Assembly (NCBI GenBank): GCA_018052735.1 | Contig: JAGPMT010000014.1 | Coordinates: 1-56,766, forward strand | Direction: 5' to 3' | DNA from: Phycisphaerae bacterium | Lineage (GTDB): Bacteria; Planctomycetota; Phycisphaerae; Sedimentisphaerales; Anaerohalosphaeraceae | Length of the DNA: 56,766 bases | In this document: positions 1 to 56,766 of the stretch, piece by piece | Numbering within the stretch: position 1 is the first letter of the stretch | Layout: every line of letters begins with the position of its first letter | Position numbers and translations under genes: made by a program | Notes under the pieces: model-generated | What the model was told of the DNA's origin: nothing | Seen by the model: only the letters and a program-made list of their open reading frames with translations | Databases searched by the model: none

Positions 1-194
1 TGCTCACGGGACTTTTTGTCCACGTGGGGGCTGCGCAGCACGGTATAGCGTTCAATGCGCGTCGGCAGCGGAACAGGCCCGCTGACACGGGCGTTGGTTC
101 GCCGGGCCTGCTCAACAATTTCTCTGGCCGAGCTGTCAAGCGCCCGATGATCGTATGCTTCCATTCGAATCCTAATGCGTTCGGTATCTGTCAT
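1..194 (-). CDS. rpsJ: 30S ribosomal protein S10 (3' end cut by window)
   Basis: This is the first 64 codons of S10, a small-subunit head protein that also partners NusB in antitermination. The visible protein starts [20 protein letters not shown] and continues with the S10 signature around [10 protein letters not shown] and [20 protein letters not shown]. The ATG is the complement of 192-194, with a weak AAGG site 12 bases upstream. It lies downstream of fusA in the same direction and normally opens the S10 ribosomal protein operon, which would continue outside the window. No second tuf separates fusA and rpsJ, unlike the E. coli str/S10 junction. Identification is secure; only the C-terminal part is missing. 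Confidence 0.96.
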
Positions 195-572
195 GGTTAA
201 CCCTTATATTGACCTTCAGTATCGCCATCCAAACAATTGAAAGCCGGCAAATTTACACACTCTCGGCTCTGAATACAAGAAAAATTGTGTAAAAAATACC
301 GCCTTTCTCAAAAAAAGGACGTTTTTTTCTTCTTTCAGGCAGGAAAGGCATCTATTCGCCTTCCTTTAATCGAGGCCCATCTACAATCGGGCGTTTGGAG
401 CCATTTTGTCCGGCTCTTTTGTTAATCGCTACCGCCGGCTTGTGGCCCTAACTGCCATCCGTGTACCATCTCATTTTTTTGAAATGTACAGCCCAACTCG
501 ATACGCGGGAAATCCTTTTTCCCGCTCGCTCCGGCTGGAAAAGTTGTTTTTTAGCAAAAAGATTTCAGATTG
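195..572. other. Intergenic spacer between fusA and rpsJ
   Basis: These 378 bases contain no convincing gene. Besides the possible rpsJ promoter there is an inverted repeat, GCGGGAAA (505-512) with TTTCCCGC (518-525), that is not followed by a T-run on either strand, so it is not a clear terminator. A-rich and T-rich runs lie around 296-340. The spacing suggests the S10 operon is initiated separately from fusA. Confidence 0.6.
251..279 (-). promoter_or_regulatory. Possible sigma70-type promoter for rpsJ
   Basis: On the minus strand a TTGTAT (274-279) is followed after 17 bases by TAAATT (251-256), about 55 bases before the rpsJ start. The -10 box is a weak match, so this is suggestive only. 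Confidence 0.3.
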
Positions 573-2654
573 TCAATAGCCCAATAAAATTTTTTCTGAA
601 ATTTGTTCAGGAACTTTTTCATAATCGAGCGGTTCCATCGTAAAACTGCCGCGGCCTGCTGTTGCACTGCGGATTTGCCCCGAATAACCGAACATTTCAG
701 CCAAAGGCACTTTCGCATCAATGACCCGCATATTGCCGTGCAGGCGGCTGTCAACAATTTCAGCCCGTTTGGCTACAAGCCCGCTTTGGACTGCGCCGTA
801 GTTTGCCTCTGGAACAATCACCTGCACCCGCATAATCGGCTCCAGTAGGATTGGGCCAGCTTTCTGGACGGCTTCGCGGACTGCGATAAGGGCGGCCTGC
901 TCAAAGGCAATTTCGGAAGAATCAACGGGATGAAACGACCCGTCAATCAATTTAACTCTTGCGCCCACAATAGGATAGCCGGACAGCGCCCCGCTGGCCA
1001 GGCCTTCCATTGCCCCCCGTTCGACGGCAGGGATATAGTCTTTCGGTATAGCACCGCCAATAATAGCATTTATGAATTCATTTTTACGTGAATAGCGTCC
1101 ATTTTCCTCAAAAAATGGTTCCACAGTCAATACGACATGACCATATTGCCCGCGTCCTCCCATCTGCCGGATAAACTTGCCTTCGGCCTGAGCTGTCTGG
1201 CTGATTGCCTCACGGTAGGCAACGCGCGGTTTTCCTACCCTGACATTGACTCCCATATCGCGCACCAATTTATGCTCCAAAACCTCCAGATGCAGCTCTC
1301 CCATTCCGCTGATGATGGTCTGGCCAGTTTCCTGGTCAAATTTGAAGTCAAAGGTCGGATCTTCTCTCTTGAGCGAAACCAATGCTTCTGACAATTTCGA
1401 ACGGTCCGAGGCCGAGCGCGGCTCAATCGACATGCTGATGACTGTCTCGGGGAACGTGATGCTTTCGAGCATGACCGGAAAATGCGTATCGCATAATGTA
1501 TCCCCCGTTAAGGTCTCTTTCAGCCCCACTACCGCCACAATATCCCCTGCCTGCGCGGATTCGAGTATCTGGCGGCTGTTGGCATGCATTTCAAAAATAC
1601 GGGTGATATTTTCCTTGCGGTCCCGATTGATATTCAGCACGCGGGTGCCTGTTTTGAGAGTTCCCTGATACACACGGATAAAGTAAAGATCGCCGTGCTT
1701 GTCTGTCATAATCTTAAAAGACAGTCCTACGAACGGCTTATGGGGATCGCAGAGGACCTGCACGGGCTGTTTTTGATCGCCTTTTTTGTATCCGACCGCC
1801 GGCGGGCGTTCAAGGGGCGAGGGGAAAAACATGGCAACGGCATCCAGCAGCCGCCGCACGCCCATATTTTTCAGCGCCGCCCCCACCAGCACCGGATGCA
1901 GCTTTCCGGCTATTGTTCCCTTGCGAAGTCCGGCTGTAATCCGTTCCTCCGTCAGCGGCTCATCGTGGATATAGGCGTGCATCAGCGCCTCATCAAACTC
2001 TGCCGCCGCTTCAATCATTCGATGCCGCATCTGCTCAGCTTTTTCGACCAGAGAAGGCGGGATGGCTTTTTCATAGATACTGGCTCCGGTTTCCTCCGTC
2101 TTGAAATAAACGGCTTTCATTGTCAGCAGGTCCACAAATCCTGCAAAGTCGGACTCGGCGCCGATAGGAATCTGCACAGCCACCGGATAAGCCAGCAGTC
2201 TGTTTCGAATGCTTTCGATGCACATTTCGAAATCGGCGCCGATTTTGTCCATCTTATTGATAAAACAGATGCAGGGAAGATGATATTTCTGCCCCTGCCG
2301 CCAAACAGTTTCGCTTTGTGCCTGCACCCCTTCGGAGGCATCAAAAACGGCTACCGCCCCGTCCAGAACGCGGAGGGAACGCTCGACTTCGGCGGTAAAA
2401 TCCACATGGCCGGGGGTATCAATTAAATTGATAATGTGGTTTTTCCACGGACATTTGGTCGCGGCAGAGGTAATGGTAATGCCCCGTTCCTGCTCTTCCT
2501 GCATATAATCCATCACCGCTGTTCCCTCGTGGACTTCGCCGATTTTGTAGGTTTTGCCTGTAAAAAAGAGAATGCGTTCGGTGACGGTTGTTTTGCCCGC
2601 ATCGATATGAGCCATTATCCCGATATTTCGAACTTTGGATAAATCGGCTGCCAT
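573..2654 (-). CDS. fusA: Elongation factor G
   Basis: This 693-residue GTPase translocates tRNAs and mRNA after peptide bond formation and acts with RRF in recycling. The G motifs are all present: AHIDAGKTT near residue 15, RGITI near 58, DTPGH near 80, NKMD near 134 and GAAL near 258. Domain IV ([13 protein letters not shown]) and the C-terminal domain V (GRGSFTMEP) are complete, so all five domains are there. The ATG at 2654 is preceded by AGGA at a good distance. It is last in the rpsL-rpsG-fusA order, but an intrinsic terminator lies between rpsG and fusA. Planctomycetes often carry several EF-G paralogues; the position here argues for the housekeeping copy, although its sequence looks somewhat divergent. 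Confidence 0.96.
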
Positions 2655-2756
2655 ACGGCTATCCTGTTATTCTGCATCTCCCATCGGCTGCCTGCACGCT
2701 GCTGTCAGGCCTAACCGAACCACAAACGAGCACTTCCATCGGTATCGCGAAACGAT

Positions 2757-2802
2757 AAAAAAACTGCCGCGGCTGTTTGGTTCAAACAAAAACCGCGGCA
2801 GT
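2757..2802 (-). terminator. Intrinsic terminator after rpsG
   Basis: Read on the minus strand, ACTGCCGCGG (complement of 2793-2802) pairs with CCGCGGCAGT (complement of 2763-2772), with an inner TTTG/CAAA stem, and is followed by seven T. It is one of the cleanest terminators in the window and lies between rpsG and fusA. Confidence 0.85.
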
Positions 2803-2816
2803 CAATAAGCGACGTA

Positions 2817-3290
2817 TTACCAAGCAAAATGGGCAAAGGCCTTGTTCGCCTCGGCCATGCGGTGCACATTTTCCCGCGTTGTCATAGCTGCCCCTTCTTT
2901 ATTGTAGGCATCCACCAGTTCCGATGCCAGCCGTTCGGACATGGGTTTTCCCTTTTTGCCGCGGGCGGCCGCCAGAATCCAGCGAAAAGCCAGAGACTGC
3001 TGCCGCTTCGGGCCTACCTGCATCGGCACTTGATAGCTGGCACCGCCGACACGCTTGCTGCGGACTTCCAGCAGCGGCTTGACATTGTTGACCGCCGTTT
3101 CGAAGACTTCCAGAGGCGGCACATCCTTGATCTTTTTAGCCACTTGATCCATCGCATCATAAAAAACCTTGTAGGCGGCGCTTTTCTTGCCGTCCCACAT
3201 CAGGCAATTCACAAACTTGGCGACCAGTTTGCTGTTGAACTTCGGATCGGGTTTTAATTGGGTGTACGATGCTGTGAATTTTTTTGCCAT
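2817..3290 (-). CDS. rpsG: 30S ribosomal protein S7
   Basis: S7 (157 residues) nucleates assembly of the 30S head and contacts tRNA in the E site. Typical stretches are visible: [20 protein letters not shown] near residue 25, a [12 protein letters not shown] segment near 80, and a C-terminal [17 protein letters not shown]. The length matches the family. It follows rpsL by about 30 bases in the same direction, so the two are cotranscribed. In E. coli S7 represses its own operon by binding the rpsL-rpsG spacer; that spacer is too short here to judge a similar structure. Confidence 0.97.
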
Positions 3291-3320
3291 TGCTTCTGCC
3301 CTAAGGGTCTAAGTCTATAG

Positions 3321-3686
3321 TTATGATTTCTTCGTGCCGTACTTGCTGCGGCCCTGCTTGCGATTGGCTGTACCGGCCGTATCCAGCACACCGCGGATAA
3401 TATGATACCGTACGCCCGGAAGGTCTCGAACACGTCCCCCGCGAATCAGCACCGTGCTGTGTTCCTGCAGGTTGTGGTCAATTCCGGGAATATAGGCCGT
3501 TACTTCCTTTCCATTGGTCAGGCGCACACGAGCGATTTTACGCAGCGCCGAATTGGGCTTTTTGGGTGTCTGCGTACGCACAATCAGGCAGACGCCGCGC
3601 TTCTGGGGGCTTCCGCTGATATCGGAAATGCGCTTTTTGCCTTTTCGGCTGCGACCGTTTCTTACTAACTGATTTATAGTTGGCAT
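3321..3686 (-). CDS. rpsL: 30S ribosomal protein S12
   Basis: S12 (121 residues) sits at the decoding centre and controls accuracy. The [10 protein letters not shown] loop at 41-50 is intact and the [14 protein letters not shown] loop lies at 82-95. In the second loop residue 87 is Arg, where E. coli has Lys88 (RVKDLPG). Substitutions of that lysine, including to Arg, are a classic cause of streptomycin resistance. The codon reads CGA directly in the sequence. It is the first gene of the str group here, about 30 bases downstream of rpoC, and probably shares the rpoBC transcript. Confidence 0.97.
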
Positions 3687-3715
3687 AACTTCTCCAGAAA
3701 ATATTAGAATTTTTA

Positions 3716-6700
3716 TTATTCAAGACCCAATGCCGCTTTAACGGCCTTATCTTTGGCCGCTTCCGCTTCCTTGGCTTCTCTCAATTCCTCAAGCTGCTTG
3801 GGAATAGGCGGCTCGGCCAAATGTTTGACTTTCATATCCAAATAGGGCTTAAAGGCCGTCCCGGCCGGTATCAGGTGGCCAAGGATCACATTTTCCTTCA
3901 AACCATGCAAATTGTCTACTTTACCTGCCAGCGAGGCCTCTGTCAAGACTTTTGTAGTTTCCTGGAAACTGGCGGCAGAGATAAAGCTTTCCGACTGCAG
4001 TGAGGCCTTGGTAATCCCCAACAGCAGGGTGTTGGCCGTAGCCGGACGGGCCTTTTTACCCTTAGCAGGATTGCCGCCGAGCATTTCGGCCTTTTCATTG
4101 GCCGCTTCAACAACCTCTTTGGGATATACAGAACCGACTTTCAAGTCTGTATCGCCGGCATCCGTAATCTTCAAACTCTTGGACAATTCGGCGTTGGCGC
4201 GGCGGAATTCGAACTTATCTACGACTTCCCCGGGCAGGAACGGACCGTCTCCGACATTTTCGATTTCAACCTTCTTCATCATCTGAGAAAGGATGATTTC
4301 AATGTGTTTGTCGTTAATCGTAACGCTCTGGGCACGGTACACATTCTGGACTTCCCGGAGCAGGTATCTCTGCAAGGCCTCTTCACCCTTAATCCGCAGA
4401 ATATCATGGGGTACAAGAGGTCCATCGGTGAGGGCATCGCCTGCTTCGACATGGTCGCCCGTGTGGAAATTGAGGTGCCGGTCGCGCGGAACATGATGTT
4501 CTTTTTCCATTCCAGATTCATTGCGGACAATAATTGTCATTTTTCCGCGCCGCTTGTCGGTTTTCAATTCGACCGTACCGGAAATTTCTGCCATCGCAGC
4601 GGGGTCTCTGGGTTTTCGTGCCTCAAAGATTTCCGTAACACGCGGCAAGCCGCCTGTGATATCCTGCGTGCCGGCGGAACTTCGCGGCAGGCGGGCCAGC
4701 AGCGTTCCGGCCTTCACATTCTGCCCTTCTTCCACCTCGATGCGGGCTTTGGCAGGAAGATAGTGCACGTCCAGAATCTTGCCTTCGGGGCTTTCAATCA
4801 TTACCTGCGGGTGCTTGTCGCCCTTATGTTCAATCACAACGGGGCGGCCCTTTTGTCCCTTGCGCTCCTCTTCGATGCGCATCGTCTCGCCTTCGATAAT
4901 ATCCATCAAACGGACAACACCGGGCACTTCAGCCAGAATCGGCACACGGTGCGGGTCCCAAGCATAGAGGGTTTGACCGCGCTTGACGCTTTGGCCGTCC
5001 TTAACCTGAATCAGGCCGCCGTAAGGCACCTTGAACCGTTCGAGTTCCCGTCCCTTCTCGTCCACCAAAGCCATTTCGCCGTTTCGGCGCAGTGAAATCA
5101 TCTGCGGTCTGCCGTCGTAGTCTGTTTCGACAACATTCAAATCAACATATTTCACAATGCCGTCCCGCGGCGATTTCTGGTCGGTTTCAATCAGCGATAC
5201 CGAGGCGATGCCGCCAGTGTGGAATGTTCTCATTGTCAGCTGTGTACCCGGCTCGCCAATCGACTGGGCGGCAATGATGCCGACGGCCAGACCTTCTTCT
5301 ACAAGCCGGCCGGTGCTCAAATCCCAGCCGTAGCACTTGCTGCAGACGCCCACTTCACTTTCACAGGTCAGCGGGCTGCGGACCCGAATTGTATCCAGCC
5401 CCATCGCCTCAATCTTCTCGGCGGCCTCGGGAGTAATCACCTCGTTCTCGCGGACAATCATCTCATCGGTAATCGGATTGCGGATGTTGTCGCGGGCGGT
5501 GCGTCCGATGATCAGCTGCTTGAGCGGAATATCAATGGTTTCGCCTTTATAGACAGTCGTCTTGGTAATGCCCTGCAGCGTGCCGCAATCCACTTGGCTG
5601 ATCATGACATTCTGGGCGACATCGGCCAGCTTGCGGGTCAGGTAGCCGGAGTCGGCCGTCTTCAGCGCTGTATCGGCCAGACCCTTGCGGGCGCCGTGGG
5701 TGGAGGTGAAGTATTCCAGCACGTTGAGACCTTCGCGGAAGTTGGACTTAATCGGCGTTTCCATAATCTCGCCGCTGGGCTTGGCCATCAAGGCACGCAT
5801 GCCGGCCAGCTGCTGAATCTGGTCGATGCTGCCGCGGGCGCCGGAATGACGCATGACCCAAATCGGGTTGAGATACGGTTTCCCGTCGCGGGTGTCATTC
5901 TTCATCGCATTCATCATCGCGTTAGTCACCGCCACGCGGGCATGGGTCCAGGCGTCGATAATCTGGTTGTAGCGTTCACCCTCGGTCAGGATACCGCTCT
6001 GGTAGTTCTTCATCACGCGGTCCACCCGTTTCTGGGTGGCCTCGATAATCGCCGGCTTTTCATCCGGAATGCGCAGGTCGGTGATGCCGAAGCTCATTCC
6101 GGCCAAAGTAGCCCGCTTAAAGCCCAGCTCTTTAATATTATCCAGCAGGTCAATCGTATCGCGGCTGCCGCAGATGTCAAAACAATCCTGAATCACATTG
6201 CCCAGACGCTTCTTATCCATGACCATGTTATAAAACGGCATCTTGGCCGGCAGAATATCATTGAACAGGCAGCGGCCCGGTGTGGTTTCGATGACGGGGC
6301 CTTTTTCTTCGCCGTTTTCGCCGAGAATCTTTTTATCAGCCGGCAGACGCACCTTGACTTTGGCATGCACGCTGACGGTCTTCATTTCCATTGCCGTAAT
6401 CGCTTCGGCCGGGTCGCGGAACAGCCGCCCTTCGCCCTTCTGACCGGATGCCATATGGGTAATATAGTAGTTGCCCAAGACGATATCCTGCGAGGGACTG
6501 AGCATGGGAGAACCGCTGGCCGGAGAGAAAATATTGTTGATTGACAGCATCAGGGTATGGGCTTCCACCTGCGCCTCGATGCTCAGCGGCAGATGCACCG
6601 CCATCTGGTCGCCGTCAAAGTCGGCATTAAATCCGCCGCACACCAGCGGATGCAGCATAATTGCATTGCCTTCTACCAGCACCGGCTCAAAGGCCTGAAT

Positions 6701-7984
6701 GCCCATCCGGTGGAGGGTCGGAGCCCGGTTGAGCAGAACGGGGTGCTGATGAATGACTTCTTCAAGGATATCCCAGACATGCTCCTCGCGGCGTTCCAGC
6801 ATACGCTTGGCGCTTTTGATGGTATCGGCCAGACCGCGGTCTTTAAGCTTGCGGATAATAAACGGCTGGAACAGCTCCAGTGCAATCTTTTTGGGCAGGC
6901 CGCACTGGTACAGTTTCAGATTGGGTCCGACCACAATCACCGAGCGGGCGGAATAATCCACGCGCTTGCCCAGCAGATTTTCGCGGAATCGGCCCTGCTT
7001 GCCTTTAATCATATCCGTCAGCGACTTGAGCGGCCGGTTGTTGCTGCCCAGCACCGGCCGGCGGCAGCGGCTGTTGTCCAGCAGGCAATCGACCGCCTGC
7101 TGAAGCATCCGCTTTTCGTTGCGGATAATCACTTCCGGAGCATTGAGATCGATCAGCTTCTTGAGACGGTTGTTGCGGTTGATGATCCGGCGGTACAGAT
7201 CGTTGAGGTCGCTGGTGGCAAAATTGCCGCTTTCCAGCATCACCAGCGGACGCAGATCCGGCGGAATCACCGGGCAGACATCCAGAATCATCCATTCCGG
7301 CTTGTTTTCGCTGGACTTGATGGCATTGACCAGCTTGAGGCGTTTGGTCAAGTCCTTGATTTTCTGCTTGCTGTTGGTTTCGCTTATTTCCTGCCGCAGT
7401 TCTGCACTGAGGGCCTCGAGATCCAGCTTCTGAAGGAGCTCCTTGATGGCTTCTGCGCCCATCGATGCACGAAAACTGTTGCCGTATTTGCTCAGCGATT
7501 CCCGATATTCATCTTCGGTCAGGAGCTGCTTGACCTTCAGAGGACTCTGTCCGGCATCGGTGACGACATAATCCTGAAAATAGACAATCTTTTCGATGTC
7601 CTGAGTTTTCATCCCCAGAAGGGTGCTCAGACGGCTGGGCAGTGCCTTGAAAAACCAGATATGGGCCACAGGAGCCGCCAGATTAATATGGCCCATCCGC
7701 TTGCGGCGGACCCGGCTGTGGGTTACCTTCACGCCGCAGCGGTCGCAGATGATGCCCTTGAACTTGGTGCCTTTGTACTTGCCGCAGGCGCACTCCCAGT
7801 CGCGCTCCGGTCCGAAAATCCGCTCGCAGAACAATCCGTCTTTTTCCGGCCGGTATGTGCGGTAATTGATTGTCTCGGGCTTCCGTACTTCGCCGAAGGA
7901 CCAGCTCCGAATATCATTCGGACTGGCTAAGGCAATCTTGACCGAACCGTAATCATTGATACGATCGTAAATTGATTCTACCAT
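3716..7984 (-). CDS. rpoC: DNA-directed RNA polymerase subunit beta'
   Basis: The beta' subunit (1422 residues) contributes the catalytic magnesium site and the clamp. The active-site [12 protein letters not shown] is present near residue 460, as is the N-terminal zinc ribbon [20 protein letters not shown] near 65 and the second zinc site [13 protein letters not shown] near 885. The trigger loop/bridge helix region ([16 protein letters not shown]) is normal. The start ATG at 7984 gives [13 protein letters not shown], typical of the family. The rpoB-rpoC gap of 84 bases shows no terminator, so the pair is cotranscribed. Confidence 0.98.
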
Positions 7985-8068
7985 AATCGCAACAGCTCCG
8001 ATTTAACGTTCACATTCCCTGTTTGCCACAGGTATTTATAACGTTTCCAAAAAAGTGAACCTGTTTGC

Positions 8069-11000
8069 CTAAATCGGCGTCGAGCCGATTCGCTTCTTCT
8101 CCAGCTGGATATTCAATCCAAGCCCTCGAATTTCGTTGCACAGCACATCAAAGGAAATCGGCGTGCCGGCCTCGAGAGTATTGGTTCCTTTGACCATCGA
8201 TTCGTAAATCTTGGTGCGGCCTTCGATGTCATCGCTCTTAACCGTCAGCAGTTCCTGCAGGGTATAGGCAGCGCCGTAGGCTTCCAGCGCCCAGACTTCC
8301 ATTTCGCCGAACCGCTGGCCGCCCGTCCGGGCCTTGCCGCCCAAGGGCTGCTGGGTAATCAGACTGTACGGACCGGTCGAACGGGCGTGAATCTTGTCGT
8401 CCACCAAGTGATGCAGCTTCATCATATAGATGTAGCCGATGGTTACATCCTGATCAAACGGTTCGCCCGTGCGTCCATCATAGATGCGGGTCTTCAGCGA
8501 CGGCGGAATCTGCGTAAACAGTTCATCGGCCGGGGGAACCAGTTTTTTCTCTTCGATTTCCTGAATCCGCTTGCGGACATGGGCATTGGCTTCTTCGGTT
8601 ACGGCCTTGATGTCCTCTTCGGTTGCCCCGGCAAAGACCGGCGTAATGGCATCAAAGCCCAGCACCTTGGCCGCCCATCCCAGATGGGTTTCCAGAATCT
8701 GGCCGACATTCATACGGCTGGGAACGCCCAGCGGATTCAGGCAGATATCCACCGGTGTGCCGTCTTCAAGGAACGGCATATCCTCCACCGGCATAATCTT
8801 GGCGATAACGCCTTTATTCCCGTGACGGCCGGCCATCTTGTCGCCGACGGACAGCGTCCGCTTGGTGGCCACATAGACCTTGACCATCTCCAGCACCCCG
8901 CTGGGCAGTTCATCGCCGTGCTTCATCCGCTCCAGCTCATGCTTTTTCTCTTCCTGCAGCTCAATAATCTTGGGCCAGTACTGATCAACAATTTTCTGCA
9001 CATCGCTGCGGGCGGAGGCAGGCTTGACCCAATCGACCGTAAAGGTTTCAATCTGCTCGGAAATCACATCGTTGTCGTCGCTGGCGCCGACCTTTTGGCG
9101 GGTGCCGGGGTCGATGACCTCGATGCCGAGTTTATCGTGAATCTCTTTCATCATCCGGCGGAACACATCGCATTCTTTGGCGACCATTTCCGCTTCATAC
9201 TTGCGCATCTTGTCTTTGAGGGCTTTGCGCTGCTCATCGGTCTCTGCTGTACGGCGTTTGAAGTGCCGCGTCTTGATGACCACGCCTTCAAAACCGCTGG
9301 GCACTTCGAGCGAATCGTTTTTGACATCCTCGCCGGCCCGTCCGAATATTGCGTGCAGCAGCTTTTCTTCCGGCGTCAGTTCCGTCTTGCTCTTGGGTGA
9401 AACCTTGCCGACCAGAATATCGTCGGGACCGACGCGCGTGCCTTCCCGGACGATTCCGTTTTCATCCAGATTGCGGAGGGCCTTTTCGCTGACATTGGGA
9501 ATATCGCGGGTAAACTCTTCCCGTCCCAGTTTGGTCTCGCGGACTTCAACACTGAATTCATCGATATGCACACTGGTAAAGACATCGTCTTCCACCAGCC
9601 GCTCGCTGATGAGAATCGCATCCTCAAAATTATATCCGTCAAACGGGATAAATGCCGCCAGCACATTGCGTCCCAGCGCCAGACACCCCTGACTGGTTCC
9701 GCCGCCGTCGGCAATGATCTGTCCTTTCTTGACCTTCTGCCCCAGCGTCACAATCGGCCTTTGATTCAGGCATGTCCGCTCATTGAGCCCGACAAATTTC
9801 TGGAGCGGGTATTCATCGGTCTGGTCAATGACGATATGCATCGCATCCACAGCTGTAACGGTGCCAGACTTGCGGGCCTTGACGACCATGCTGGAGTTTT
9901 TGGCTACTTCGACTTCCAGCCCCGTGCCGACCAGCGGCGGTTCGGTATTAAGCAGAGGAACCGCCTGACGCTGCATGTTGGAGCCCATCAGCGCGCGGTT
10001 GGCATCATCGTGCTCCAAAAAGGGTATCAGGGCTGCCGACACGCCGACCGTCTGACGCGGGGAAACGTCCACATAATTGATTTCGCTGCTGTCGCACTGC
10101 GTCAGGTCGCCTTCCTTCCGCGCCAGCACCATTCCATCCAGCAGCCGGTTGGTTTTGGGATTTACCATGCTCGGCGGAGCAAAGACGGCCTTCATTTCCT
10201 CGTCAGCCCGCAGATAGACGATTTCGTCAAGCAGCTTTTTATCCTGTACCTTGCGGTACGGCGTGACCAAAAAGCCGTATTCATCCACCTTGGCAAAAAT
10301 GCCCAAGGAGACAATCAAGCCGATGTTGGTGCCTTCGGGCGTCTCAATGGGGCAGACGCGGCCGTAATGGCTGATGTGCACGTCGCGCACTTCGAAGCCG
10401 GCCCGTTTGCGGTTCAGACCGCCGGGGCCCAAGGCACTCAACCGCCGTTCGTGGGTCAGCTGGCTTAAGGCATTGGTCTGGTCTACAACCTGACTCAATT
10501 CGCCCCGCCCGAAGAAAAACTCGATGCTGGAAGAAACACTCTTGCTGTTAACCAAATCGGCTATGCGTATAGCTTCGGTTGGAGTTTTCATGCTCATCCG
10601 TTCCTGCACGGTCCGGCGGAGCTTGAGCAGTCCTTTGCGGATTTCAGAAGCCGCCAGCTCGTCAATAGTCCGCAGGCGGCGGTTGCCCAAATGATCGATA
10701 TCGTCGATTTCTCCCTTGCCGCTGCGCAGATTCAGGATGTATTTCATCGTATGCAGGAAATCTTCAGCCCGCAGCGCCATTTCCTTCAGGTCAACATCGG
10801 TTCCGAATTTGCGATTGAGCCGGAACCGCCCTACTGCTCCCAAGCGGTAGCGGTTGATGTCGTAAAATTTTTCATTGAACAGCGTCTGGGCCTTTTCCAG
10901 CTGGGCCGGATTGCCCGGACGCAGCCGCTGATAGATCTTCATCAGGGCCTCTTCGTGGCTTTCCGCCCCATCCTCAGCCAGCGTATTGAGAATCAGCGAA

Positions 11001-11824
11001 TCGGCTACATTGGCAATCACCTCCACCGAATCCAGCTCGCTGGCTTGAATGGTAGCAATCGCGTCGCCAATTTGGGCGCCGGCATCCACAATAATTTCTC
11101 CTGTGGAAGTATCCACAATCGGCCCGACCGCCCACATTGTCGGCTCCAGCTTTTTGACCTTGACCTGCTTGGTCTCATAGAACTGGCGGATGATGTCTTC
11201 GGTTTTGCCGTATTTGGGATCCATCGCCCGCAGAAAGGTTGTGGCCGGAATCTTGCTGGACTGGTCGATACGAATCACCAGCACATCCTTTTTGGTGACG
11301 GTCATTTCAATCCAGCTGCCCCGTTCGGGGATAATCCGTGCGCCGTGGAGAATGCGGTCGCCGTCCTTGCTGTCTATCACGAAGTCCACGCCCGGGCTGC
11401 GGTGAAGCTGATTGACAATCACGCGTTCGGCGCCGTTGATGATGAACTCGCCGCCGCCGATCATCACCGGGATTTCGCCCAGATAGATGGCCTGTTCGGC
11501 AATATCATCGGCCCCCTTCCGCTTGAGCCGGCAATGAACTTTCAGCGGATAGCCGTAGGTCAGACGAAGTTCGCGGCACTGTTCAAGGGTGTAGCGGGGC
11601 TTTTCCAGCTCATAGCCCAGATACTCCAGCTCCATTGTCTTATCATAACTGACTATCGGGAAAATCTCCCGGAAGAGGGCTTCCAGACCGGCGTCCTTGC
11701 GCTTGTTGATTGGGGTATCTGCCTGAAGAAACCGGCTATAACCCTTCAACTGCACCTCAATCAAATCCGGGACTTCTATCGCGTCTTCGATCTTTCCGAA
11801 ATTCCGGAGGGTACGTGATTTCAT
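8069..11824 (-). CDS. rpoB: DNA-directed RNA polymerase subunit beta
   Basis: The beta subunit of RNA polymerase, about 1250 residues. The C-terminal [20 protein letters not shown] and the catalytic-channel [11 protein letters not shown]-like segment (here [20 protein letters not shown]) are clear. In the rifampicin pocket the residues equivalent to E. coli Q513, D516, H526 and S531 are kept, while Q510, F514, M515, N518 and P520 are replaced by E, V, V, T and A. I chose ATG 11824 because GGAG/AGGT lies 5-9 bases upstream; an in-frame ATG at 11839 is the longer alternative but has no ribosome site. An attenuator-like hairpin precedes it after rplL. Confidence 0.97.
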
Positions 11825-11894
11825 TCGACCTGTCTCCATTACGCCACGTCAATTTGCGTTTTTCAGCGCTGCCGGAGATATTTTACAAAACACC

Positions 11895-11928
11895 AAAAGG
11901 TGAACCGGGGTCAGAACCCCGGCCACCT
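11895..11928 (-). terminator. Attenuator-like hairpin between rplL and rpoB
   Basis: On the minus strand CCGGGGT pairs with ACCCCGG around a four-base loop (11905-11922), extended by GGTG/CACC across a small internal loop, and followed by TTTT. In E. coli the rplL-rpoB junction also has a partial terminator that sets the ratio of L7/L12 to polymerase; the same role is inferred here. Confidence 0.7.
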
Positions 11929-11969
11929 CTTTTGTTTGTTCAATTCCCAAACAGCTTAACAACTGCGTT

Positions 11970-12377
11970 TTACTCAATAACAACCACAGCGCCGGCCGAC
12001 TCAAGCTGGGCCTTGGCCTGTTCGGCTTCATCCTTGCTGACGTTTTCCTTGACCGGCTTGGGAGCCCCGTCCACCAGATCTTTGGCTTCTTTGAGGCCCA
12101 GCCCCGTCAGGGCGCGCACTTCCTTGATGACCTGAATCTTCTTGTCGCCGACTTCCTTGAGAATGACATTGAAGCTGGTCTTTTCTGCAGCCGCTTCGCC
12201 GCCGCCGGCTGCAGCTGCCGCCGGCCCGGCCACCATCACTGCGCCGCCTGCGGCCGGCTCAATGCCGTGCACTTCCTTGAGATAGTCTGCCAATTCCTTG
12301 GCCTGCATCAGGGTCAGGGCTACAATCTTGTCGCCCAGTTCTTTGATTTCCGCACTGAATGTTCTTGCTTCTGACAT
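11970..12377 (-). CDS. rplL: 50S ribosomal protein L7/L12
   Basis: The acidic stalk protein (135 residues) recruits translational GTPases. The N-terminal dimerisation helices are followed by a flexible Ala/Gly-rich hinge (around residues 43-62) and the C-terminal domain with [20 protein letters not shown] and [19 protein letters not shown]. The length is slightly above the usual 120-128 because of the N-terminal and hinge regions. It follows rplJ by about 115 bases, and the attenuator-like hairpin lies downstream. Confidence 0.97.
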
Positions 12378-12493
12378 TGAAAACTCCTATTTCATCCTGT
12401 GTTTCGCGGTAGCCGGACTCCGCCGTCCGTTTAACCTTCCAAAAGGGCAGCCTCGAAACCACACGTTATCATTTTCCTTGCTATGAAAGATGA

Positions 12494-13024
12494 CTAAGCA
12501 GCCTCTTTTTCACGCTTTTCAATCAGCGTCTTGATGCAGCCGGCAATCACGCTGCCTGCCCCGCAAACCGCACCGGCCAGACGGGCCCCGGGACTGAGCA
12601 CCAGCTGCACCACTTGCGCCTGCAGTTCCGCACGGGTCGGCATTTTAGCCAAGTCTTTGATGCCCTCGGCGCCGATAACCGTCCCGTCCACATAAGCTCC
12701 TTTGGGCTTGATGAACGAGCTCTTTTTGGTCCATTCAACGATTTCTTTGGCCACATCCACCACGCTGTCGCCGCCGTAGACCACTGTACACGGCCCGGAT
12801 TTGAACAGTGCCGATGCAGACGCCATATTCATCTTGTCCAGCGTCAGCCGCATCAGGGAGTTTTTGACCACCGCCATCCGAATGCCCTTCTTGAGCAGCT
12901 CGCCGCGAAAGATATTGTTGTCGATGCCGTTGATACCGGTGGTATCAATCACCAAAAACTCGCTTACCCCTTGGAACCGTTTCTCATATTCGCTTTGAAT
13001 CAGGTTTTTTATAAAATAGCTCAT
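12494..13024 (-). CDS. rplJ: 50S ribosomal protein L10
   Basis: L10 (176 residues) anchors L7/L12 dimers to 23S rRNA. The N-terminal RNA-binding domain has the usual pattern: an FLVIDTTGINGIDNNIFRGE strand, VVKNSLMRLTL near residue 55 and the GPCTVVYGGD segment near 77. The C-terminal helix that binds L12 is short. It sits between rplA and rplL as in most bacteria; in E. coli the L10-L12 complex represses this transcript, but no leader structure was resolved here. Confidence 0.95.
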   Translation of the reverse strand: MSYFIKNLIQSEYEKRFQGVSEFLVIDTTGINGIDNNIFRGELLKKGIRMAVVKNSLMRLTLDKMNMASASALFKSGPCTVVYGGDSVVDVAKEIVEWTKKSSFIKPKGAYVDGTVIGAEGIKDLAKMPTRAELQAQVVQLVLSPGARLAGAVCGAGSVIAGCIKTLIEKREKEAA

Positions 13025-13065
13025 TGTCTGCCTCGTTTTTTATTTGAACGCCAACCGGCTTATGT

Positions 13066-13755
13066 TTAGGACGCAATCGACAAATCTATTTCCACGCTGG
13101 GACTCATCGTCGCCGAAATGCAGATTTTCTTGATGTATGTGCCTTTGGCGCTCTGCGGACGAATCTTTTTGATGTGGTCGATAAACGCCTGAATATTGTC
13201 CACCAGCTTGCCCTCGTCAAAGCTGAGTTTTCCGACCACGCCGTGGACATTGCCGCCGGCATCGTTGCGAAATTCCACCTTGCCTGCGGCAAACTCCCGC
13301 ACCGCCGTAACCACATCGGCCGTTACCGTTCCGTTCTTGGGCGACGGCATTTTGCCCTGCGGCCCCAGAACACGTCCCAGTTTGCCGGCCTTGCCCATCA
13401 CCTTGGGCGATGCAACAGCCACATCAAAATCCGTCCACCCGCCGGCAACTTTGGCAATCAGTTCATCGCAGCCGGCTTCGATGGCGCCTGCTTCCTTGGC
13501 GGCCGGCGCATCCGAGTCTTCGCAGAATGCAATCACCCGCCGGGCTTTGCCGATTCCATGCGGCAGACTGATAGCACCCCGCACCATCTGTTCGGCCTGT
13601 TTGGAGTCGATGCCCAGATGCAGAACGCAGTTGACTGTCTGGTCGAATTTGGTTGAGCCGAAGGTTTTCAGTTTTTTGACGGCTTCCGGCAGCATCAGCG
13701 GCGTCGGCGACGTCTTTTTGGCTTCAAGCTGATAGCGTTTGCTTCGTTTTTTCAT
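13066..13755 (-). CDS. rplA: 50S ribosomal protein L1
   Basis: L1 (229 residues) forms the mobile stalk at the E site. Characteristic parts are FDQTVNCVLHLGIDSKQAEQ near 38, KVMGKAGKLGRVLGPQGKMP near 125 and a KGTYIKKICISATMSPSVEID end. The family length is normal. It follows rplK closely in the same direction, and L1 of other bacteria represses the rplK-rplA message; a leader site was not identified. Confidence 0.97.
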   Translation of the reverse strand: MKKRSKRYQLEAKKTSPTPLMLPEAVKKLKTFGSTKFDQTVNCVLHLGIDSKQAEQMVRGAISLPHGIGKARRVIAFCEDSDAPAAKEAGAIEAGCDELIAKVAGGWTDFDVAVASPKVMGKAGKLGRVLGPQGKMPSPKNGTVTADVVTAVREFAAGKVEFRNDAGGNVHGVVGKLSFDEGKLVDNIQAFIDHIKKIRPQSAKGTYIKKICISATMSPSVEIDLSIAS

Positions 13756-13821
13756 AAAAGTTCCTCGCGAAATAAACTTACTTTTTCGCTCCCACTCAAC
13801 AAGCCGTGGTCAGCAGAATCG

Positions 13822-14247
13822 TTATCCTTCGATATTGATACCCATGCTGCGAGCCGTTCCTTCGATAATCCGATCGGCATGCTCCAAGTCATAGGCATTC
13901 ATGTCCTTAAACTTCATTTCCGCAATCTTGCGAATCTGTGCCTTGGTAACAGCGCCGACTTTGTCCTTGTTCGGAACGCCGCTGCCTTTGGCCAAACCGG
14001 CTTCTTTTTTCAGCAGCACGGATGCCGGCGGGCTTTTCACGATAAATTCAAACGACCGATCCGAGTAAACCGTTATCTCTACCGGCACCGTCATTCCATT
14101 TAAATCCCGCGTCCGCTCATTAAACTGCTGGACAAACTGTCCAATATTGACGCCGTGCTGGCCCAGAGCCGGACCAATCGGCGGGGCCGGTGTCGCCTGC
14201 CCGCCGGGAGCCTGTAATTTAATTTTTCCTGTAATTTCTTTTGCCAT
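13822..14247 (-). CDS. rplK: 50S ribosomal protein L11
   Basis: L11 (141 residues) binds the GTPase-associated centre of 23S rRNA. The N-terminal proline-rich [20 protein letters not shown] (residues 15-34), which contacts thiopeptides and release factors, and the C-terminal RNA-binding domain (GTARSMGI near the end) are intact. The length is standard. It follows nusG with a spacing of about 40 bases. Confidence 0.97.
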
Positions 14248-14287
14248 AGTAATTCTCGCCTTGCTATATCTGGTTTCTTACAGAAAC

Positions 14288-14827
14288 CTATACTTTTTCT
14301 ATCTGCCAATATTCGATATCCAGCGGCGTGCTGCGGCCGAAAATAGTTACAATAACCCGCACCATCCCACGCTCGCCGTCGATGGCATCCACCACGCCTT
14401 CAAAGTTTTCAAACGCACCTTCCCGAATTTTCACTACATCGCCTTTTTCGAAATCCACTTTGATATTCGGCGTTTCTTCGGGGCGTTCGATTTCCTTGAG
14501 CATTTTAGCCACATCCGTGTCGCGCATCGGCGTCGGCACACCTTCGGTGCCGATAAAGTCTCCAACACCCATCGTGTCCTTGATAATGTACCAGACATCA
14601 TCCGGAACCCGGCCGTCTTCTTTCGGTTCCAGCTCCATAAACACATAGCCGGGGTAGAGCTTGCGTTTGATGACCCGCTGCTTGCCCGCACGGATTCGCT
14701 TTATCTGCTCGGTCGGCACAACAATGCGTCCCACGCCGGAAATTCCTTCAACCTGCAGCTTGCGGGCCAAGGTTTCGCGTACCTGCTCTTCTTTATTCGA
14801 GGCCACTCGCAATACGTACCATTGCAT
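14288..14827 (-). CDS. nusG: Transcription termination/antitermination factor NusG
   Basis: NusG (179 residues) binds the RNA polymerase clamp through its N-terminal NGN domain (MQWYVLRVASNKEEQVRE at the start, and YPGYVFMELE near residue 78) and binds Rho or ribosomal S10 through the C-terminal KOW domain (FEKGDVVKIREGAFENFEG near 126). The ATG at 14827 has AGGA about nine bases upstream. It sits in the universal secE-nusG-rplK order. Confidence 0.97.
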   Translation of the reverse strand: MQWYVLRVASNKEEQVRETLARKLQVEGISGVGRIVVPTEQIKRIRAGKQRVIKRKLYPGYVFMELEPKEDGRVPDDVWYIIKDTMGVGDFIGTEGVPTPMRDTDVAKMLKEIERPEETPNIKVDFEKGDVVKIREGAFENFEGVVDAIDGERGMVRVIVTIFGRSTPLDIEYWQIEKV

Positions 14828-14862
14828 ACCTGCGTATTCCTTTGGACAGTTTGTAGAGCCGA

Positions 14863-15249
14863 TTAATACAGATTAACGATTTGACGGAAAAAGATCTGAA
14901 AGCCCAAATCGACCAAGCCCAGTCCCGCCGCAATCACAATAACCACAAAAATCACGATCATTGTCGAATTGACAATTTCCTTCCGGCTGGACCAGCTGAC
15001 CTTCTTGATTTCGCCTTCGGAGGCAATCAGAAAATCAGCGATGGCTGGAAGATTGCTCAGCCAGTAAATAAGACCCGCTAAAACAGCAAGCACAAGTGCC
15101 GGGATCAACGTATGAAGCCACACATTGTCGTACACGCTCAGCTTCAGGTGAAGCTGCCAGCATCCAATGGCTGCCACAGCCAGCAGCGCAAGGGCTGTCC
15201 ACAGCCGCGTATTCTTGCCCTGTCCGCGTTTGTAAATTGTTAAATGCAT
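14863..15249 (-). CDS. secE: Preprotein translocase subunit SecE, long form
   Basis: SecE stabilises SecY in the protein-conducting channel. This 128-residue version has three predicted membrane spans (about 16-34, 45-64 and 97-118), while many bacteria have a single-span form near 60 residues. The conserved amphipathic element before the last span is clear (EIKKVSWSSRKEIVNSTMIV). The family assignment rests on that motif and on the position upstream of nusG. Confidence 0.92.
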   Translation of the reverse strand: MHLTIYKRGQGKNTRLWTALALLAVAAIGCWQLHLKLSVYDNVWLHTLIPALVLAVLAGLIYWLSNLPAIADFLIASEGEIKKVSWSSRKEIVNSTMIVIFVVIVIAAGLGLVDLGFQIFFRQIVNLY

Positions 15250-15310
15250 ACTGTCTATCGCCTTTTTCCCAATTGGTTTTACCTGCCGTTTTTCGAAATC
15301 TCCAGCGGAA

Positions 15311-15383
<73 letters not shown>

Positions 15384-15391
15384 AAGTTCCC

Positions 15392-15559
15392 TTATTTGCG
15401 TCGGATTTTATGAACTGTATGCTTGCGTTCCCGCTTGCAGAATTTTTTCAGTTCAAACTTCGGAGTTCCGCCCTGAACATTTACTTCTGTCCGGTAGTTG
15501 CGGTCTCCGCAGTCTTTGCATTCCAGCCAGACATATTCCCGCTTTTGAGCTTTTGCCAT
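15392..15559 (-). CDS. rpmG: 50S ribosomal protein L33
   Basis: L33 (55 residues) is a small zinc-ribbon protein of the large subunit near the E site. The start MAKAQKREYVWLECKDCGDR is typical, with the first Cys pair at 14 and 17. The second pair is broken: the family CxxC before RKHT reads C41-K-R-E44, so only three of four zinc ligands remain. The ATG at 15559 has GAGAGG upstream, which decides against a longer in-frame start at 15607. It lies between the tuf terminator and tRNA-Trp. Confidence 0.95.
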   Translation of the reverse strand: MAKAQKREYVWLECKDCGDRNYRTEVNVQGGTPKFELKKFCKRERKHTVHKIRRK

Positions 15560-15624
15560 TGTTAAGGACCTCTCTGATAAAACACAGCGACCTTTCCGCT
15601 GCTGCACAGCATAGAAAGGACTGG

Positions 15625-15653
15625 AAAAGCGCCGTGCGGCAGCGCACGGCGCT
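15625..15653 (-). terminator. Intrinsic terminator after tuf
   Basis: On the minus strand AGCGCCGTGC (complement of 15644-15653) pairs with GCACGGCGCT (complement of 15628-15637), one further G-C pair closes a tetraloop, and TTTT follows. It separates tuf from rpmG and should limit read-through from the highly expressed tuf gene. Confidence 0.85.
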
Positions 15654-15673
15654 TTGTGCTTCGATTTTACAGG

Positions 15674-16891
15674 TTATGCAAGAATCTTTGTAACGACGCC
15701 GGCACCCACCGTACGGCCGCCTTCACGAATAGCGAAACGCAGACCTTCTTCCATCGCTATCTTGGAAATAATTTCGGCGGTCATTTCAATGTTGTCGCCG
15801 GGCATGCACATCTCAACCGGTTTGCCTTCACGGCTCTTGATCTCAATAATTGCACCGGTAACGTCGGTTGTACGGAAGAAGAACTGCGGACGATAACCCG
15901 GGAAGAACGGGGTATGCCGGCCGCCTTCTTCTTTGGTCAGCACGTACACTTCCGCATTAAACTTGGTATGCGGTGTGATGGAGCCGGGCTTGGCGATAAC
16001 CTGACCGCGCTCCAGATCTTTCTTTTCAATGCCCCGCAGCAGCAGTCCGACATTATCGCCGGCCTGACCTTCTTCCAGTGTTTTGTTGAACATTTCAACG
16101 CCGGTTACGGTTGTCTTGCGGATTTCATCGGCCAATCCGACGATTTCGACTTCATCGCCGACTTTGACAACGCCGCGTTCGATACGGCCGGTGCCGACAG
16201 TGCCGCGGCCCTTGATGCTGAAGACGTCTTCGACCGGCATCAGGAACGGCTGGTCCGTGGCCCGCTGGGGAACCGGAATATAACTGTCGACGGCCTTCAT
16301 CAGCTCATCAATGCAGGCACAGGCCTTGTCGTCCTTGCCCTCCGATTCCATCGCCTGAAGCGCTGAACCGCGAATAATCGGGATTTCATCGCCCGGAAAT
16401 TCGTATTTATTGAGCAGCTCGCGAAGCTCCATTTCGACCAAGTCGATCAGTTCAGGATCATCTACCTGATCCACTTTGTTCAGGAACACCACGATGCGCG
16501 GCACATTTACCTGACGGGCCAGAAGGATATGCTCACGGGTCTGAGACATCGGGCCATCGCTGGCAGCGACCACCAGAATTGCACCATCCATCTGGGCCGC
16601 ACCGGTTATCATATTCTTAATATAGTCGGCATGTCCCGGACAGTCCACGTGGGCATAGTGCCGGTTTTCGGTCTCATACTCCACGTGGGCGGTATTGATG
16701 GTAATACCGCGTTCCTTTTCTTCCGGAGCATTGTCGATTTCGTCATACCGTTTCACCCGGCCCTTGCCGCCGCTCTTGTGAAACATGCGCATCGTGATGG
16801 CAGCCGTCAATGTCGTCTTGCCGTGGTCGATATGACCAATCGTACCAATGTTCACATGCGGTTTTGTTCTTACAAAGATATCCTTTGCCAT
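15674..16891 (-). CDS. tuf: Elongation factor Tu
   Basis: EF-Tu (405 residues) delivers aminoacyl-tRNA to the ribosome. The motifs are GHIDHGKTT near residue 19, RGITI near 60, DCPGHADY near 82, NKVD near 138 and GSAL near 175. Domains II and III are complete, ending [16 protein letters not shown] short charged insert ([12 protein letters not shown]) follows the G5 motif. The start has a perfect AGGAGGT ribosome site. It is preceded by tRNA-Thr, as in E. coli thrT-tufB, and is the only tuf in the window. Confidence 0.98.
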
Positions 16892-17064
16892 GTGTTAATA
16901 ACCTCCTGAATATTCCTGTTTCTTAAGGTTAACTTGTATTGTTTGATTCAAAACTACATCTTCAACTACATATCCTTAATCTGGGCTGGACAATACTCTC
17001 TGCTTTTGCAATCGCTGCACCATCCAAGCAAGGTAAATCAAACCGGCCCTGACTGTTTTGCCTT

Positions 17065-17137
<73 letters not shown>

Positions 17138-17263
17138 ATTGTCGCTGAATGCCAATGCTTTCAGCATCAAAAACCCAATTATGAATCATGGGTTCTTTCG
17201 TTTCAAAGTCCCTTTTGAAAATAAATATAGGGACTGTCTGAGCTAAATATTAGCAAAGGGGAA

Positions 17264-17291
17264 AGTATATAATCTGGAGACCTAAGTGCAA
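17264..17291 (-). promoter_or_regulatory. Promoter for tRNA-Thr and tuf
   Basis: The minus strand shows TTGCAC (17286-17291), a 16-base spacer and TATACT (17264-17269), a good sigma70-type match. Between it and the tRNA are two inverted repeats: AGTCCCT/AGGGACT (17207-17213 with 17229-17235) and AACCCA/TGGGTT (17172-17177 with 17189-17194). The second is followed by five T on the minus strand and could attenuate. Confidence 0.6.
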
Positions 17292-17349
17292 AGAGAAAAA
17301 ATGAAAAAATTTACAGAAATATTCATTTTTTTTCGTCTGGGGGGAAAAT

Positions 17350-19632
17350 CTAAAATACTGCCTCTTCCGTATCCGTTTTTGTGGACAGATCGGTTACGGG
17401 AGGGAGTAATGTTCTACTGACCTCATTGACAAAAGAAGACCATCTGGGACGGTTTTCAATCTGGATAGACGATATCTGCTTCAAAGCAGCCAATCTGGAA
17501 TCAATTTCTATGGATTCATCAGAAAAATAATCCTTCAAAACCAAAATATAAGGTGAAGTCCGGCTGATATCGGAACGAATCAGCTTGTTCTGGATATATT
17601 GAATCGCCTTATCATGTAGGCCGGCATATAAGCATATTTTTAGTATCTGATTATTCGTTTCTTCCGAAAAACCATTCTCTGCGGCAGAGTAGTTGATTTT
17701 TGTCAGATAACTGCCGCCTTGCTCCCACATTTTCTGCTCAGCTATCCAAGAAATGGATGCCTGCTGAATTTTTAATAGAAGTTCAGAATCTTTTTCTGCG
17801 GCCGCTTTTTGTTCGGCCATATCCATAATCTCGCGAACATAACTGATAGTCAAACCCTCCGCGGCTTTAATTGAACCTGCCCACTCCAGCAAAAAGGCAG
17901 CTGATTGACGCTGGCAGATAGAGCGGATAGCCAGCCAAACCTGTTCGCTGTAGCCATTGCCGGACAGCATTTTCAAAAGCCACTCCAAATCCGCACCTTG
18001 GCCTGTCTGTCCGGCCAAATCAATAACAATCTGCCGAACTGCAATGCTTTCATCCAGCATCAGCTGATTTTGCCTGAATAATTCAAGGGCTTTGACCTTA
18101 TCGATATAGACAAGCCCTTGTGCTGCGGCTAAACGCAAACCGGGATTATCTGTAACCTTCAAGGCCTCTTTAAATAACGGTTCATATAGGACGCGAGCCG
18201 CTTCTTTTGAACCGCCTTGCCCGCAAAGACGGGCCAAAATAGCCAATAAATTTGCCCGTAAAGCCGAACTTTGTAAAGCAGAGCGATTATAGCGATCCTT
18301 AAGAGCTGTCAAATAGGACTGCAATGATTCTGGAGGCAAGTTATTTAATTCCAATATCTTACCGATAACAGTCGCTCCCTTTTCAGCCGCATCCGCCGCA
18401 TCCTGATTAAGATATTCAGTGGCAATGGCCAGTGTGCGGGTCTTTATTTCCGGCGACAATTCTATTTGTGAATTGCTCGAAAAAGCAAAAAACACCGCTT
18501 CCCCCAGCGCTCCAAACATTGCCAGCGCTACTTCCGGGTCTTTTTCCTGACTAAAACGTTCCAGCAATCTTGCCGCAGGATTCAGCACACTCATATTCAT
18601 CAGAGCTTTGGCTGTCTGCAAGCGTACGTCTCGCGAAGAATCCGATAAAAAAGAAAACAGTTTTTCGCGAAGCTTTTCGTTGGTGCCGATTGGGTATTTG
18701 GTCAGCTTATCCAGTGCCCACAGCCGAATGGGCGCCAAATCCGAATCCATCAATTCCAGCAGCATTTTGCCCCGCCCGGCCTCATCCAGAGTCTCGTACT
18801 GCTTATCCAGCGATCCTATATAGAGCTTTTGCCAGCGGGCACTTTCAGCCTGCACTTCCCGCAGCTTCATTTCCTGACGAAGCAGACGTTCGCGTCTTAT
18901 ATCTTCGGGACTTTTTCGCTGAAGCTCACTTAAAATATCAGCCCAAACCGACCGGCTGGTGCCAACCGGGATGCCAAATGCCTCTTGTAGGGCCGTTTCG
19001 GCTGATTTTGCTATGTCGGCATCTGGATTATCCAGAAGTCCGATTAAGCTGCGCAAAGCAAGCGGTTCGGGCCGGACCTGCAGAGCATATATGGCATTGC
19101 CTCGAATCTGTGTGCTAAGTTCTTTATTATCAAGGAGCTGCCTGATTGGTCCTGCGATTTCAGCATAATCGAAAAGCAGCATCGCCTCCGCAGCTAATTC
19201 CGCCTGTTCAGGCGACTTGCCCTGCAAAATTCCGATCAGCGGCTCGAGGAATATCTCTTTGGCACTGATGGTCTGGCTCAATCCGCGGCTTTTAATCAAT
19301 GCCTTGCATACGGACTGACGGGCAAGAGGATTTTCTTCTGCTTTCAAGGCAGAGACAAGAACTTCTCGGCTTTGTGCATTATTTTGAAGAAGCAGGCCAA
19401 CAGCAGCATCCACACGGACATCTTCTGTGCTGCCCTGAAACAGAGTTTCGCGGTAAATCCGCAATTGTCGAGCGGACGCCTCTTCTGTCTCTAGTGGAAT
19501 GGTTGGGGTGGATACACTAACAGACAGCTCTTCCTGACCCTGTACAGATGACGACAGGGACAGAATATAAACGAACAGGATGAAAAACCATACACTCCTG
19601 GGGTTCACGGGCACTCCATAACGCACTTTCAT
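17350..19632 (-). CDS. Secreted HEAT-repeat protein of unknown function
   Basis: About 760 residues with an N-terminal signal peptide (hydrophobic WFFILFVYILSLSSS core, likely cleavage after VQG) and then an almost wholly alpha-helical array. HEAT-like units are recognisable, for example around DVRVDAAVGLLLQNN, DADIAKSAETALQEAFG and SSRDVRLQTAKALMNMSVLN. Such arrays bind proteins or form scaffolds; no catalytic motif was seen and no function should be assumed. I set the start at ATG 19632; an in-frame GTG at 19608 with GGAG five bases upstream is an equally good candidate and keeps the signal peptide. The gene is single, divergent from pgpA, and lies upstream of the tRNA-Thr/tuf promoter. Confidence 0.8.
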   Translation of the reverse strand: MKVRYGVPVNPRSVWFFILFVYILSLSSSVQGQEELSVSVSTPTIPLETEEASARQLRIYRETLFQGSTEDVRVDAAVGLLLQNNAQSREVLVSALKAEENPLARQSVCKALIKSRGLSQTISAKEIFLEPLIGILQGKSPEQAELAAEAMLLFDYAEIAGPIRQLLDNKELSTQIRGNAIYALQVRPEPLALRSLIGLLDNPDADIAKSAETALQEAFGIPVGTSRSVWADILSELQRKSPEDIRRERLLRQEMKLREVQAESARWQKLYIGSLDKQYETLDEAGRGKMLLELMDSDLAPIRLWALDKLTKYPIGTNEKLREKLFSFLSDSSRDVRLQTAKALMNMSVLNPAARLLERFSQEKDPEVALAMFGALGEAVFFAFSSNSQIELSPEIKTRTLAIATEYLNQDAADAAEKGATVIGKILELNNLPPESLQSYLTALKDRYNRSALQSSALRANLLAILARLCGQGGSKEAARVLYEPLFKEALKVTDNPGLRLAAAQGLVYIDKVKALELFRQNQLMLDESIAVRQIVIDLAGQTGQGADLEWLLKMLSGNGYSEQVWLAIRSICQRQSAAFLLEWAGSIKAAEGLTISYVREIMDMAEQKAAAEKDSELLLKIQQASISWIAEQKMWEQGGSYLTKINYSAAENGFSEETNNQILKICLYAGLHDKAIQYIQNKLIRSDISRTSPYILVLKDYFSDESIEIDSRLAALKQISSIQIENRPRWSSFVNEVSRTLLPPVTDLSTKTDTEEAVF

Positions 19633-19678
19633 ACCTGCAGGACAATTCAATGGTTACTATTTCGGCAATTTTGTGCTT

Positions 19679-19706
19679 ATAGTATCAAAAAACCCAAATC
19701 CGTCAA
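19679..19706 (-). promoter_or_regulatory. Probable promoter of the HEAT-repeat gene
   Basis: The minus strand has TTGACG (19701-19706), 16 bases, then TACTAT (19679-19684), about 45 bases before the ATG at 19632. The -35 is strong and the -10 is moderate. Confidence 0.45.
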
Positions 19707-19740
19707 ACACGAACCGCTTTTTTGTTGTTTTTTTGTCTGC

Positions 19741-19746
19741 TATAAT
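19741..19746 (+). promoter_or_regulatory. Possible -10 element for pgpA
   Basis: A perfect TATAAT lies about 107 bases before the pgpA start, preceded by T-rich sequence with no clear -35 at the right spacing. It is in the divergent region shared with the HEAT-repeat gene. Confidence 0.3.
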
Positions 19747-19852
19747 AAAAAATACTCCAGATTGTGCGAAAAGTTCCCCTTTTCGATGAAAAAACATAAA
19801 AAACTATTCTTTCTAAAAGTATATTTCAGCATATTATGTTCGTTGGAAGCAG

Positions 19853-20338
19853 ATGACAAAAGAAGAATTGCTGACAACAGTTTTTGGGCTTGGCAAGCTG
19901 CCTGCAGCGCCGGGAACGTTTGGTTCACTGGCGTCGGTATTGTTATACCTCCTTTTGGGATACGTGTATCCTTCCGCCAATTGGTATGTTATGGCATTAC
20001 TGGCTGCATTGGGAACATGGGTATGCATAGAGTATGGGCCACGAATGACAGCAATAACAGGAAAAAAAGACCCGCCGGAAGTCGTAGCAGATGAGGCGGC
20101 CGGGCAAGCATTAGTGATGCTGGCAATTACTCTATTGAATCCGGCAAAAATCTGTAACGCAGGCGTTGCAGGATTCGTTCTGTTTCGGCTGTTTGATATT
20201 TTCAAGCCCTTTCCTTGCAAACAGTTAGAAAAACTTAAAGGGGGGTATGGGATTTTGGCCGACGACCTGATGGCCGCAGTATATGCAGCGGCTGTGTTTA
20301 TCGTTTTACGCCGTTTTCTGCCTGCCTTTTTCGGATAA
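19853..20338 (+). CDS. pgpA: Phosphatidylglycerophosphatase A
   Basis: PgpA removes phosphate from phosphatidylglycerophosphate to give phosphatidylglycerol in the inner membrane. The 161-residue protein has the family hallmarks: GLGKLPAAPGTFGSLASV near residues 12-29, PPEVVADEAAGQAL near 74-87 and FRLFDIFKPFP near 109. Four membrane segments are predicted. The Asp in VVADEAAG and the Asp in FDIFKP correspond to conserved acidic residues of the family. It is preceded by AT-rich leader and followed by a terminator-like hairpin. Other phospholipid genes (cdsA, psd, pssA) are elsewhere in the window. Confidence 0.93.
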   Translation: MTKEELLTTVFGLGKLPAAPGTFGSLASVLLYLLLGYVYPSANWYVMALLAALGTWVCIEYGPRMTAITGKKDPPEVVADEAAGQALVMLAITLLNPAKICNAGVAGFVLFRLFDIFKPFPCKQLEKLKGGYGILADDLMAAVYAAAVFIVLRRFLPAFFG

Positions 20339-20394
20339 ACTATTGAAGCAAAATAAGTTTTGTGTCGATAAAAAGCCCATGCAGACAATTTTAC

Positions 20395-20420
20395 AGGCGG
20401 TTTAGGCCGCCTTTGTTTTA
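20395..20420 (+). terminator. Terminator-like hairpin between pgpA and the 843-residue gene
   Basis: AGGCGG (20395-20400) pairs with CCGCCT (20407-20412), followed by TTTGTTTTAA. It ends two bases before the ATG of the next gene, leaving no room for a ribosome site upstream of that ATG. Confidence 0.6.
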
Positions 20421-20422
20421 AT

Positions 20423-22954
20423 ATGGAGCACTCAATGGCTTGCGATTACTCGATTCAGGTTTGCCGTCAGCTTGAGGCCGCCTTTCAAAAGTGCAGCTTA
20501 TACCGTCCGATGCGGATCGCACATTATGATGCTGGGACGGTTTTATGCTATGACCTCAATCCAATTGAACCGGGGCCGGTCATTCAGGTGCGCTTGTGTG
20601 TTGAAAGATTCGTCGGGGGCGGTTTTGCCGGTCAGGTTTATAAAGTCCATCTGGATGACATTTGTGCAGATGGAAAATCTGTGGATCGTGCCGCTGCACT
20701 GGTGCGGGGAAAAAGTTATGCGTTAAAAATATTAATTCCTCCTTCTGCAGGGTCGCGTTTTTTCAGGAATTTTTTATATGCTGTCGGTTTTCAAGGCCCA
20801 TTTCAACTGCAGGTCAATCCCGCAGCAGCCAGAGCCGGGGCACTATGGCAGAAATTGATCCGTGCTGCTGCCCAGATTCGATTTAATGACCCCCTTTGCG
20901 TCAATGACATCCACGGCACCTTTGTTGATTCAGAATTAGGCAGCTGCGGCGAAATCAGCGATTGGATTGACGGCCGGACATGGCGGCTGGAGGTAGACGA
21001 CCATCTGGACCAGCTGAATCGATGGAAAAAAGGCAAATCCGTCGATTTAACTGTTCTGGGCTCTCCTGAATACCGCTCTAAATATATGTTTATGACGGAG
21101 TTTGTTAAACTGCTGCACGAGATTGGCGCTTACGAGTTTGCCCGGCAGTACGAATGGACGACCTGTAAAAGCCAGCCCAATGTCCTGAAACGAATCGATA
21201 CAAATGCCGAGCCCAGCAAGGGCTTGACCGCCGTTGATTTTCGGGCGGGATTGACGCTGCTTGCCGTTGGGCCAATGAGTCCGGGGGATTTCAAGCTGAT
21301 TTGGCAGGGAATCAAACGCGGCTCGCTGGTTCAATTTGACAGGGGAAATATAAAAAAACTCGAGGATTATATTTCCCAGCATCCCGACCTGAAAAATGTT
21401 CTGCCGAATGCAGAAAAATTGCTTTGTGAATTAAAGCAATGCGAGTCAATTTATCGGGATTCAATTCCGGACATCACGCATAATCATTTTCGCCTGCTGT
21501 ATGACAGGCGGCTTTGGGGACAGATATTAGACAGCGCGGTTACGGGGTGGAAAACGCAAAATCTTATTGATGCTGAAGATATTTTCAGAAACTCTCCTCT
21601 AAAAACCATTGTCTTTCTCCTGCTCGGCCTGATTCCTTTTATTGGCAAACTATGCCGCCGGCTTTGGGCAAAAGCAGACTGGCGAAAGCATTATAAGAGT
21701 TTGTTGACCGACTGCAGCTATTTTTATCGGTCTGTTAAAGGCCGCATGGCTGAAATGCTAATCCAGTGGCATAGAAGCGGGCGATTGGGTGAAGACAATG
21801 CGATTGCTGTTTTCAACTCCCCCGTTCTTTTTCTGCTGCACCTGCCGCTGTCGGTCCTGCCGGCCGGTCTCCATCGGTTAATAACCGATCCAAAAGTACT
21901 TCAAAATAAACTGCATTTTGTATTTGTGCGGCCGATTCAGCTGTATTTCAATGCCTCTCTGCGTGAACAATGGCTGCGGGATATGGTTCGGCAGGGGCAG
22001 AAGAAGCATATTTTAAGCGATGAGGATGCTTCAACGATTCTCTCACAACTTAACGAACCTTTTATACAAAAATATCTGATCAGTTTAGTAGTCCATTTAA
22101 TGACGCTGCCGGTTACCCAGATTGTCTCGGTTGCGGTAGCTGCCCTGTTTTACTGGACTCACCCCAATATGCCCGATGCTGAAAGAGCAGCCGCTGTTGC
22201 GGGAATTTTGGTCCTGTTCCAAGTGATTCCCATTTCACCCGGTTCATTCTGCCGCGGTCTTTATACAACGGTTATTGCAATACGGGACAGGAATTTCAAA
22301 GACTACAATATCGCTCTTTTTTTAAGCTATTTTAAGTATGTAGGATACTTGGCCTTCCCCATACAAATGACTTATCGCTATCCTGCGCTGGCCCGATTTA
22401 TGGCAGCCCATTGGGCTACCGACGCGGTTCATATTGTCCCGGTTTTTGGAGAGCGCGGGGCCTTGCTGGAACACTGGATCTTTTGTCTTTTCTACAACTG
22501 GCCGCTGACCATACGCCGCCGGATGCGCTGCATCAGCGAAATACGCCGCTCGTTGCCGGTTCGGTTGTGGCATATCATTCCCTGTGTACTTTTGGCTGTT
22601 TATGTGTTGAGTGCTGCTCACTATGGATACTGCAAAACCGGCAGGGTACCTGAAAAAGACAATCTCTGGTTTATTAAGCCTCTTTTCTGCCTGATTGTTT
22701 TTATTCCGTTAGCAGTCGGATGGGCTGTAAGCCGTTTTGCCGGCGGATTGGCACGGGGCAAGCGTATTCTGTCGGCAGCATCGGCAGGCCTTCTAACCGG
22801 CATTGGCTATTCTATCGCTGCATGGGCACTGGAACAGAATTGGAATATCGAAACAGAGGTGCTTGTTCCGCTGATTTGGCGGGGATTTGCACTTTCGATT
22901 TTCAGCGTCATCGGGGCGATTTTGGCTGAAATCAGCCAGAAAGAAACCCAATAA
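20423..22954 (+). CDS. Large membrane protein with kinase-like N-terminal domain, function unknown
   Basis: I do not recognise a characterised family for this 843-residue protein. Residues 62-75 (RFVGGGFAGQVYKV) resemble a protein-kinase glycine loop and YALKIL (99-104) the following lysine strand. QPNVLKR (251-257) and LTAVDFRAG (268-276) sit where an ABC1/UbiB- or Rio-type catalytic loop and DFG motif would be, but the position of the catalytic Asp appears to be Cys, so it may be a pseudokinase. From about 393 on there are roughly ten hydrophobic segments (near 394-411, 462-482, 552-578, 590-620, 630-648, 681-692, 716-733, 749-771, 782-802 and 813-834) and a conserved-looking IPISPGSFCRG at 602-611. 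The start could also be ATG 20435. It stands alone after a terminator-like hairpin. Confidence 0.75.
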   Translation: MEHSMACDYSIQVCRQLEAAFQKCSLYRPMRIAHYDAGTVLCYDLNPIEPGPVIQVRLCVERFVGGGFAGQVYKVHLDDICADGKSVDRAAALVRGKSYALKILIPPSAGSRFFRNFLYAVGFQGPFQLQVNPAAARAGALWQKLIRAAAQIRFNDPLCVNDIHGTFVDSELGSCGEISDWIDGRTWRLEVDDHLDQLNRWKKGKSVDLTVLGSPEYRSKYMFMTEFVKLLHEIGAYEFARQYEWTTCKSQPNVLKRIDTNAEPSKGLTAVDFRAGLTLLAVGPMSPGDFKLIWQGIKRGSLVQFDRGNIKKLEDYISQHPDLKNVLPNAEKLLCELKQCESIYRDSIPDITHNHFRLLYDRRLWGQILDSAVTGWKTQNLIDAEDIFRNSPLKTIVFLLLGLIPFIGKLCRRLWAKADWRKHYKSLLTDCSYFYRSVKGRMAEMLIQWHRSGRLGEDNAIAVFNSPVLFLLHLPLSVLPAGLHRLITDPKVLQNKLHFVFVRPIQLYFNASLREQWLRDMVRQGQKKHILSDEDASTILSQLNEPFIQKYLISLVVHLMTLPVTQIVSVAVAALFYWTHPNMPDAERAAAVAGILVLFQVIPISPGSFCRGLYTTVIAIRDRNFKDYNIALFLSYFKYVGYLAFPIQMTYRYPALARFMAAHWATDAVHIVPVFGERGALLEHWIFCLFYNWPLTIRRRMRCISEIRRSLPVRLWHIIPCVLLAVYVLSAAHYGYCKTGRVPEKDNLWFIKPLFCLIVFIPLAVGWAVSRFAGGLARGKRILSAASAGLLTGIGYSIAAWALEQNWNIETEVLVPLIWRGFALSIFSVIGAILAEISQKETQ

Positions 22955-23051
22955 TCTCTTTCCGGCTGGGCTTTCTAATAGAGATATTATGGATAGCCAT
23001 CTCCGGCAAGTTGATTTTCACCTGCTTTATAAGAAGTTTTCCTTCTTGTAA

Positions 23052-23079
23052 TTGACTAATTTTTCTGCCATAATAGAGT
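23052..23079 (+). promoter_or_regulatory. Possible promoter for the 250-residue gene
   Basis: TTGACT (23052-23057) is followed after 16 bases by TAGAGT (23074-23079), 27 bases before the ATG at 23106. The -35 is good and the -10 poor. Confidence 0.3.
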
Positions 23080-23105
23080 TATTAGGTTTTTTAGGAGACT
23101 TTTTT

Positions 23106-23858
23106 ATGGCAAACAGTTTCGGGTCGTTTTGTGACGGCCTGTTTTTGGAATTATGTGTGACAACCCAGCTGGAACTTCCTTCCAGCCGGGAGACCATTCT
23201 TGCGTTTTTTGAGCGGCTTCAGAGACTGCACCCAGAAATGAACAATTTTTCGCGTCGCGACGGCGGCGAATATGTTCTGGAGCAGGAGTCTCAAGGGCAG
23301 CGTATCCAGTGGGTTGGGCTGGAAGCAGACCGTATCACCGCCGGCTGTGCAGATCCGGATTCGCTCGAACAGGCCTATGCCCTGCACACCCAAGTGCTGG
23401 AGCTGATTCCCTATATGCTGGGTGTCAGTCCGCTGGATATCGATTCACTGGATATTACATTCGGACTGGATTTTGATTATCAGGGCAACCATGATGAGGT
23501 TATCGCTGCAGCGCTGCTGAATACCTCCAGCTTCGGGACGCTGTTTGAAATGCCCCAGGTCCGGGCCATAAGCTGCTGTCCATCTGTTATCATTGCCCTG
23601 TCGGACGACTGCCGGCTGCAGGCCCGTGTGGCAATTGAATCCCGAACGACCGCCTACGATGTGCGCAGCGAGAAGTATAAATCCGATGAACCCATCAGTC
23701 TTTACTTTTCCGTGCGCCGGTATCCGCTTTCGTCGCCTCCGTTTGACACACTGGCGTCGTTTCGGGAACAGTGCCGGATTGCTGAAAACCTGATGTTTGA
23801 CAAAATCATTCCGCATTTTGTTCAGCCGCTTAATAATGCAATTGCTCAACGACGCTGA
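23106..23858 (+). CDS. Conserved-looking hypothetical protein, 250 residues
   Basis: I do not recognise this protein. It is soluble, acidic, with no signal peptide or membrane segment, and has alternating strand and helix character (WVGLEADRITAGC, DIDSLDITFGLDFDYQGNHDE, LQARVAIESRTTAYDVRSE, PISLYFSVRRYPL). The ATG at 23106 is fixed by AGGAG eight bases upstream; a longer frame from TTG 23052 has no ribosome site and overlaps the possible promoter. It is followed 22 bases later by a small membrane protein on the same strand, so the two probably form a unit. Composition and codon use match neighbouring genes, so it is a real gene rather than a chance frame. Confidence 0.8.
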   Translation: MANSFGSFCDGLFLELCVTTQLELPSSRETILAFFERLQRLHPEMNNFSRRDGGEYVLEQESQGQRIQWVGLEADRITAGCADPDSLEQAYALHTQVLELIPYMLGVSPLDIDSLDITFGLDFDYQGNHDEVIAAALLNTSSFGTLFEMPQVRAISCCPSVIIALSDDCRLQARVAIESRTTAYDVRSEKYKSDEPISLYFSVRRYPLSSPPFDTLASFREQCRIAENLMFDKIIPHFVQPLNNAIAQRR

Positions 23859-23880
23859 TTCTATGGAGGCAAAAAGCACA

Positions 23881-24336
23881 ATGGCTGTAGAAGCACCTCT
23901 AAGCCGCTACAAAAAGAACAATCTGCTGATTATGACTGCGCTGCTGATAGGACTGGGCATCTGGTTTTATTATGACGGATACCACAATGCTGCTTTTATC
24001 GCCAAGCATACCCAGCAGGACGGCTCGCCGGACAGCACGCTGAATTTCAACCGCAAAGCTCCGCCGTTTATAGTTGGCGGAGGCATTGTGCTGGCCATTT
24101 ATCTGGCAGCCATTCGAGGCAGAAAAATCATAGCCGATGACACCGCGCTTCGCTGCGGCCGTCTAAGCATCGCTTATGATGCAATAGAACAAATCAATAA
24201 AACCCATTTTTCTTCCAAAGGTTTTTTTGTGATAACCTACAACGACCAAGGTCAGCGTCGCCAGTTAAAACTCAGCGACCGCATGTACGACAATTTGCCT
24301 GCGGTATTGGATTATATTGCAGCCAAAATCCAATAA
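23881..24336 (+). CDS. Small membrane protein with PH-like cytoplasmic domain
   Basis: About 151 residues. Two hydrophobic segments lie near residues 15-31 (LLIMTALLIGLGIWFYY) and 62-78 (PFIVGGGIVLAIYLAAI), separated by a polar loop. The C-terminal half (IADDTALRCGRLSIAYDAIEQINK, then FFVITYND and LKLSDRMYDNLPAVLDYI) has the strand order and DDTALRCG-type opening of bacterial PH-like domains, in which the first strand follows the last membrane helix. That domain call is inference. The start is placed at ATG 23881, with GGAGG ten bases upstream; ATG 23863 is an alternative. The function is unknown. Confidence 0.7.
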   Translation: MAVEAPLSRYKKNNLLIMTALLIGLGIWFYYDGYHNAAFIAKHTQQDGSPDSTLNFNRKAPPFIVGGGIVLAIYLAAIRGRKIIADDTALRCGRLSIAYDAIEQINKTHFSSKGFFVITYNDQGQRRQLKLSDRMYDNLPAVLDYIAAKIQ

Positions 24337-24441
24337 GCTCCGGTATTCGGCAGGGAGACGCTTTGTTGCGGGTTTTGCTGACCAATGATTGTTCATCATA
24401 AAAAATCGGATCGAGGCCGAGCTTGTTTATAAAGGAGTACT

Positions 24442-25728
24442 ATGAATTGCTGTGTGGTGGGGTTGCAGTGGGGCGATGAAGGCAAAGGCAAAGTCGTCGA
24501 TATTCTGGCCCAAAATGCAGATATCGTCGTTCGCTATGGCGGCGGGGCCAATGCGGGGCATACTGTTATTATCGGGGATACCAAATTTGCCCTCCATCTG
24601 ATGCCGTCCGGTGCCGTGCGGGAGAAAACCGCCTGTGTTATTGCCAACGGAGTTGTTGTTGACCCGGGGGTGCTTATCGATGAAATCAACGGGCTCAAAG
24701 CCCAGCACATTCATATGGAAGGACGGCTTTTTATCAGCGAAAATGCCCACATTGTTCTGGACTATCACAAGCTTGAAGACCAGCTTCGCGAAGCGGCTAT
24801 GGGCAAAAATAAAATCGGTACAACCGCCCGGGGCATTGGTCCCTGCTATGCCGACAAAGTGGGACGCGTTTATGCGCTGCGGATGGCTGACCTGTGCCGG
24901 CCCGATACGGTATTGAAAAACAAACTGCAGACTATTATCGACCATAAAAACAAGCTGTTTGGAGCACTTTACGGGGCTGAACCGCTGGCGTTTGATGCCA
25001 TTTATGAAAAATGTCTTCATTACAGCAGCGTTCTCAAACCGTTTATCTGCAACACCACACGCTATCTGCACGAGGCACTGGACGCCGGCCGGAATATTCT
25101 TTTTGAAGGCGCACAGGGAGCGCTGCTGGATTTGGACCACGGAACATTTCCCTTTGTTACCAGTTCCAATGCCAGCGCTCTGGGGCTGGGGCCGGGAAGC
25201 GGCGTTCCGGCTTCACGGGTAGACCGGTTTATCGGTGTGGTCAAGGCCTATGCTACACGCGTCGGGGCAGGGCCTTTCCCAACGGAGCAGGACAACGAAA
25301 TCGGCAGCCGCATCCGTGAAAAAGGGCATGAATACGGCACGACCACCGGACGCCCGCGGCGCTGCGGATGGTTTGATGCAGTCGCCGTACGCTATACCGT
25401 CAAGCTGGGCGGCGTCAGCGAGATCGCAATGATGCATCTGGATACTTTGGCCGGAATGAGGGAAATCAAGCTGTGCAGAGCCTACAAAATCGGCGGAAAG
25501 GAAACCACTTTTTTCCCCGCCAGCGTCGAGGAACTGGCCGAAGCTGAATGCATCTACCAAACGCTGGACGGCTGGAATGAGGACTTGTCAACTATTCGTG
25601 AGTATGAAGCGCTGCCTCAGCCGGTCAAAGATTATATAAAAGCGGTTGAGTCCATTGTCGGTGTCCCCGTTACGATGGTGGGTGTGGGGCCCAAACGAAG
25701 TCAGGCCATCTTCAGAAATCCGGTATGA
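24442..25728 (+). CDS. purA: Adenylosuccinate synthetase
   Basis: PurA joins IMP and aspartate with GTP hydrolysis to make adenylosuccinate, the first committed step to AMP. The protein is 428 residues, the normal size. GLQWGDEGKGKVVD (residues 8-21) is the IMP/GTP-binding loop, GGANAGHTV follows near 34, GTTARGIGPCYADK lies near 128, and TTTGRPRRCGWFD is near 300. The ATG has AAGGAG upstream. Its TGA overlaps the uppS start (ATGA), starting a tightly packed run that leads into cdsA, phoH and ybeY. Confidence 0.97.
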   Translation: MNCCVVGLQWGDEGKGKVVDILAQNADIVVRYGGGANAGHTVIIGDTKFALHLMPSGAVREKTACVIANGVVVDPGVLIDEINGLKAQHIHMEGRLFISENAHIVLDYHKLEDQLREAAMGKNKIGTTARGIGPCYADKVGRVYALRMADLCRPDTVLKNKLQTIIDHKNKLFGALYGAEPLAFDAIYEKCLHYSSVLKPFICNTTRYLHEALDAGRNILFEGAQGALLDLDHGTFPFVTSSNASALGLGPGSGVPASRVDRFIGVVKAYATRVGAGPFPTEQDNEIGSRIREKGHEYGTTTGRPRRCGWFDAVAVRYTVKLGGVSEIAMMHLDTLAGMREIKLCRAYKIGGKETTFFPASVEELAEAECIYQTLDGWNEDLSTIREYEALPQPVKDYIKAVESIVGVPVTMVGVGPKRSQAIFRNPV

Positions 25729-26513
25729 AGGATCATCAAACGGTTGAAGAGAAACGCAAGCAGACAGCACAGCGGCTGGGCATCCATCCGGATGCTGTAC
25801 CCCGCCATATCGCCATCATCATGGACGGCAACGGGCGGTGGGCACTGAAACGGGGACTGCCGCGGTATCGCGGACACGAGAAAGGAGCCGAGACTGTAAA
25901 AGTCATTGCCCAGCATTGCGTAGATAGCGGCATTGAATATCTGACGCTGTATTCCTTCAGCATGCAGAACTGGAAGCGTCCTCGCGAGGAAGTGGACTTT
26001 TTGATGTATTTGTATGCGGCTTATCTTGAGGGGATACGGCCCAGTTTGATGGAAAACAATGTGCGTCTGGCGCATCTGGGCCGGCGGGAGCCCCTTCCGC
26101 CAACAGTATTGAAAGCATTGGATGACACCATTGCTGCCACCAGCGCCAATACCGGTATGATTCTGGGCTTGGCACTGAACTACGGCTCACAGGCAGAGAT
26201 TGTCGATGCCGTCCGGTCCTTGGCCCGCAAGGTCAAAGACGGTTCCATTGAGCCGGACTCCATCAATGAACAGGATATCAGCAATCATCTTTACACCGCC
26301 GGATGGAAAGACCCGGATTTGGTAGTGCGTACAAGCGGCGAGCTTCGCATCAGCAATTTTCTGCTGTGGCAGGTCTCGTATGCAGAGTTCTATGTAACCA
26401 GCGCCTACTGGCCGGATTTTACACCTGAAGAGATGAATAAGGCCATCTTGGCTTATGCCGGCCGGCAGCGGCGCTTCGGCGACATCAAGCCGAATTTCTC
26501 GTCACAGGGCTGA
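25725..26513 (+). CDS. uppS: Isoprenyl transferase (undecaprenyl diphosphate synthase type)
   Basis: This cis-prenyltransferase extends farnesyl diphosphate with isopentenyl diphosphate to make the C55 lipid carrier for cell envelope sugars. The 262-residue protein has a catalytic Asp in IIMDGNGRWALKRGLPRYRG (residues 27-46), the YLTLYSFSMQNWKRP segment near 76 and the C-terminal RTSGELRISNFLLWQ and SAYWPDF motifs. A 25-residue N-terminal extension precedes the core. It overlaps purA by four bases and ends two bases before cdsA; this uppS-cdsA pairing is widespread. Confidence 0.96.
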   Translation: MKDHQTVEEKRKQTAQRLGIHPDAVPRHIAIIMDGNGRWALKRGLPRYRGHEKGAETVKVIAQHCVDSGIEYLTLYSFSMQNWKRPREEVDFLMYLYAAYLEGIRPSLMENNVRLAHLGRREPLPPTVLKALDDTIAATSANTGMILGLALNYGSQAEIVDAVRSLARKVKDGSIEPDSINEQDISNHLYTAGWKDPDLVVRTSGELRISNFLLWQVSYAEFYVTSAYWPDFTPEEMNKAILAYAGRQRRFGDIKPNFSSQG

Positions 26514-26515
26514 CT

Positions 26516-27367
26516 ATGCTTAAATATCGACTTATCTTTGGAACAGTGATGACGGTATTTTTCGTGGGCCTGATCCTGTTTGACGGCTGGCTGGACGGTT
26601 CGCTGCTGGAAGCCGTACCAGACAAGCCGGTTCAAGCGCCCTTCTTTACGCTGTTAATTGCCCTCTTGACAATACCGGCACAATTCGAGTTTGGCAATTT
26701 GATAAAAAACACCGGCGCACACCTATTTAAAAGCGTTACAATACCGGCAACAATTCTGCTGGCTTCCGGCTGTTTGTGCTTTCAGTTTATATATTCTTTC
26801 TATGTGCTGGCATTTTCATTTCTGGCACTGTTTATCGTACAAGCGCTGAAATTCGGCACTGAAGGCACGATTCGAAATGTCGGGGCATCTCTTTTTTCGA
26901 TTGCTTATTTAGGACTTCTGTGCTGGTTTATTTTAAGAGTTCGCATTTTATGGGGGCCGGTTGTTTTATTGTTCTTTATTTTTACCGTAAAAGCTTCTGA
27001 TATAGGGGCTTACACGATTGGCCGGCTGTTTGGCAAGCATAAACTCTGTCCCCGCATCAGCCCCGGAAAAACATGGGAGGGCTTGGGCGGAGCAGTTCTG
27101 TTTGGGACCATTGTCTCTATTGGTATTTCTGCGTGTTGTGGTATAATGTCTGTTATGTCAGCGGCAATTTTCGGGGCCGTATTTGGAATTCTGGGCCAGA
27201 TGGGCGATTTGGCCGAATCGATGCTGAAGCGGGATGCCGCCGTCAAGGATTCCTCAGCCAGCGTGCCGGGATTTGGAGGCCTGCTGGATGTCATTGATTC
27301 GCCTTTGGCGACTGCACCGGCGGCACTTTTAACATTCAGTCTTTTGCTTGCGAGCACAGGAAGTTAA
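26516..27367 (+). CDS. cdsA: Phosphatidate cytidylyltransferase
   Basis: CdsA makes CDP-diacylglycerol from phosphatidate and CTP, the precursor used by PssA and by the PgsA/PgpA branch. The 283-residue protein has about seven or eight membrane segments and the C-terminal signature region: SPGKTWEGLGGA near 182, GQMGDLAESMLKRDAAVKDS near 222-241. The family signature usually ends in HGGxxDRxD; here it reads GFGGLLDVIDS, with the His and Arg replaced. The acidic KRDxxxKD core is kept, so activity is still likely. It lies between uppS and phoH. Confidence 0.93.
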   Translation: MLKYRLIFGTVMTVFFVGLILFDGWLDGSLLEAVPDKPVQAPFFTLLIALLTIPAQFEFGNLIKNTGAHLFKSVTIPATILLASGCLCFQFIYSFYVLAFSFLALFIVQALKFGTEGTIRNVGASLFSIAYLGLLCWFILRVRILWGPVVLLFFIFTVKASDIGAYTIGRLFGKHKLCPRISPGKTWEGLGGAVLFGTIVSIGISACCGIMSVMSAAIFGAVFGILGQMGDLAESMLKRDAAVKDSSASVPGFGGLLDVIDSPLATAPAALLTFSLLLASTGS

Positions 27368-27369
27368 TT

Positions 27370-28323
27370 TTGGATTTAAAGATACAGATTGAACCAGACG
27401 CACAACGGCTGGAATTATTTGGTCCAGCAGATTCCCACCTGCGCCAATTGTGCCAGACGCTGGGAGTTAAAATTACTGCCAGAAACGGAACCGTACTGGT
27501 TTCAGGGGATGCATCCGCAGTTCACACCACCGCAGATTTGATTGGCCGGATGCAGAAACGGCTTATCCAGAGAGGCCAATTAAACAGTGACGATGTGGAT
27601 GAATTGCTCAACCGATGCCGCCAGACCATCGACCGCGATAATCCCGATGTCATTGAAGTGTATTCGCGCAAAGGAATCATAGAGCCGTTTACCAAGGGGC
27701 AGATGGTCTATATACAAACGATGTATAAAAATGATTTGACCTTCTGTATAGGCCCTGCCGGGACAGGCAAGACCTATCTGGCGGTTGCTGTGGCAGTTTC
27801 GATGCTCAAACGCAAGCAAATCCGGAAAATCGTTCTGGCCCGGCCGGCTGTGGAAGCGGGCGAACGCCTGGGATTTTTGCCCGGCGACCTGCAGGCCAAG
27901 GTCAATCCTTATTTGCGCCCCTTGTTTGACAGCTTGGAAGATATGATGGACTTCGGGCAGATGCAGAAGTTCATGGAAATGGATATTATCGAAGTTATTC
28001 CTCTGGCTTTTATGAGAGGCCGTACGCTGAATGAAGCGGCGGTTATCTGTGACGAAGCGCAGAATACATCCCGCTCCCAGATGCTGATGTTTCTGACGCG
28101 GCTGGGACGCGGCTCTAAAATGATTATTACAGGTGATATTACCCAGACAGATTTGGCGCCGGGGGAAAAAAGCGGCATGGTAGAAGCCATCGAGACGCTC
28201 CGGCATATTCCCGGAATCGGATTTGTAACACTGGACAAATGCGATATTGTCCGGCATAAACTGGTTCATCAGATTGTTCAGGCCTATGACGAGAAAAAGC
28301 AGAAGGAGAACAATCTGAAATGA
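27370..28323 (+). CDS. phoH: PhoH-family ATPase
   Basis: PhoH-like proteins are cytoplasmic ATPases related to the N-terminal part of superfamily 1 helicases and are linked to RNA metabolism. In 317 residues the Walker A GPAGTGKTYLA (128-138), Walker B VICDEAQN (225-232) and TGDITQTDL motif near 255 are intact; an N-terminal KH-like region precedes them. The start is TTG at 27370, supported by AGGAAG about nine bases upstream; the next in-frame ATG would remove the first 60 residues. The stop overlaps the next gene by ATGA. The phoH-7TM-HD-ybeY order matches that of Bacillus. Confidence 0.94.
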   Translation: MDLKIQIEPDAQRLELFGPADSHLRQLCQTLGVKITARNGTVLVSGDASAVHTTADLIGRMQKRLIQRGQLNSDDVDELLNRCRQTIDRDNPDVIEVYSRKGIIEPFTKGQMVYIQTMYKNDLTFCIGPAGTGKTYLAVAVAVSMLKRKQIRKIVLARPAVEAGERLGFLPGDLQAKVNPYLRPLFDSLEDMMDFGQMQKFMEMDIIEVIPLAFMRGRTLNEAAVICDEAQNTSRSQMLMFLTRLGRGSKMIITGDITQTDLAPGEKSGMVEAIETLRHIPGIGFVTLDKCDIVRHKLVHQIVQAYDEKKQKENNLK

Positions 28324-29864
28324 CGCCGCTTCTGAAAAAGAAAGTCAGTTCCCGCCGCCAGCAGGTGCGCAATAATCTGGCAATGGAGCGTTTGGCTCGC
28401 CTTGCGTCCGCTGTCAACGGCCCTTATCCGAAAGCGATCGTCATTCTAATCCTGTTCATCGGAGCCGTCACAGCCGCATTGGGTGTGGAAATAAATCAGG
28501 AGACAATTTACCTTTATGGATTGACCCAATTCAAGCCGTGGCTGGAAATTATTTCGCTTCTGATTATTGTGGCCGCCGTCAGCATTGGAATGTCTTTGTA
28601 TCTGATCCACTACCGGCCCAACATTCTGCACAAACCGGCCCGTCTGATTGCAATTGCCTGCCTGTTCTGGCTGCTGCTGGCCGTCACTCGTGCTTTTTCG
28701 CTCAAAGAGGAATGGAAACCTATGGCGGTAGGTGCCGCCGTGTGCGGGGCTATCATTTTAACCATTGCCTACGACCAGCGTTTTGCCATAGGAATGATGA
28801 TGTTTTATATTATGCTGGCTGTTTTTGCCGCTGAGCAGACGGCTTCTGTCGATCTTCTGCTGACCATGGCCGCCGGTGCGCTGAGCTGCTGTTTCAGTCT
28901 GCGGGAGATTCGCACCCGCAAAAAACTGATTGAAGTATCCCTGCTGGCGACCATAGCGGTCTTTCTGATGCGCACTGCATTGGGGATCATCCAAAACCAG
29001 CCCGTCAAGGAGTACGTTCTTCAGGCGGGCATTGCCGCAGCGGCGGCGTTTGCAGTCGGAATCTTTATTCAGGCGTTTCTGCCGATTATTGAACAAACAT
29101 TCGGCATTGCCACCAGCATGACGCTGATGGATTACAGCGATGCGAATCAGCCGCTGCTGCGCAAGCTGGCAATGGACGCACCCGGGACTTTCAGCCATAG
29201 TCTGCTGATTGGTTCGATTGCAGAAGCGGCCGCCGAATCAATCGGCGCCAACGGACTGCTTTGCCGCGTGGGAGCCTATTACCACGACATTGGGAAAATT
29301 CACAAACCGGCGTATTTTGTGGAAAACCAGATGGGTTCAAGCAGCCGGCATGAGCAGCTGTCCCCGGCCATGAGCCAGCTGGTTATCGCAGGTCATGTCA
29401 AAGACGGCATTGAAATTGCCAAAGAATTCGGATTGCCCTCCGTTCTGCGGGAATTCATAGAAACCCATCACGGCACTACCCTGATGGAATATTTCTACCA
29501 TGAAGCCAAAAAACGACAGGATGAGCGGCAAAGTCCGGTTTGGGAATCCGAATTCCGCTATCCCGGCCCCAAGCCCCGCTCAAAAGAAGCTGCCATTGTA
29601 ATGATGGCCGATGCCGCCGAAAGCGCTGCCCGCTCCCTGACTGACCATACGCTTGCCAAAGTCGAAACGCTGGTCCATACCATTGCGATGAAGCGGCTTC
29701 AGGACGGTCAATTTGACGAATGCGACCTGACCCTGCGGGAACTCAGTCTGATAGAGGCCAGTCTATCCAAATCGCTTACAGCGCATCATCATGGACGCAT
29801 TGCTTACCCGAAAACAGAGGAAAAACCCAAAGCCAATGGGACTAACGGTACAGCAGCTCAATAG
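28320..29864 (+). CDS. 7TM-HD phosphohydrolase, PgpH type without the large extracytoplasmic domain
   Basis: The C-terminal HD domain has the metal ligands of the PgpH/YqfF family: FSHS at 291-294, YHDIGKI at 321-327, GHVKDG at 358-363, HH at 383-384 and the MMADAAESAARS segment near 428-439. In Listeria PgpH this domain hydrolyses c-di-AMP. About seven membrane helices lie in residues 36-255. The protein is only 514 residues, while PgpH is about 700, because the large loop after the first helix (the 7TMR-HDED domain) is reduced to roughly 20 residues (56-75). It overlaps phoH by four bases and is followed by ybeY. The c-di-AMP role is inferred from family and context. Confidence 0.9.
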   Translation: MTPLLKKKVSSRRQQVRNNLAMERLARLASAVNGPYPKAIVILILFIGAVTAALGVEINQETIYLYGLTQFKPWLEIISLLIIVAAVSIGMSLYLIHYRPNILHKPARLIAIACLFWLLLAVTRAFSLKEEWKPMAVGAAVCGAIILTIAYDQRFAIGMMMFYIMLAVFAAEQTASVDLLLTMAAGALSCCFSLREIRTRKKLIEVSLLATIAVFLMRTALGIIQNQPVKEYVLQAGIAAAAAFAVGIFIQAFLPIIEQTFGIATSMTLMDYSDANQPLLRKLAMDAPGTFSHSLLIGSIAEAAAESIGANGLLCRVGAYYHDIGKIHKPAYFVENQMGSSSRHEQLSPAMSQLVIAGHVKDGIEIAKEFGLPSVLREFIETHHGTTLMEYFYHEAKKRQDERQSPVWESEFRYPGPKPRSKEAAIVMMADAAESAARSLTDHTLAKVETLVHTIAMKRLQDGQFDECDLTLRELSLIEASLSKSLTAHHHGRIAYPKTEEKPKANGTNGTAAQ

Positions 29865-29913
29865 AAATAAGCAGGCACAGTCAGCGTAATTTCCTTAAAA
29901 AAAATCAGAAACA

Positions 29914-30396
29914 ATGAAAAAAAATCCCAATAAACGTCTAAAAATCAACTTCCATCCCGATGTGCCGGCTGCCGATATTGACCTGTCCCGTCTGCGGGCG
30001 CTGATTGTCAATATCTGCAGGCAGTTTAAGATTTCACAGGCGGTCATCACTGTTCGGATTGTCAATGATGCTGGAATAATGGATATCCACCAGCAGTTTT
30101 TAGGGCAAACTGCCACAACGGATGTCATCAGTTTCGACCTTTCGGACGAGTTTGAGCCGGGACAGACATTTGAGCTGGCGGTGAATGCACAAATGGCCGC
30201 ACGTCAGGCCGCCCGAAGAGGGCATTCTGCCGAAGCAGAACTGGCCTTGTATATCACCCATGGTCTTCTCCACAATCTCGGCTTCGATGACAGAACCCCT
30301 TCCGAAGCACGCAAGATGCACGCCATGGAAGATTCGATTTTACAACAGAATGGTTTTGGTGTAGTCTATTCTGACGATAAGCAGTCAAATGCATAG
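29914..30396 (+). CDS. ybeY: Endoribonuclease YbeY
   Basis: YbeY is a metal-dependent RNase needed for 16S rRNA 3' end maturation and ribosome quality control. The 160-residue protein has the TTDVISFDLSD segment (68-78) and HGLLHNLGFDD (116-126). The family motif is HGxLHxxGYDH with three His zinc ligands; H116 and H120 are present but the third is Asp126. Asp can ligate zinc, so this may be a variant site rather than a loss. There is no obvious ribosome site before the ATG. The position after the 7TM-HD gene supports the call. Confidence 0.92.
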   Translation: MKKNPNKRLKINFHPDVPAADIDLSRLRALIVNICRQFKISQAVITVRIVNDAGIMDIHQQFLGQTATTDVISFDLSDEFEPGQTFELAVNAQMAARQAARRGHSAEAELALYITHGLLHNLGFDDRTPSEARKMHAMEDSILQQNGFGVVYSDDKQSNA

Positions 30397-30407
30397 GAGA
30401 CAAATTC

Positions 30408-31667
30408 ATGGATGAAATCGGATGGTCAATTATCCTGCTTTGCCTCCTGACGCCGGCATCGCTGTTTTTTACTCTTAACAGCATGGCGCTGCGGTCGTTT
30501 TCCCGTGTAAAGCTGCAGGAGGCCTTTCGACAGCTGGGGCGAGAGCAATGGATTGATGAGCTGATTGCCAGCGTCGAACCGCTGGCAATTGCCTGCGGCT
30601 CTGTCCGGCTGTTATGCAATGCCGGGATTATTTTCCTTATCGTATCCTTATTTGCCGACCATCACCGTTTGTCGGCCTTTGCGGCGGCATTTGTGATCTT
30701 GGAAATTTTCACGCTGATAATTCCCCATGCGTGGGCACAGCATGCCGGCGAATACATTCTGCCTCGAACATATCGGCTGCTGCGGTTTTTTACACTGCTG
30801 CTGAAACCCCTGCTGGCAATAGTGGATCTTCACGACCGGTTTGTCCGGCGTCTGGTTGGGGTTCCGAAAGCCGATTCCGAACAAGCCCAAGAGGAACGAC
30901 AGGAGGAAATCCTCAGCGTCGTCGAACAGGGGAGGATGGAAGGCGTTGTGGACGAAGAAGAGGTGGAAATGATTGAAAATGTGCTCGAATTGGGGGATAC
31001 CACCGCCGAAGAAATTATGACCCCCCGGACCGACCTGATTGCGATTGAGATACACGATGACCTGCCCAAGATTTTGGAGACCATTCAGGACAAAGGCCAT
31101 TCGCGGATACCGGTTTACGAGGGGACGATAGACAATATTGTCGGACTAATTTATGCAAAGGATTTGCTGACCGAAATCGGCAAAACGCCCGGCCAGTTCA
31201 ATCTCAGGGATAAGATTCGGCCGGCGTACTTCGTGCCGGAAACCAAACCGCTTCGCGACTTGCTGCATGAGTTCAAAACCCAGAAGCTGCATATTGCCGT
31301 GGTATTGGACGAATATGGCGGAACCGCAGGTATTGTAACAATCGAGGACATCCTTGAAGAGCTGGTCGGAGAGATTGCCGATGAATATGAACAAGCCACC
31401 GTTCAGCCGTATCAAAAGATTGACGAGACGACATACGAGGTCGACGCCCGGATGTATATTGACGACGCCAACAGCGAACTGGAAATCGAACTGCCGGACG
31501 AGGAAGACTATGATACACTCGGCGGTTTTGTCTTCAGCCATCTGGGCTATATCCCCAAGGCAGGGGAACGGTTCGATTACGGTAATCTCACAATTACAGT
31601 TGTCAGTGCAGGACCGCGGGCTGTCAAGCGGCTGCGAATCAAGAAAAATTTCGTTGTCCAGCAATAA
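30408..31667 (+). CDS. CorC/HlyC-type CBS-domain membrane protein
   Basis: A 419-residue relative of the CNNM/CorC family, proposed magnesium or cobalt exporters. Membrane segments lie near 5-24, 59-82, 88-108 and 124-140. A pair of CBS domains follows: EEIMTPRTDLIAIE near 201-214 and FVPETKPLRDLLHEF near 275-289, with VVLDEYGGTAGIVTIEDILE at 298-317. The C-terminal CorC_HlyC transporter-associated domain runs from about 335 to 415. The ATG has AGGAG nine bases upstream. It sits between ybeY and recO; in many bacteria a corC gene follows ybeY. Confidence 0.92.
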   Translation: MDEIGWSIILLCLLTPASLFFTLNSMALRSFSRVKLQEAFRQLGREQWIDELIASVEPLAIACGSVRLLCNAGIIFLIVSLFADHHRLSAFAAAFVILEIFTLIIPHAWAQHAGEYILPRTYRLLRFFTLLLKPLLAIVDLHDRFVRRLVGVPKADSEQAQEERQEEILSVVEQGRMEGVVDEEEVEMIENVLELGDTTAEEIMTPRTDLIAIEIHDDLPKILETIQDKGHSRIPVYEGTIDNIVGLIYAKDLLTEIGKTPGQFNLRDKIRPAYFVPETKPLRDLLHEFKTQKLHIAVVLDEYGGTAGIVTIEDILEELVGEIADEYEQATVQPYQKIDETTYEVDARMYIDDANSELEIELPDEEDYDTLGGFVFSHLGYIPKAGERFDYGNLTITVVSAGPRAVKRLRIKKNFVVQQ

Positions 31668-31669
31668 TT

Positions 31670-32413
31670 ATGCAAATCAAAGACCGGGCCATCTGTCTGC
31701 GTGCCGTGGACTTTTCCGAAACTTCGCAGGTTGTAACCCTGCTGACCCGCCAGCATGGCAAAATCGCCGCAATGGCAAAAGGTTCCCGACGGCCTAAAAA
31801 TCGCTTCGACGGTCCCATCGAAATCTTCTCGCGGGGAGAAGCGGTTTTTATTGCCAAAGAGTCCGGCGGTTTAGCGGCCTTGACTGAGTTTAATCAAGAA
31901 CCGCCTTTTACGGCTTTTGCACAAAATATTGAGATTCTTTATTCGGCCTTGTTCGGAGCCGAGCTGACAGAACATTTTCTTAAAGAACACGACCCGTATC
32001 CCGAATTATTTGATACCTTTACAGCATTTCTCGAAACCCTCCAAAAAGAAACCTCTGCTTGCCGAACCTTGGCATGGCTGATACTTTACCAGATTCGTCT
32101 GCTTGACAAAATCGGCTTGGCGCCGGTGTGGGATCGATGCACAAACTGTGCCGCTGCCCTGCCGGAAAAAACAGCAAAAAAACCGTCTGCTGTTTATTTT
32201 TCCAGTCGAAATAACGGCCTGCTGTGTGTAGCATGCGAGCAGGCGTTTGTGGAAAAAAGAGCTGTCCAGCCGGCCGTGGTCGGTGTACTTGCCGAGCCGT
32301 CTAAACTTCCCGTAACAGAAATCCATATCCTGCAGGAAATTGAGCGGCTGCTGATTTATCACATCACTGAACTGCTCGGCAAAGCCCCAAAGATGGCTGG
32401 CCATTTTACCTGA
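31670..32413 (+). CDS. recO: DNA repair protein RecO
   Basis: RecO (247 residues) acts with RecR and RecF to load RecA on SSB-coated gaps. The N-terminal OB fold is visible (IKDRAICLRAVDFSETSQVV and a GKIAAMAKGSRRPKN segment near 34-48). The zinc site is formed by CTNC near 154-157 and CVAC near 189-192, as in zinc-bearing RecO proteins. It starts two bases after the preceding gene and ends the purA-recO run. The next gene is convergent. Confidence 0.93.
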   Translation: MQIKDRAICLRAVDFSETSQVVTLLTRQHGKIAAMAKGSRRPKNRFDGPIEIFSRGEAVFIAKESGGLAALTEFNQEPPFTAFAQNIEILYSALFGAELTEHFLKEHDPYPELFDTFTAFLETLQKETSACRTLAWLILYQIRLLDKIGLAPVWDRCTNCAAALPEKTAKKPSAVYFSSRNNGLLCVACEQAFVEKRAVQPAVVGVLAEPSKLPVTEIHILQEIERLLIYHITELLGKAPKMAGHFT

Positions 32414-32434
32414 ACGGCCGGACAGCAGCACTCC

Positions 32435-33199
32435 TTACTCCGATACAGCAACTCCTTTTTCTCGAAGATAAGATTTCAGGTCTTTAATGGAAATTATATT
32501 AAAATGAAACACGGAGGCGGCCAGCAGAATTGACGCTCCGGCCTCCACTGCTTCATAAAAGTGTTCCAGCCTGCCTGCACCGCCGGAGGCCACAACTTCT
32601 GCGGCAACGGCCTGTTTTATCGCTCGAATAACCGGCAGATCATAACCGGTTTTGGCTCCATCACCGGCCTTGCTGGTCGGCAGAATAACCGGCACGCCAT
32701 ATTCATCTACTTGTTTGGCCCACTCGACAGCGTCCTTTCCGGTAGACGTTCGGCCGCCGTCGATATACACTTCATAACCGCTGGGCAGTGATGCATTTTT
32801 ATCAACATCAATGGCCACCGTAATCCGCTGGGGCCCAAACTCCTTGACCATTTCTTTTATCATTTCGGGTTTTCGGAATGCCGCACTGCTGGTGGAAATC
32901 TTGTCGGCTCCGGCATTCAGTACCGCTTCGGCGCTTTTGACATCGGCAATCCCCCCGCCGACAGTAAACGGCACCGTTACCACCTCTGCAACCCGGCGGA
33001 CCACCTCCAGCATCGTCGGCCGGTTTTCAACGGTGGCTGTAATATCCAGCATCGCCAATTCATCGGCTCCTGCCTGACAGTAAGCCAGCGCACAATCTAC
33101 CGGATCACCTGCATCCCGGATATTGACAAAATGAACACCCTTGACAACACGGCCGTTCTGCATATCCAGACACGGCATAATGCGAATCTTAACGCTCAT
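32435..33199 (-). CDS. hisF: Imidazole glycerol phosphate synthase subunit HisF, divergent
   Basis: HisF is the cyclase half of the histidine-pathway synthase that releases IGP and AICAR; HisH normally supplies ammonia. The 254-residue TIM barrel keeps Asp of PCLD near the start and Asp in AIDVDKN, the two catalytic acids. The phosphate-binding loops (VGGGIADV, ASGGAG) are normal. The segment usually ILLTSMDRDGT reads VILPTSKAGDGAKTGYD, and the start MPCLDMQNGRVVKG is unusual. ATG 33199 has AGGA six bases upstream and is preferred over a longer frame from 33226. No other his gene is in the window, so its partner must be elsewhere. Confidence 0.9.
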   Translation of the reverse strand: MSVKIRIMPCLDMQNGRVVKGVHFVNIRDAGDPVDCALAYCQAGADELAMLDITATVENRPTMLEVVRRVAEVVTVPFTVGGGIADVKSAEAVLNAGADKISTSSAAFRKPEMIKEMVKEFGPQRITVAIDVDKNASLPSGYEVYIDGGRTSTGKDAVEWAKQVDEYGVPVILPTSKAGDGAKTGYDLPVIRAIKQAVAAEVVASGGAGRLEHFYEAVEAGASILLAASVFHFNIISIKDLKSYLREKGVAVSE

Positions 33200-33241
33200 T
33201 TTAGTCCTTTCCAATTTTGCTTCCATGCTCTCAACTTACCA

Positions 33242-34033
33242 TCAGGAAGCATAGTTATGCATTCCTGAAAACAATTTTGAAAGATTGACCCACAGCAGGG
33301 TAATAATGATGCAAATCAGACCGACGACAGCAAGGACATGGTGAAGAGAATATCTCTTCGGCCAGACCAAACGGCTATGCAGGTAAATTGCATACACCAG
33401 CCAGCAGACCAGCGACCAAAGCTCCTTCGGATCCCAGCCCCACCAGTCCCCCCAAGCATATTTCCCCCAGATGGAGCCGAGAAACAGTCCCAGCGTCAGC
33501 AGAGGAAATCCTGCCGCAATGAGGCGATAGCTGTAATCTGCAATCGCTGCATTCTCTGGGCGGCCGGCGGGAATCCGCATCCCTTGCAATCCGAACACGG
33601 CCGCCTTAGTCATAAAAATATAAGCCAGCATATACGCCGCTACATGCGGCCCGAACAGCCAAAACTGCAATGCCGGCGGCAGATACTGGGGTTTGTGATG
33701 AAACACAAATCCCGCCGGAAACAGGACAATCAGCCCCACAGCAGCATCTATCATCAGCAAAACTGAATAATCTACCGAAAGTAATTTTTTTGAAACCTGA
33801 TGAATCGGCCAGATGCAGAAGCCCAGAAAAACAAAAACCTCAAACATATTCTGCATCGGCAGATGCCCGACAGCAGCCCATCGGTAAATAAACGCTACTG
33901 CACTCAGCAAAAATGAGCACAAAAAGACCGCCTTTGCCTGTTTTGGATGCCGCCGTGCCAGGCATAAAACAGCCAGATATCCCAGCATCACCGCATATAT
34001 CAGACAGCCCTGCAAATCCGTCTTAATTGCCAT
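33242..34033 (-). CDS. ccsA: Cytochrome c assembly protein CcsA (heme-handling subunit)
   Basis: CcsA with ResB/CcsB forms the system II machinery that moves heme across the membrane and attaches it to apocytochrome c. This 263-residue protein has about eight membrane segments and the tryptophan-rich heme motif GDWWGWDPKELWSLV near residues 191-205, with flanking His residues. The start is one of two adjacent ATGs at 34036 and 34033; a G-rich site just upstream fits the second better. It overlaps the end of the ResB-like gene by 11 bases, implying translational coupling. Confidence 0.93.
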   Translation of the reverse strand: MAIKTDLQGCLIYAVMLGYLAVLCLARRHPKQAKAVFLCSFLLSAVAFIYRWAAVGHLPMQNMFEVFVFLGFCIWPIHQVSKKLLSVDYSVLLMIDAAVGLIVLFPAGFVFHHKPQYLPPALQFWLFGPHVAAYMLAYIFMTKAAVFGLQGMRIPAGRPENAAIADYSYRLIAAGFPLLTLGLFLGSIWGKYAWGDWWGWDPKELWSLVCWLVYAIYLHSRLVWPKRYSLHHVLAVVGLICIIITLLWVNLSKLFSGMHNYAS

Positions 34034-35063
34034 CATTCCCCCGTCGGCTGTCCGATTTTCTTCTTTGTGCAAAAAGCTTGGGCCACACATGCATTGCCAG
34101 CCCTGCCAAAATCATTCCGTAGCCCCCGAATACAAATCCTATCCCCCGTGCCGACACCACCATAATCCCGCTGACCGGCTCGGATTGATTGTATCCAAAC
34201 GTATGCTGATAAAAATGATATCCGCCGTAATAGAGCGGTTTATTGACCTCAATAGCGGCTTCTTTTACAACCCGCCCATTCTGTATAATCTGCAGGGTAC
34301 TTTTGTAATCCTTGACAGCGCGGGGAGCAATATATTCTGCCCGGCACGTTCTGCCGGACAGCGTATGCATTCCAAAGCGTTCAAACACATAAAATGTCTC
34401 CTGCTGGCCCGCTGCCGGCCGGTATACAAGCTGATAGGCCGGATTGGTTCCCGGCTCATCCGATTCATAAGGCACCATTTGTCCGTTTTCGCTTCTCAGC
34501 TTAAAATTCCTATAAACCGCACTGACCTCAATTGTTCCGCGGCCGTCCGGTATTGTTATGGGCTCCCCTTTTTCCGCTTTAATCACCCATCCCGCGCCGT
34601 CATTAAAATACAGTCCAATCGCCGGTTTGTCGTAATAGTCAATCGATGCATCTTTAAGCCGCACCTCAAAGGGCAGATGCCCCGGCTGGTCTTTGGTTTC
34701 CAGTTTCACATGACTGGCGGATTGCCCCGGTTGGAGCTGCATTTGTCCTTTGGTCCAGTCCGGACCGCCCAGACGGGCGGCTGCCCATTGATGTGCTTTC
34801 TGCGAACCGATCATCCCGCCGGCAAGCACAGCCAAACAGCCCCCGTGAATCAGCATAAGAGCCGATTTTCGCCGCAGGACCGAATACACCGCAAAACCTG
34901 CCGCTAATACAGCCATCAGAAGGCACCAGAATCCAATCATTACAGGAGAACTAAAAAATGCCTGGGCCTGCTGTGCTCCCAGAAAAGCCCCATAAACGGC
35001 ACAGACTGCCAATATCCCCAGCAGTATCAGGACAAGTCCATTCATCAGCTGTTTGATGCGCAT
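34023..35063 (-). CDS. ResB-like cytochrome c biogenesis protein
   Basis: About 346 residues. Two membrane segments near the N-terminus (about 9-27 and 42-60) and a third (about 70-88) are followed by a large extracytoplasmic domain rich in strands, then a final span near 310-328. That layout, with phrases such as GGYHFYQHTFGY, matches the ResB-like partner of CcsA; this is a short version compared with ResB of Bacillus. The ATG is 35063, immediately after an in-frame TTG. Gene order resB-ccsA with overlap makes the assignment firm; detail of heme chaperoning is family knowledge. Confidence 0.87.
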   Translation of the reverse strand: MRIKQLMNGLVLILLGILAVCAVYGAFLGAQQAQAFFSSPVMIGFWCLLMAVLAAGFAVYSVLRRKSALMLIHGGCLAVLAGGMIGSQKAHQWAAARLGGPDWTKGQMQLQPGQSASHVKLETKDQPGHLPFEVRLKDASIDYYDKPAIGLYFNDGAGWVIKAEKGEPITIPDGRGTIEVSAVYRNFKLRSENGQMVPYESDEPGTNPAYQLVYRPAAGQQETFYVFERFGMHTLSGRTCRAEYIAPRAVKDYKSTLQIIQNGRVVKEAAIEVNKPLYYGGYHFYQHTFGYNQSEPVSGIMVVSARGIGFVFGGYGMILAGLAMHVWPKLFAQRRKSDSRRGNDGN

Positions 35064-35119
35064 CAATATGATTCTTATAAGAATGCCGTGCCGCCGCTTT
35101 TCGGCAGCTGCTTTTTTTA

Positions 35120-35148
35120 TTGACTGTTATCGGCCGCCGTACTATACA
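35120..35148 (+). promoter_or_regulatory. Promoter for the cobA-hemD fusion
   Basis: TTGACT (35120-35125), a 17-base spacer and TATACA (35143-35148) form a good sigma70-type promoter in the 175-base divergent region, leaving a leader of about 85 bases before the ATG at 35239. Confidence 0.65.
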
Positions 35149-35238
35149 TAGAGGCAATATTATACAGAGTCCGGCTGAAAACAAAAGACCAAAAACTGCC
35201 GGACAAATGCATTTGACAGAAACCAGAGAGTCTTTGAC

Positions 35239-36636
35239 ATGCCGAAAACACAGGTTTACCTCATCGGCGCTGGTCCCGGCGAAAAGGACTTGATAACCCT
35301 CAAAGGGCTGCACATCCTGTCGACAGCGGATGTTATTCTCTATGACCACCTGATTGGCCCAGAGCTTCTCGAACTGGCCAAACCAGATGCGGAAAGAATT
35401 TCTGTCGGCAAATGCGCTTCCAGCCATACAATGCCGCAGGAGGAAATCAACGCCCTCATTATTCAAAAAGCCCGTGAAGGCAAAGTTGTTGCCCGTCTCA
35501 AGGGCGGTGATTGCTACCTTTTCGGCAGAGGCGGCGAAGAAGCCGAAGCCTGTTTTGAAGCGGGTTTGTCTTTTGAGGTTGTCCCGGGAATCACCAGTGC
35601 CTTGGCAGCCCCCTGCTATGCAGGCATTCCTCCGACCCACCGGGACTATGCATCCAGCGTCGCTATCATCACCGGGCACCGCAGAAAAGGCGATAACCGC
35701 CCCATTGATATACCCCGCGCCGATACGCTGATTTTTCTGATGTCGGTCGGCACTATTGAAGCTATCATCCGCTCGCTTCGGGAGGCGGGCTATCCGGCGG
35801 ATACACCCTTTGCCGCTGTCGAGCATGGCACCTGCTACAACCAGCGGCTCATCAAAGGGACCCTCGGCAATTTTCCCGATGTCATTAAAAACAATCCCCT
35901 GCGGACGCCGGCGGTATTCATTGCCGGCAGGGTTGTCCAGCTTCAGGACAAACTCGACTGGTTTTCCCAAAAACCCCGCATTCTCCATCTGGGCACACAT
36001 CCCGAACGGTGCGCCCATCTGGGCACAATTGTCCACCGTCCGATTATTCAGTGCGTTGAAGCCGAGGATACCGAGCTAATCAGCCGCTGTCTGCGCGGGG
36101 CTGGTCAATACGACTGGATTGTCTTTACCAGTGCTCACGGGGTCAAATTCTTTTTTAAGAAGCTCTTAACCATCGGGCTTGACAGCCGCATCTTTTCCAA
36201 GACTCGCTTTGCTGTTATCGGCCGCACAACCGGTCAGTGCCTGCTTGAATTCGGCATCCGAGCCGACCTCTGCCCTGCTGATGAATCCAGCAAAGGCCTG
36301 CTGGATGAATTTGTACAAATAGAGACGGACGGGCTTTCCATTCTGCTGCCGCAGGCCGACATCAGTTCGCCCGAACTGCCCGAAGGTTTGATCAAAAGAG
36401 GGGCAAAATTGCAGCGGCTGGTCATCTATCAGACTATTGAGAAGGATATTGAGGATGTCGATTTGAATTACATCGACAAGATTCTTTTTACCAGCAGCTC
36501 GACGGTCCGCGCCTTTGTCAAAAAATTCGGTACCGTGCCCAAACATATTCAGGCATTGTGTCTGGGCATTCCTACCCAAATAACTGCAAGAGAATTTAAT
36601 ATTGATGCAGCGATAGTAAACCTGAATAATCCATAA
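35239..36636 (+). CDS. Uroporphyrinogen-III C-methyltransferase / uroporphyrinogen-III synthase fusion
   Basis: The 465-residue protein joins CobA (residues 1-245) to HemD (about 247-465). CobA motifs are GAGPGEKDLIT (10-20), GGDCYLFGRGGEE (89-101) and VPGITS (115-120); it transfers two methyl groups from SAM to uroporphyrinogen III to make precorrin-2. HemD closes and inverts hydroxymethylbilane to uroporphyrinogen III; its part is less conserved but has IVFTSAHGVKFFF and ILFTSSSTVRAF repeats typical of the two lobes. The fusion lets consecutive steps share one chain and is known in several phyla. hemL follows 23 bases later; ccsA/resB diverge upstream. Confidence 0.93.
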   Translation: MPKTQVYLIGAGPGEKDLITLKGLHILSTADVILYDHLIGPELLELAKPDAERISVGKCASSHTMPQEEINALIIQKAREGKVVARLKGGDCYLFGRGGEEAEACFEAGLSFEVVPGITSALAAPCYAGIPPTHRDYASSVAIITGHRRKGDNRPIDIPRADTLIFLMSVGTIEAIIRSLREAGYPADTPFAAVEHGTCYNQRLIKGTLGNFPDVIKNNPLRTPAVFIAGRVVQLQDKLDWFSQKPRILHLGTHPERCAHLGTIVHRPIIQCVEAEDTELISRCLRGAGQYDWIVFTSAHGVKFFFKKLLTIGLDSRIFSKTRFAVIGRTTGQCLLEFGIRADLCPADESSKGLLDEFVQIETDGLSILLPQADISSPELPEGLIKRGAKLQRLVIYQTIEKDIEDVDLNYIDKILFTSSSTVRAFVKKFGTVPKHIQALCLGIPTQITAREFNIDAAIVNLNNP

Positions 36637-36659
36637 TAATTTCGGGAAAACTTAGAAAT

Positions 36660-37937
36660 ATGAAAAACCGCAGAAATGCCCTGTTGTATAAAAAAGCCCT
36701 GAAAGTGATTCCCGGGGGCGTCAACAGCCCTGTCCGTGCTTTCAAAAGCGTCGGCGGCTGGCCGATATTCATTCAAAAAGCCAAAGGCCCCTATCTATGG
36801 GATGAGGACGGCAGCTGCTACATTGACTATTGCCTGTCGTGGGGACCCTTGATTTTTGGCCATGCCGATAAAGAAATATTGTCCGAAGTTAAAAAAACAA
36901 TGGTTAAGGGCACCAGTTACGGCATCTCGACGCGGCTTGAAATCCAGCTGGCGGAAATGATTGCTGCGGCTTTCGACTCCATCGACAAGGTTCGGCTGGT
37001 CAGTTCCGGCACCGAAGCCGTTATGACCGCTATCCGTCTGGCACGCGGCTTTACAGGACGGGATAAGATTATCAAATTCATCGGCTGCTACCACGGCCAT
37101 GCCGATCCTCTTCTGGTCAGTGCCGGCTCGGGATTGACGACCTTCGGCACTCCTTCCAGCCCCGGTGTGCCTCGGGAATGTGCCAGAAACACGCTGCTGG
37201 CACCCTACAATGATGCCGATGCAGTCGAGCGGCTTCTGACAAAGTACGCCGGCAGAGTCGCTGCAGTAATCGTTGAGCCGGTGGCCGGCAATATGGGAGT
37301 CATTCTGCCCAAAACCGGATTTCTGCAGAAACTGCGGACACTGTGCACAAAAAACAGCTGCCTGCTCATCTTTGATGAGGTCATCACGGGCTTTCGGCTC
37401 TGCTACGGCGGCGCACAAACCTTGTACAAAGTCCGGCCCGACCTGACCACATTAGGAAAAATTATCGGCGGCGGCTTTCCTATTGGAGCTGTGGGCGGGA
37501 AAGCAGAGATTATGGATATGCTCTCTCCGCAGGGTGTTGTTTATCAGGCAGGCACACTTTCCGGAAATCCTGTCTGCGTTGCCGCCGGCATTGCTGCACT
37601 CAACAAACTCAAAATACAAAATCCGTACAGCAAGCTGGACTTGCTGACCCAATCTCTCTGCAGCGGCATCAGCCGCATACTCCAAGCTAAAGGTATTCTT
37701 CATACCATAAACCGCATCGGCTCCATGTTTACGCTTTTTTTCACCGAGGCCGAGGCAGCCGATTATGATACAGCATGTCTTTCGGACACGCACCGCTTCG
37801 CTGCATACTTCCGGCAGATGCTTTCTAACGGTGTCTATCTGCCGCCATCTCAATTTGAAGCAAACTTCTTATCTACCGCCCATGCTGACAAACACATTCA
37901 TAAGACTTTGGAGGCCGTGGACAAGCTCGTCTTTTAA
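36660..37937 (+). CDS. hemL: Glutamate-1-semialdehyde 2,1-aminomutase
   Basis: HemL converts glutamate-1-semialdehyde to 5-aminolevulinate, using PLP. The 425-residue protein keeps VSSGTEAVMTAIRLAR (114-129), CYHGHAD near 143, IFDEVITGFR (237-246) and the PLP lysine K267 in TLGKIIGGGFPIGA. The length is normal. It follows the cobA-hemD gene closely, so both probably share one promoter. This shows that tetrapyrroles are made by the C5 (glutamyl-tRNA) route; hemA and hemC are not in the window. Confidence 0.96.
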   Translation: MKNRRNALLYKKALKVIPGGVNSPVRAFKSVGGWPIFIQKAKGPYLWDEDGSCYIDYCLSWGPLIFGHADKEILSEVKKTMVKGTSYGISTRLEIQLAEMIAAAFDSIDKVRLVSSGTEAVMTAIRLARGFTGRDKIIKFIGCYHGHADPLLVSAGSGLTTFGTPSSPGVPRECARNTLLAPYNDADAVERLLTKYAGRVAAVIVEPVAGNMGVILPKTGFLQKLRTLCTKNSCLLIFDEVITGFRLCYGGAQTLYKVRPDLTTLGKIIGGGFPIGAVGGKAEIMDMLSPQGVVYQAGTLSGNPVCVAAGIAALNKLKIQNPYSKLDLLTQSLCSGISRILQAKGILHTINRIGSMFTLFFTEAEAADYDTACLSDTHRFAAYFRQMLSNGVYLPPSQFEANFLSTAHADKHIHKTLEAVDKLVF

Positions 37938-38033
37938 GGCTGACCAACAATAACTAAGATGAGAGGGCACTTGCCGACACTAAAATCCTGCGGGCATTCA
38001 GGACTGAACAGATCTGATGATAAAATTTATGCG

Positions 38034-38062
38034 TTGAAAATCCTGCAATAATTGGATAAATT
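38034..38062 (+). promoter_or_regulatory. Possible promoter for the 101-residue gene
   Basis: TTGAAA (38034-38039), 17 bases, then TAAATT (38057-38062), about 45 bases before the start. Moderate match. Confidence 0.35.
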
Positions 38063-38106
38063 GATTTTTGCCGACACAAACCTTTTCTTATGAAAGGAAC
38101 ATGCAA

Positions 38107-38412
38107 ATGGGCTGGGGACGGACATTTTTACTGGGGGATGTAGGCAATCGGCTGGATATTGCCGATTGCGAAAAAGATATTCGGGTACTTAAAGAGTCGC
38201 TGATGGAGCTGCATCAGGAAGGACAGGAGATTGATTCAGAACTGTTGGCGCTTCAGCGAGAAAATGACCGGCTCAAACTGTATTTGGCTGCCCTTGTGCG
38301 TCTGCTTATAAATAAAAATGTACTCAGCCGGGATGAAATCGAGAAAATGATCAATATTATTGACGCTGAAGATGGGGCAATCGACGGAAAAGCCCGGGGC
38401 AAGGTCTTGTAA
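38107..38412 (+). CDS. Small coiled-coil protein, function unknown
   Basis: About 101 residues. A short N-terminal MGWGRTFLLGDVGNRLDIAD leads into a charged heptad-patterned helix (about 20-75: EKDIRVLKESLMELHQEG then LLALQRENDRLKLYLAALVRLL), followed by LSRDEIEKMINIIDAEDG. This looks like a dimeric coiled coil with a small C-terminal cap. I do not recognise the family. The start is chosen as ATG 38107, with AAGGA about eight bases upstream; ATG 38101 is two codons longer. It has its own possible promoter and is followed by a 179-base AT-rich spacer. Confidence 0.7.
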   Translation: MGWGRTFLLGDVGNRLDIADCEKDIRVLKESLMELHQEGQEIDSELLALQRENDRLKLYLAALVRLLINKNVLSRDEIEKMINIIDAEDGAIDGKARGKVL

Positions 38413-38526
38413 CAATTCACCAAAGACTTAATAAGCTGACAGATATAAAAGCGGCTTGCTTCAGAGTAGAAGATATTTCTTCTCTTTATATACCAAAATA
38501 ACATCTGCAAAAAACCAAAAAAAAGA

Positions 38527-38554
38527 TTGCATTTTTATTTTCATTTGGTAAACT
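38527..38554 (+). promoter_or_regulatory. Possible promoter for rpmE
   Basis: TTGCAT (38527-38532), a 16-base T-rich spacer and TAAACT (38549-38554) lie just before the rpmE ribosome site GGAGAG. Confidence 0.4.
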
Positions 38555-38591
38555 TCTTTCTTTTAATTTTAGGATATTTGGAGAGTTTATA

Positions 38592-38819
38592 ATGAAAAAA
38601 GATATTCATCCAAAATACGATGTTGTAAAGGTTCATTGCGGCTGCGGGAATACCTTTGAAACACGCAGTACGGCCAAGGAAATCCACGCAGAAATCTGCT
38701 CCCTGTGCCATCCGTTTTTTACAGGCAAGCAAAAGTTTGTGGATACAGCCGGCCGTATAGACCGGTTTAACAAGAAATTCGCTGACGGGTATTCCTTCCA
38801 GAAAAAAGAAAAGAAGTAG
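38592..38819 (+). CDS. rpmE: 50S ribosomal protein L31 (zinc-binding form)
   Basis: L31 bridges the subunits near the central protuberance. The 75-residue protein begins [20 protein letters not shown] and has all four zinc Cys at 16, 18, 36 and 39 (CGC and CSLC), then the usual [20 protein letters not shown]. So it is the zinc-storing C+ type. It is followed by two terminators and then prfA; the rpmE-prfA neighbourhood is common. Confidence 0.97.
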
Positions 38820-38842
38820 CTGAGTTTGTACTTACACCATTG

Positions 38843-38893
38843 CGCTGTTAAGCTTAATCGAACAGATTAAGTATTGGCAGCGTAATTTTTTTG
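38843..38893 (+). terminator. Terminator after rpmE (first)
   Basis: CGCTG and CAGCG (38843-38847 with 38878-38882) enclose CTTAATC/GATTAAG (38853-38859 with 38865-38871), followed by a run of T at about 38886-38892. Confidence 0.65.
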
Positions 38894-38903
38894 CCTTCAG
38901 AAG

Positions 38904-38930
38904 AATACGACTATTATAGTCGTATTTTTT
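38904..38930 (+). terminator. Terminator after rpmE (second)
   Basis: ATACGACTA (38905-38913) pairs with TAGTCGTAT (38917-38925) around a three-base loop and is followed by T's. The arrangement is bidirectional in shape but only the plus side has a gene ending here. It lies 22 bases before the prfA start. Confidence 0.8.
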
Positions 38931-38951
38931 GGAAAAAACCGGGAGTTATAT

Positions 38952-40040
38952 ATGTCTGACACCAATACCGCTGTTTTGAACAAGCTGGCCGAGCTGGACG
39001 CCAGATGTACGGATATCGAGCAGCAGCTCAGCAATCCGGCCGTGGTTTCAGATGTCACCCGATTGGTTTCCCTGACAAAAGAACAGGGCAAACTGATGCC
39101 GCTGGTAAGCCGGTATCGCGAGTATAAGAAGCTTTCGGCTCAACTGGAAGAAGCACAGGCAATTTTGGCAGACCCGCAGCAGGACGCCGAGATGCGGGAG
39201 CTTGCCGAATCGGAAGCTGAAACATTATCTGCCAAGCAGGCAGTCCTGCTGGAAGATATTAAAAATACGCTGGTGATGGCAGATGATGCTTCGGTTGATT
39301 CGGTCATCATGGAAATTCGTCCCGGTACAGGGGGGGAAGAAGCGGCCCTGTTTGCGCGTGATTTGTACCAAATGTACACCCGCTATGCGGATAAACAGGG
39401 CTGGAAGATTGAGGTGATGGATTTTTCTCCGACGGAGATGGGAGGCATTCGAGAAGTCATTATGAATATCAAGGGAGCAGGCGTGTGGTCGAAACTGGGA
39501 TATGAAGGCGGGGGACATCGCGTCCAGCGTGTGCCGGAAACAGAATCGCAGGGCCGGATTCACACCTCGGCTGCCACAGTGGCCATTCTGCCCGAGCCGG
39601 AGGAAGTCGATGTACAGATTAATCCGGATGATGTGATAGAAAATGTCAGCTGTGCCGGCGGTCCCGGGGGGCAGAATGTCAACAAGGTTGCCAGCGCCAT
39701 CCGGCTGGAGCATATCCCGACAGGGATTGTCGTCAGCATGCGGGATGAGCGCAGCCAGCACAAGAACCGGGCAAAGGCCTACCGCATTTTGCGCAGCCGG
39801 GTGTATGAGTATTACAAATCAAAAGCCGATGCTGAACGGTCCAGCGCCCGCAAGACAATGATCGGCTCGGGGGACCGTTCGCAGCGAATCCGGACGTATA
39901 ATTTCCCGCAGAACCGCCTGACCGATCACCGCATCAATTTGTCGCTGTACAGCTTAGATAAGATTATGATGGGCGAACTGGATGAGCTGATTGCCGCATT
40001 GCAGGACTACGACAGACAGCAGCGTCTGCAGAACCTATAA
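38952..40040 (+). CDS. prfA: Peptide chain release factor 1
   Basis: RF1 reads UAA and UAG and triggers peptide release. The 362-residue protein has the GGQ loop (239-241, in CAGGPGGQNVNK) and a PxT anticodon-like motif, PET, at 195-197, instead of the SPF of RF2. RTYNFPQNRLTDHRINLSLY near 318 is typical of RF1. The ATG has GGGAG upstream. No prmC methyltransferase gene is adjacent, although one often follows prfA; the next gene is an uncharacterised two-domain protein. Confidence 0.95.
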   Translation: MSDTNTAVLNKLAELDARCTDIEQQLSNPAVVSDVTRLVSLTKEQGKLMPLVSRYREYKKLSAQLEEAQAILADPQQDAEMRELAESEAETLSAKQAVLLEDIKNTLVMADDASVDSVIMEIRPGTGGEEAALFARDLYQMYTRYADKQGWKIEVMDFSPTEMGGIREVIMNIKGAGVWSKLGYEGGGHRVQRVPETESQGRIHTSAATVAILPEPEEVDVQINPDDVIENVSCAGGPGGQNVNKVASAIRLEHIPTGIVVSMRDERSQHKNRAKAYRILRSRVYEYYKSKADAERSSARKTMIGSGDRSQRIRTYNFPQNRLTDHRINLSLYSLDKIMMGELDELIAALQDYDRQQRLQNL

Positions 40041-40058
40041 TAAAAGGATGTCTCAGCG

Positions 40059-41162
40059 ATGATTATTGTCGTTACAGGCATGGTGGGTATCGACAAGAAG
40101 CAATACTTGTCCGAAGTCTGCGACTATGCCCGGCAGCGCGGCAGAAGCATCCATCTGTACAATGTAGGCAGCCGAATGTATGAAGAAGCCCCGGATATAC
40201 CCGCCGGAAGAATACTGGATATCTCGCTGGGTCGGCTTCATTCACTGCGGCGAAGCGTTTTTAAAGATATTATTGCCAAAAGCCGCGAATACGAAAACGT
40301 CATTGTCAACACCCATGCGACATTTCGCTGGCGGCACGGCCTGTTTCCGGCGTTTGATTTTTATCAGATGCGCCAGCTCCATCCCGATTTGTTCATCTGC
40401 CTGATTGACGGTGTTGAGCCGCTGCATCTGCGGCTGACACGGGAGCATCCGATACACCATACCCTCAAAGATTTGATTGTATGGCGGGAGGAAGAGGTGC
40501 TGGCCACCCAGATGATGCAGCAGGGAACCAGCGAGAAAGCCCCCTGCTATATCTTGGCCAGAGGTCTTACCCAGCCTTCTGTTGAAACCTTTTACCGGCT
40601 GGCGTTTGAGCCGCGCCGCAAAAAAGCTTATTTGAGCTTTCCGATGACCCATGTCGCCGGCCTTGCGGATGTGCAGACGGCGATTGAGGCGTTTCGGAAG
40701 TCCATGAAAACACTGCTTACCTGTTTCGATCCGGCCGACTTGGAAGAAGCCTACCTTCCTCTCTACGCCGAACAGGCACAGAGAGAGGGCAGACACACAG
40801 TTAGCGTTACTGTCTTGGGACAGGCTATTGAACTGGATGCGGCGGAGGTTCGGCAGATCGAGCGGGATATCCGCAGTCAGATTTATGCGCGGGATTTTGC
40901 ATTGATTGACCAGTCGGATATGATTGTCAGTTTTATCCCCGAACTGCCGGACGGCATGCCGGCGTTGTCCAGCGGGGTTGAGCGCGAACTGCAGCACGCC
41001 CACGAAGCAGCCAAACAGGTCTATGTCATCTGGATGCCGAAGAATAAAAAGCCATCGATCTTTATCACCCAGACAGCCAATCGCGTATTTCGCTGCCCTG
41101 ATGAGGCGATGGATTATTTCGAAACCGCCTGCGGCTATAAAAGCGACATGCTGTTTGAGTAG
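40059..41162 (+). CDS. Two-domain protein: adenylate-kinase-like plus deoxyribosyltransferase-like, function unknown
   Basis: I do not recognise a characterised family for this 367-residue protein. The N-terminal half (about 1-180) begins MIIVVTGMVGIDKKQYL, a P-loop-like start (G7, G10, K13-K14) that lacks the usual GKS/T order, followed by strands such as YENVIVNTHATFRWRHG (78-94) and LFICLIDG (111-118), in the manner of archaeal-type adenylate kinases. The C-terminal half (about 188-367) has KAYLSFPMT (189-197) and DFALIDQSDMIVSF, SGVERELQHAHEAAKQVYVI (305-324), the layout of nucleoside 2-deoxyribosyltransferase-like domains. Both domain calls are inference from pattern. It follows prfA by 18 bases. 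Confidence 0.7.
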   Translation: MIIVVTGMVGIDKKQYLSEVCDYARQRGRSIHLYNVGSRMYEEAPDIPAGRILDISLGRLHSLRRSVFKDIIAKSREYENVIVNTHATFRWRHGLFPAFDFYQMRQLHPDLFICLIDGVEPLHLRLTREHPIHHTLKDLIVWREEEVLATQMMQQGTSEKAPCYILARGLTQPSVETFYRLAFEPRRKKAYLSFPMTHVAGLADVQTAIEAFRKSMKTLLTCFDPADLEEAYLPLYAEQAQREGRHTVSVTVLGQAIELDAAEVRQIERDIRSQIYARDFALIDQSDMIVSFIPELPDGMPALSSGVERELQHAHEAAKQVYVIWMPKNKKPSIFITQTANRVFRCPDEAMDYFETACGYKSDMLFE

Positions 41163-41170
41163 AAGCCATA

Positions 41171-41258
41171 AATGTCCCGAAGGGATGAGATATAGCAGCC
41201 GGAGATGAAATCTCCGGCAAAGGAGCTATAATAGGAATTAAGCCCCAAAGGGGCCAAA
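41171..41258. repeat. Three-hairpin intergenic element (REP-like)
   Basis: Three inverted repeats stand in a row in a 113-base gap. First, TCCC-GAA-GGGA (41175-41185). Second, nine-base arms GCCGGAGAT and ATCTCCGGC around GAA (41198-41218), itself flanked by TATAGC (41191-41196) and GCTATA (41225-41230), which can pair. Third, GCCCC-AAA-GGGGC (41242-41254). I recall similar triple-hairpin repeats with GAA/AAA loops in several bacterial phyla, often tied to REP-associated IS200-like transposases; that link is memory and inference, since only one copy lies in this window. Confidence 0.7.
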
Positions 41259-41275
41259 CAAAATGGAACATTAAA

Positions 41276-42388
41276 ATGAAGATTAAAGAGATTGCACAGG
41301 CGATTGAGGAGATTGCCCCGCTGGGGCTGGCGCAGGAGTGGGATAATGTGGGTCTGCTTATCGGCGATCCGGCGAAATCCATCAAAACCATTCTGCTGAC
41401 CATCGACACAACAAAAGCAGTCGTACAAGAGGCCAAAACACTGAAAGCGGATTTGATTTTAGCGTATCATCCGATTATCTGGGACGGCCTGAAGCGCATT
41501 ACCGCCGACGGAGCTACCGCTAATATTTATGAACTGATTCGAGCGGGCATCAGCGTCTTCTGCATTCATACCGCGCTGGACACGGTCGCCGGCGGAGTCA
41601 ATGACGCTTTAGCCGACATACTCGGTATGGATAATCCAAAGCCCATCGGCGACTATGTCGCCGATCCGGCTGGGCCGCAATATAAGGTGATTACATTTGT
41701 GCCTGATAATGCCGTAAATGAGGTAGCAGAAGCCCTGTATGCCGCCGGTGCAGGGGCTATCGGCAGCTACAGCCATTGCGGCTTTCAGACCGCAGGTGTT
41801 GGAACATTTAAGCCATTGACAGGAGCACATCCAGCCATCGGCAAAATCGGACAGATCGAAAGAGTGGACGAAATTCGTCTGGAAACGGTTGTTTCTGCCG
41901 AGAAAGTTTCAGCAGTAATTGCCGCCCTTCGAAAAAGCCACCCGTACGAGACACCAGCGTTTGATGTATTCAGACATTATAATGTCGAAAATAAGCTCGG
42001 ATTAGGCCGAATGGGTACCCTTCGAACTCCCCTTTCGATTGAACAAATCATCACAAATGTTAAAAAAGCTACTGGCGCAGCAGCCGCCGGGATTGTAGGA
42101 CAGCCAAAACGTATCATTCGGACGGCAGCCGTCTGTGCGGGAACCTGCGGCAAGCTGCTCAACACGGTCATTGCCGCCGGCTGCGATCTGTATCTGACCG
42201 GCGAACTCAAACACCATCAGGCACTGGCCGCACAGGAGGCGGGATTGACCTGCATCTGCCTGTCGCATACGGTTTCGGAGCGGTTTGCGCTGAAAAATCT
42301 GGCAAATCGCTTGAAAAAACGGCTCAAAACCTGCACAATACGGATCAGTAAAAAAGACAAAGACCCCTTTATCTGGAAAGAGATATAG
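41276..42388 (+). CDS. Nif3-like dinuclear metal centre protein
   Basis: The 370-residue protein belongs to the Nif3/YqfO family, a toroidal hexamer with a dinuclear metal site and no settled biochemical role. N-terminal QEWDNVGLLIGD (residues 20-31) and AYHPIIWDG (64-72) carry metal ligands; CIHTALDT follows near 95, and the C-terminal LTGELKHHQALAAQEAGL and HTVSER segments complete the site. Between them lies the PII-like insert (about 130-235, including SHPYETPAFDV) that marks the longer YqfO form. Its TAG shares one base with the scpB GTG. Confidence 0.93.
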   Translation: MKIKEIAQAIEEIAPLGLAQEWDNVGLLIGDPAKSIKTILLTIDTTKAVVQEAKTLKADLILAYHPIIWDGLKRITADGATANIYELIRAGISVFCIHTALDTVAGGVNDALADILGMDNPKPIGDYVADPAGPQYKVITFVPDNAVNEVAEALYAAGAGAIGSYSHCGFQTAGVGTFKPLTGAHPAIGKIGQIERVDEIRLETVVSAEKVSAVIAALRKSHPYETPAFDVFRHYNVENKLGLGRMGTLRTPLSIEQIITNVKKATGAAAAGIVGQPKRIIRTAAVCAGTCGKLLNTVIAAGCDLYLTGELKHHQALAAQEAGLTCICLSHTVSERFALKNLANRLKKRLKTCTIRISKKDKDPFIWKEI

Positions 42389-43185
42389 TGCAGGACGAAA
42401 CCCCTGATATTGCGAATACGCAGCCGGATGAAAACCTCCACGGCCAGGCATCCCCCTGCGCCAACGGTGCAGAGGATGAGCAGCTTGACCGGGCTATCCA
42501 ACAATCCGAAACAGCTCAGCAGTCCGAAGCAGACTCGCAGGAATTGGAGCCTGCCCTGTCCAAAGAGCACGCAGCCGATCTGCCAGCTCCGGAATTGACA
42601 GATACTGCCGAGGAGACGGATGACGAGCCGGAGGATGTGGAAAATCCGATTGAGATTGAGGCCACACTTGAGGCAGTAATTGAGGCGATTTTGTTTGCAA
42701 GCGACGAGCCGCTCAGCATCAATCGTCTGGCAGAAATTGCTGAGGCCGGTTCGGTAAAGGATATCCGCTCGGCTGTCACGTCGCTTAATAAAAAATACCG
42801 CACCAGCAATTGCTCGTTCCGCATCGAAAAAATCTCCGGCGGCTACCAGATGATGACCCTCTCGGCTTTTAATCCGTGGATCAGCAAGCTGATTAAGGTG
42901 CGTTCGGACAATAAGCTTACGCCGGCTGCCTTGGAAACGCTGGCGATTGTGGCTTATAAGCAGCCGATTATCCGCGCTGATATCGAAGCCATCCGGGGTG
43001 TCGCCTGCGGCGAAGTGCTGCGCAACCTGATGTACAAAGGGCTTGTCAAAATTGTCGGGCGGGCTGAAATCTTAGGCCGTCCCATGCTGTACGGGACAAC
43101 CAAAAAATTCCTTGATGCCTTCGGCCTTAACTCCCTCAAAGACCTGCCTAAGGTCGATGAACTTAAAAATCCTGAACAGGGGTAG
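42388..43185 (+). CDS. scpB: Segregation and condensation protein B
   Basis: ScpB with ScpA forms the kleisin complex of SMC condensin. The 265-residue protein has an N-terminal acidic, low-complexity tail of about 90 residues (rich in Glu, Asp, Gln) and then a winged-helix pair: TLEAVIEAILFASDEPLSIN near 92 and TPAALETLAIVAYKQPIIRADIEAIRGV near 173. The start is GTG at 42388, overlapping the preceding stop by one base. scpA is not next to it, although the two are usually neighbours. The tail is unlike typical ScpB proteins of about 190 residues. Confidence 0.92.
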   Translation: MQDETPDIANTQPDENLHGQASPCANGAEDEQLDRAIQQSETAQQSEADSQELEPALSKEHAADLPAPELTDTAEETDDEPEDVENPIEIEATLEAVIEAILFASDEPLSINRLAEIAEAGSVKDIRSAVTSLNKKYRTSNCSFRIEKISGGYQMMTLSAFNPWISKLIKVRSDNKLTPAALETLAIVAYKQPIIRADIEAIRGVACGEVLRNLMYKGLVKIVGRAEILGRPMLYGTTKKFLDAFGLNSLKDLPKVDELKNPEQG

Positions 43186-43223
43186 TTTGTACCGGAAAGC
43201 AGATTCACCTGCAATGCTGCACT

Positions 43224-43436
43224 ATGGAACCGATTATCCCTAAAACCCGAATGGACAAAACCAGTAAAACACAGGCAAATCAGGCCTATTGGCTCTGCCA
43301 TACGCAGGCAGAACACGCAGCCGCTGCAGAAAACTTTGCCAGACAGTCTGCGGATGCAGCCAGCGCGTTCACAGAGCTGCGGGTATTCTCAAATTCTTAT
43401 AAAATGGAATATCTTGCAGGCGGAGCATTTGCATAA
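43224..43436 (+). CDS. Possible small protein, 70 residues
   Basis: An ATG-started frame in the 364-base gap between scpB and mutY encodes a 70-residue Ala-rich peptide (HTQAEHAAAAENFARQSADA in its middle). There is no ribosome site and no recognised motif. It could be a real short gene, a decayed gene or chance. The rest of the gap, including a GC-rich patch near 43450-43480, shows no gene. Confidence 0.3.
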   Translation: MEPIIPKTRMDKTSKTQANQAYWLCHTQAEHAAAAENFARQSADAASAFTELRVFSNSYKMEYLAGGAFA

Positions 43437-43549
43437 AGCCCATTATGGCGCGCGATACCCGGGCGATCGCGACCCTGCCGTTCAACACGATGATAAAAAT
43501 CCCGACGAAGATTAAATATGATTAAATCAAATCTATCAATAAAATTGCT

Positions 43550-44626
43550 ATGCCCCAGCCGCCCAATCTCCATAAAGCTTTATTGAAATGGTTTTCCGCC
43601 CATGCACGGGATCTGCCGTGGCGGCGGGACCGTCGGCCGTACTCAGTCTGGATTTCAGAGATTATGCTCCAGCAGACGCAAGTCGCTGCGGTGATTGACT
43701 ATTACAACCGCTTTATGAAGCGCTTTCCCACCATCGAATCCCTTGCCGCTGCCAAGCTGGACAGCGTTCTCAAACTCTGGGAAGGGCTGGGCTATTACTC
43801 CCGCTGCCGCAACCTGCACAAGGCCGCCAAAACAATTGTCACCCATTACGGCGGCCGGCTGCCCGATACAGTCGCTGACTTGCAGAAACTTCCCGGCATC
43901 GGCCGCTACACCGCCGGCGCCATCGCCAGTATCGCCTTCAACCGTGCCGCCCCGATTCTGGACGGCAACGTCATCCGTGTCCTGTGCCGTCTCTTTCGCA
44001 TCAACAACAATCCAAAAGAAACCGCAACAAAAAAACGGCTTTGGCAGCTTGCCGATTCGCTGGTGCATACAAAAGAACCGGGGCGCTTTAATGAGGCAAT
44101 GATGGAACTGGGTGCAACAGTTTGCACGCCTGCCAATCCCCAGTGTCCGGCCTGTCCGCTGCGGCAATACTGCGGTGCCTTTGCGCACAATGAACAAAAT
44201 GAGCTGCCCGTTAAACACAAGCAGCCCCCTTTGCCTCATTATACAATTGTCGCCGGCATCGTTTTTAAAGACACCCAAATCCTCATCGACAAGCGCAGGC
44301 CCGACGGCTTCTTGGGCGGCCTATGGGAATTCCCCGGCGGTAAAAAACAGAAAAACGAATCCTTTAAATCCGCTGTGGCCCGCGAGGTTAAAGAGGAAAC
44401 CGGCATTGACATTGAAGTCGGCACTCGACTGTGCATCGTCCGGCACGCCTACTCACACTTCAAAATTACACTGCACACTTATCTGTGCCGGTACAAATCC
44501 GGCACTGCCCGGCCGCTGGCCTGCGACGCCGTGAAATGGATAGCCCCCAAAGACCTGAAAAAATATGCTCTGCCTGCCGCCAATCAGAAAATAATCAGCT
44601 GCCTGAAATCTGCCGGCATTCTTTAA
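43550..44626 (+). CDS. mutY: A/G-specific adenine glycosylase MutY
   Basis: MutY removes adenine mispaired with 8-oxoguanine. The 358-residue protein has catalytic E37 in SEIMLQQTQ, the helix-hairpin-helix LPGIGRYTAGAIAS (114-127), catalytic D138 in ILDGNVIRV and the four iron-sulfur Cys at 192, 199, 202 and 208. The C-terminal NUDIX-like domain (about 230-350) recognises 8-oxoG. Its GGKKQKNESFKSAVAREVKEETG stretch (264-286) keeps the Nudix box pattern closely. No ribosome site stands before the ATG. dapB follows under its own promoter. Confidence 0.95.
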   Translation: MPQPPNLHKALLKWFSAHARDLPWRRDRRPYSVWISEIMLQQTQVAAVIDYYNRFMKRFPTIESLAAAKLDSVLKLWEGLGYYSRCRNLHKAAKTIVTHYGGRLPDTVADLQKLPGIGRYTAGAIASIAFNRAAPILDGNVIRVLCRLFRINNNPKETATKKRLWQLADSLVHTKEPGRFNEAMMELGATVCTPANPQCPACPLRQYCGAFAHNEQNELPVKHKQPPLPHYTIVAGIVFKDTQILIDKRRPDGFLGGLWEFPGGKKQKNESFKSAVAREVKEETGIDIEVGTRLCIVRHAYSHFKITLHTYLCRYKSGTARPLACDAVKWIAPKDLKKYALPAANQKIISCLKSAGIL

Positions 44627-44637
44627 CAGCTCGGTGC

Positions 44638-44666
44638 TTGCCAACAGCCGGCATATCGTCTATAAT
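44638..44666 (+). promoter_or_regulatory. Promoter for dapB
   Basis: TTGCCA (44638-44643), a 17-base spacer and a perfect TATAAT (44661-44666), 51 bases before the ATG. This is the best sigma70-type promoter in the window. Confidence 0.7.
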
Positions 44667-44716
44667 GATTATCCAAAACAACTGAAATCCAATATAAGAA
44701 AATTTAGGAGCGGGCA

Positions 44717-45517
44717 ATGAAACCAGCACTGGCCATAAACGGCGCCGCCGGACGGATGGGCAAACGGCTCATCGCTCTTGCGGCCGAACAGGGCATCTTT
44801 GATATCACCGGTGCTGCCGAATCTGAGCAACACCCTGATTTGGGCAAGGATGCGGGGCTTTTGGCAGGCATCAAACAGCTCAATGTGCCTCTGTCATCGT
44901 CCCTGCCGGACAGCGCTGATATCGTGATTGATTTTTCACAACCGCAGGCTGCAGAAAAGTCTATCGATTACTGTGTCAAAAATGGCACTGCACTGGTCAT
45001 GGGCACTACGGGACTTTCGGCCGCACAGCTTGCCAGACTCAAAGAAGCCGCCCAAAAAATCGCCGTCGTACAGGCGACCAATATGTCGCTGGGGATGAAT
45101 CTCCTGTTTGCCATTGTTGGCAGAGTAGCCAAAGCGCTGGGGCAGGAATACGATATTGAAATCATCGAGAAGCACCACCGCTTCAAAAAGGATGCCCCCA
45201 GCGGCAGCGCTCTATCGCTGGCCGAGGCCATCTGCCGAGAAACCGGCTGTGCCTATCCGGATTGTCTGATTCATGGGCGTCAGGGCAAAGAGGCATTGCG
45301 GCAGAAAGGAACCATCGGGATGCATGCTGTTCGTGCCGGCGATATCATCGGCCAGCATACCGTCATTTACAGTACTTTGGGCGAAACCATCACAATCGAA
45401 CATTGTGCCCATACCCGCGACACATTCGCACAGGGGGCTTTGCGAGCGGCTGTCTGGCTGATTAATCAAAAACCGGGCCTGTATACGATGCTCGATGTGC
45501 TGGGGCTGAACGATTAA
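44717..45517 (+). CDS. dapB: 4-hydroxy-tetrahydrodipicolinate reductase
   Basis: DapB reduces the product of DapA with NAD(P)H in the lysine/meso-diaminopimelate pathway. The 266-residue protein has an NAD-binding start (AINGAAGRMGKRLIAL), a GTTGLS loop near 94, and the catalytic EKHHRFKKDAPSGSAL near 154-169, which keeps the HH pair and Lys. The length is normal. The ATG has AGGAG six bases upstream. meso-DAP would point to typical peptidoglycan cross-linking or lysine synthesis; no other dap gene is here. Confidence 0.95.
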   Translation: MKPALAINGAAGRMGKRLIALAAEQGIFDITGAAESEQHPDLGKDAGLLAGIKQLNVPLSSSLPDSADIVIDFSQPQAAEKSIDYCVKNGTALVMGTTGLSAAQLARLKEAAQKIAVVQATNMSLGMNLLFAIVGRVAKALGQEYDIEIIEKHHRFKKDAPSGSALSLAEAICRETGCAYPDCLIHGRQGKEALRQKGTIGMHAVRAGDIIGQHTVIYSTLGETITIEHCAHTRDTFAQGALRAAVWLINQKPGLYTMLDVLGLND

Positions 45518-45583
45518 ACCAGCCCAACAGCTGCTGTACCGGCATAGGCATTCGTAAACCGACAAAAAGAAAGGAACGCAGTC

Positions 45584-46690
45584 ATGGTCAAGTTGGAGAC
45601 ATTAATTGCGGCTGGGGAAAAATACGAGGCATCGGATATCCATCTCACCACTGACCAGCCGCCGCGTCTGCGCATCAAAGGAGACCTTAAGACCATCGGA
45701 GGGGAAGGAGCTACCCTGACTGAAGAAAATATTATGCAGATTTTGGAGCAAACCCTGCACGTGCGTCAGAAAGAGCGATGCAGACAGCTTCTGCAGGAAA
45801 ACGGTTCGGTTGATTATTCCTATGAAGTCTCCCTTAACAGCAAACCCATTCGCTACCGTGTTCAGGCCTATTACTCGATGGGCAAACCGGCGGTTGCAAT
45901 GCGTCGGATTCGCTATGAGATTCCCACTTTCGAACAGCTCCATCTGCCCCCCATCTACAAAACCGTAATGGAAAACCCCGAGCAGAAAGGGATTATTATT
46001 GTCGGCGGCGAGACCGGCAGCGGCAAGTCGTCGACTTTGGCAGCAATGATCGGCTATCTGAGCCGGCACACAGAACGGCATTTTGTAACCATCGAAGACC
46101 CGGTGGAATTTGTCTTTCGTGACACCAAAACACTGATTCACCAGCGGGAATTAGGACTGGATTTTCCAAACTATGCCGAGGCCCTTCGTGCCGTTCTGCG
46201 GGAAGACCCGGATGTGATTATGATAGGCGAAATGCGGGACGCCGACACAGTACATGCGGCAATCAAAGCGGCCGAAACAGGACATCTGGTTCTGACATCG
46301 CTGCATACAGCCACCGCCGCTTGGACATTCAGCCGCATTCTGAATTTCTTCAAAGAAGCTGAACACGATGCCGTCCGGCTGAATTTAAGCTATAATCTGC
46401 TGGCTATTATGAACCAGATGCTCATTCCGTCCGAGCAGGAAGGAATCGGCCTCATCCCGGCAACCGAAGTGTTTATCAATACCCCCTCGGTCCGCCAGTA
46501 CCTGAAGGAAAAGGAAAAAGAATCGCAGCTGGCTGATGTGATTAAGGAAGGCCATGATGGCATGCACAGCTTCAATATGTCGCTGGCACGGCTCATCAGC
46601 GAAGGACACATCGGCGTCACGCAGGCCAAGTCCTACTCCCACAATCCGCAGGAACTCGAAATGCTTGTTAAGGTAACAAAAACCAAATAA
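45584..46690 (+). CDS. Type IV pilus retraction ATPase (PilT/PilU type)
   Basis: A 368-residue secretion-type ATPase. The N-terminal PAS-like domain starts with EASDIHLTTDQPPRLRIKGD (15-34). Walker A is GGETGSGKSST (141-151), the Asp box FVTIEDPVEFVF (167-178), Walker B DPDVIMIGEMRD (208-219), and the His box TGHLVLTSLHT (232-242). The C-terminal AIRNLIRE motif of classical PilT is replaced by SVRQYLKE, so a PilU-like or divergent retraction motor is possible. AAGGAA lies before the ATG. No other pilus gene is nearby. Confidence 0.88.
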   Translation: MVKLETLIAAGEKYEASDIHLTTDQPPRLRIKGDLKTIGGEGATLTEENIMQILEQTLHVRQKERCRQLLQENGSVDYSYEVSLNSKPIRYRVQAYYSMGKPAVAMRRIRYEIPTFEQLHLPPIYKTVMENPEQKGIIIVGGETGSGKSSTLAAMIGYLSRHTERHFVTIEDPVEFVFRDTKTLIHQRELGLDFPNYAEALRAVLREDPDVIMIGEMRDADTVHAAIKAAETGHLVLTSLHTATAAWTFSRILNFFKEAEHDAVRLNLSYNLLAIMNQMLIPSEQEGIGLIPATEVFINTPSVRQYLKEKEKESQLADVIKEGHDGMHSFNMSLARLISEGHIGVTQAKSYSHNPQELEMLVKVTKTK

Positions 46691-46759
46691 GCGGGATTGT
46701 CTGCATTTGCTGATTGGGACTGCAATAGAGCGCTGGTATTCAGCTGTCAATCTTGCTGC

Positions 46760-46788
46760 TTGCTTTTGAGAGGCAAATACCGTATTTT
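46760..46788 (+). promoter_or_regulatory. Possible promoter giving a near-leaderless psd message
   Basis: TTGCTT (46760-46765), 17 bases and TATTTT (46783-46788) end only eight bases before the psd ATG at 46797, so transcription would begin within a few bases of the start codon. There is no ribosome site before this ATG. Confidence 0.4.
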
Positions 46789-46796
46789 GTACCATT

Positions 46797-47510
46797 ATGA
46801 AGATTCCATTGACACAATATGGTCTGCCTCAGGCAGCGGTATACCCGGCGGTGCTGATTGCCGCAATGGCTGGCTACTATATTCTCGCAAATCGGCTGCT
46901 GCAGCCGGCCTGTGCTTGTCCAGCCGGTATTCTTCTGGTGTGGCTGCCGGAGGTTATGCTGTTTGCTGTTCTTATCTGGGTTTTGTCGTTTTTCCGAGAT
47001 CCTCCCCGAACAATTGTTCAGGATGCCCGCCTGCTGCTTTCACCTGCGGACGGCACAGTCATGGCCGTAGAAGAATTGCCGGGTTTTGAGGGATTCGATG
47101 GACCGGTCCTGCGGGTAGAAATCTTTTTAAGTATCTTTAATGTCCACATTAACCGTATGCCCTGCAGAGTTCAGGTCGGAACCATTCATTACAAGCCCGG
47201 CCAATTTCTTGATGCACGCAATCCACAATGCAGCAAAGTAAATGAAGCCAACGAAATTGAACTGTTCCGGCTGGATGATCCTAAAGACCGCCTGCTGGTC
47301 CGGCAGATTTCAGGAGCAATAGCCCGCCGGATAGTCTGCGATGCCGCAACAGGCCGACAATATCCTGCCGGCGAAAAATTTGGAATGATTAAGTTCGGCT
47401 CCTGTACGGAACTTTACGTGCCCGCCCGAAGCAATCTGGTGTGTATGGTTAAAAAAGGCGACAAAGTTAAAGCCGGACTGACTATTATAGCGAGGTATCA
47501 AGAATGCTGA
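46797..47510 (+). CDS. psd: Phosphatidylserine decarboxylase
   Basis: Psd converts phosphatidylserine to phosphatidylethanolamine. The 237-residue proenzyme has two N-terminal membrane segments (about 14-34 and 44-65), LSPADGTV (81-88), FNVHINRMPC (114-123) and the self-cleavage site G201-S202 in IKFGSCTELYVP, where cleavage gives the pyruvoyl group. It is the short form, related to archaeal-type PsdA, not the 300-residue E. coli type. It overlaps pssA by seven bases, joining two consecutive steps of the same pathway. Confidence 0.94.
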   Translation: MKIPLTQYGLPQAAVYPAVLIAAMAGYYILANRLLQPACACPAGILLVWLPEVMLFAVLIWVLSFFRDPPRTIVQDARLLLSPADGTVMAVEELPGFEGFDGPVLRVEIFLSIFNVHINRMPCRVQVGTIHYKPGQFLDARNPQCSKVNEANEIELFRLDDPKDRLLVRQISGAIARRIVCDAATGRQYPAGEKFGMIKFGSCTELYVPARSNLVCMVKKGDKVKAGLTIIARYQEC

Positions 47511-48424
47511 TTCGCAATTCTCAACAATCTGTCAGAAGCAAAGGGCGTTTTTTCCGCAGCCATCGGCATCGGCTTAAAACCATCGCCCTGCTGCCGTCAA
47601 CTATTACCCTTATCAACGGCATCTGCGGTTTTGCCGCCATTGGTTTGGCAGCCAAAGGCCCCCGGCATTATGCGCTGGCGGCCTATATGATTTTTTATGC
47701 GATGATTGCGGATATGCTCGACGGGCGTGTAGCCCGAATCAGCAAAACAACTTCCAGCTTCGGCGGGCAGCTGGATTCCCTTTGCGATGTCCTCAGCTTT
47801 GGCACAGCCCCTGCCTTTTTGATGCTGAATCTGCTGCTCTATCATCACCGCCAGCTGGTCGGTTCAGCCCAGCTGATTTTAGGCGATCTGTTTGAACGTT
47901 TTATCTGGATTACAGCGGTCGTTTACTTAAGTTGTGCAGCCATTCGATTAGCCCGATTCAATGTCGAAAACGAGGAAGATGAAACTGCCCATATGTCTTT
48001 CTCGGGTTTGCCTACACCCGGGGCGGCCGGCGTTGTCGCCTCGATAGTAATGTTCAGTCAGTCGCTGCTGACCGATGCGGCCGCCCAGACCGTTCTGTAT
48101 CAAATGCTTTACAACGGCATCCTGTATATTCTCCCGTTTGTTACGCTGGCTTGTGCGCTGCTGATGGTAGGACGGCTTCGCTATCTCCATTTGTTCAATC
48201 ACCTGTTTCGCGGCCGCAAACCGCTGAACTACCTGTATTTTACCATCTTCTCTGTTGCTATGATTGCCTTGTGCGGTCTGGAATTGTCGCTGGTTCTGAC
48301 ATTCACCGGTTTTGCTGCCAGCGGACCGATACGCTGGCTGTGGCGGCAGATTCTCCTGCCGAAACTGGGACACAAAACCGCAGAAGCAGCCGAGCCTGTC
48401 CATACAACGGCACCGTTAAACTGA
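47504..48424 (+). CDS. pssA: CDP-diacylglycerol--serine O-phosphatidyltransferase
   Basis: PssA makes phosphatidylserine from CDP-diacylglycerol and serine, supplying the Psd substrate. The 306-residue membrane protein has the CDP-alcohol phosphotransferase motif D73-G74, A77-R78, G87, D91, D95 (DGRVARISKTTSSFGG then QLDSLCD) at its usual spacing, and about six to eight membrane helices. It starts inside the end of psd. cdsA, earlier in the window, makes its substrate. hemW begins six bases after the stop. Confidence 0.94.
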   Translation: MLIRNSQQSVRSKGRFFRSHRHRLKTIALLPSTITLINGICGFAAIGLAAKGPRHYALAAYMIFYAMIADMLDGRVARISKTTSSFGGQLDSLCDVLSFGTAPAFLMLNLLLYHHRQLVGSAQLILGDLFERFIWITAVVYLSCAAIRLARFNVENEEDETAHMSFSGLPTPGAAGVVASIVMFSQSLLTDAAAQTVLYQMLYNGILYILPFVTLACALLMVGRLRYLHLFNHLFRGRKPLNYLYFTIFSVAMIALCGLELSLVLTFTGFAASGPIRWLWRQILLPKLGHKTAEAAEPVHTTAPLN

Positions 48425-48430
48425 CGGCTT

Positions 48431-49600
48431 ATGAGAACCACGCCATCTGGATGTAGAGGGGGCGGATTGCTGCCGCAGACTGCAACTGTCGGACTTTATG
48501 TTCACATACCATATTGCATCAAAAAATGTCCTTACTGTGCTTTTTATTCCGAACCGATAGAACAGGCCGACTGCCGGCGGTTTTCAGCTGCGCTGCTGAA
48601 CGAACTGAGGCAGCAGTCAATTGCCGAATCGGCAGAGACCATTTATATCGGCGGCGGCTCCCCCAGCAGTCTGCCGCCAGAGGTGCTTAGCGGACTTGCG
48701 TTAGAATTGCATAAACGATTTCATTCCGTCCAAGAGTTTACAGTTGAATGCAATCCTGCGCAGGCAGATGAAACACTCCTGCGCCGCCTGCGCAGCACCG
48801 GCGTCAGCCGGATTTCCATCGGGGCCCAGTCTTTCCATTCACAGGAGCTGGAAGTGCTCGGCCGAATCCACAGCCCAAAACAGATCGCCGATGCCGTCCG
48901 AGCTGCCCAAACTGCAGGATTTAACAATATCGGCCTTGACCTGATTTTCGGCATTCCGGGCTCCACAATTGAAAACTGGACGAAAACTCTGCAGGCCGCA
49001 ATGGATTTAAATGTGCAGCATATCGCTGCGTACAGTTTAACCATAGAGCCGGGAACTCCTTTTGAACAGGCAATACAAAAAGGGACGCTTGCACTTATTG
49101 ATGAGCAGACCGAACGTCGAATGTATGAAACCGCACAAAGTATGCTTGCAGAAGCCGGTTTTGTGCAGTACGAGATTTCCAATTTTGCCAAGCCCGGATT
49201 CGAATGCCGGCATAATATCCGCTACTGGAAAAATCTCCCTGTTGTCGGTATCGGACCTGCCGCAGCAAGCTGGTACAAGGGCCTAAGAAAGACCAATACG
49301 GCCGATGTTAACCGCTACATCAGCGCTGTCGAAGCCGAACAACCAGCATACACCCAATACGAGAGACCTTCTCCTGAACAGACAGCCCGCGAAACAGCTG
49401 TGCTGAACCTGCGGATGATTGAAGGCATCAATCTGGCTGAATTTCATCGGCAAACCGGATTTGATGCCATCGCCCTGTTCGGCAAGTCTATTGCCGTACA
49501 TCTTGAATCCGGCCTGCTGGAACAGACAGCAACTCACCTGCGTCTGTCAAAAAAAGGCTTATCATACGCCGATACTATCGCTGAAGACATTATTCTGTAA
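48431..49600 (+). CDS. hemW: Radical SAM protein HemW (coproporphyrinogen oxidase-like)
   Basis: HemW is a radical SAM heme chaperone long annotated as oxygen-independent coproporphyrinogen III oxidase; it lacks that enzyme's extra catalytic residues. The 389-residue protein has the cluster motif CIKKCPYC (C29, C33, C36 in YVHIPYCIKKCPYC), IYIGGGSPSSLP near 72, and the HemN C-terminal domain. ATG 48431 lies six bases after pssA; an in-frame TTG at 48467 with GAGGGGG just upstream is a rival start that would make the N-terminus begin LPQTATVGLYVHIP. The CPYC, not the C-x3-C-x2-C-x-C of HemN, supports HemW. Confidence 0.92.
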   Translation: MRTTPSGCRGGGLLPQTATVGLYVHIPYCIKKCPYCAFYSEPIEQADCRRFSAALLNELRQQSIAESAETIYIGGGSPSSLPPEVLSGLALELHKRFHSVQEFTVECNPAQADETLLRRLRSTGVSRISIGAQSFHSQELEVLGRIHSPKQIADAVRAAQTAGFNNIGLDLIFGIPGSTIENWTKTLQAAMDLNVQHIAAYSLTIEPGTPFEQAIQKGTLALIDEQTERRMYETAQSMLAEAGFVQYEISNFAKPGFECRHNIRYWKNLPVVGIGPAAASWYKGLRKTNTADVNRYISAVEAEQPAYTQYERPSPEQTARETAVLNLRMIEGINLAEFHRQTGFDAIALFGKSIAVHLESGLLEQTATHLRLSKKGLSYADTIAEDIIL

Positions 49601-49697
49601 TATCAGCACGAAAATTTATTAGCAGTGCCCCGTTTTGAAAAATATAATAATCTCTGTTTTACTTTAGAAAAAGAACAGGATTCGCTATTCTTCTGCT

Positions 49698-50474
49698 ATG
49701 GAACTGATTGATACGCATGCTCACCTGACATACGACGGTCTGGCAGACCGAATTGACGATGTGCTGGCCCGCAGCATTCAGGCCGGCGTTGTCGGATGGA
49801 TTGCCGTGGGCACAGCCCAAGATGAAAACAACAAGGTCATTGACCTTGCATCCCGATATGAAGCCCTCTGGGCAGCTGTCGGCTTCCATCCGCATTCAGC
49901 GGACAATGTTTCCCGTACTGATATGGATCGGCTGGCTAAACAGCTGCAGCACGAAAAAGCCGTTGCCGTCGGCGAAACAGGATTGGATTATTATTATATG
50001 CATTCTGCCGCTGAAAATCAGAAGCGCATTTTTCGAGCGCATCTGGCTATTGCCGCCGATTTGCAGAAACCGGTTGTTGTCCATACACGAGAGGCCTTTG
50101 ATGATACAATAGAAATCCTTGATGAATTTGCAGACAGGATAAAAAAGGTTGTCATTCACTGCTATGGCGGCGATGCCGAACAGACCAAACAGATACTCAA
50201 ACGCGGATATTATGTATCTTTTACAGGCACAATAACTTTCAAGCGAAATGATACTTTGCGGCAAATCATCAAAGACCTCGTTCCTTTGGACCGTGTAATG
50301 ATTGAGACGGATTGCCCCTTTATATCTCCTGAACCCATGCGCAGCGTCCGCCCTAATGAACCTGCCTTGTTAATTCATACAGCACAATGCTTAGCCGACT
50401 TATATAACTTGCCGCTGACGGATTTTGCCAACCAGACAACCAAAAACAGCAGGCTTTTTTTCGGCTTGTATTGA
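49698..50474 (+). CDS. TatD-family metal-dependent hydrolase (DNase)
   Basis: TatD-family proteins are metal-dependent nucleases of the amidohydrolase fold. The 258-residue protein starts MELIDTHAHLTYD (H7, H9 ligands) and has AVGETGLDYYY (catalytic Glu), KPVVVHTREAFDDTIEIL near 119, VVIHCYGGD near 149 and IETDCPFISPEPMR near 202. All ligand residues are kept. The gene is preceded by a 97-base AT-rich spacer and followed by a 1-kb stretch with few genes. Confidence 0.94.
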   Translation: MELIDTHAHLTYDGLADRIDDVLARSIQAGVVGWIAVGTAQDENNKVIDLASRYEALWAAVGFHPHSADNVSRTDMDRLAKQLQHEKAVAVGETGLDYYYMHSAAENQKRIFRAHLAIAADLQKPVVVHTREAFDDTIEILDEFADRIKKVVIHCYGGDAEQTKQILKRGYYVSFTGTITFKRNDTLRQIIKDLVPLDRVMIETDCPFISPEPMRSVRPNEPALLIHTAQCLADLYNLPLTDFANQTTKNSRLFFGLY

Positions 50475-50658
50475 TGGCTTTTTTAAAAACACTATGGAAT
50501 GCACCTGTTGGATTGCTTTCAAATTGGTGCAGCGTCATCGATAAAAAACACTTTTTTAACAACAGAAAAAATTTATAACTCTATGTTTATAAAATAGTTA
50601 TAATTTTTATAAAAAATTCCTGAAGATTTTCCTTGCCTAAGTCGAAGAGAAGCATATA

Positions 50659-50733
50659 ATGATAGTTGTAGTTAGTGCTCTTTTTCTTCTTATAGCTCTA
50701 TGTGTTTCTTCGGGTGCTGAGGCGGATTTTTGA
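50659..50733 (+). CDS. Possible 24-residue hydrophobic peptide
   Basis: ATG at 50659 opens MIVVVSALFLLIALCVSSGA followed by EADF and TGA. AGAGAAG lies about six bases upstream. The first 17 residues would span a membrane. An intrinsic terminator 39 bases past the stop would end its message. The call rests on these three features only; it is too short for statistical support. Confidence 0.35.
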   Translation: MIVVVSALFLLIALCVSSGAEADF

Positions 50734-50771
50734 TAAGGTTGATATAATAAAATTACAAATGCGTCTCAGCG

Positions 50772-50803
50772 AGGCCGGCATCCTCAAGTGCCGGCCTTTT
50801 TAT
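50772..50803 (+). terminator. Intrinsic terminator in the gene-poor stretch
   Basis: AGGCCGGCA (50772-50780) pairs with TGCCGGCCT (50789-50797) around an eight-base loop, followed by TTTTTATT. It ends either the tatD transcript or that of the 24-codon peptide. Confidence 0.85.
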
Positions 50804-51096
50804 TGCGCCAACCGCAATAAAAGACGATTCCCATCCTATTATTTTGGAAGTTTGCGATTGAGATTTTTTAGATTAAAATAATCGAGAAAATTTATACGAT
50901 TCAATCAACGATTTAATAAATGGATTAACCGATGACAGAATGGACACGTGGGTTAGGCAGCCGGACATGGGGTGGATGAATATCGGCAGGCATTTTGCGA
51001 TTACAATAATGGGCGGGTTCAGGATACCTTCAAGCCCGGCGGATTTTAATTGGGACAGGATTGTGGACAAAGGGAATTTGGAATAGATAAAAACAA

Positions 51097-51300
51097 TTAT
51101 GAAGCACGTTTGCGATGCACATTTATCAAGACAGCCAAGAGAATATGCCGCAGCCGTTCTACATTAAGCCCTTCGAGGTAGTCCCTCGTGAAATCGAGCT
51201 TTATGGGACCTTCAAAGTTCAGCAAACGGCCGATTACTTCTGGCTTGCTCATCGCCGCAACCGCGGTGCATATCGTCTCGAATGAACTGTCTGCGGTCAT
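51097..51300 (-). CDS. Small conserved-looking protein, 67 residues
   Basis: The ATG at 51300 has AGGGA about nine bases upstream. The protein is helical, with a C-terminal half LDFTRDYLEGLNVERLRHIL followed by LAVLINVHRKRAS. I recall planctomycete small proteins with an LDFTxDYLxxLxxxRLRHILLA pattern, which supports a real gene, but that is memory, not a search. No function is known to me. It diverges from queA across 174 bases. Confidence 0.6.
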   Translation of the reverse strand: MTADSSFETICTAVAAMSKPEVIGRLLNFEGPIKLDFTRDYLEGLNVERLRHILLAVLINVHRKRAS

Positions 51301-51474
51301 GTCTGTGTTTCCCTGTTCTGCTGTCCTGCAAGCTCACTATCGGATAGATTTCAGCACCCCATAACAACCCCCTTATAAAAAATACGAAATACTTTTGGCA
51401 TTTTCAGGCATTTCCATATTCAAACAGGCAATATTTTTTTGAAAACCATCAATAAAACTGCTACTTAATATGTG

Positions 51475-52515
51475 ATGAAAACCGAAGAATTGAATTATAC
51501 ACTTCCAGAAGAGCTGATAGCCCAGCATCCATCGCAGCGGCGGGCACAATCGCGTCTGCTGGTTCTGCATCGGGCCGCCGGAACGCTCGAAGACCGGCAG
51601 TTTGCCGACTTGCCGGAGTATTTGCGGCCCGGAGATTGTCTGGTGCTTAATGACACGAAGGTTGTGCCGGCCCGCTTTTTTATTCAAAAATCGACCGGCA
51701 CCCGATTGGAAGGGCTTTTTCTACATCAGGAGAAGGCCGGCCATTGGCAAATCCTGCTGAAAAACGCCAGACGCATAAAATCCGGCCAAGCAGTCGATCT
51801 GCTGGACCGTGCCGGCAATTCATGGTGCAAAGCGGTTATAAAAGATGGAGATATTCCAGAACAGAGATGTCTTGTATTGGATAAGCCGCAGGATGCTTTT
51901 TTTGTTCTTGACAATATCGGACTTCCTCCCCTGCCGCCTTATATTAAGCGTTCCAGCAGCATACCAGAAGACTTGAACCGTTATCAAACCGTTTATGCCC
52001 GCCGTCTGGGTGCGGTGGCCGCCCCAACGGCGGGATTGCATTTTGACCCTCCCCTTCTGGAAAAGATCGGTCAGAATGGAATCCGCATCGCAATGGTTAC
52101 GCTGCACGTGGGTATGGGAACATTTCGTCCTATCCAGACTGAAACTCTGGAAGAGCATCCAATGCATGAAGAATGGTTCGAAATTAGCGACACTGCCGCC
52201 GATGTTATCAATCAGACAATCCAGTCAGGGGGGCGGATAATCGCCGTCGGGACAACTTCCGTCCGGACACTCGAAAGCACGGCGGATGGCCGCCGCATCC
52301 GTTCTGTTCAGGGGCACACGCGGCTGTTTATTCGGCCCGGCTATACATTCAAAATCGTGGATGCCATGATCACCAATTTCCACTTGCCGAAATCTACATT
52401 GCTGGCACTGGTGGGGGCTTTTGCCGGCCTGGACAGAATTCTCTATGCCTATCAGCATGCTATCAAGCAACAATACCGCTTTTATTCCTACGGCGATGCC
52501 ATGCTGATTTGCTGA
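51475..52515 (+). CDS. queA: S-adenosylmethionine:tRNA ribosyltransferase-isomerase
   Basis: QueA transfers the ribosyl part of SAM to preQ1 in tRNA, making epoxyqueuosine at wobble position 34. The 346-residue protein has LPEELIAQHPSQRRAQSRLL near the start, LVLNDTKVVPARFF near 60, PTAGLHFDPPLLEKIG near 184 and TSVRTLES near 262; ending FYSYGDAMLI. ATG 51475 directly follows an in-frame GTG at 51472; neither has a clear ribosome site. A TTGAAA at about 51440 gives no good -10. Confidence 0.96.
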   Translation: MKTEELNYTLPEELIAQHPSQRRAQSRLLVLHRAAGTLEDRQFADLPEYLRPGDCLVLNDTKVVPARFFIQKSTGTRLEGLFLHQEKAGHWQILLKNARRIKSGQAVDLLDRAGNSWCKAVIKDGDIPEQRCLVLDKPQDAFFVLDNIGLPPLPPYIKRSSSIPEDLNRYQTVYARRLGAVAAPTAGLHFDPPLLEKIGQNGIRIAMVTLHVGMGTFRPIQTETLEEHPMHEEWFEISDTAADVINQTIQSGGRIIAVGTTSVRTLESTADGRRIRSVQGHTRLFIRPGYTFKIVDAMITNFHLPKSTLLALVGAFAGLDRILYAYQHAIKQQYRFYSYGDAMLIC

Positions 52516-52523
52516 ATTCAGAC

Positions 52524-52552
52524 GACTATCTATGCAGTGATAGTCTATCTTT
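52524..52552. terminator. Weak hairpin between convergent queA and ACT gene
   Basis: GACTATC (52524-52530) pairs with GATAGTC (52539-52545), followed by TATCTTT. Its place between convergent genes suits a terminator, but the T-run is poor. Confidence 0.35.
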
Positions 52553-52593
52553 ACAAAACTATCTGACCATAATTCCTATTCCTGCAGCGGCTG

Positions 52594-53049
52594 TTATCTT
52601 CTGGAAGCCAGTGAACGGCGTACCGATTTTTTTGTTTTCTGATTATCCGTCTCTGCATGTCCTTCCAGAACTTTCATGGATTTTTTTACATCCGCCACCT
52701 TCAGAACTGCGGTTGTGCGTCCGCCTCTGGCACCGGCTGTGCAGTACGCATAAGAGATATTGATATGAGCTTTGGCTAATTTGTTGGTCACATCGGCAAA
52801 GGCTCCGGCATGATTGGGCAGATTGACGCATAAAACCTGTGTTTCGCTGAATTGCATGTTCATTCGCTGGAGAATGGAGCGTATCTTGTCCGATCCGCTG
52901 CCGACCAGCCGCAGTACCCCATGCTCAACAGAATCCATCATTGTCATTGCAACAATGTTGATTTTTTCTGCCGCCAGTACATTCAGCAATTGAGCCAGCA
53001 CACCGGGCTTGTTAACCATAAAGATTGAGAATTGCGTGTCTAAATGCAT
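52594..53049 (-). CDS. ACT-domain protein
   Basis: A 151-residue protein with two tandem ACT folds: residues 1-68 (QFSIFMVNKPGVLAQLLNVL then AEKINIVAMTMMDSVEHG) and about 70-130 (TQVLCVNLPNHAGAFADVTN then KLAKAHINISYAYCT), each with the loop Gly of amino-acid-binding ACT sites. The tail (about 131-151) is basic and probably disordered. Stand-alone double ACT proteins bind amino acids or regulate their transport or synthesis. ATG 53049 has AGGA nine bases upstream. It is the last gene of the opp group, after the STAS gene, which makes amino acid or peptide sensing attractive but unproven. Confidence 0.87.
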   Translation of the reverse strand: MHLDTQFSIFMVNKPGVLAQLLNVLAAEKINIVAMTMMDSVEHGVLRLVGSGSDKIRSILQRMNMQFSETQVLCVNLPNHAGAFADVTNKLAKAHINISYAYCTAGARGGRTTAVLKVADVKKSMKVLEGHAETDNQKTKKSVRRSLASRR

Positions 53050-53121
53050 GGCATTATCCTTTCACATAGAATCCCAGGTTTGCCTTCGTCCTTAAAAACC
53101 GAATCCGTTCGTCAGACCGAT

Positions 53122-53523
53122 TTATTGGATTCCCTGCAGCTGCAGTGCAGCTGCCGCTGCGGCGGAATTTTCATAAAATTCAAAGAGCTTATCCAGATGG
53201 GTAATACGGAATACACGTATCAGCTGAGGATTGATCCCGCAGATAAGAAGTTTGCCGCCGGCCTCTTTCATCCTCCGCCACAAGTCCACCAGCAGCCCCA
53301 GCATTTGTGATGAAAAAAAACGCACATTGGAAAAATCAATTATCATTTTGGCGGGATGCTGCTTGCAGACAAGAGCACGAAGGATATCGGCAATTTTCTC
53401 CATTTCCCCCATGCTCCCAATGGATGACTGCCGGAACAAAACAATCCATATATCCTCACGGGTCGTAATGTCCAGCAATTCGTTGTCATTTCTCTGATTC
53501 AAGAAATACTCCGTCTCATCCAT
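53122..53523 (-). CDS. STAS-domain protein (anti-anti-sigma factor-like)
   Basis: A 133-residue single STAS domain. The core pattern KMIIDFSNVRFFSSQMLGLL near 70-89 places a Ser pair where SpoIIAA-type proteins have the phosphorylated Ser. No anti-sigma kinase (HATPase) or PP2C phosphatase gene is next to it. ATG 53523 is used because the longer frame begins with TTG at 53568. The gene follows oppF by about 48 bases and may be cotranscribed with the ABC genes. Signalling role is inference from the family. Confidence 0.85.
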   Translation of the reverse strand: MDETEYFLNQRNDNELLDITTREDIWIVLFRQSSIGSMGEMEKIADILRALVCKQHPAKMIIDFSNVRFFSSQMLGLLVDLWRRMKEAGGKLLICGINPQLIRVFRITHLDKLFEFYENSAAAAAALQLQGIQ

Positions 53524-53571
53524 CGCTGTTTCTATCAATAGTATACCAATCTTTCCGCTGTTTGTCAAACA

Positions 53572-54588
53572 TTAAACAGCACTTCGCATCTGGCCAATCC
53601 TGTCCGGCGATGTCTTCCAGCAGGCTGCCCAATGCTGACCTTGCTGGTCTTTGGCTTCCAGCTGCTGGGTTTCTTCTGCACACCGTTTTTCGGCCATCGG
53701 GCAGCGGGGGTGAAAAGGACAGCCCGATGGGGGATTGGAGGGGCTGGGCACCTCGCCTTTGAGGACAATGCGTTTTTTCTGCCGGCTTGGATCTGGCTCG
53801 GGGATAGCACTGAGCAGCGATACCGTGTAGGGATGGAGGGGATCTGCATAGAGTGTATCCCGATTAGCATACTCGACAATATGCCCCAGATACATTACTG
53901 CGACCCAATCGCTGATATGCTCGACCACAGCCAAATCATGAGCAATAAACAGATATGTCAGATTCAGCCGGCTCTGCAAATCCTGCAGCAGGTTGATAAT
54001 CTGCGACTGAATAGATACATCCAGCGCGCTGACCGGTTCATCACAGATAAGAAACTTCGGATTCAGCGCCAATGCCCGTGCCACGCCGATGCGCTGCCGC
54101 TGACCGCCGGAAAACTCATGGGGGTAGCGGTTGAGATGCTGTGCTGACAGCCCCACCTGTTCCATCAGTTCCACAATCCGTTGACGCCGCTGCTTGGCGG
54201 ACATAGAGCGATGAACGATCAGCGGTTCGCCGATTATATTTTCTACCGTCATCCGCGGATTTAAGGAACCAAACGGATCCTGAAACATCATCTGGACATT
54301 CTGCCGGAAGTTTTTCATCTCTCCAGCCGACAGGGAAAAGACATCCATTTGGTCAAAGATAAAAGTCCCTTGTGTCGGCGGAATCAGCCGCATCAGTGTC
54401 CGCCCTACCGTGGTCTTGCCGCAGCCGCTTTCGCCCACCAGCCCGAGTGTCTGCCCTTGCCGAATTGAAAAACTGACACCATCGACGGCCTTCACCCAGC
54501 CGACAGTGCGGCTGAAGATGCCGGCCCGAATAGGAAACCAAGTCTTTAAATCCTTGACCTCAACCAATGTTTTGGATGGTTCTTTCAT
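53572..54588 (-). CDS. oppF: Oligopeptide/dipeptide ABC transporter ATP-binding protein OppF type
   Basis: The 338-residue ATPase energises import of peptides or related solutes. Walker [10 protein letters not shown] near 52, Q-loop [13 protein letters not shown], the signature [20 protein letters not shown] near 160, Walker [13 protein letters not shown] and the H-loop His in AHDLAVVEH are present. The C-terminal oligo_HPY extension ([15 protein letters not shown] near 294-308) has Cys typical of OppD/OppF. An in-frame GTG stands one codon before the ATG. It directly follows oppD in the same direction. Confidence 0.93.
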
Positions 54589-54620
54589 CACTTCCGTTTT
54601 CAGCGTTAACAGCTGAATTC

Positions 54621-55640
54621 CTATGTTGAATTTCTGCCCTTGAAACTGCTGTCATACCCTTCTGCATACCAGCAGGCCGCACAGCGGCCGGGGGATACCT
54701 CCCGCAGGGGCGGTTCTGCTGTCCGGCAGCGGGTATCCTTGCAGCCGACAGGACAGCGCGGATGAAACTTGCAGCCGGCTGGAAAATGGAGGGGGTTGGG
54801 AACAGCGCCTCCGATAACATCCAGACGGTGCTTTCTGGCACCCAGCCGCGGCAGCGAGCGCAGAAGGCCCTGTGTATAAGGATGAAGCGGCTTTTCGAAC
54901 AACTCTTTTGCACACGCTGTTTCCACAACCCGCGATGCATACATCACAACGATATCGTCTGCATTCTCGGCAACCACTCCAAGATCATGCGTAATGAGCA
55001 TAATGCTCATGCCGCTTTCCTGACGCATCCGGCGGAGCAAATCCAGAATCTGTGCCTGAATGGTAACATCCAAGGCAGTCGTCGGCTCATCGGCAATCAG
55101 CAGACTGGGCCAGCAGCACAGTGCCATTGCAATCATGACCCGCTGACGCATCCCTCCGCTCATCTGATGGGGATACTCGCGGACCCGCCGCTGCGGATCT
55201 GCAATGCCGACCTTGCGCATCATATCCACCGCAATATCCCACGCTTCAGAACCGCTCTTTTTCTGATGCAGCCGCACAGCCTCCACAATCTGGTTGCCGA
55301 CAGTAAAAACCGGATTCAAGCTGGTCATCGGCTCCTGAAAAATCATCGCAATATCGTTGCCCCGAATCTGCCGCATCCGGCTTTCGGCCGCATCGAGAAG
55401 CGATTCACCCTTGAACACAATCCGCCCTTCGACAATCCGGCCGGGCGGCCAAGGAATCAGACGCATAATCGACAGCGCTGTAACACTCTTGCCGCAGCCG
55501 CTTTCGCCGACTACCGCCAGCGTTTTGCCGGCAAGAATATCAAAGCTGACATCCTGCACCGCCTTGACCAGCCCCTGCTCGGTATGAAAATGAGTCGTCA
55601 GGTTCCGCACCGACAGCAAAATGTTATTGTTTTCACTCAT
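54621..55640 (-). CDS. oppD: Oligopeptide/dipeptide ABC transporter ATP-binding protein OppD type
   Basis: The 339-residue partner ATPase of OppF. Walker [11 protein letters not shown] near 44-53, [14 protein letters not shown] near 102, signature [20 protein letters not shown] near 165-184, Walker [13 protein letters not shown] and [14 protein letters not shown] are intact. The C-terminal [20 protein letters not shown] near 289-308 carries the Cys cluster of the OppD family. It lies 73 bases downstream of oppC and 32 bases upstream of oppF, in the oppB-C-D-F order. Confidence 0.93.
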
Positions 55641-55713
55641 TCCCGGTTTTTTCAGCAGCTGCTGCCGTCTCCAGCAGCATTGCAGACCCTGCTGAGCATG
55701 TTCACCCTTTCTT

Positions 55714-56697
55714 TCAGTCTGTTCTCAGTTTGGGATCAAGGCAGTCCCGCAAAGCATCGCCGAAAATATTCAGTGCCAGCGAAAGAACAAAAATTGCAGC
55801 TGTTGCGGCGGCCATTTCCCACCACACATTGCGCGCCAGTTCCGTTCTGGCCGCATCAATCATCGCCCCCCAGCTGGGCTTATCCGTTTCGCCCAATCCC
55901 AGAAAACTCAAAATCACTTCTGCGTGAATAAAACTGACAAACCGCAGGGAAAAATCAATGATAATCACATGAAAGACATTCGGCAGCAGATGCTTGAAGA
56001 TAATCCGCCCGTTGGAGCAGCCCAGCGCCCGGGCCGCCAGCACATACTCGCTTTCCTTGCGTTTGATAACCTCGCCGCGGATCAGCCGGCAGATACCCAC
56101 CCAGCTGGTCAGGCCCAAGGCCACATAAACGGCTGTCACCCCTTTCAGTTCAACTCCAAAGAATGTCTGGCTGCGCAGCACAACCGCAAAGGCCATAATC
56201 AAAATAATCCCCGGAATCGTACCGATGGTGGTATAAAGCCAGACAATCAAATCATCTATCCACCCCCTGAAATAACCGGCAGCAGCACCAAGGGGAACGC
56301 CAATCAGGATGCTGATAACAGAGGCAAACAGGGCAACGGTGATGCTGGTCTTGGCGCCGTAGATTGTCTTGCGCCACGTAGATTGCCCGAGGAAATCGGT
56401 CCCGAAAAAGGTCCAGCCGCGCTGGGCTTGGGTTTGCCCTTCGGGCATCCACGCATATACCGTCCATGGCTTTTGATACGACGGCCCAACTGCTTGACGC
56501 CAGTCAAACAAGGGTATTTTCCAGCCGGCCGCCTCGCTCAGATACACCAGAACAGTCAGCAGAACATACACCATCACTACGCCGAAACAGACCATTGCCA
56601 AACGCCGCTTGCGCAGACGTCGCATGCCGTCAGCCCACAGGCTTCGGCCTTTAACCGGCTGGTCGGCAGATACGGCTGTTGGCTGACTGTTATTCAA
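55714..56697 (-). CDS. oppC: Oligopeptide/dipeptide ABC transporter permease OppC type
   Basis: The inner-membrane permease with six membrane segments, one at the N-terminus after a basic stretch ([20 protein letters not shown]) and five in the transport domain, which has the EAA-like loop [20 protein letters not shown] followed by LLPN. The TTG at 56697 is chosen because GAGG lies seven bases upstream and its TTGAATAA overlaps the oppB stop; ATG 56724 is the in-frame longer rival. The long first periplasmic loop (about 85-130) is usual for OppC. Confidence 0.92.
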
Positions 56698-56766
56698 ATT
56701 TAATCCTCGGATCAACCCATGCATAGCAGAGATCGGCCACCAGCGTAAAAAAGGCAATCAGCAGGG
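56690..56766 (-). CDS. oppB: Permease OppB type, last 24 codons (5' part outside window)
   Basis: The minus strand reads LLIAFFTLVADLCYAWVDPR then IKFE and stop, the standard end of OppB-type permeases (a final membrane helix, then a DPRI/V tail). It overlaps the oppC start by eight bases if the TTG is used. The first part of the gene and the substrate-binding protein must lie beyond the window. Confidence 0.85.
   Translation of the reverse strand, partial: LLIAFFTLVADLCYAWVDPRIKFE

Follow-up and report, generated by a model that had tools for sequence, protein, structure and literature searches.

The window analysed here is the whole stretch of 56,766 nucleotides (positions 1-56,766, forward strand) of contig JAGPMT010000014.1 from a Phycisphaerae bacterium (GCA_018052735.1). 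It contains an open reading frame (20423-22954, plus strand) for a protein of 843 amino acids, present once in its genome; this protein and its relatives will henceforth be referred to as kinTM, a label coined here. Its true start is probably Met5, giving a gene at 20435-22954, since a GGAG lies directly before the ATG at 20435 and most named orthologues start with MAxxYS. In its own order, the genes are arranged as HIT-dGTPase-PgpA-[kinTM]-X268-Y179-PurA-UppS-CdsA. In the window, the slot that holds kinTM is bordered on the left by pgpA (phosphatidylglycerophosphatase A; 19853-20338, plus strand; PF04608, E 1.7e-39) and on the right by X268 (23106-23858, plus strand), a conserved family without a Pfam match, recognised by synteny, which borders the slot in most genomes with kinTM and most of those with the C55-PP (undecaprenyl diphosphate) phosphatase UppP/BacA. 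These are followed by Y179 (23881-24336, plus strand), a small conserved membrane protein that has a weak DUF986 match, is also supported by synteny and is always found near PurA, and by downstream genes at 24442-27367 (plus strand) that we take, from their translated sequences, to be purA, uppS (C55-PP synthase) and cdsA, in an order kept in orthologous loci. The pgpA-kinTM genes adjoin an open reading frame (17350-19650, minus strand) for a HEAT-repeat protein of 766 residues, the N-terminus of which may form a signal or an anchor.

A kinase-like domain joined to a membrane domain

The preliminary description of this frame pointed to a glycine-rich loop (RFVGGGFAGQVYKV, residues 62-75) and to YALKIL, QPNVLK and VDFRAG motifs in kinase order, all of which are present in the translation. 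The kinase-like core spans residues ~54-272 (20582-21238, plus strand), with a glycine loop at 65-72, Lys102, a helix at 133-154, a hinge at E177-W181, Asn253 and Asp272. Across 41 full-length orthologues, G65, G67, G70, V72, K102, N253 and D272 were invariant (41/41), and on this conservation the motifs are not a product of chance. The position of the HRD Asp, five residues before N253, is occupied by Cys248, as had been suspected; among the 41 orthologues it was C in 27, W in 6, L in 4, A in 2 and M in 2, and never acidic, while the neighbouring K249-S250 were invariant. With the catalytic Asp missing, kinTM would not be a canonical active protein kinase, and the earlier reading as a pseudokinase, or as a domain binding ATP for another purpose, agrees with the retention of the ATP-site residues.

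We modelled both the full-length protein and the domain alone with AlphaFold2, using an input of nine sequences. The modelling yielded elements in kinase order (strands 54-67, 70-82 and 98-103; helix 133-154; strands 163-169 and 174-180; helix 215-234; strands 255-257 and 268-270) and a kinase-like N-lobe. Mean pLDDT was 63.6 over the full length and 59.9 in the domain-only model; the C-lobe was modelled poorly, and confidence in the membrane parts was low. In Foldseek searches, the best 50 matches of the full model were all kinases or pseudokinases (E ~0.01-0.1), and those of the domain model (best E 0.002) were kinase folds with few exceptions and took in the pseudokinases VRK3 and ROP5B. 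The best VIA-align Z was 9.8 for both models, with an rmsd of 4.4 for the full model (159 residues aligned to a kinase) and 3.8 for the domain. These predicted structures support a protein-kinase-like fold for the N-terminal domain; the matches speak for the fold and not for a function.

When kinTM was searched against Pfam, NCBIfam and PDB, singly or as profiles, nothing credible emerged up to E 10, in agreement with the earlier impression that no characterised family matches. A kinship with UbiB/ABC1, prompted by the GQVY motif, found no support in any search; there was no Pfam match, and the family was absent from the fold matches listed, which by itself does not speak against such a kinship.

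The core membrane domain (residues 393-710; 21599-22552, plus strand) is delimited by conservation tallies, hydropathy and its alignability with a distant clade described below, and is followed by a C-terminal extension (residues 711-843; 22553-22951, plus strand) recognised by comparison of members. Hydropathy over residues 393-835 gives about eight hydrophobic segments, so that the earlier figure of about ten was an overcount. Four lie in the core (393-411, 461-479, 555-573 and 589-607) and four in the extension (711-729, 748-766, 782-800 and 817-835). Several kinTM members stop near residue 711 and thus do without the last four; the extension is missing in f52 members, and PgpA stands in its place in f104 members. 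Two further kinTM proteins (L080:7135-10782 (-) and L081:8485-12150 (+)) are extended at the C-terminus by membrane segments and by a domain that weakly resembles GDSL/SGNH hydrolases (E 0.02 for L080, the one protein scored).

A distant clade from other planctomycetes, clade B (L013, L055-L066 and L071; ~530 residues), combines a kinase-like part with a shorter membrane part. It is related to kinTM by hhalign at E 2e-17 over the whole length and at 1e-6 for the kinase part alone, i.e., both halves are common to the two groups. Its motifs are GRGRSGxVF, WQAGxGNPxAxxN and WIDxESG, and the only acidic residue in its aligned catalytic loop is that of a GF[DE]G located four positions ahead of the Trp. 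Matches to Pkinase (E 0.2) and BMPR1B (E 0.85) are suggestive only, and the PDB profile matches of clade B to designed repeat proteins were rejected as low-complexity matches. The role of clade B may differ from that of kinTM, given that UppP was found in every clade B genome.

Alternation of kinTM and UppP

Of the 198 genomes surveyed in the class, 45 carry a relative of kinTM, as do 13 of the 294 in a sample of the phylum, both sets consisting mostly of MAGs; the named carriers comprise MAGs of Phycisphaerae, Sedimentisphaerales and other planctomycetes. Within the order, UppP/BacA fills the slot in genomes without kinTM. Specifically, in 56 scorable loci the space between PgpA and X268/Y179 held kinTM in 30 and UppP in 26 (12 as a separate gene, in one case, L103, on the opposite strand, and 14 fused to PgpA). 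Fusions of PgpA and UppP are frequent in this order, with single open reading frames at L093:2493-3851, L094:3786-5159, L095:3819-5210, L100:3462-4934 (-), L104:5508-6845 and L105:5412-6881 (-); we found no description of such a fusion in the literature searched. An equal swap with matching flanking genes occurs in f103, where kinTM adjoins PgpA, and in f104, where kinTM is itself fused to PgpA (L073:8783-11368 (+) and L074:9456-12089 (+)), the fusion being the sole PgpA in those two genomes. In f108, kinTM sits beside cdsA, away from PgpA, and the genome is still without UppP.

This alternation, a functional link that the preliminary description had missed, extends to whole genomes. In the class (n=198), kinTM was present in 45 genomes, UppP in 138 and both in none (Fisher 6e-32), and in the order (n=98) the numbers were 53, 40 and 1 (p 9e-20), both tests treating genomes as units although they are not independent. 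The single exception (G520) holds only a remnant of kinTM: a 258-residue open reading frame (L100:4790-5563 (-)) beside a PgpA-UppP fusion, with segments corresponding to residues 428-497 and 736-836 of kinTM and with the kinase domain and conserved core gone. By its sequence, this is a kinTM gene caught after displacement.

Because of the non-independence of genomes, we built a tree from the neighbouring PurA, UppS and CdsA proteins of 48 loci. It required 13 state changes (14.3 with random labels), 10 of them forced by strongly supported branches, and in independent pairs on the tree UppP switched opposite to kinTM in 10/10; as the rows had been picked for carrying one of the two genes, this pair test adds the number of swaps and not the exclusion itself. 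Both states were found within seven genera. On this phylogeny, kinTM and UppP have been swapped at least about ten times. Their complementary distribution and shared locus are those expected of functional analogues.

As a control, we considered the other known phosphatase family, PAP2 (PF01569), which was present in 26/45 genomes with kinTM and in 123/153 others (p 0.003), i.e., it is somewhat rarer with kinTM and far from exclusive, a partial avoidance. At least one of UppP, PAP2 and kinTM was found in 197 of the 198 class genomes, a number that falls to 178 if kinTM is not counted, where the phosphatase searches covered PF02673 and PF01569. Among the 20 class genomes lacking both UppP and PAP2, 19 had kinTM (p 3e-13), and all 19, including that of the window, encode MraY/WecA-type transferases (PF00953), enzymes that use undecaprenyl phosphate (C55-P).

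A proposed role in carrier-lipid recycling

Bacteria that build a conventional cell wall must all reconvert C55-PP to C55-P. We propose that kinTM is a non-homologous replacement of UppP, equipped with an ATP-binding pseudokinase, that would supply C55-P from C55-PP where UppP is missing; as an overall explanation of the gene patterns and conserved residues we give this a probability of about 0.7. The safest part of it is the replacement role in carrier-lipid recycling as such, which the distribution makes decidedly likely. A site handling C55-PP may be sought in the membrane core, where P606, G607, S608, R611, P646, Q648, P673, G676, E677, E683 and N692 are invariant and H684 is conserved in 40/41 orthologues; candidate elements are SPGSxxRG (605-612), E677, E683-H684 and N692. 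The cytosolic N-terminal domain would bind Mg-ATP through its glycine loop, K102, N253 and D272 with no canonical phosphotransfer and, having kept these residues without a catalytic base, could serve to bind or hydrolyse ATP and thereby gate or drive the membrane part (hydrolysis of C55-PP, or flipping of the carrier between leaflets). kinTM may be a phosphatase, a flippase or both. That the membrane domain is itself the C55-PP phosphatase we suggest tentatively, at a little under even odds, and we hold it evenly balanced whether kinTM forms a third class of C55-PP recycling enzyme unrelated to the other two, i.e., a membrane phosphatase or flippase coupled to ATP via a pseudokinase and exchanged with UppP many times at one locus. 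A membrane domain derived from a diverged UppP was rejected (hhalign probability 0.7% or less; no Pfam hit), and Pfam detected no PAP2 signature (PF01569) in kinTM. A function as an undecaprenol or other lipid kinase was ranked low, the catalytic Asp being missing in both clades.

Some observations stand against a replacement. Outside the class, kinTM and UppP co-occur (in f52 genomes G056 and G171 and in one f24 genome, G178), and all clade B genomes have UppP as well. There is also a topological difficulty: phosphatases known for C55-PP work on the outer face (PMC4641660), whereas a domain that binds ATP would be cytosolic, and with ATP inside, every version has to assume a coupling across the membrane.

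The main rival divides the labour differently, with kinTM as a translocase that would use ATP to bring C55-PP back to the cytoplasmic leaflet and PgpA, acting on both PGP and C55-PP, as the phosphatase. A cytosolic ATP-binding domain suits a translocase, PgpA is the fusion partner of kinTM in f104 and its neighbour in the window's own order and in f103, and PgpA was present in 8/8 UppP-less kinTM genomes tested; that a single enzyme can serve both lipids is indicated by HupA (PMC6748449) and PgpB (PMC7413402). Yet adjacency and fusion to PgpA are seen with UppP just as well, PgpA also occurs in UppP genomes, and in f108 and f96 kinTM lies at a distance from PgpA or on a different contig. We consider this division of labour unlikely.

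Still less probable is a catalytic kinase-fold domain that would, e.g., take the terminal phosphate off C55-PP and pass it on to water or a nucleotide in a non-canonical way while the membrane part only binds lipid. The invariance of the glycine loop, K102, N253, D272 and K249-S250 would fit such a catalyst, and some kinase folds do carry other chemistries (e.g., SelO and SidJ), but the catalytic position has no acidic residue in either clade and the membrane core is conserved equally. Comparably improbable is that kinTM has an unrelated function (e.g., signalling or phospholipid control) and alternates with UppP through allelic replacement at a recombination hotspot, for although most swaps lie at one locus and kinTM stands alongside UppP outside the class, the exclusion is genome-wide, holds where kinTM sits elsewhere (f108), and leaves kinTM in 19/20 genomes without UppP and PAP2 even though all 19 have MraY/WecA-type enzymes.

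If the replacement reading is true, the existence of a third, non-homologous enzyme, equipped with a kinase-like domain that binds ATP, would account for the survival of a group of planctomycetes without the known ones, and whether ATP can power or regulate carrier recycling becomes a new question. Two families of C55-PP phosphatases have been described, BacA/UppP and PAP2 (PMC4641660, PMC12765074), and in the literature searched, the coverage of which was incomplete, we found neither a third family nor a report on kinTM. As UppP acts as a bacteriocin receptor (PMC12765074), its repeated swapping may, speculatively, reflect selection.

Comparison with known systems

The closest functional parallel is UppP/BacA (PF02673), whose slot kinTM occupies, with which it shares PgpA as a partner in adjacency and fusion and a complementary distribution, and whose role in C55-P supply it would take. 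By contrast, there is no detectable homology between the two, kinTM has 843 residues against ~270 and a kinase-like domain, and it lacks the SSSGH and PGxSRSG motifs of UppP. The PAP2 C55-PP phosphatases (PgpB, YbjG; PF01569) are the other known family for the proposed role, but kinTM has no Pfam match and 26/45 kinTM genomes also hold a PAP2 protein. Proteins of the UbiB/ABC1/COQ8 group are kinase-like ATPases with GQV[HY] beside the glycine loop and a lipid-related role, features that kinTM resembles or may share; unlike them, kinTM has no Pfam match, no catalytic Asp and a large membrane domain. kinTM would work in the lipid cycle of the C55-P translocases DUF368 (PopT) and DedA (UptA) (PMC9876793), but in a comparison of sequences only they do not match kinTM.

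The preliminary description knew of no system with this architecture, which stands for the kinTM family itself. As a pseudokinase on a membrane protein, however, kinTM has a precedent in mycobacterial MviN, which takes part in peptidoglycan synthesis and carries the pseudokinase ActPs3 (PMC12599244). The likeness lies in a cytosolic pseudokinase carried by a polytopic protein of cell-wall synthesis; the pseudokinase of MviN follows the membrane part, has lost its ATP-binding residues and does not bind ATP (PMC12599244), whereas the kinase-like domain of kinTM is N-terminal and keeps those residues.

Follow-up and report, generated by a model that had tools for sequence, protein, structure and literature searches.

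An intergenic three-hairpin element of a Phycisphaerae bacterium as a very probable orphan copy of a REP-like mobile DNA element

Three hairpins between an AAA_17 and a DUF34/NIF3 gene

The DNA that we analyzed, a stretch of 56,766 nucleotides from a Phycisphaerae bacterium (the window), carries two genes on its plus strand, one for a 367-aa AAA_17 domain protein (40059-41162) and one for a 370-aa DUF34/NIF3 protein (41276-42388), separated by a gap of 113 bases. The original prediction had placed three hairpins at 41171-41258, and all three are present on the plus strand within this gap. Hairpin S1 (GTCCC-GAA-GGGAT, 41174-41186) has a TCCC-GAA-GGGA core at 41175-41185, extended by a G-T pair at 41174/41186; S2 (41198-41218) consists of nine-base arms around GAA, eight pairs of which were modelled as family-wide; and S3 (41242-41254) reads GCCCC-AAA-GGGGC. 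Seven copies of the element, that of the window included, served to build a covariance model, R1, which matched the whole three-hairpin element at 41173-41256 of the plus strand with 89.3 bits (E 1.6e-15 in its own genome). The next-best R1 match within the window reached 11.5 bits (E 0.88), and short CCCNAAGGG motifs occurred near the level of chance (4 in the window vs 2.33 expected).

RNA folding of the plus strand surpassed that of all 200 dinucleotide shuffles (z -4.36), as did DNA folding of the plus strand (z -3.95) and of the minus strand (z -5.06). The original prediction had denied that the hairpins are terminators; none of the three is followed by a T-run, and we discarded the terminator reading for this reason. 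In a scan against Rfam, the sole match in the element region was RF01687 (Acido-Lenti-1), which spans S1 and S2 on the minus strand (41173-41217) and stays below its gathering score (25.2 bits vs 37, E 0.0014), also when the whole window was scanned. The window's only Rfam matches above gathering score were two tRNA genes on the minus strand, at 15311-15383 and 17065-17137.

We analyzed the conservation of the hairpins in two alignments. In the first (A3), seven copies were aligned by MAFFT without structural guidance; 97.6% of the cells were paired, changes on both sides were seen at 5 of the 18 pairs, and controls in which the structure was slid along the alignment reached at most 61.9%. The second (A5) drew on 52 loci of our choosing, which gave 76 R1 matches at E 1e-7; of these, 71 were distinct, and they were aligned to the model. 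Here 99.4% of the cells were paired, a level reached by none of 500 shuffles and by no slid control (at most 60.4%), and both-side changes occurred at 14 of the 18 pairs, distributed over S1 (4 of 5), S2 (7 of 8 family pairs) and S3 (3 of 5), with some G-U pairs among the changes. The fitting of A5 to the structure biases its pair counts in favor of that structure; A3, with which it agrees, was aligned without such guidance. The covariance of the stems, which had been proposed as a check, therefore came out in favor of all three: compensatory changes in relatives keep each of them. The same cannot be said of an outer pair of TATAGC (41191-41196) and GCTATA (41225-41230) that had been described around S2. 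This pair exists in the window copy (41191-41230), but only 45.2% of its cells were paired vs a shuffled mean of 42.3%, and we dropped it from the element as incidental to that copy. At the 5' foot of S2, the 71 copies carry ATAG (40 copies), GTAG (14), TTAG (12) or other tetranucleotides (5); the window copy has GCAG at this place (41195-41198), a degenerate form of NTAG.

Copies in related genomes and at Y1 transposase genes

The genome to which the window belongs (2.88 Mb, 96% complete) holds one copy of the element, as judged by BLAST, by pattern search and by the covariance model. When a 98-base query was compared with 98 genomes (the own genome and 97 relatives), near full-length matches were found at several places in relatives of the same genus. 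R1 matches were then counted up to E 1, as lower bounds, in nine relatives of the window's genus (G001-G009). There were at least 69 in G001, 51 in G002, 49 in G006, 42 in G007, 31 in G009, 13 in G004, 12 in G005 and 9 in G008, and no match was listed at E <= 1 in G003, whose genome is 57% complete. Thus the genome-wide count of copies, proposed as a check of a mobile repeat, gave a divided answer: the many dispersed copies that are characteristic of GTAG REPs are seen in eight of nine genus relatives, with at least 9 to at least 69 copies each, but not in the own genome. The original prediction had counted a single genomic copy together with a lack of compensating changes in relatives against itself; the copy is indeed single at home, but the compensating changes are clearly there. 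It had also proposed a search for an IS200/IS605-like or REP-associated transposase, and in the own genome none was detected either with the Y1_Tnp profile PF01797 (E 0.001) or with a subclass 1.2 profile (E 1e-15).

The copies in relatives are found in several arrangements. Among 149 listed copies from the genus, counted outside the own genome, the close pairs comprised 15 with S3 pointing inward (18-44 bp apart), 3 of the opposite arrangement and 1 in tandem; the S3-inward arrangement is also that seen at the transposase gene described below. Two genomes, G239 and G023, carry tandem arrays with a period of 66-74 bp, in which S3 of one unit is S1 of the next. The basic unit of the element is therefore S1-S2, and the three hairpins originally noticed are one unit plus the following S1. 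These arrays (L228 and L229 in G239, L227 and L230 in G023) lie at or near contig ends; tandem S1-S2 arrays may break assemblies.

We searched 40 genomes with PF01797 and found a match in 35 of them, the own genome being among the 40 and without one. The best 60 Y1_Tnp matches were taken as transposase loci, together with as much as 3 kb of flanking DNA to either side; three of them, L149, L151 and L167, encode fewer than 110 aa owing to a stop or a contig end and were kept in the flank and motif counts and left outside the tree. At E <= 0.1, R1 matched 59 times in the 43.9 kb lying at most 300 bp from the gene and 9 times in the remaining 237.5 kb, so that the density of matches near the Y1 gene was about 35-fold above that in the rest of these loci. 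The element stood as inverted ends on both sides of the gene in 21 of the 60 loci and on at least one side in 28. The distances were regular. Upstream copies running with the gene lay 19-43 bp before the domain match in 22 of 24 cases, and in the other two (L116, 185 bp; L147, 167 bp) a nearer copy points the opposite way; the 25 inverted downstream copies lay about 95-177 bp behind the domain match. In some loci, further copies were found beside the bracketing ones. RF01687 gave a count that is independent of R1, because the Rfam model was not built in this analysis: 15 of its 17 over-threshold matches in the 60 loci fell within 400 bp of the transposase ORF. The elements are many more than the genes, as in G001, with at least 69 R1 matches vs 9 Y1_Tnp matches. 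In four loci of the same genome (L055, L060, L062 and L063), we noticed several copies enclosed by outer inverted repeats such as TGCTCTGTAGAAAAG / CTTTTCTACAGAGCA, which looks as though they had been carried in, or turned into, an element with terminal inverted repeats.

The flanked genes share a motif. Loci encoding Y---Q--HH were flanked in 28 of 31 cases, vs 0 of 29 loci without the motif (Fisher p 4e-14, with kinship ignored). The reading frame is intact in 30 of the 31; in L149 the motif is seen on reading past a stop. The three unflanked loci are L145, which runs into a contig end, L141, whose single weak copy is oriented the other way, and L149, which has the stop in frame and no R1 match. 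On an unrooted tree, the flank label required 4 changes vs a shuffled mean of 19.3, indicating that flanked genes are clustered, though not as one clade. WQ is present in all 30 intact Y---Q--HH rows, and their length is mostly about 148-150 aa (20 rows aligned). DH[IV]H is exact in 16 of the 30 proteins; in the others, D is replaced by N or E, or the residue between the histidines is L or M. When five flanked proteins were compared with NCBIfam, four exceeded the cut-off of the IS200/IS605 model NF033573 and the fifth scored 51.7 bits vs 55, and none of the five reached the cut-off of REP_Tyr_transpos. A transposase profile matched eight transposase sequences in the PDB, IS200-type TnpA and ISHp608 among them, and none of the eight is named REP-associated.

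Y---Q--HH, WQ and the protein length agree with subclass 1.2 of TnpA_Y1, which is described in the available passages of Quentin et al. 2018 (PMC6006769) by Y---Q--HH, WQ and DH[IV]H, with hosts mainly in Cyanobacteria and Bacteroidetes and with "no" under REP. Judged by its motifs, the partner transposase is IS200-like and of subclass 1.2, not a classical RAYT: the class 2 TnpA_REP of REPtrons has Y---NP. The assignment to subclass 1.2 was made by motifs, and DH[IV]H holds in 16 of 30 proteins. Our data differ from the published account of the subclass in two ways: 28 of 31 such loci were flanked by a defined repeat, and, of 149 genomes from the phylum of the window, 32 carry such genes. The automatic REP search of that survey, as described in the same passages, asked for GT[AG]G, and elements with an ATAG foot may therefore have been missed. 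Class 3 of TnpA_Y1, as presented there, is likewise found in Planctomycetes and Acidobacteria with atypical flanking structures and high copy number, but it is defined by Y----Q and a CnGA foot, in contrast to Y---Q--HH and NTAG here. The idea of a mobile repeat of the REP/RAYT type thus held for the dispersed copies, the compensatory changes and the inverted copies bracketing a Y1 gene, but not for its transposase, which is IS200-like by motif rather than RAYT.

Acido-Lenti-1 and the spread of the element

The Rfam model RF01687 has 46 positions and corresponds to S1 and S2 on the reverse strand of the element; it omits S3, and the family is typed "Gene; sRNA". This typing differs from what we saw, in that the element behaves here as the DNA ends of a transposase gene. 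RF01687 exceeded its gathering score in 20 of the 40 genomes (the own genome included, without a match), several of which had at least 20 matches, and in none of 14 control genomes; the counts per genome are lower bounds in this search as well as in the phylum search below. A table of PMC2864571, by its column headings, enters the family as "y" for RNA and as "n" for cis-regulatory. In the passages seen of a 2026 paper (PMC13298647), little is said to be known of Acido-Lenti-1 and its copies are proposed to regulate nearby protease genes, and a passage of PMC10059132 counts multiple copies on one Vibrio anguillarum chromosome as ncRNAs. In the open-access full-text literature (titles, beginnings of abstracts and passages; most subscription papers and bioRxiv lie outside it), we found no link between RF01687 and a Y1 transposase.

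We then compared element and transposase across the phylum. Of 149 genomes, 35 had RF01687 (E <= 1e-5), 32 had a match to the subclass 1.2 profile (E <= 1e-15) and 29 had both, that is, RF01687 was found in 29 of 32 genomes with the transposase vs 6 of 117 without (Fisher p 1e-21, with kinship ignored). The three transposase-positive genomes without RF01687 were G114, with an apparently intact gene, G184, with stops, and G203, with fragments. Among the six with RF01687 and no transposase match is G108, which holds at least 16 matches, including the top score of the sample. Beyond the window's order, we also read transposase loci from other families, eight in all; three were chosen for a repeat seen nearby and five were not. 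All eight have an element match within about 130 bp, and in five the matches are inverted on both sides, some of them weak.

The element was also found in Bacteroidota. On a plasmid of Persicobacter sp. JZB09 (CP012861.1), which has 14 R1 matches in the record, a transposase gene at 286852-287301 is bracketed by R1 matches, and plasmid pPP1 of Persicobacter psychrovividus has 22, including four inverted pairs. An attempt to read the edges of the unit from these four pairs and one on pPP2 found none, the similarity extending past the hairpins. The pairs (L241-L245) lie inside a larger repeated segment, and their similarity runs through most of slices of about 400 bases.

Plasmids of Bernardetia, Kovacikia and Leptolyngbya with IS200-like genes gave no R1 match (0 of 3), and no Acido-Lenti-1 match was found in the scanned Kovacikia and Leptolyngbya loci. 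The plasmid of Bernardetia sp. Wsw4-3y2 (NZ_CP147018.1) has a subclass 1.2-like tnpA (L214:1386-2064) with inverted repeats of 22-32 nt, AAGCTGCGTAGCTGCGTAATATTTGTAGAAAT and relatives. Repeats of this type, which flank the tnpA gene, are unrelated to the element, suggesting that subclass 1.2-like genes of other lineages may have repeats of their own. Small hairpins, e.g. CCCACTTTAGTGGG and GGACTTTCAGTCC, were seen near subclass 1.2-like IS200-type genes on the plasmids of Kovacikia minuta and Leptolyngbya boryana (L239 and L240).

Interpretation of the window copy and its relatives

The relatives that we found through the neighboring gene are Planctomycetota records. Among six genus relatives with a DUF34/NIF3 match, G008 alone carries the element in the same gap between AAA_17 and DUF34/NIF3, and among 18 DUF34/NIF3 stretches outside the window (some places being represented twice) this is the only place with the element directly before the gene. 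The G008 copy (in C82) scores 45.7 bits with RF01687, above gathering score. It is 80% identical to the window copy, and another G008 copy is 78% identical; because these values are nearly equal, common descent of the two copies at the shared site rests on their position. In the other five relatives, the AAA_17 neighbor was unmatched in the fetched upstream stretch (0.5-4.6 kb), and there is therefore no strict empty site to hand. As no pair of empty and filled sites was found among the genus relatives examined, these data do not show an insertion event.

Could the hairpins belong to a structured RNA, either an sRNA in its own right (Acido-Lenti-1) or a cis-acting regulator of the DUF34/NIF3 message? 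The typing of RF01687 and its entries in PMC2864571 fit the former, and the strong RNA folding, the G-U pairs among the changes and the retention at the same site in G008 are in keeping with an RNA. A copy number that ranges from 0 to at least 69 within one genus, the inverted pairs and tandem arrays, and the regular inverted bracketing of a transposase gene argue against it, as does the finding that, among the 18 stretches outside the window, the element stands directly before DUF34/NIF3 at no other place than that in G008. We consider an RNA improbable. Still more improbable is a hairpin cluster of local origin that ends or stabilizes the transcript. A short gap between co-directional genes is a common place for such hairpins, but they have no T-run here, and relatives carry homologous copies at many other sites; the hairpins may have taken on a secondary role after insertion.

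The bracketing itself might be read otherwise, with the hairpins serving the transposase as a target or hot spot for insertion rather than as its own ends. Insertion sequences that insert into REP sequences are known (ISPpu9, as mentioned in the abstract of PMC8450116), and the further copies beside the bracketing ones would suit such a target. A target copy, however, would be split or one-sided, whereas in 21 of the 60 best loci the gene lies between two complete elements of inverted orientation, at distances that hardly vary, and five of the eight loci from other families of the phylum also have matches on both sides. This, too, is quite unlikely, ranking between the two alternatives above. 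The three hairpins of the window are very probably an orphaned REP-like mobile DNA element, related copies of which would be moved by a Y1 transposase of the subclass 1.2 type.

We propose the following mechanism for this mobile element, by analogy with TnpA_IS608 and TnpA_REP. The unit would be S1, about 10 nt, (A/G/T)TAG, S2 and about 20-30 nt, followed by S3 as the S1 of the next unit. The small IS200-like Y1 (HuH) transposase with subclass 1.2 motifs, whose gene appears between inverted copies in relatives, would recognize S2 and its 5' foot tetranucleotide in single-stranded DNA, such as the lagging-strand template. It would then cut and rejoin at the S2 foot and spread elements in trans, which may account for the solo copies, inverted pairs and tandem arrays scattered through the genomes of relatives. 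The element probably entered the gap between AAA_17 and DUF34/NIF3 before the window species and G008 parted. Because no transposase was found in its genome and its foot is the degenerate GCAG, the window copy is most likely a relic and, as DNA, inert, and its hairpins may have a role in the transcript of the two genes.

If so, the Acido-Lenti-1 RNA of Rfam would be a model of S1 and S2 of this DNA element, read on the reverse strand, and the element behind the "sRNA" entry of the catalogue is probably not a small RNA. It seems likely, with somewhat less confidence than for the window copy itself, that Acido-Lenti-1 is not an RNA gene and represents the DNA substrate and dispersed offspring of a subclass 1.2 TnpA_Y1. 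It would then be a REP-like system of its own, marked by an NTAG foot and by hairpins chained as (S1-S2)n, whose solo elements, inverted pairs and arrays would be moved in trans. Such a system would extend over Planctomycetota, at least some Bacteroidota and, according to the Rfam taxa, Acidobacteria and Lentisphaerae.

A REP-like type of element is already known. Like the element, GTAG REPs and REPtrons have a palindrome with a tetranucleotide at its 5' foot; their copies are dispersed, form inverted pairs (REPIN- or BIME-like) and flank a Y1 transposase gene. For the element, such flanking was found here in relatives (28 of 60 loci, all with Y---Q--HH), but not at the window copy. The element is unlike them in its foot, mostly ATAG and in the window GCAG instead of GT[AG]G, and in its three chained hairpins, the outer ones small and of the GAA type. 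It shares with IS200/IS605 a Y1 HuH transposase and hairpins near both ends, but whole inverted elements stand on both sides here and elements far outnumber genes. GTAG REPs and transposase-flanking repeats were already reported for the planctomycete R. baltica in the passages seen of PMC3733652. We compared these families by their description, and the element may equal one of them. Three features appear to be new: the subclass of the partner, the chained build of the element and its identity with an RNA family of Rfam. Subclass 1.2 Y1 HuH transposases, listed without a REP partner, gain a concrete candidate DNA substrate, and an annotated small-RNA family of unknown function becomes a probable mobile DNA element. 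Both the proposed regulation of protease genes by Acido-Lenti-1 and its counting as Vibrio ncRNAs, as given in the passages cited above (PMC13298647 and PMC10059132), merit re-examination.

Two observations concern the DUF34/NIF3 gene in other genomes. In G001 (C53:10674-13398, L180), where the AAA_17 neighbor was not found in the fetched upstream stretch, DUF34/NIF3 is preceded, at a distance of about 0.9 kb, by a complete bracketed transposase. In Phycisphaerales bacterium UBA7708 (L048:80-136), an S3-like hairpin, AAGCCCCATCGGGGTGACA, that R1 did not match lies in the 55-base gap before the gene.
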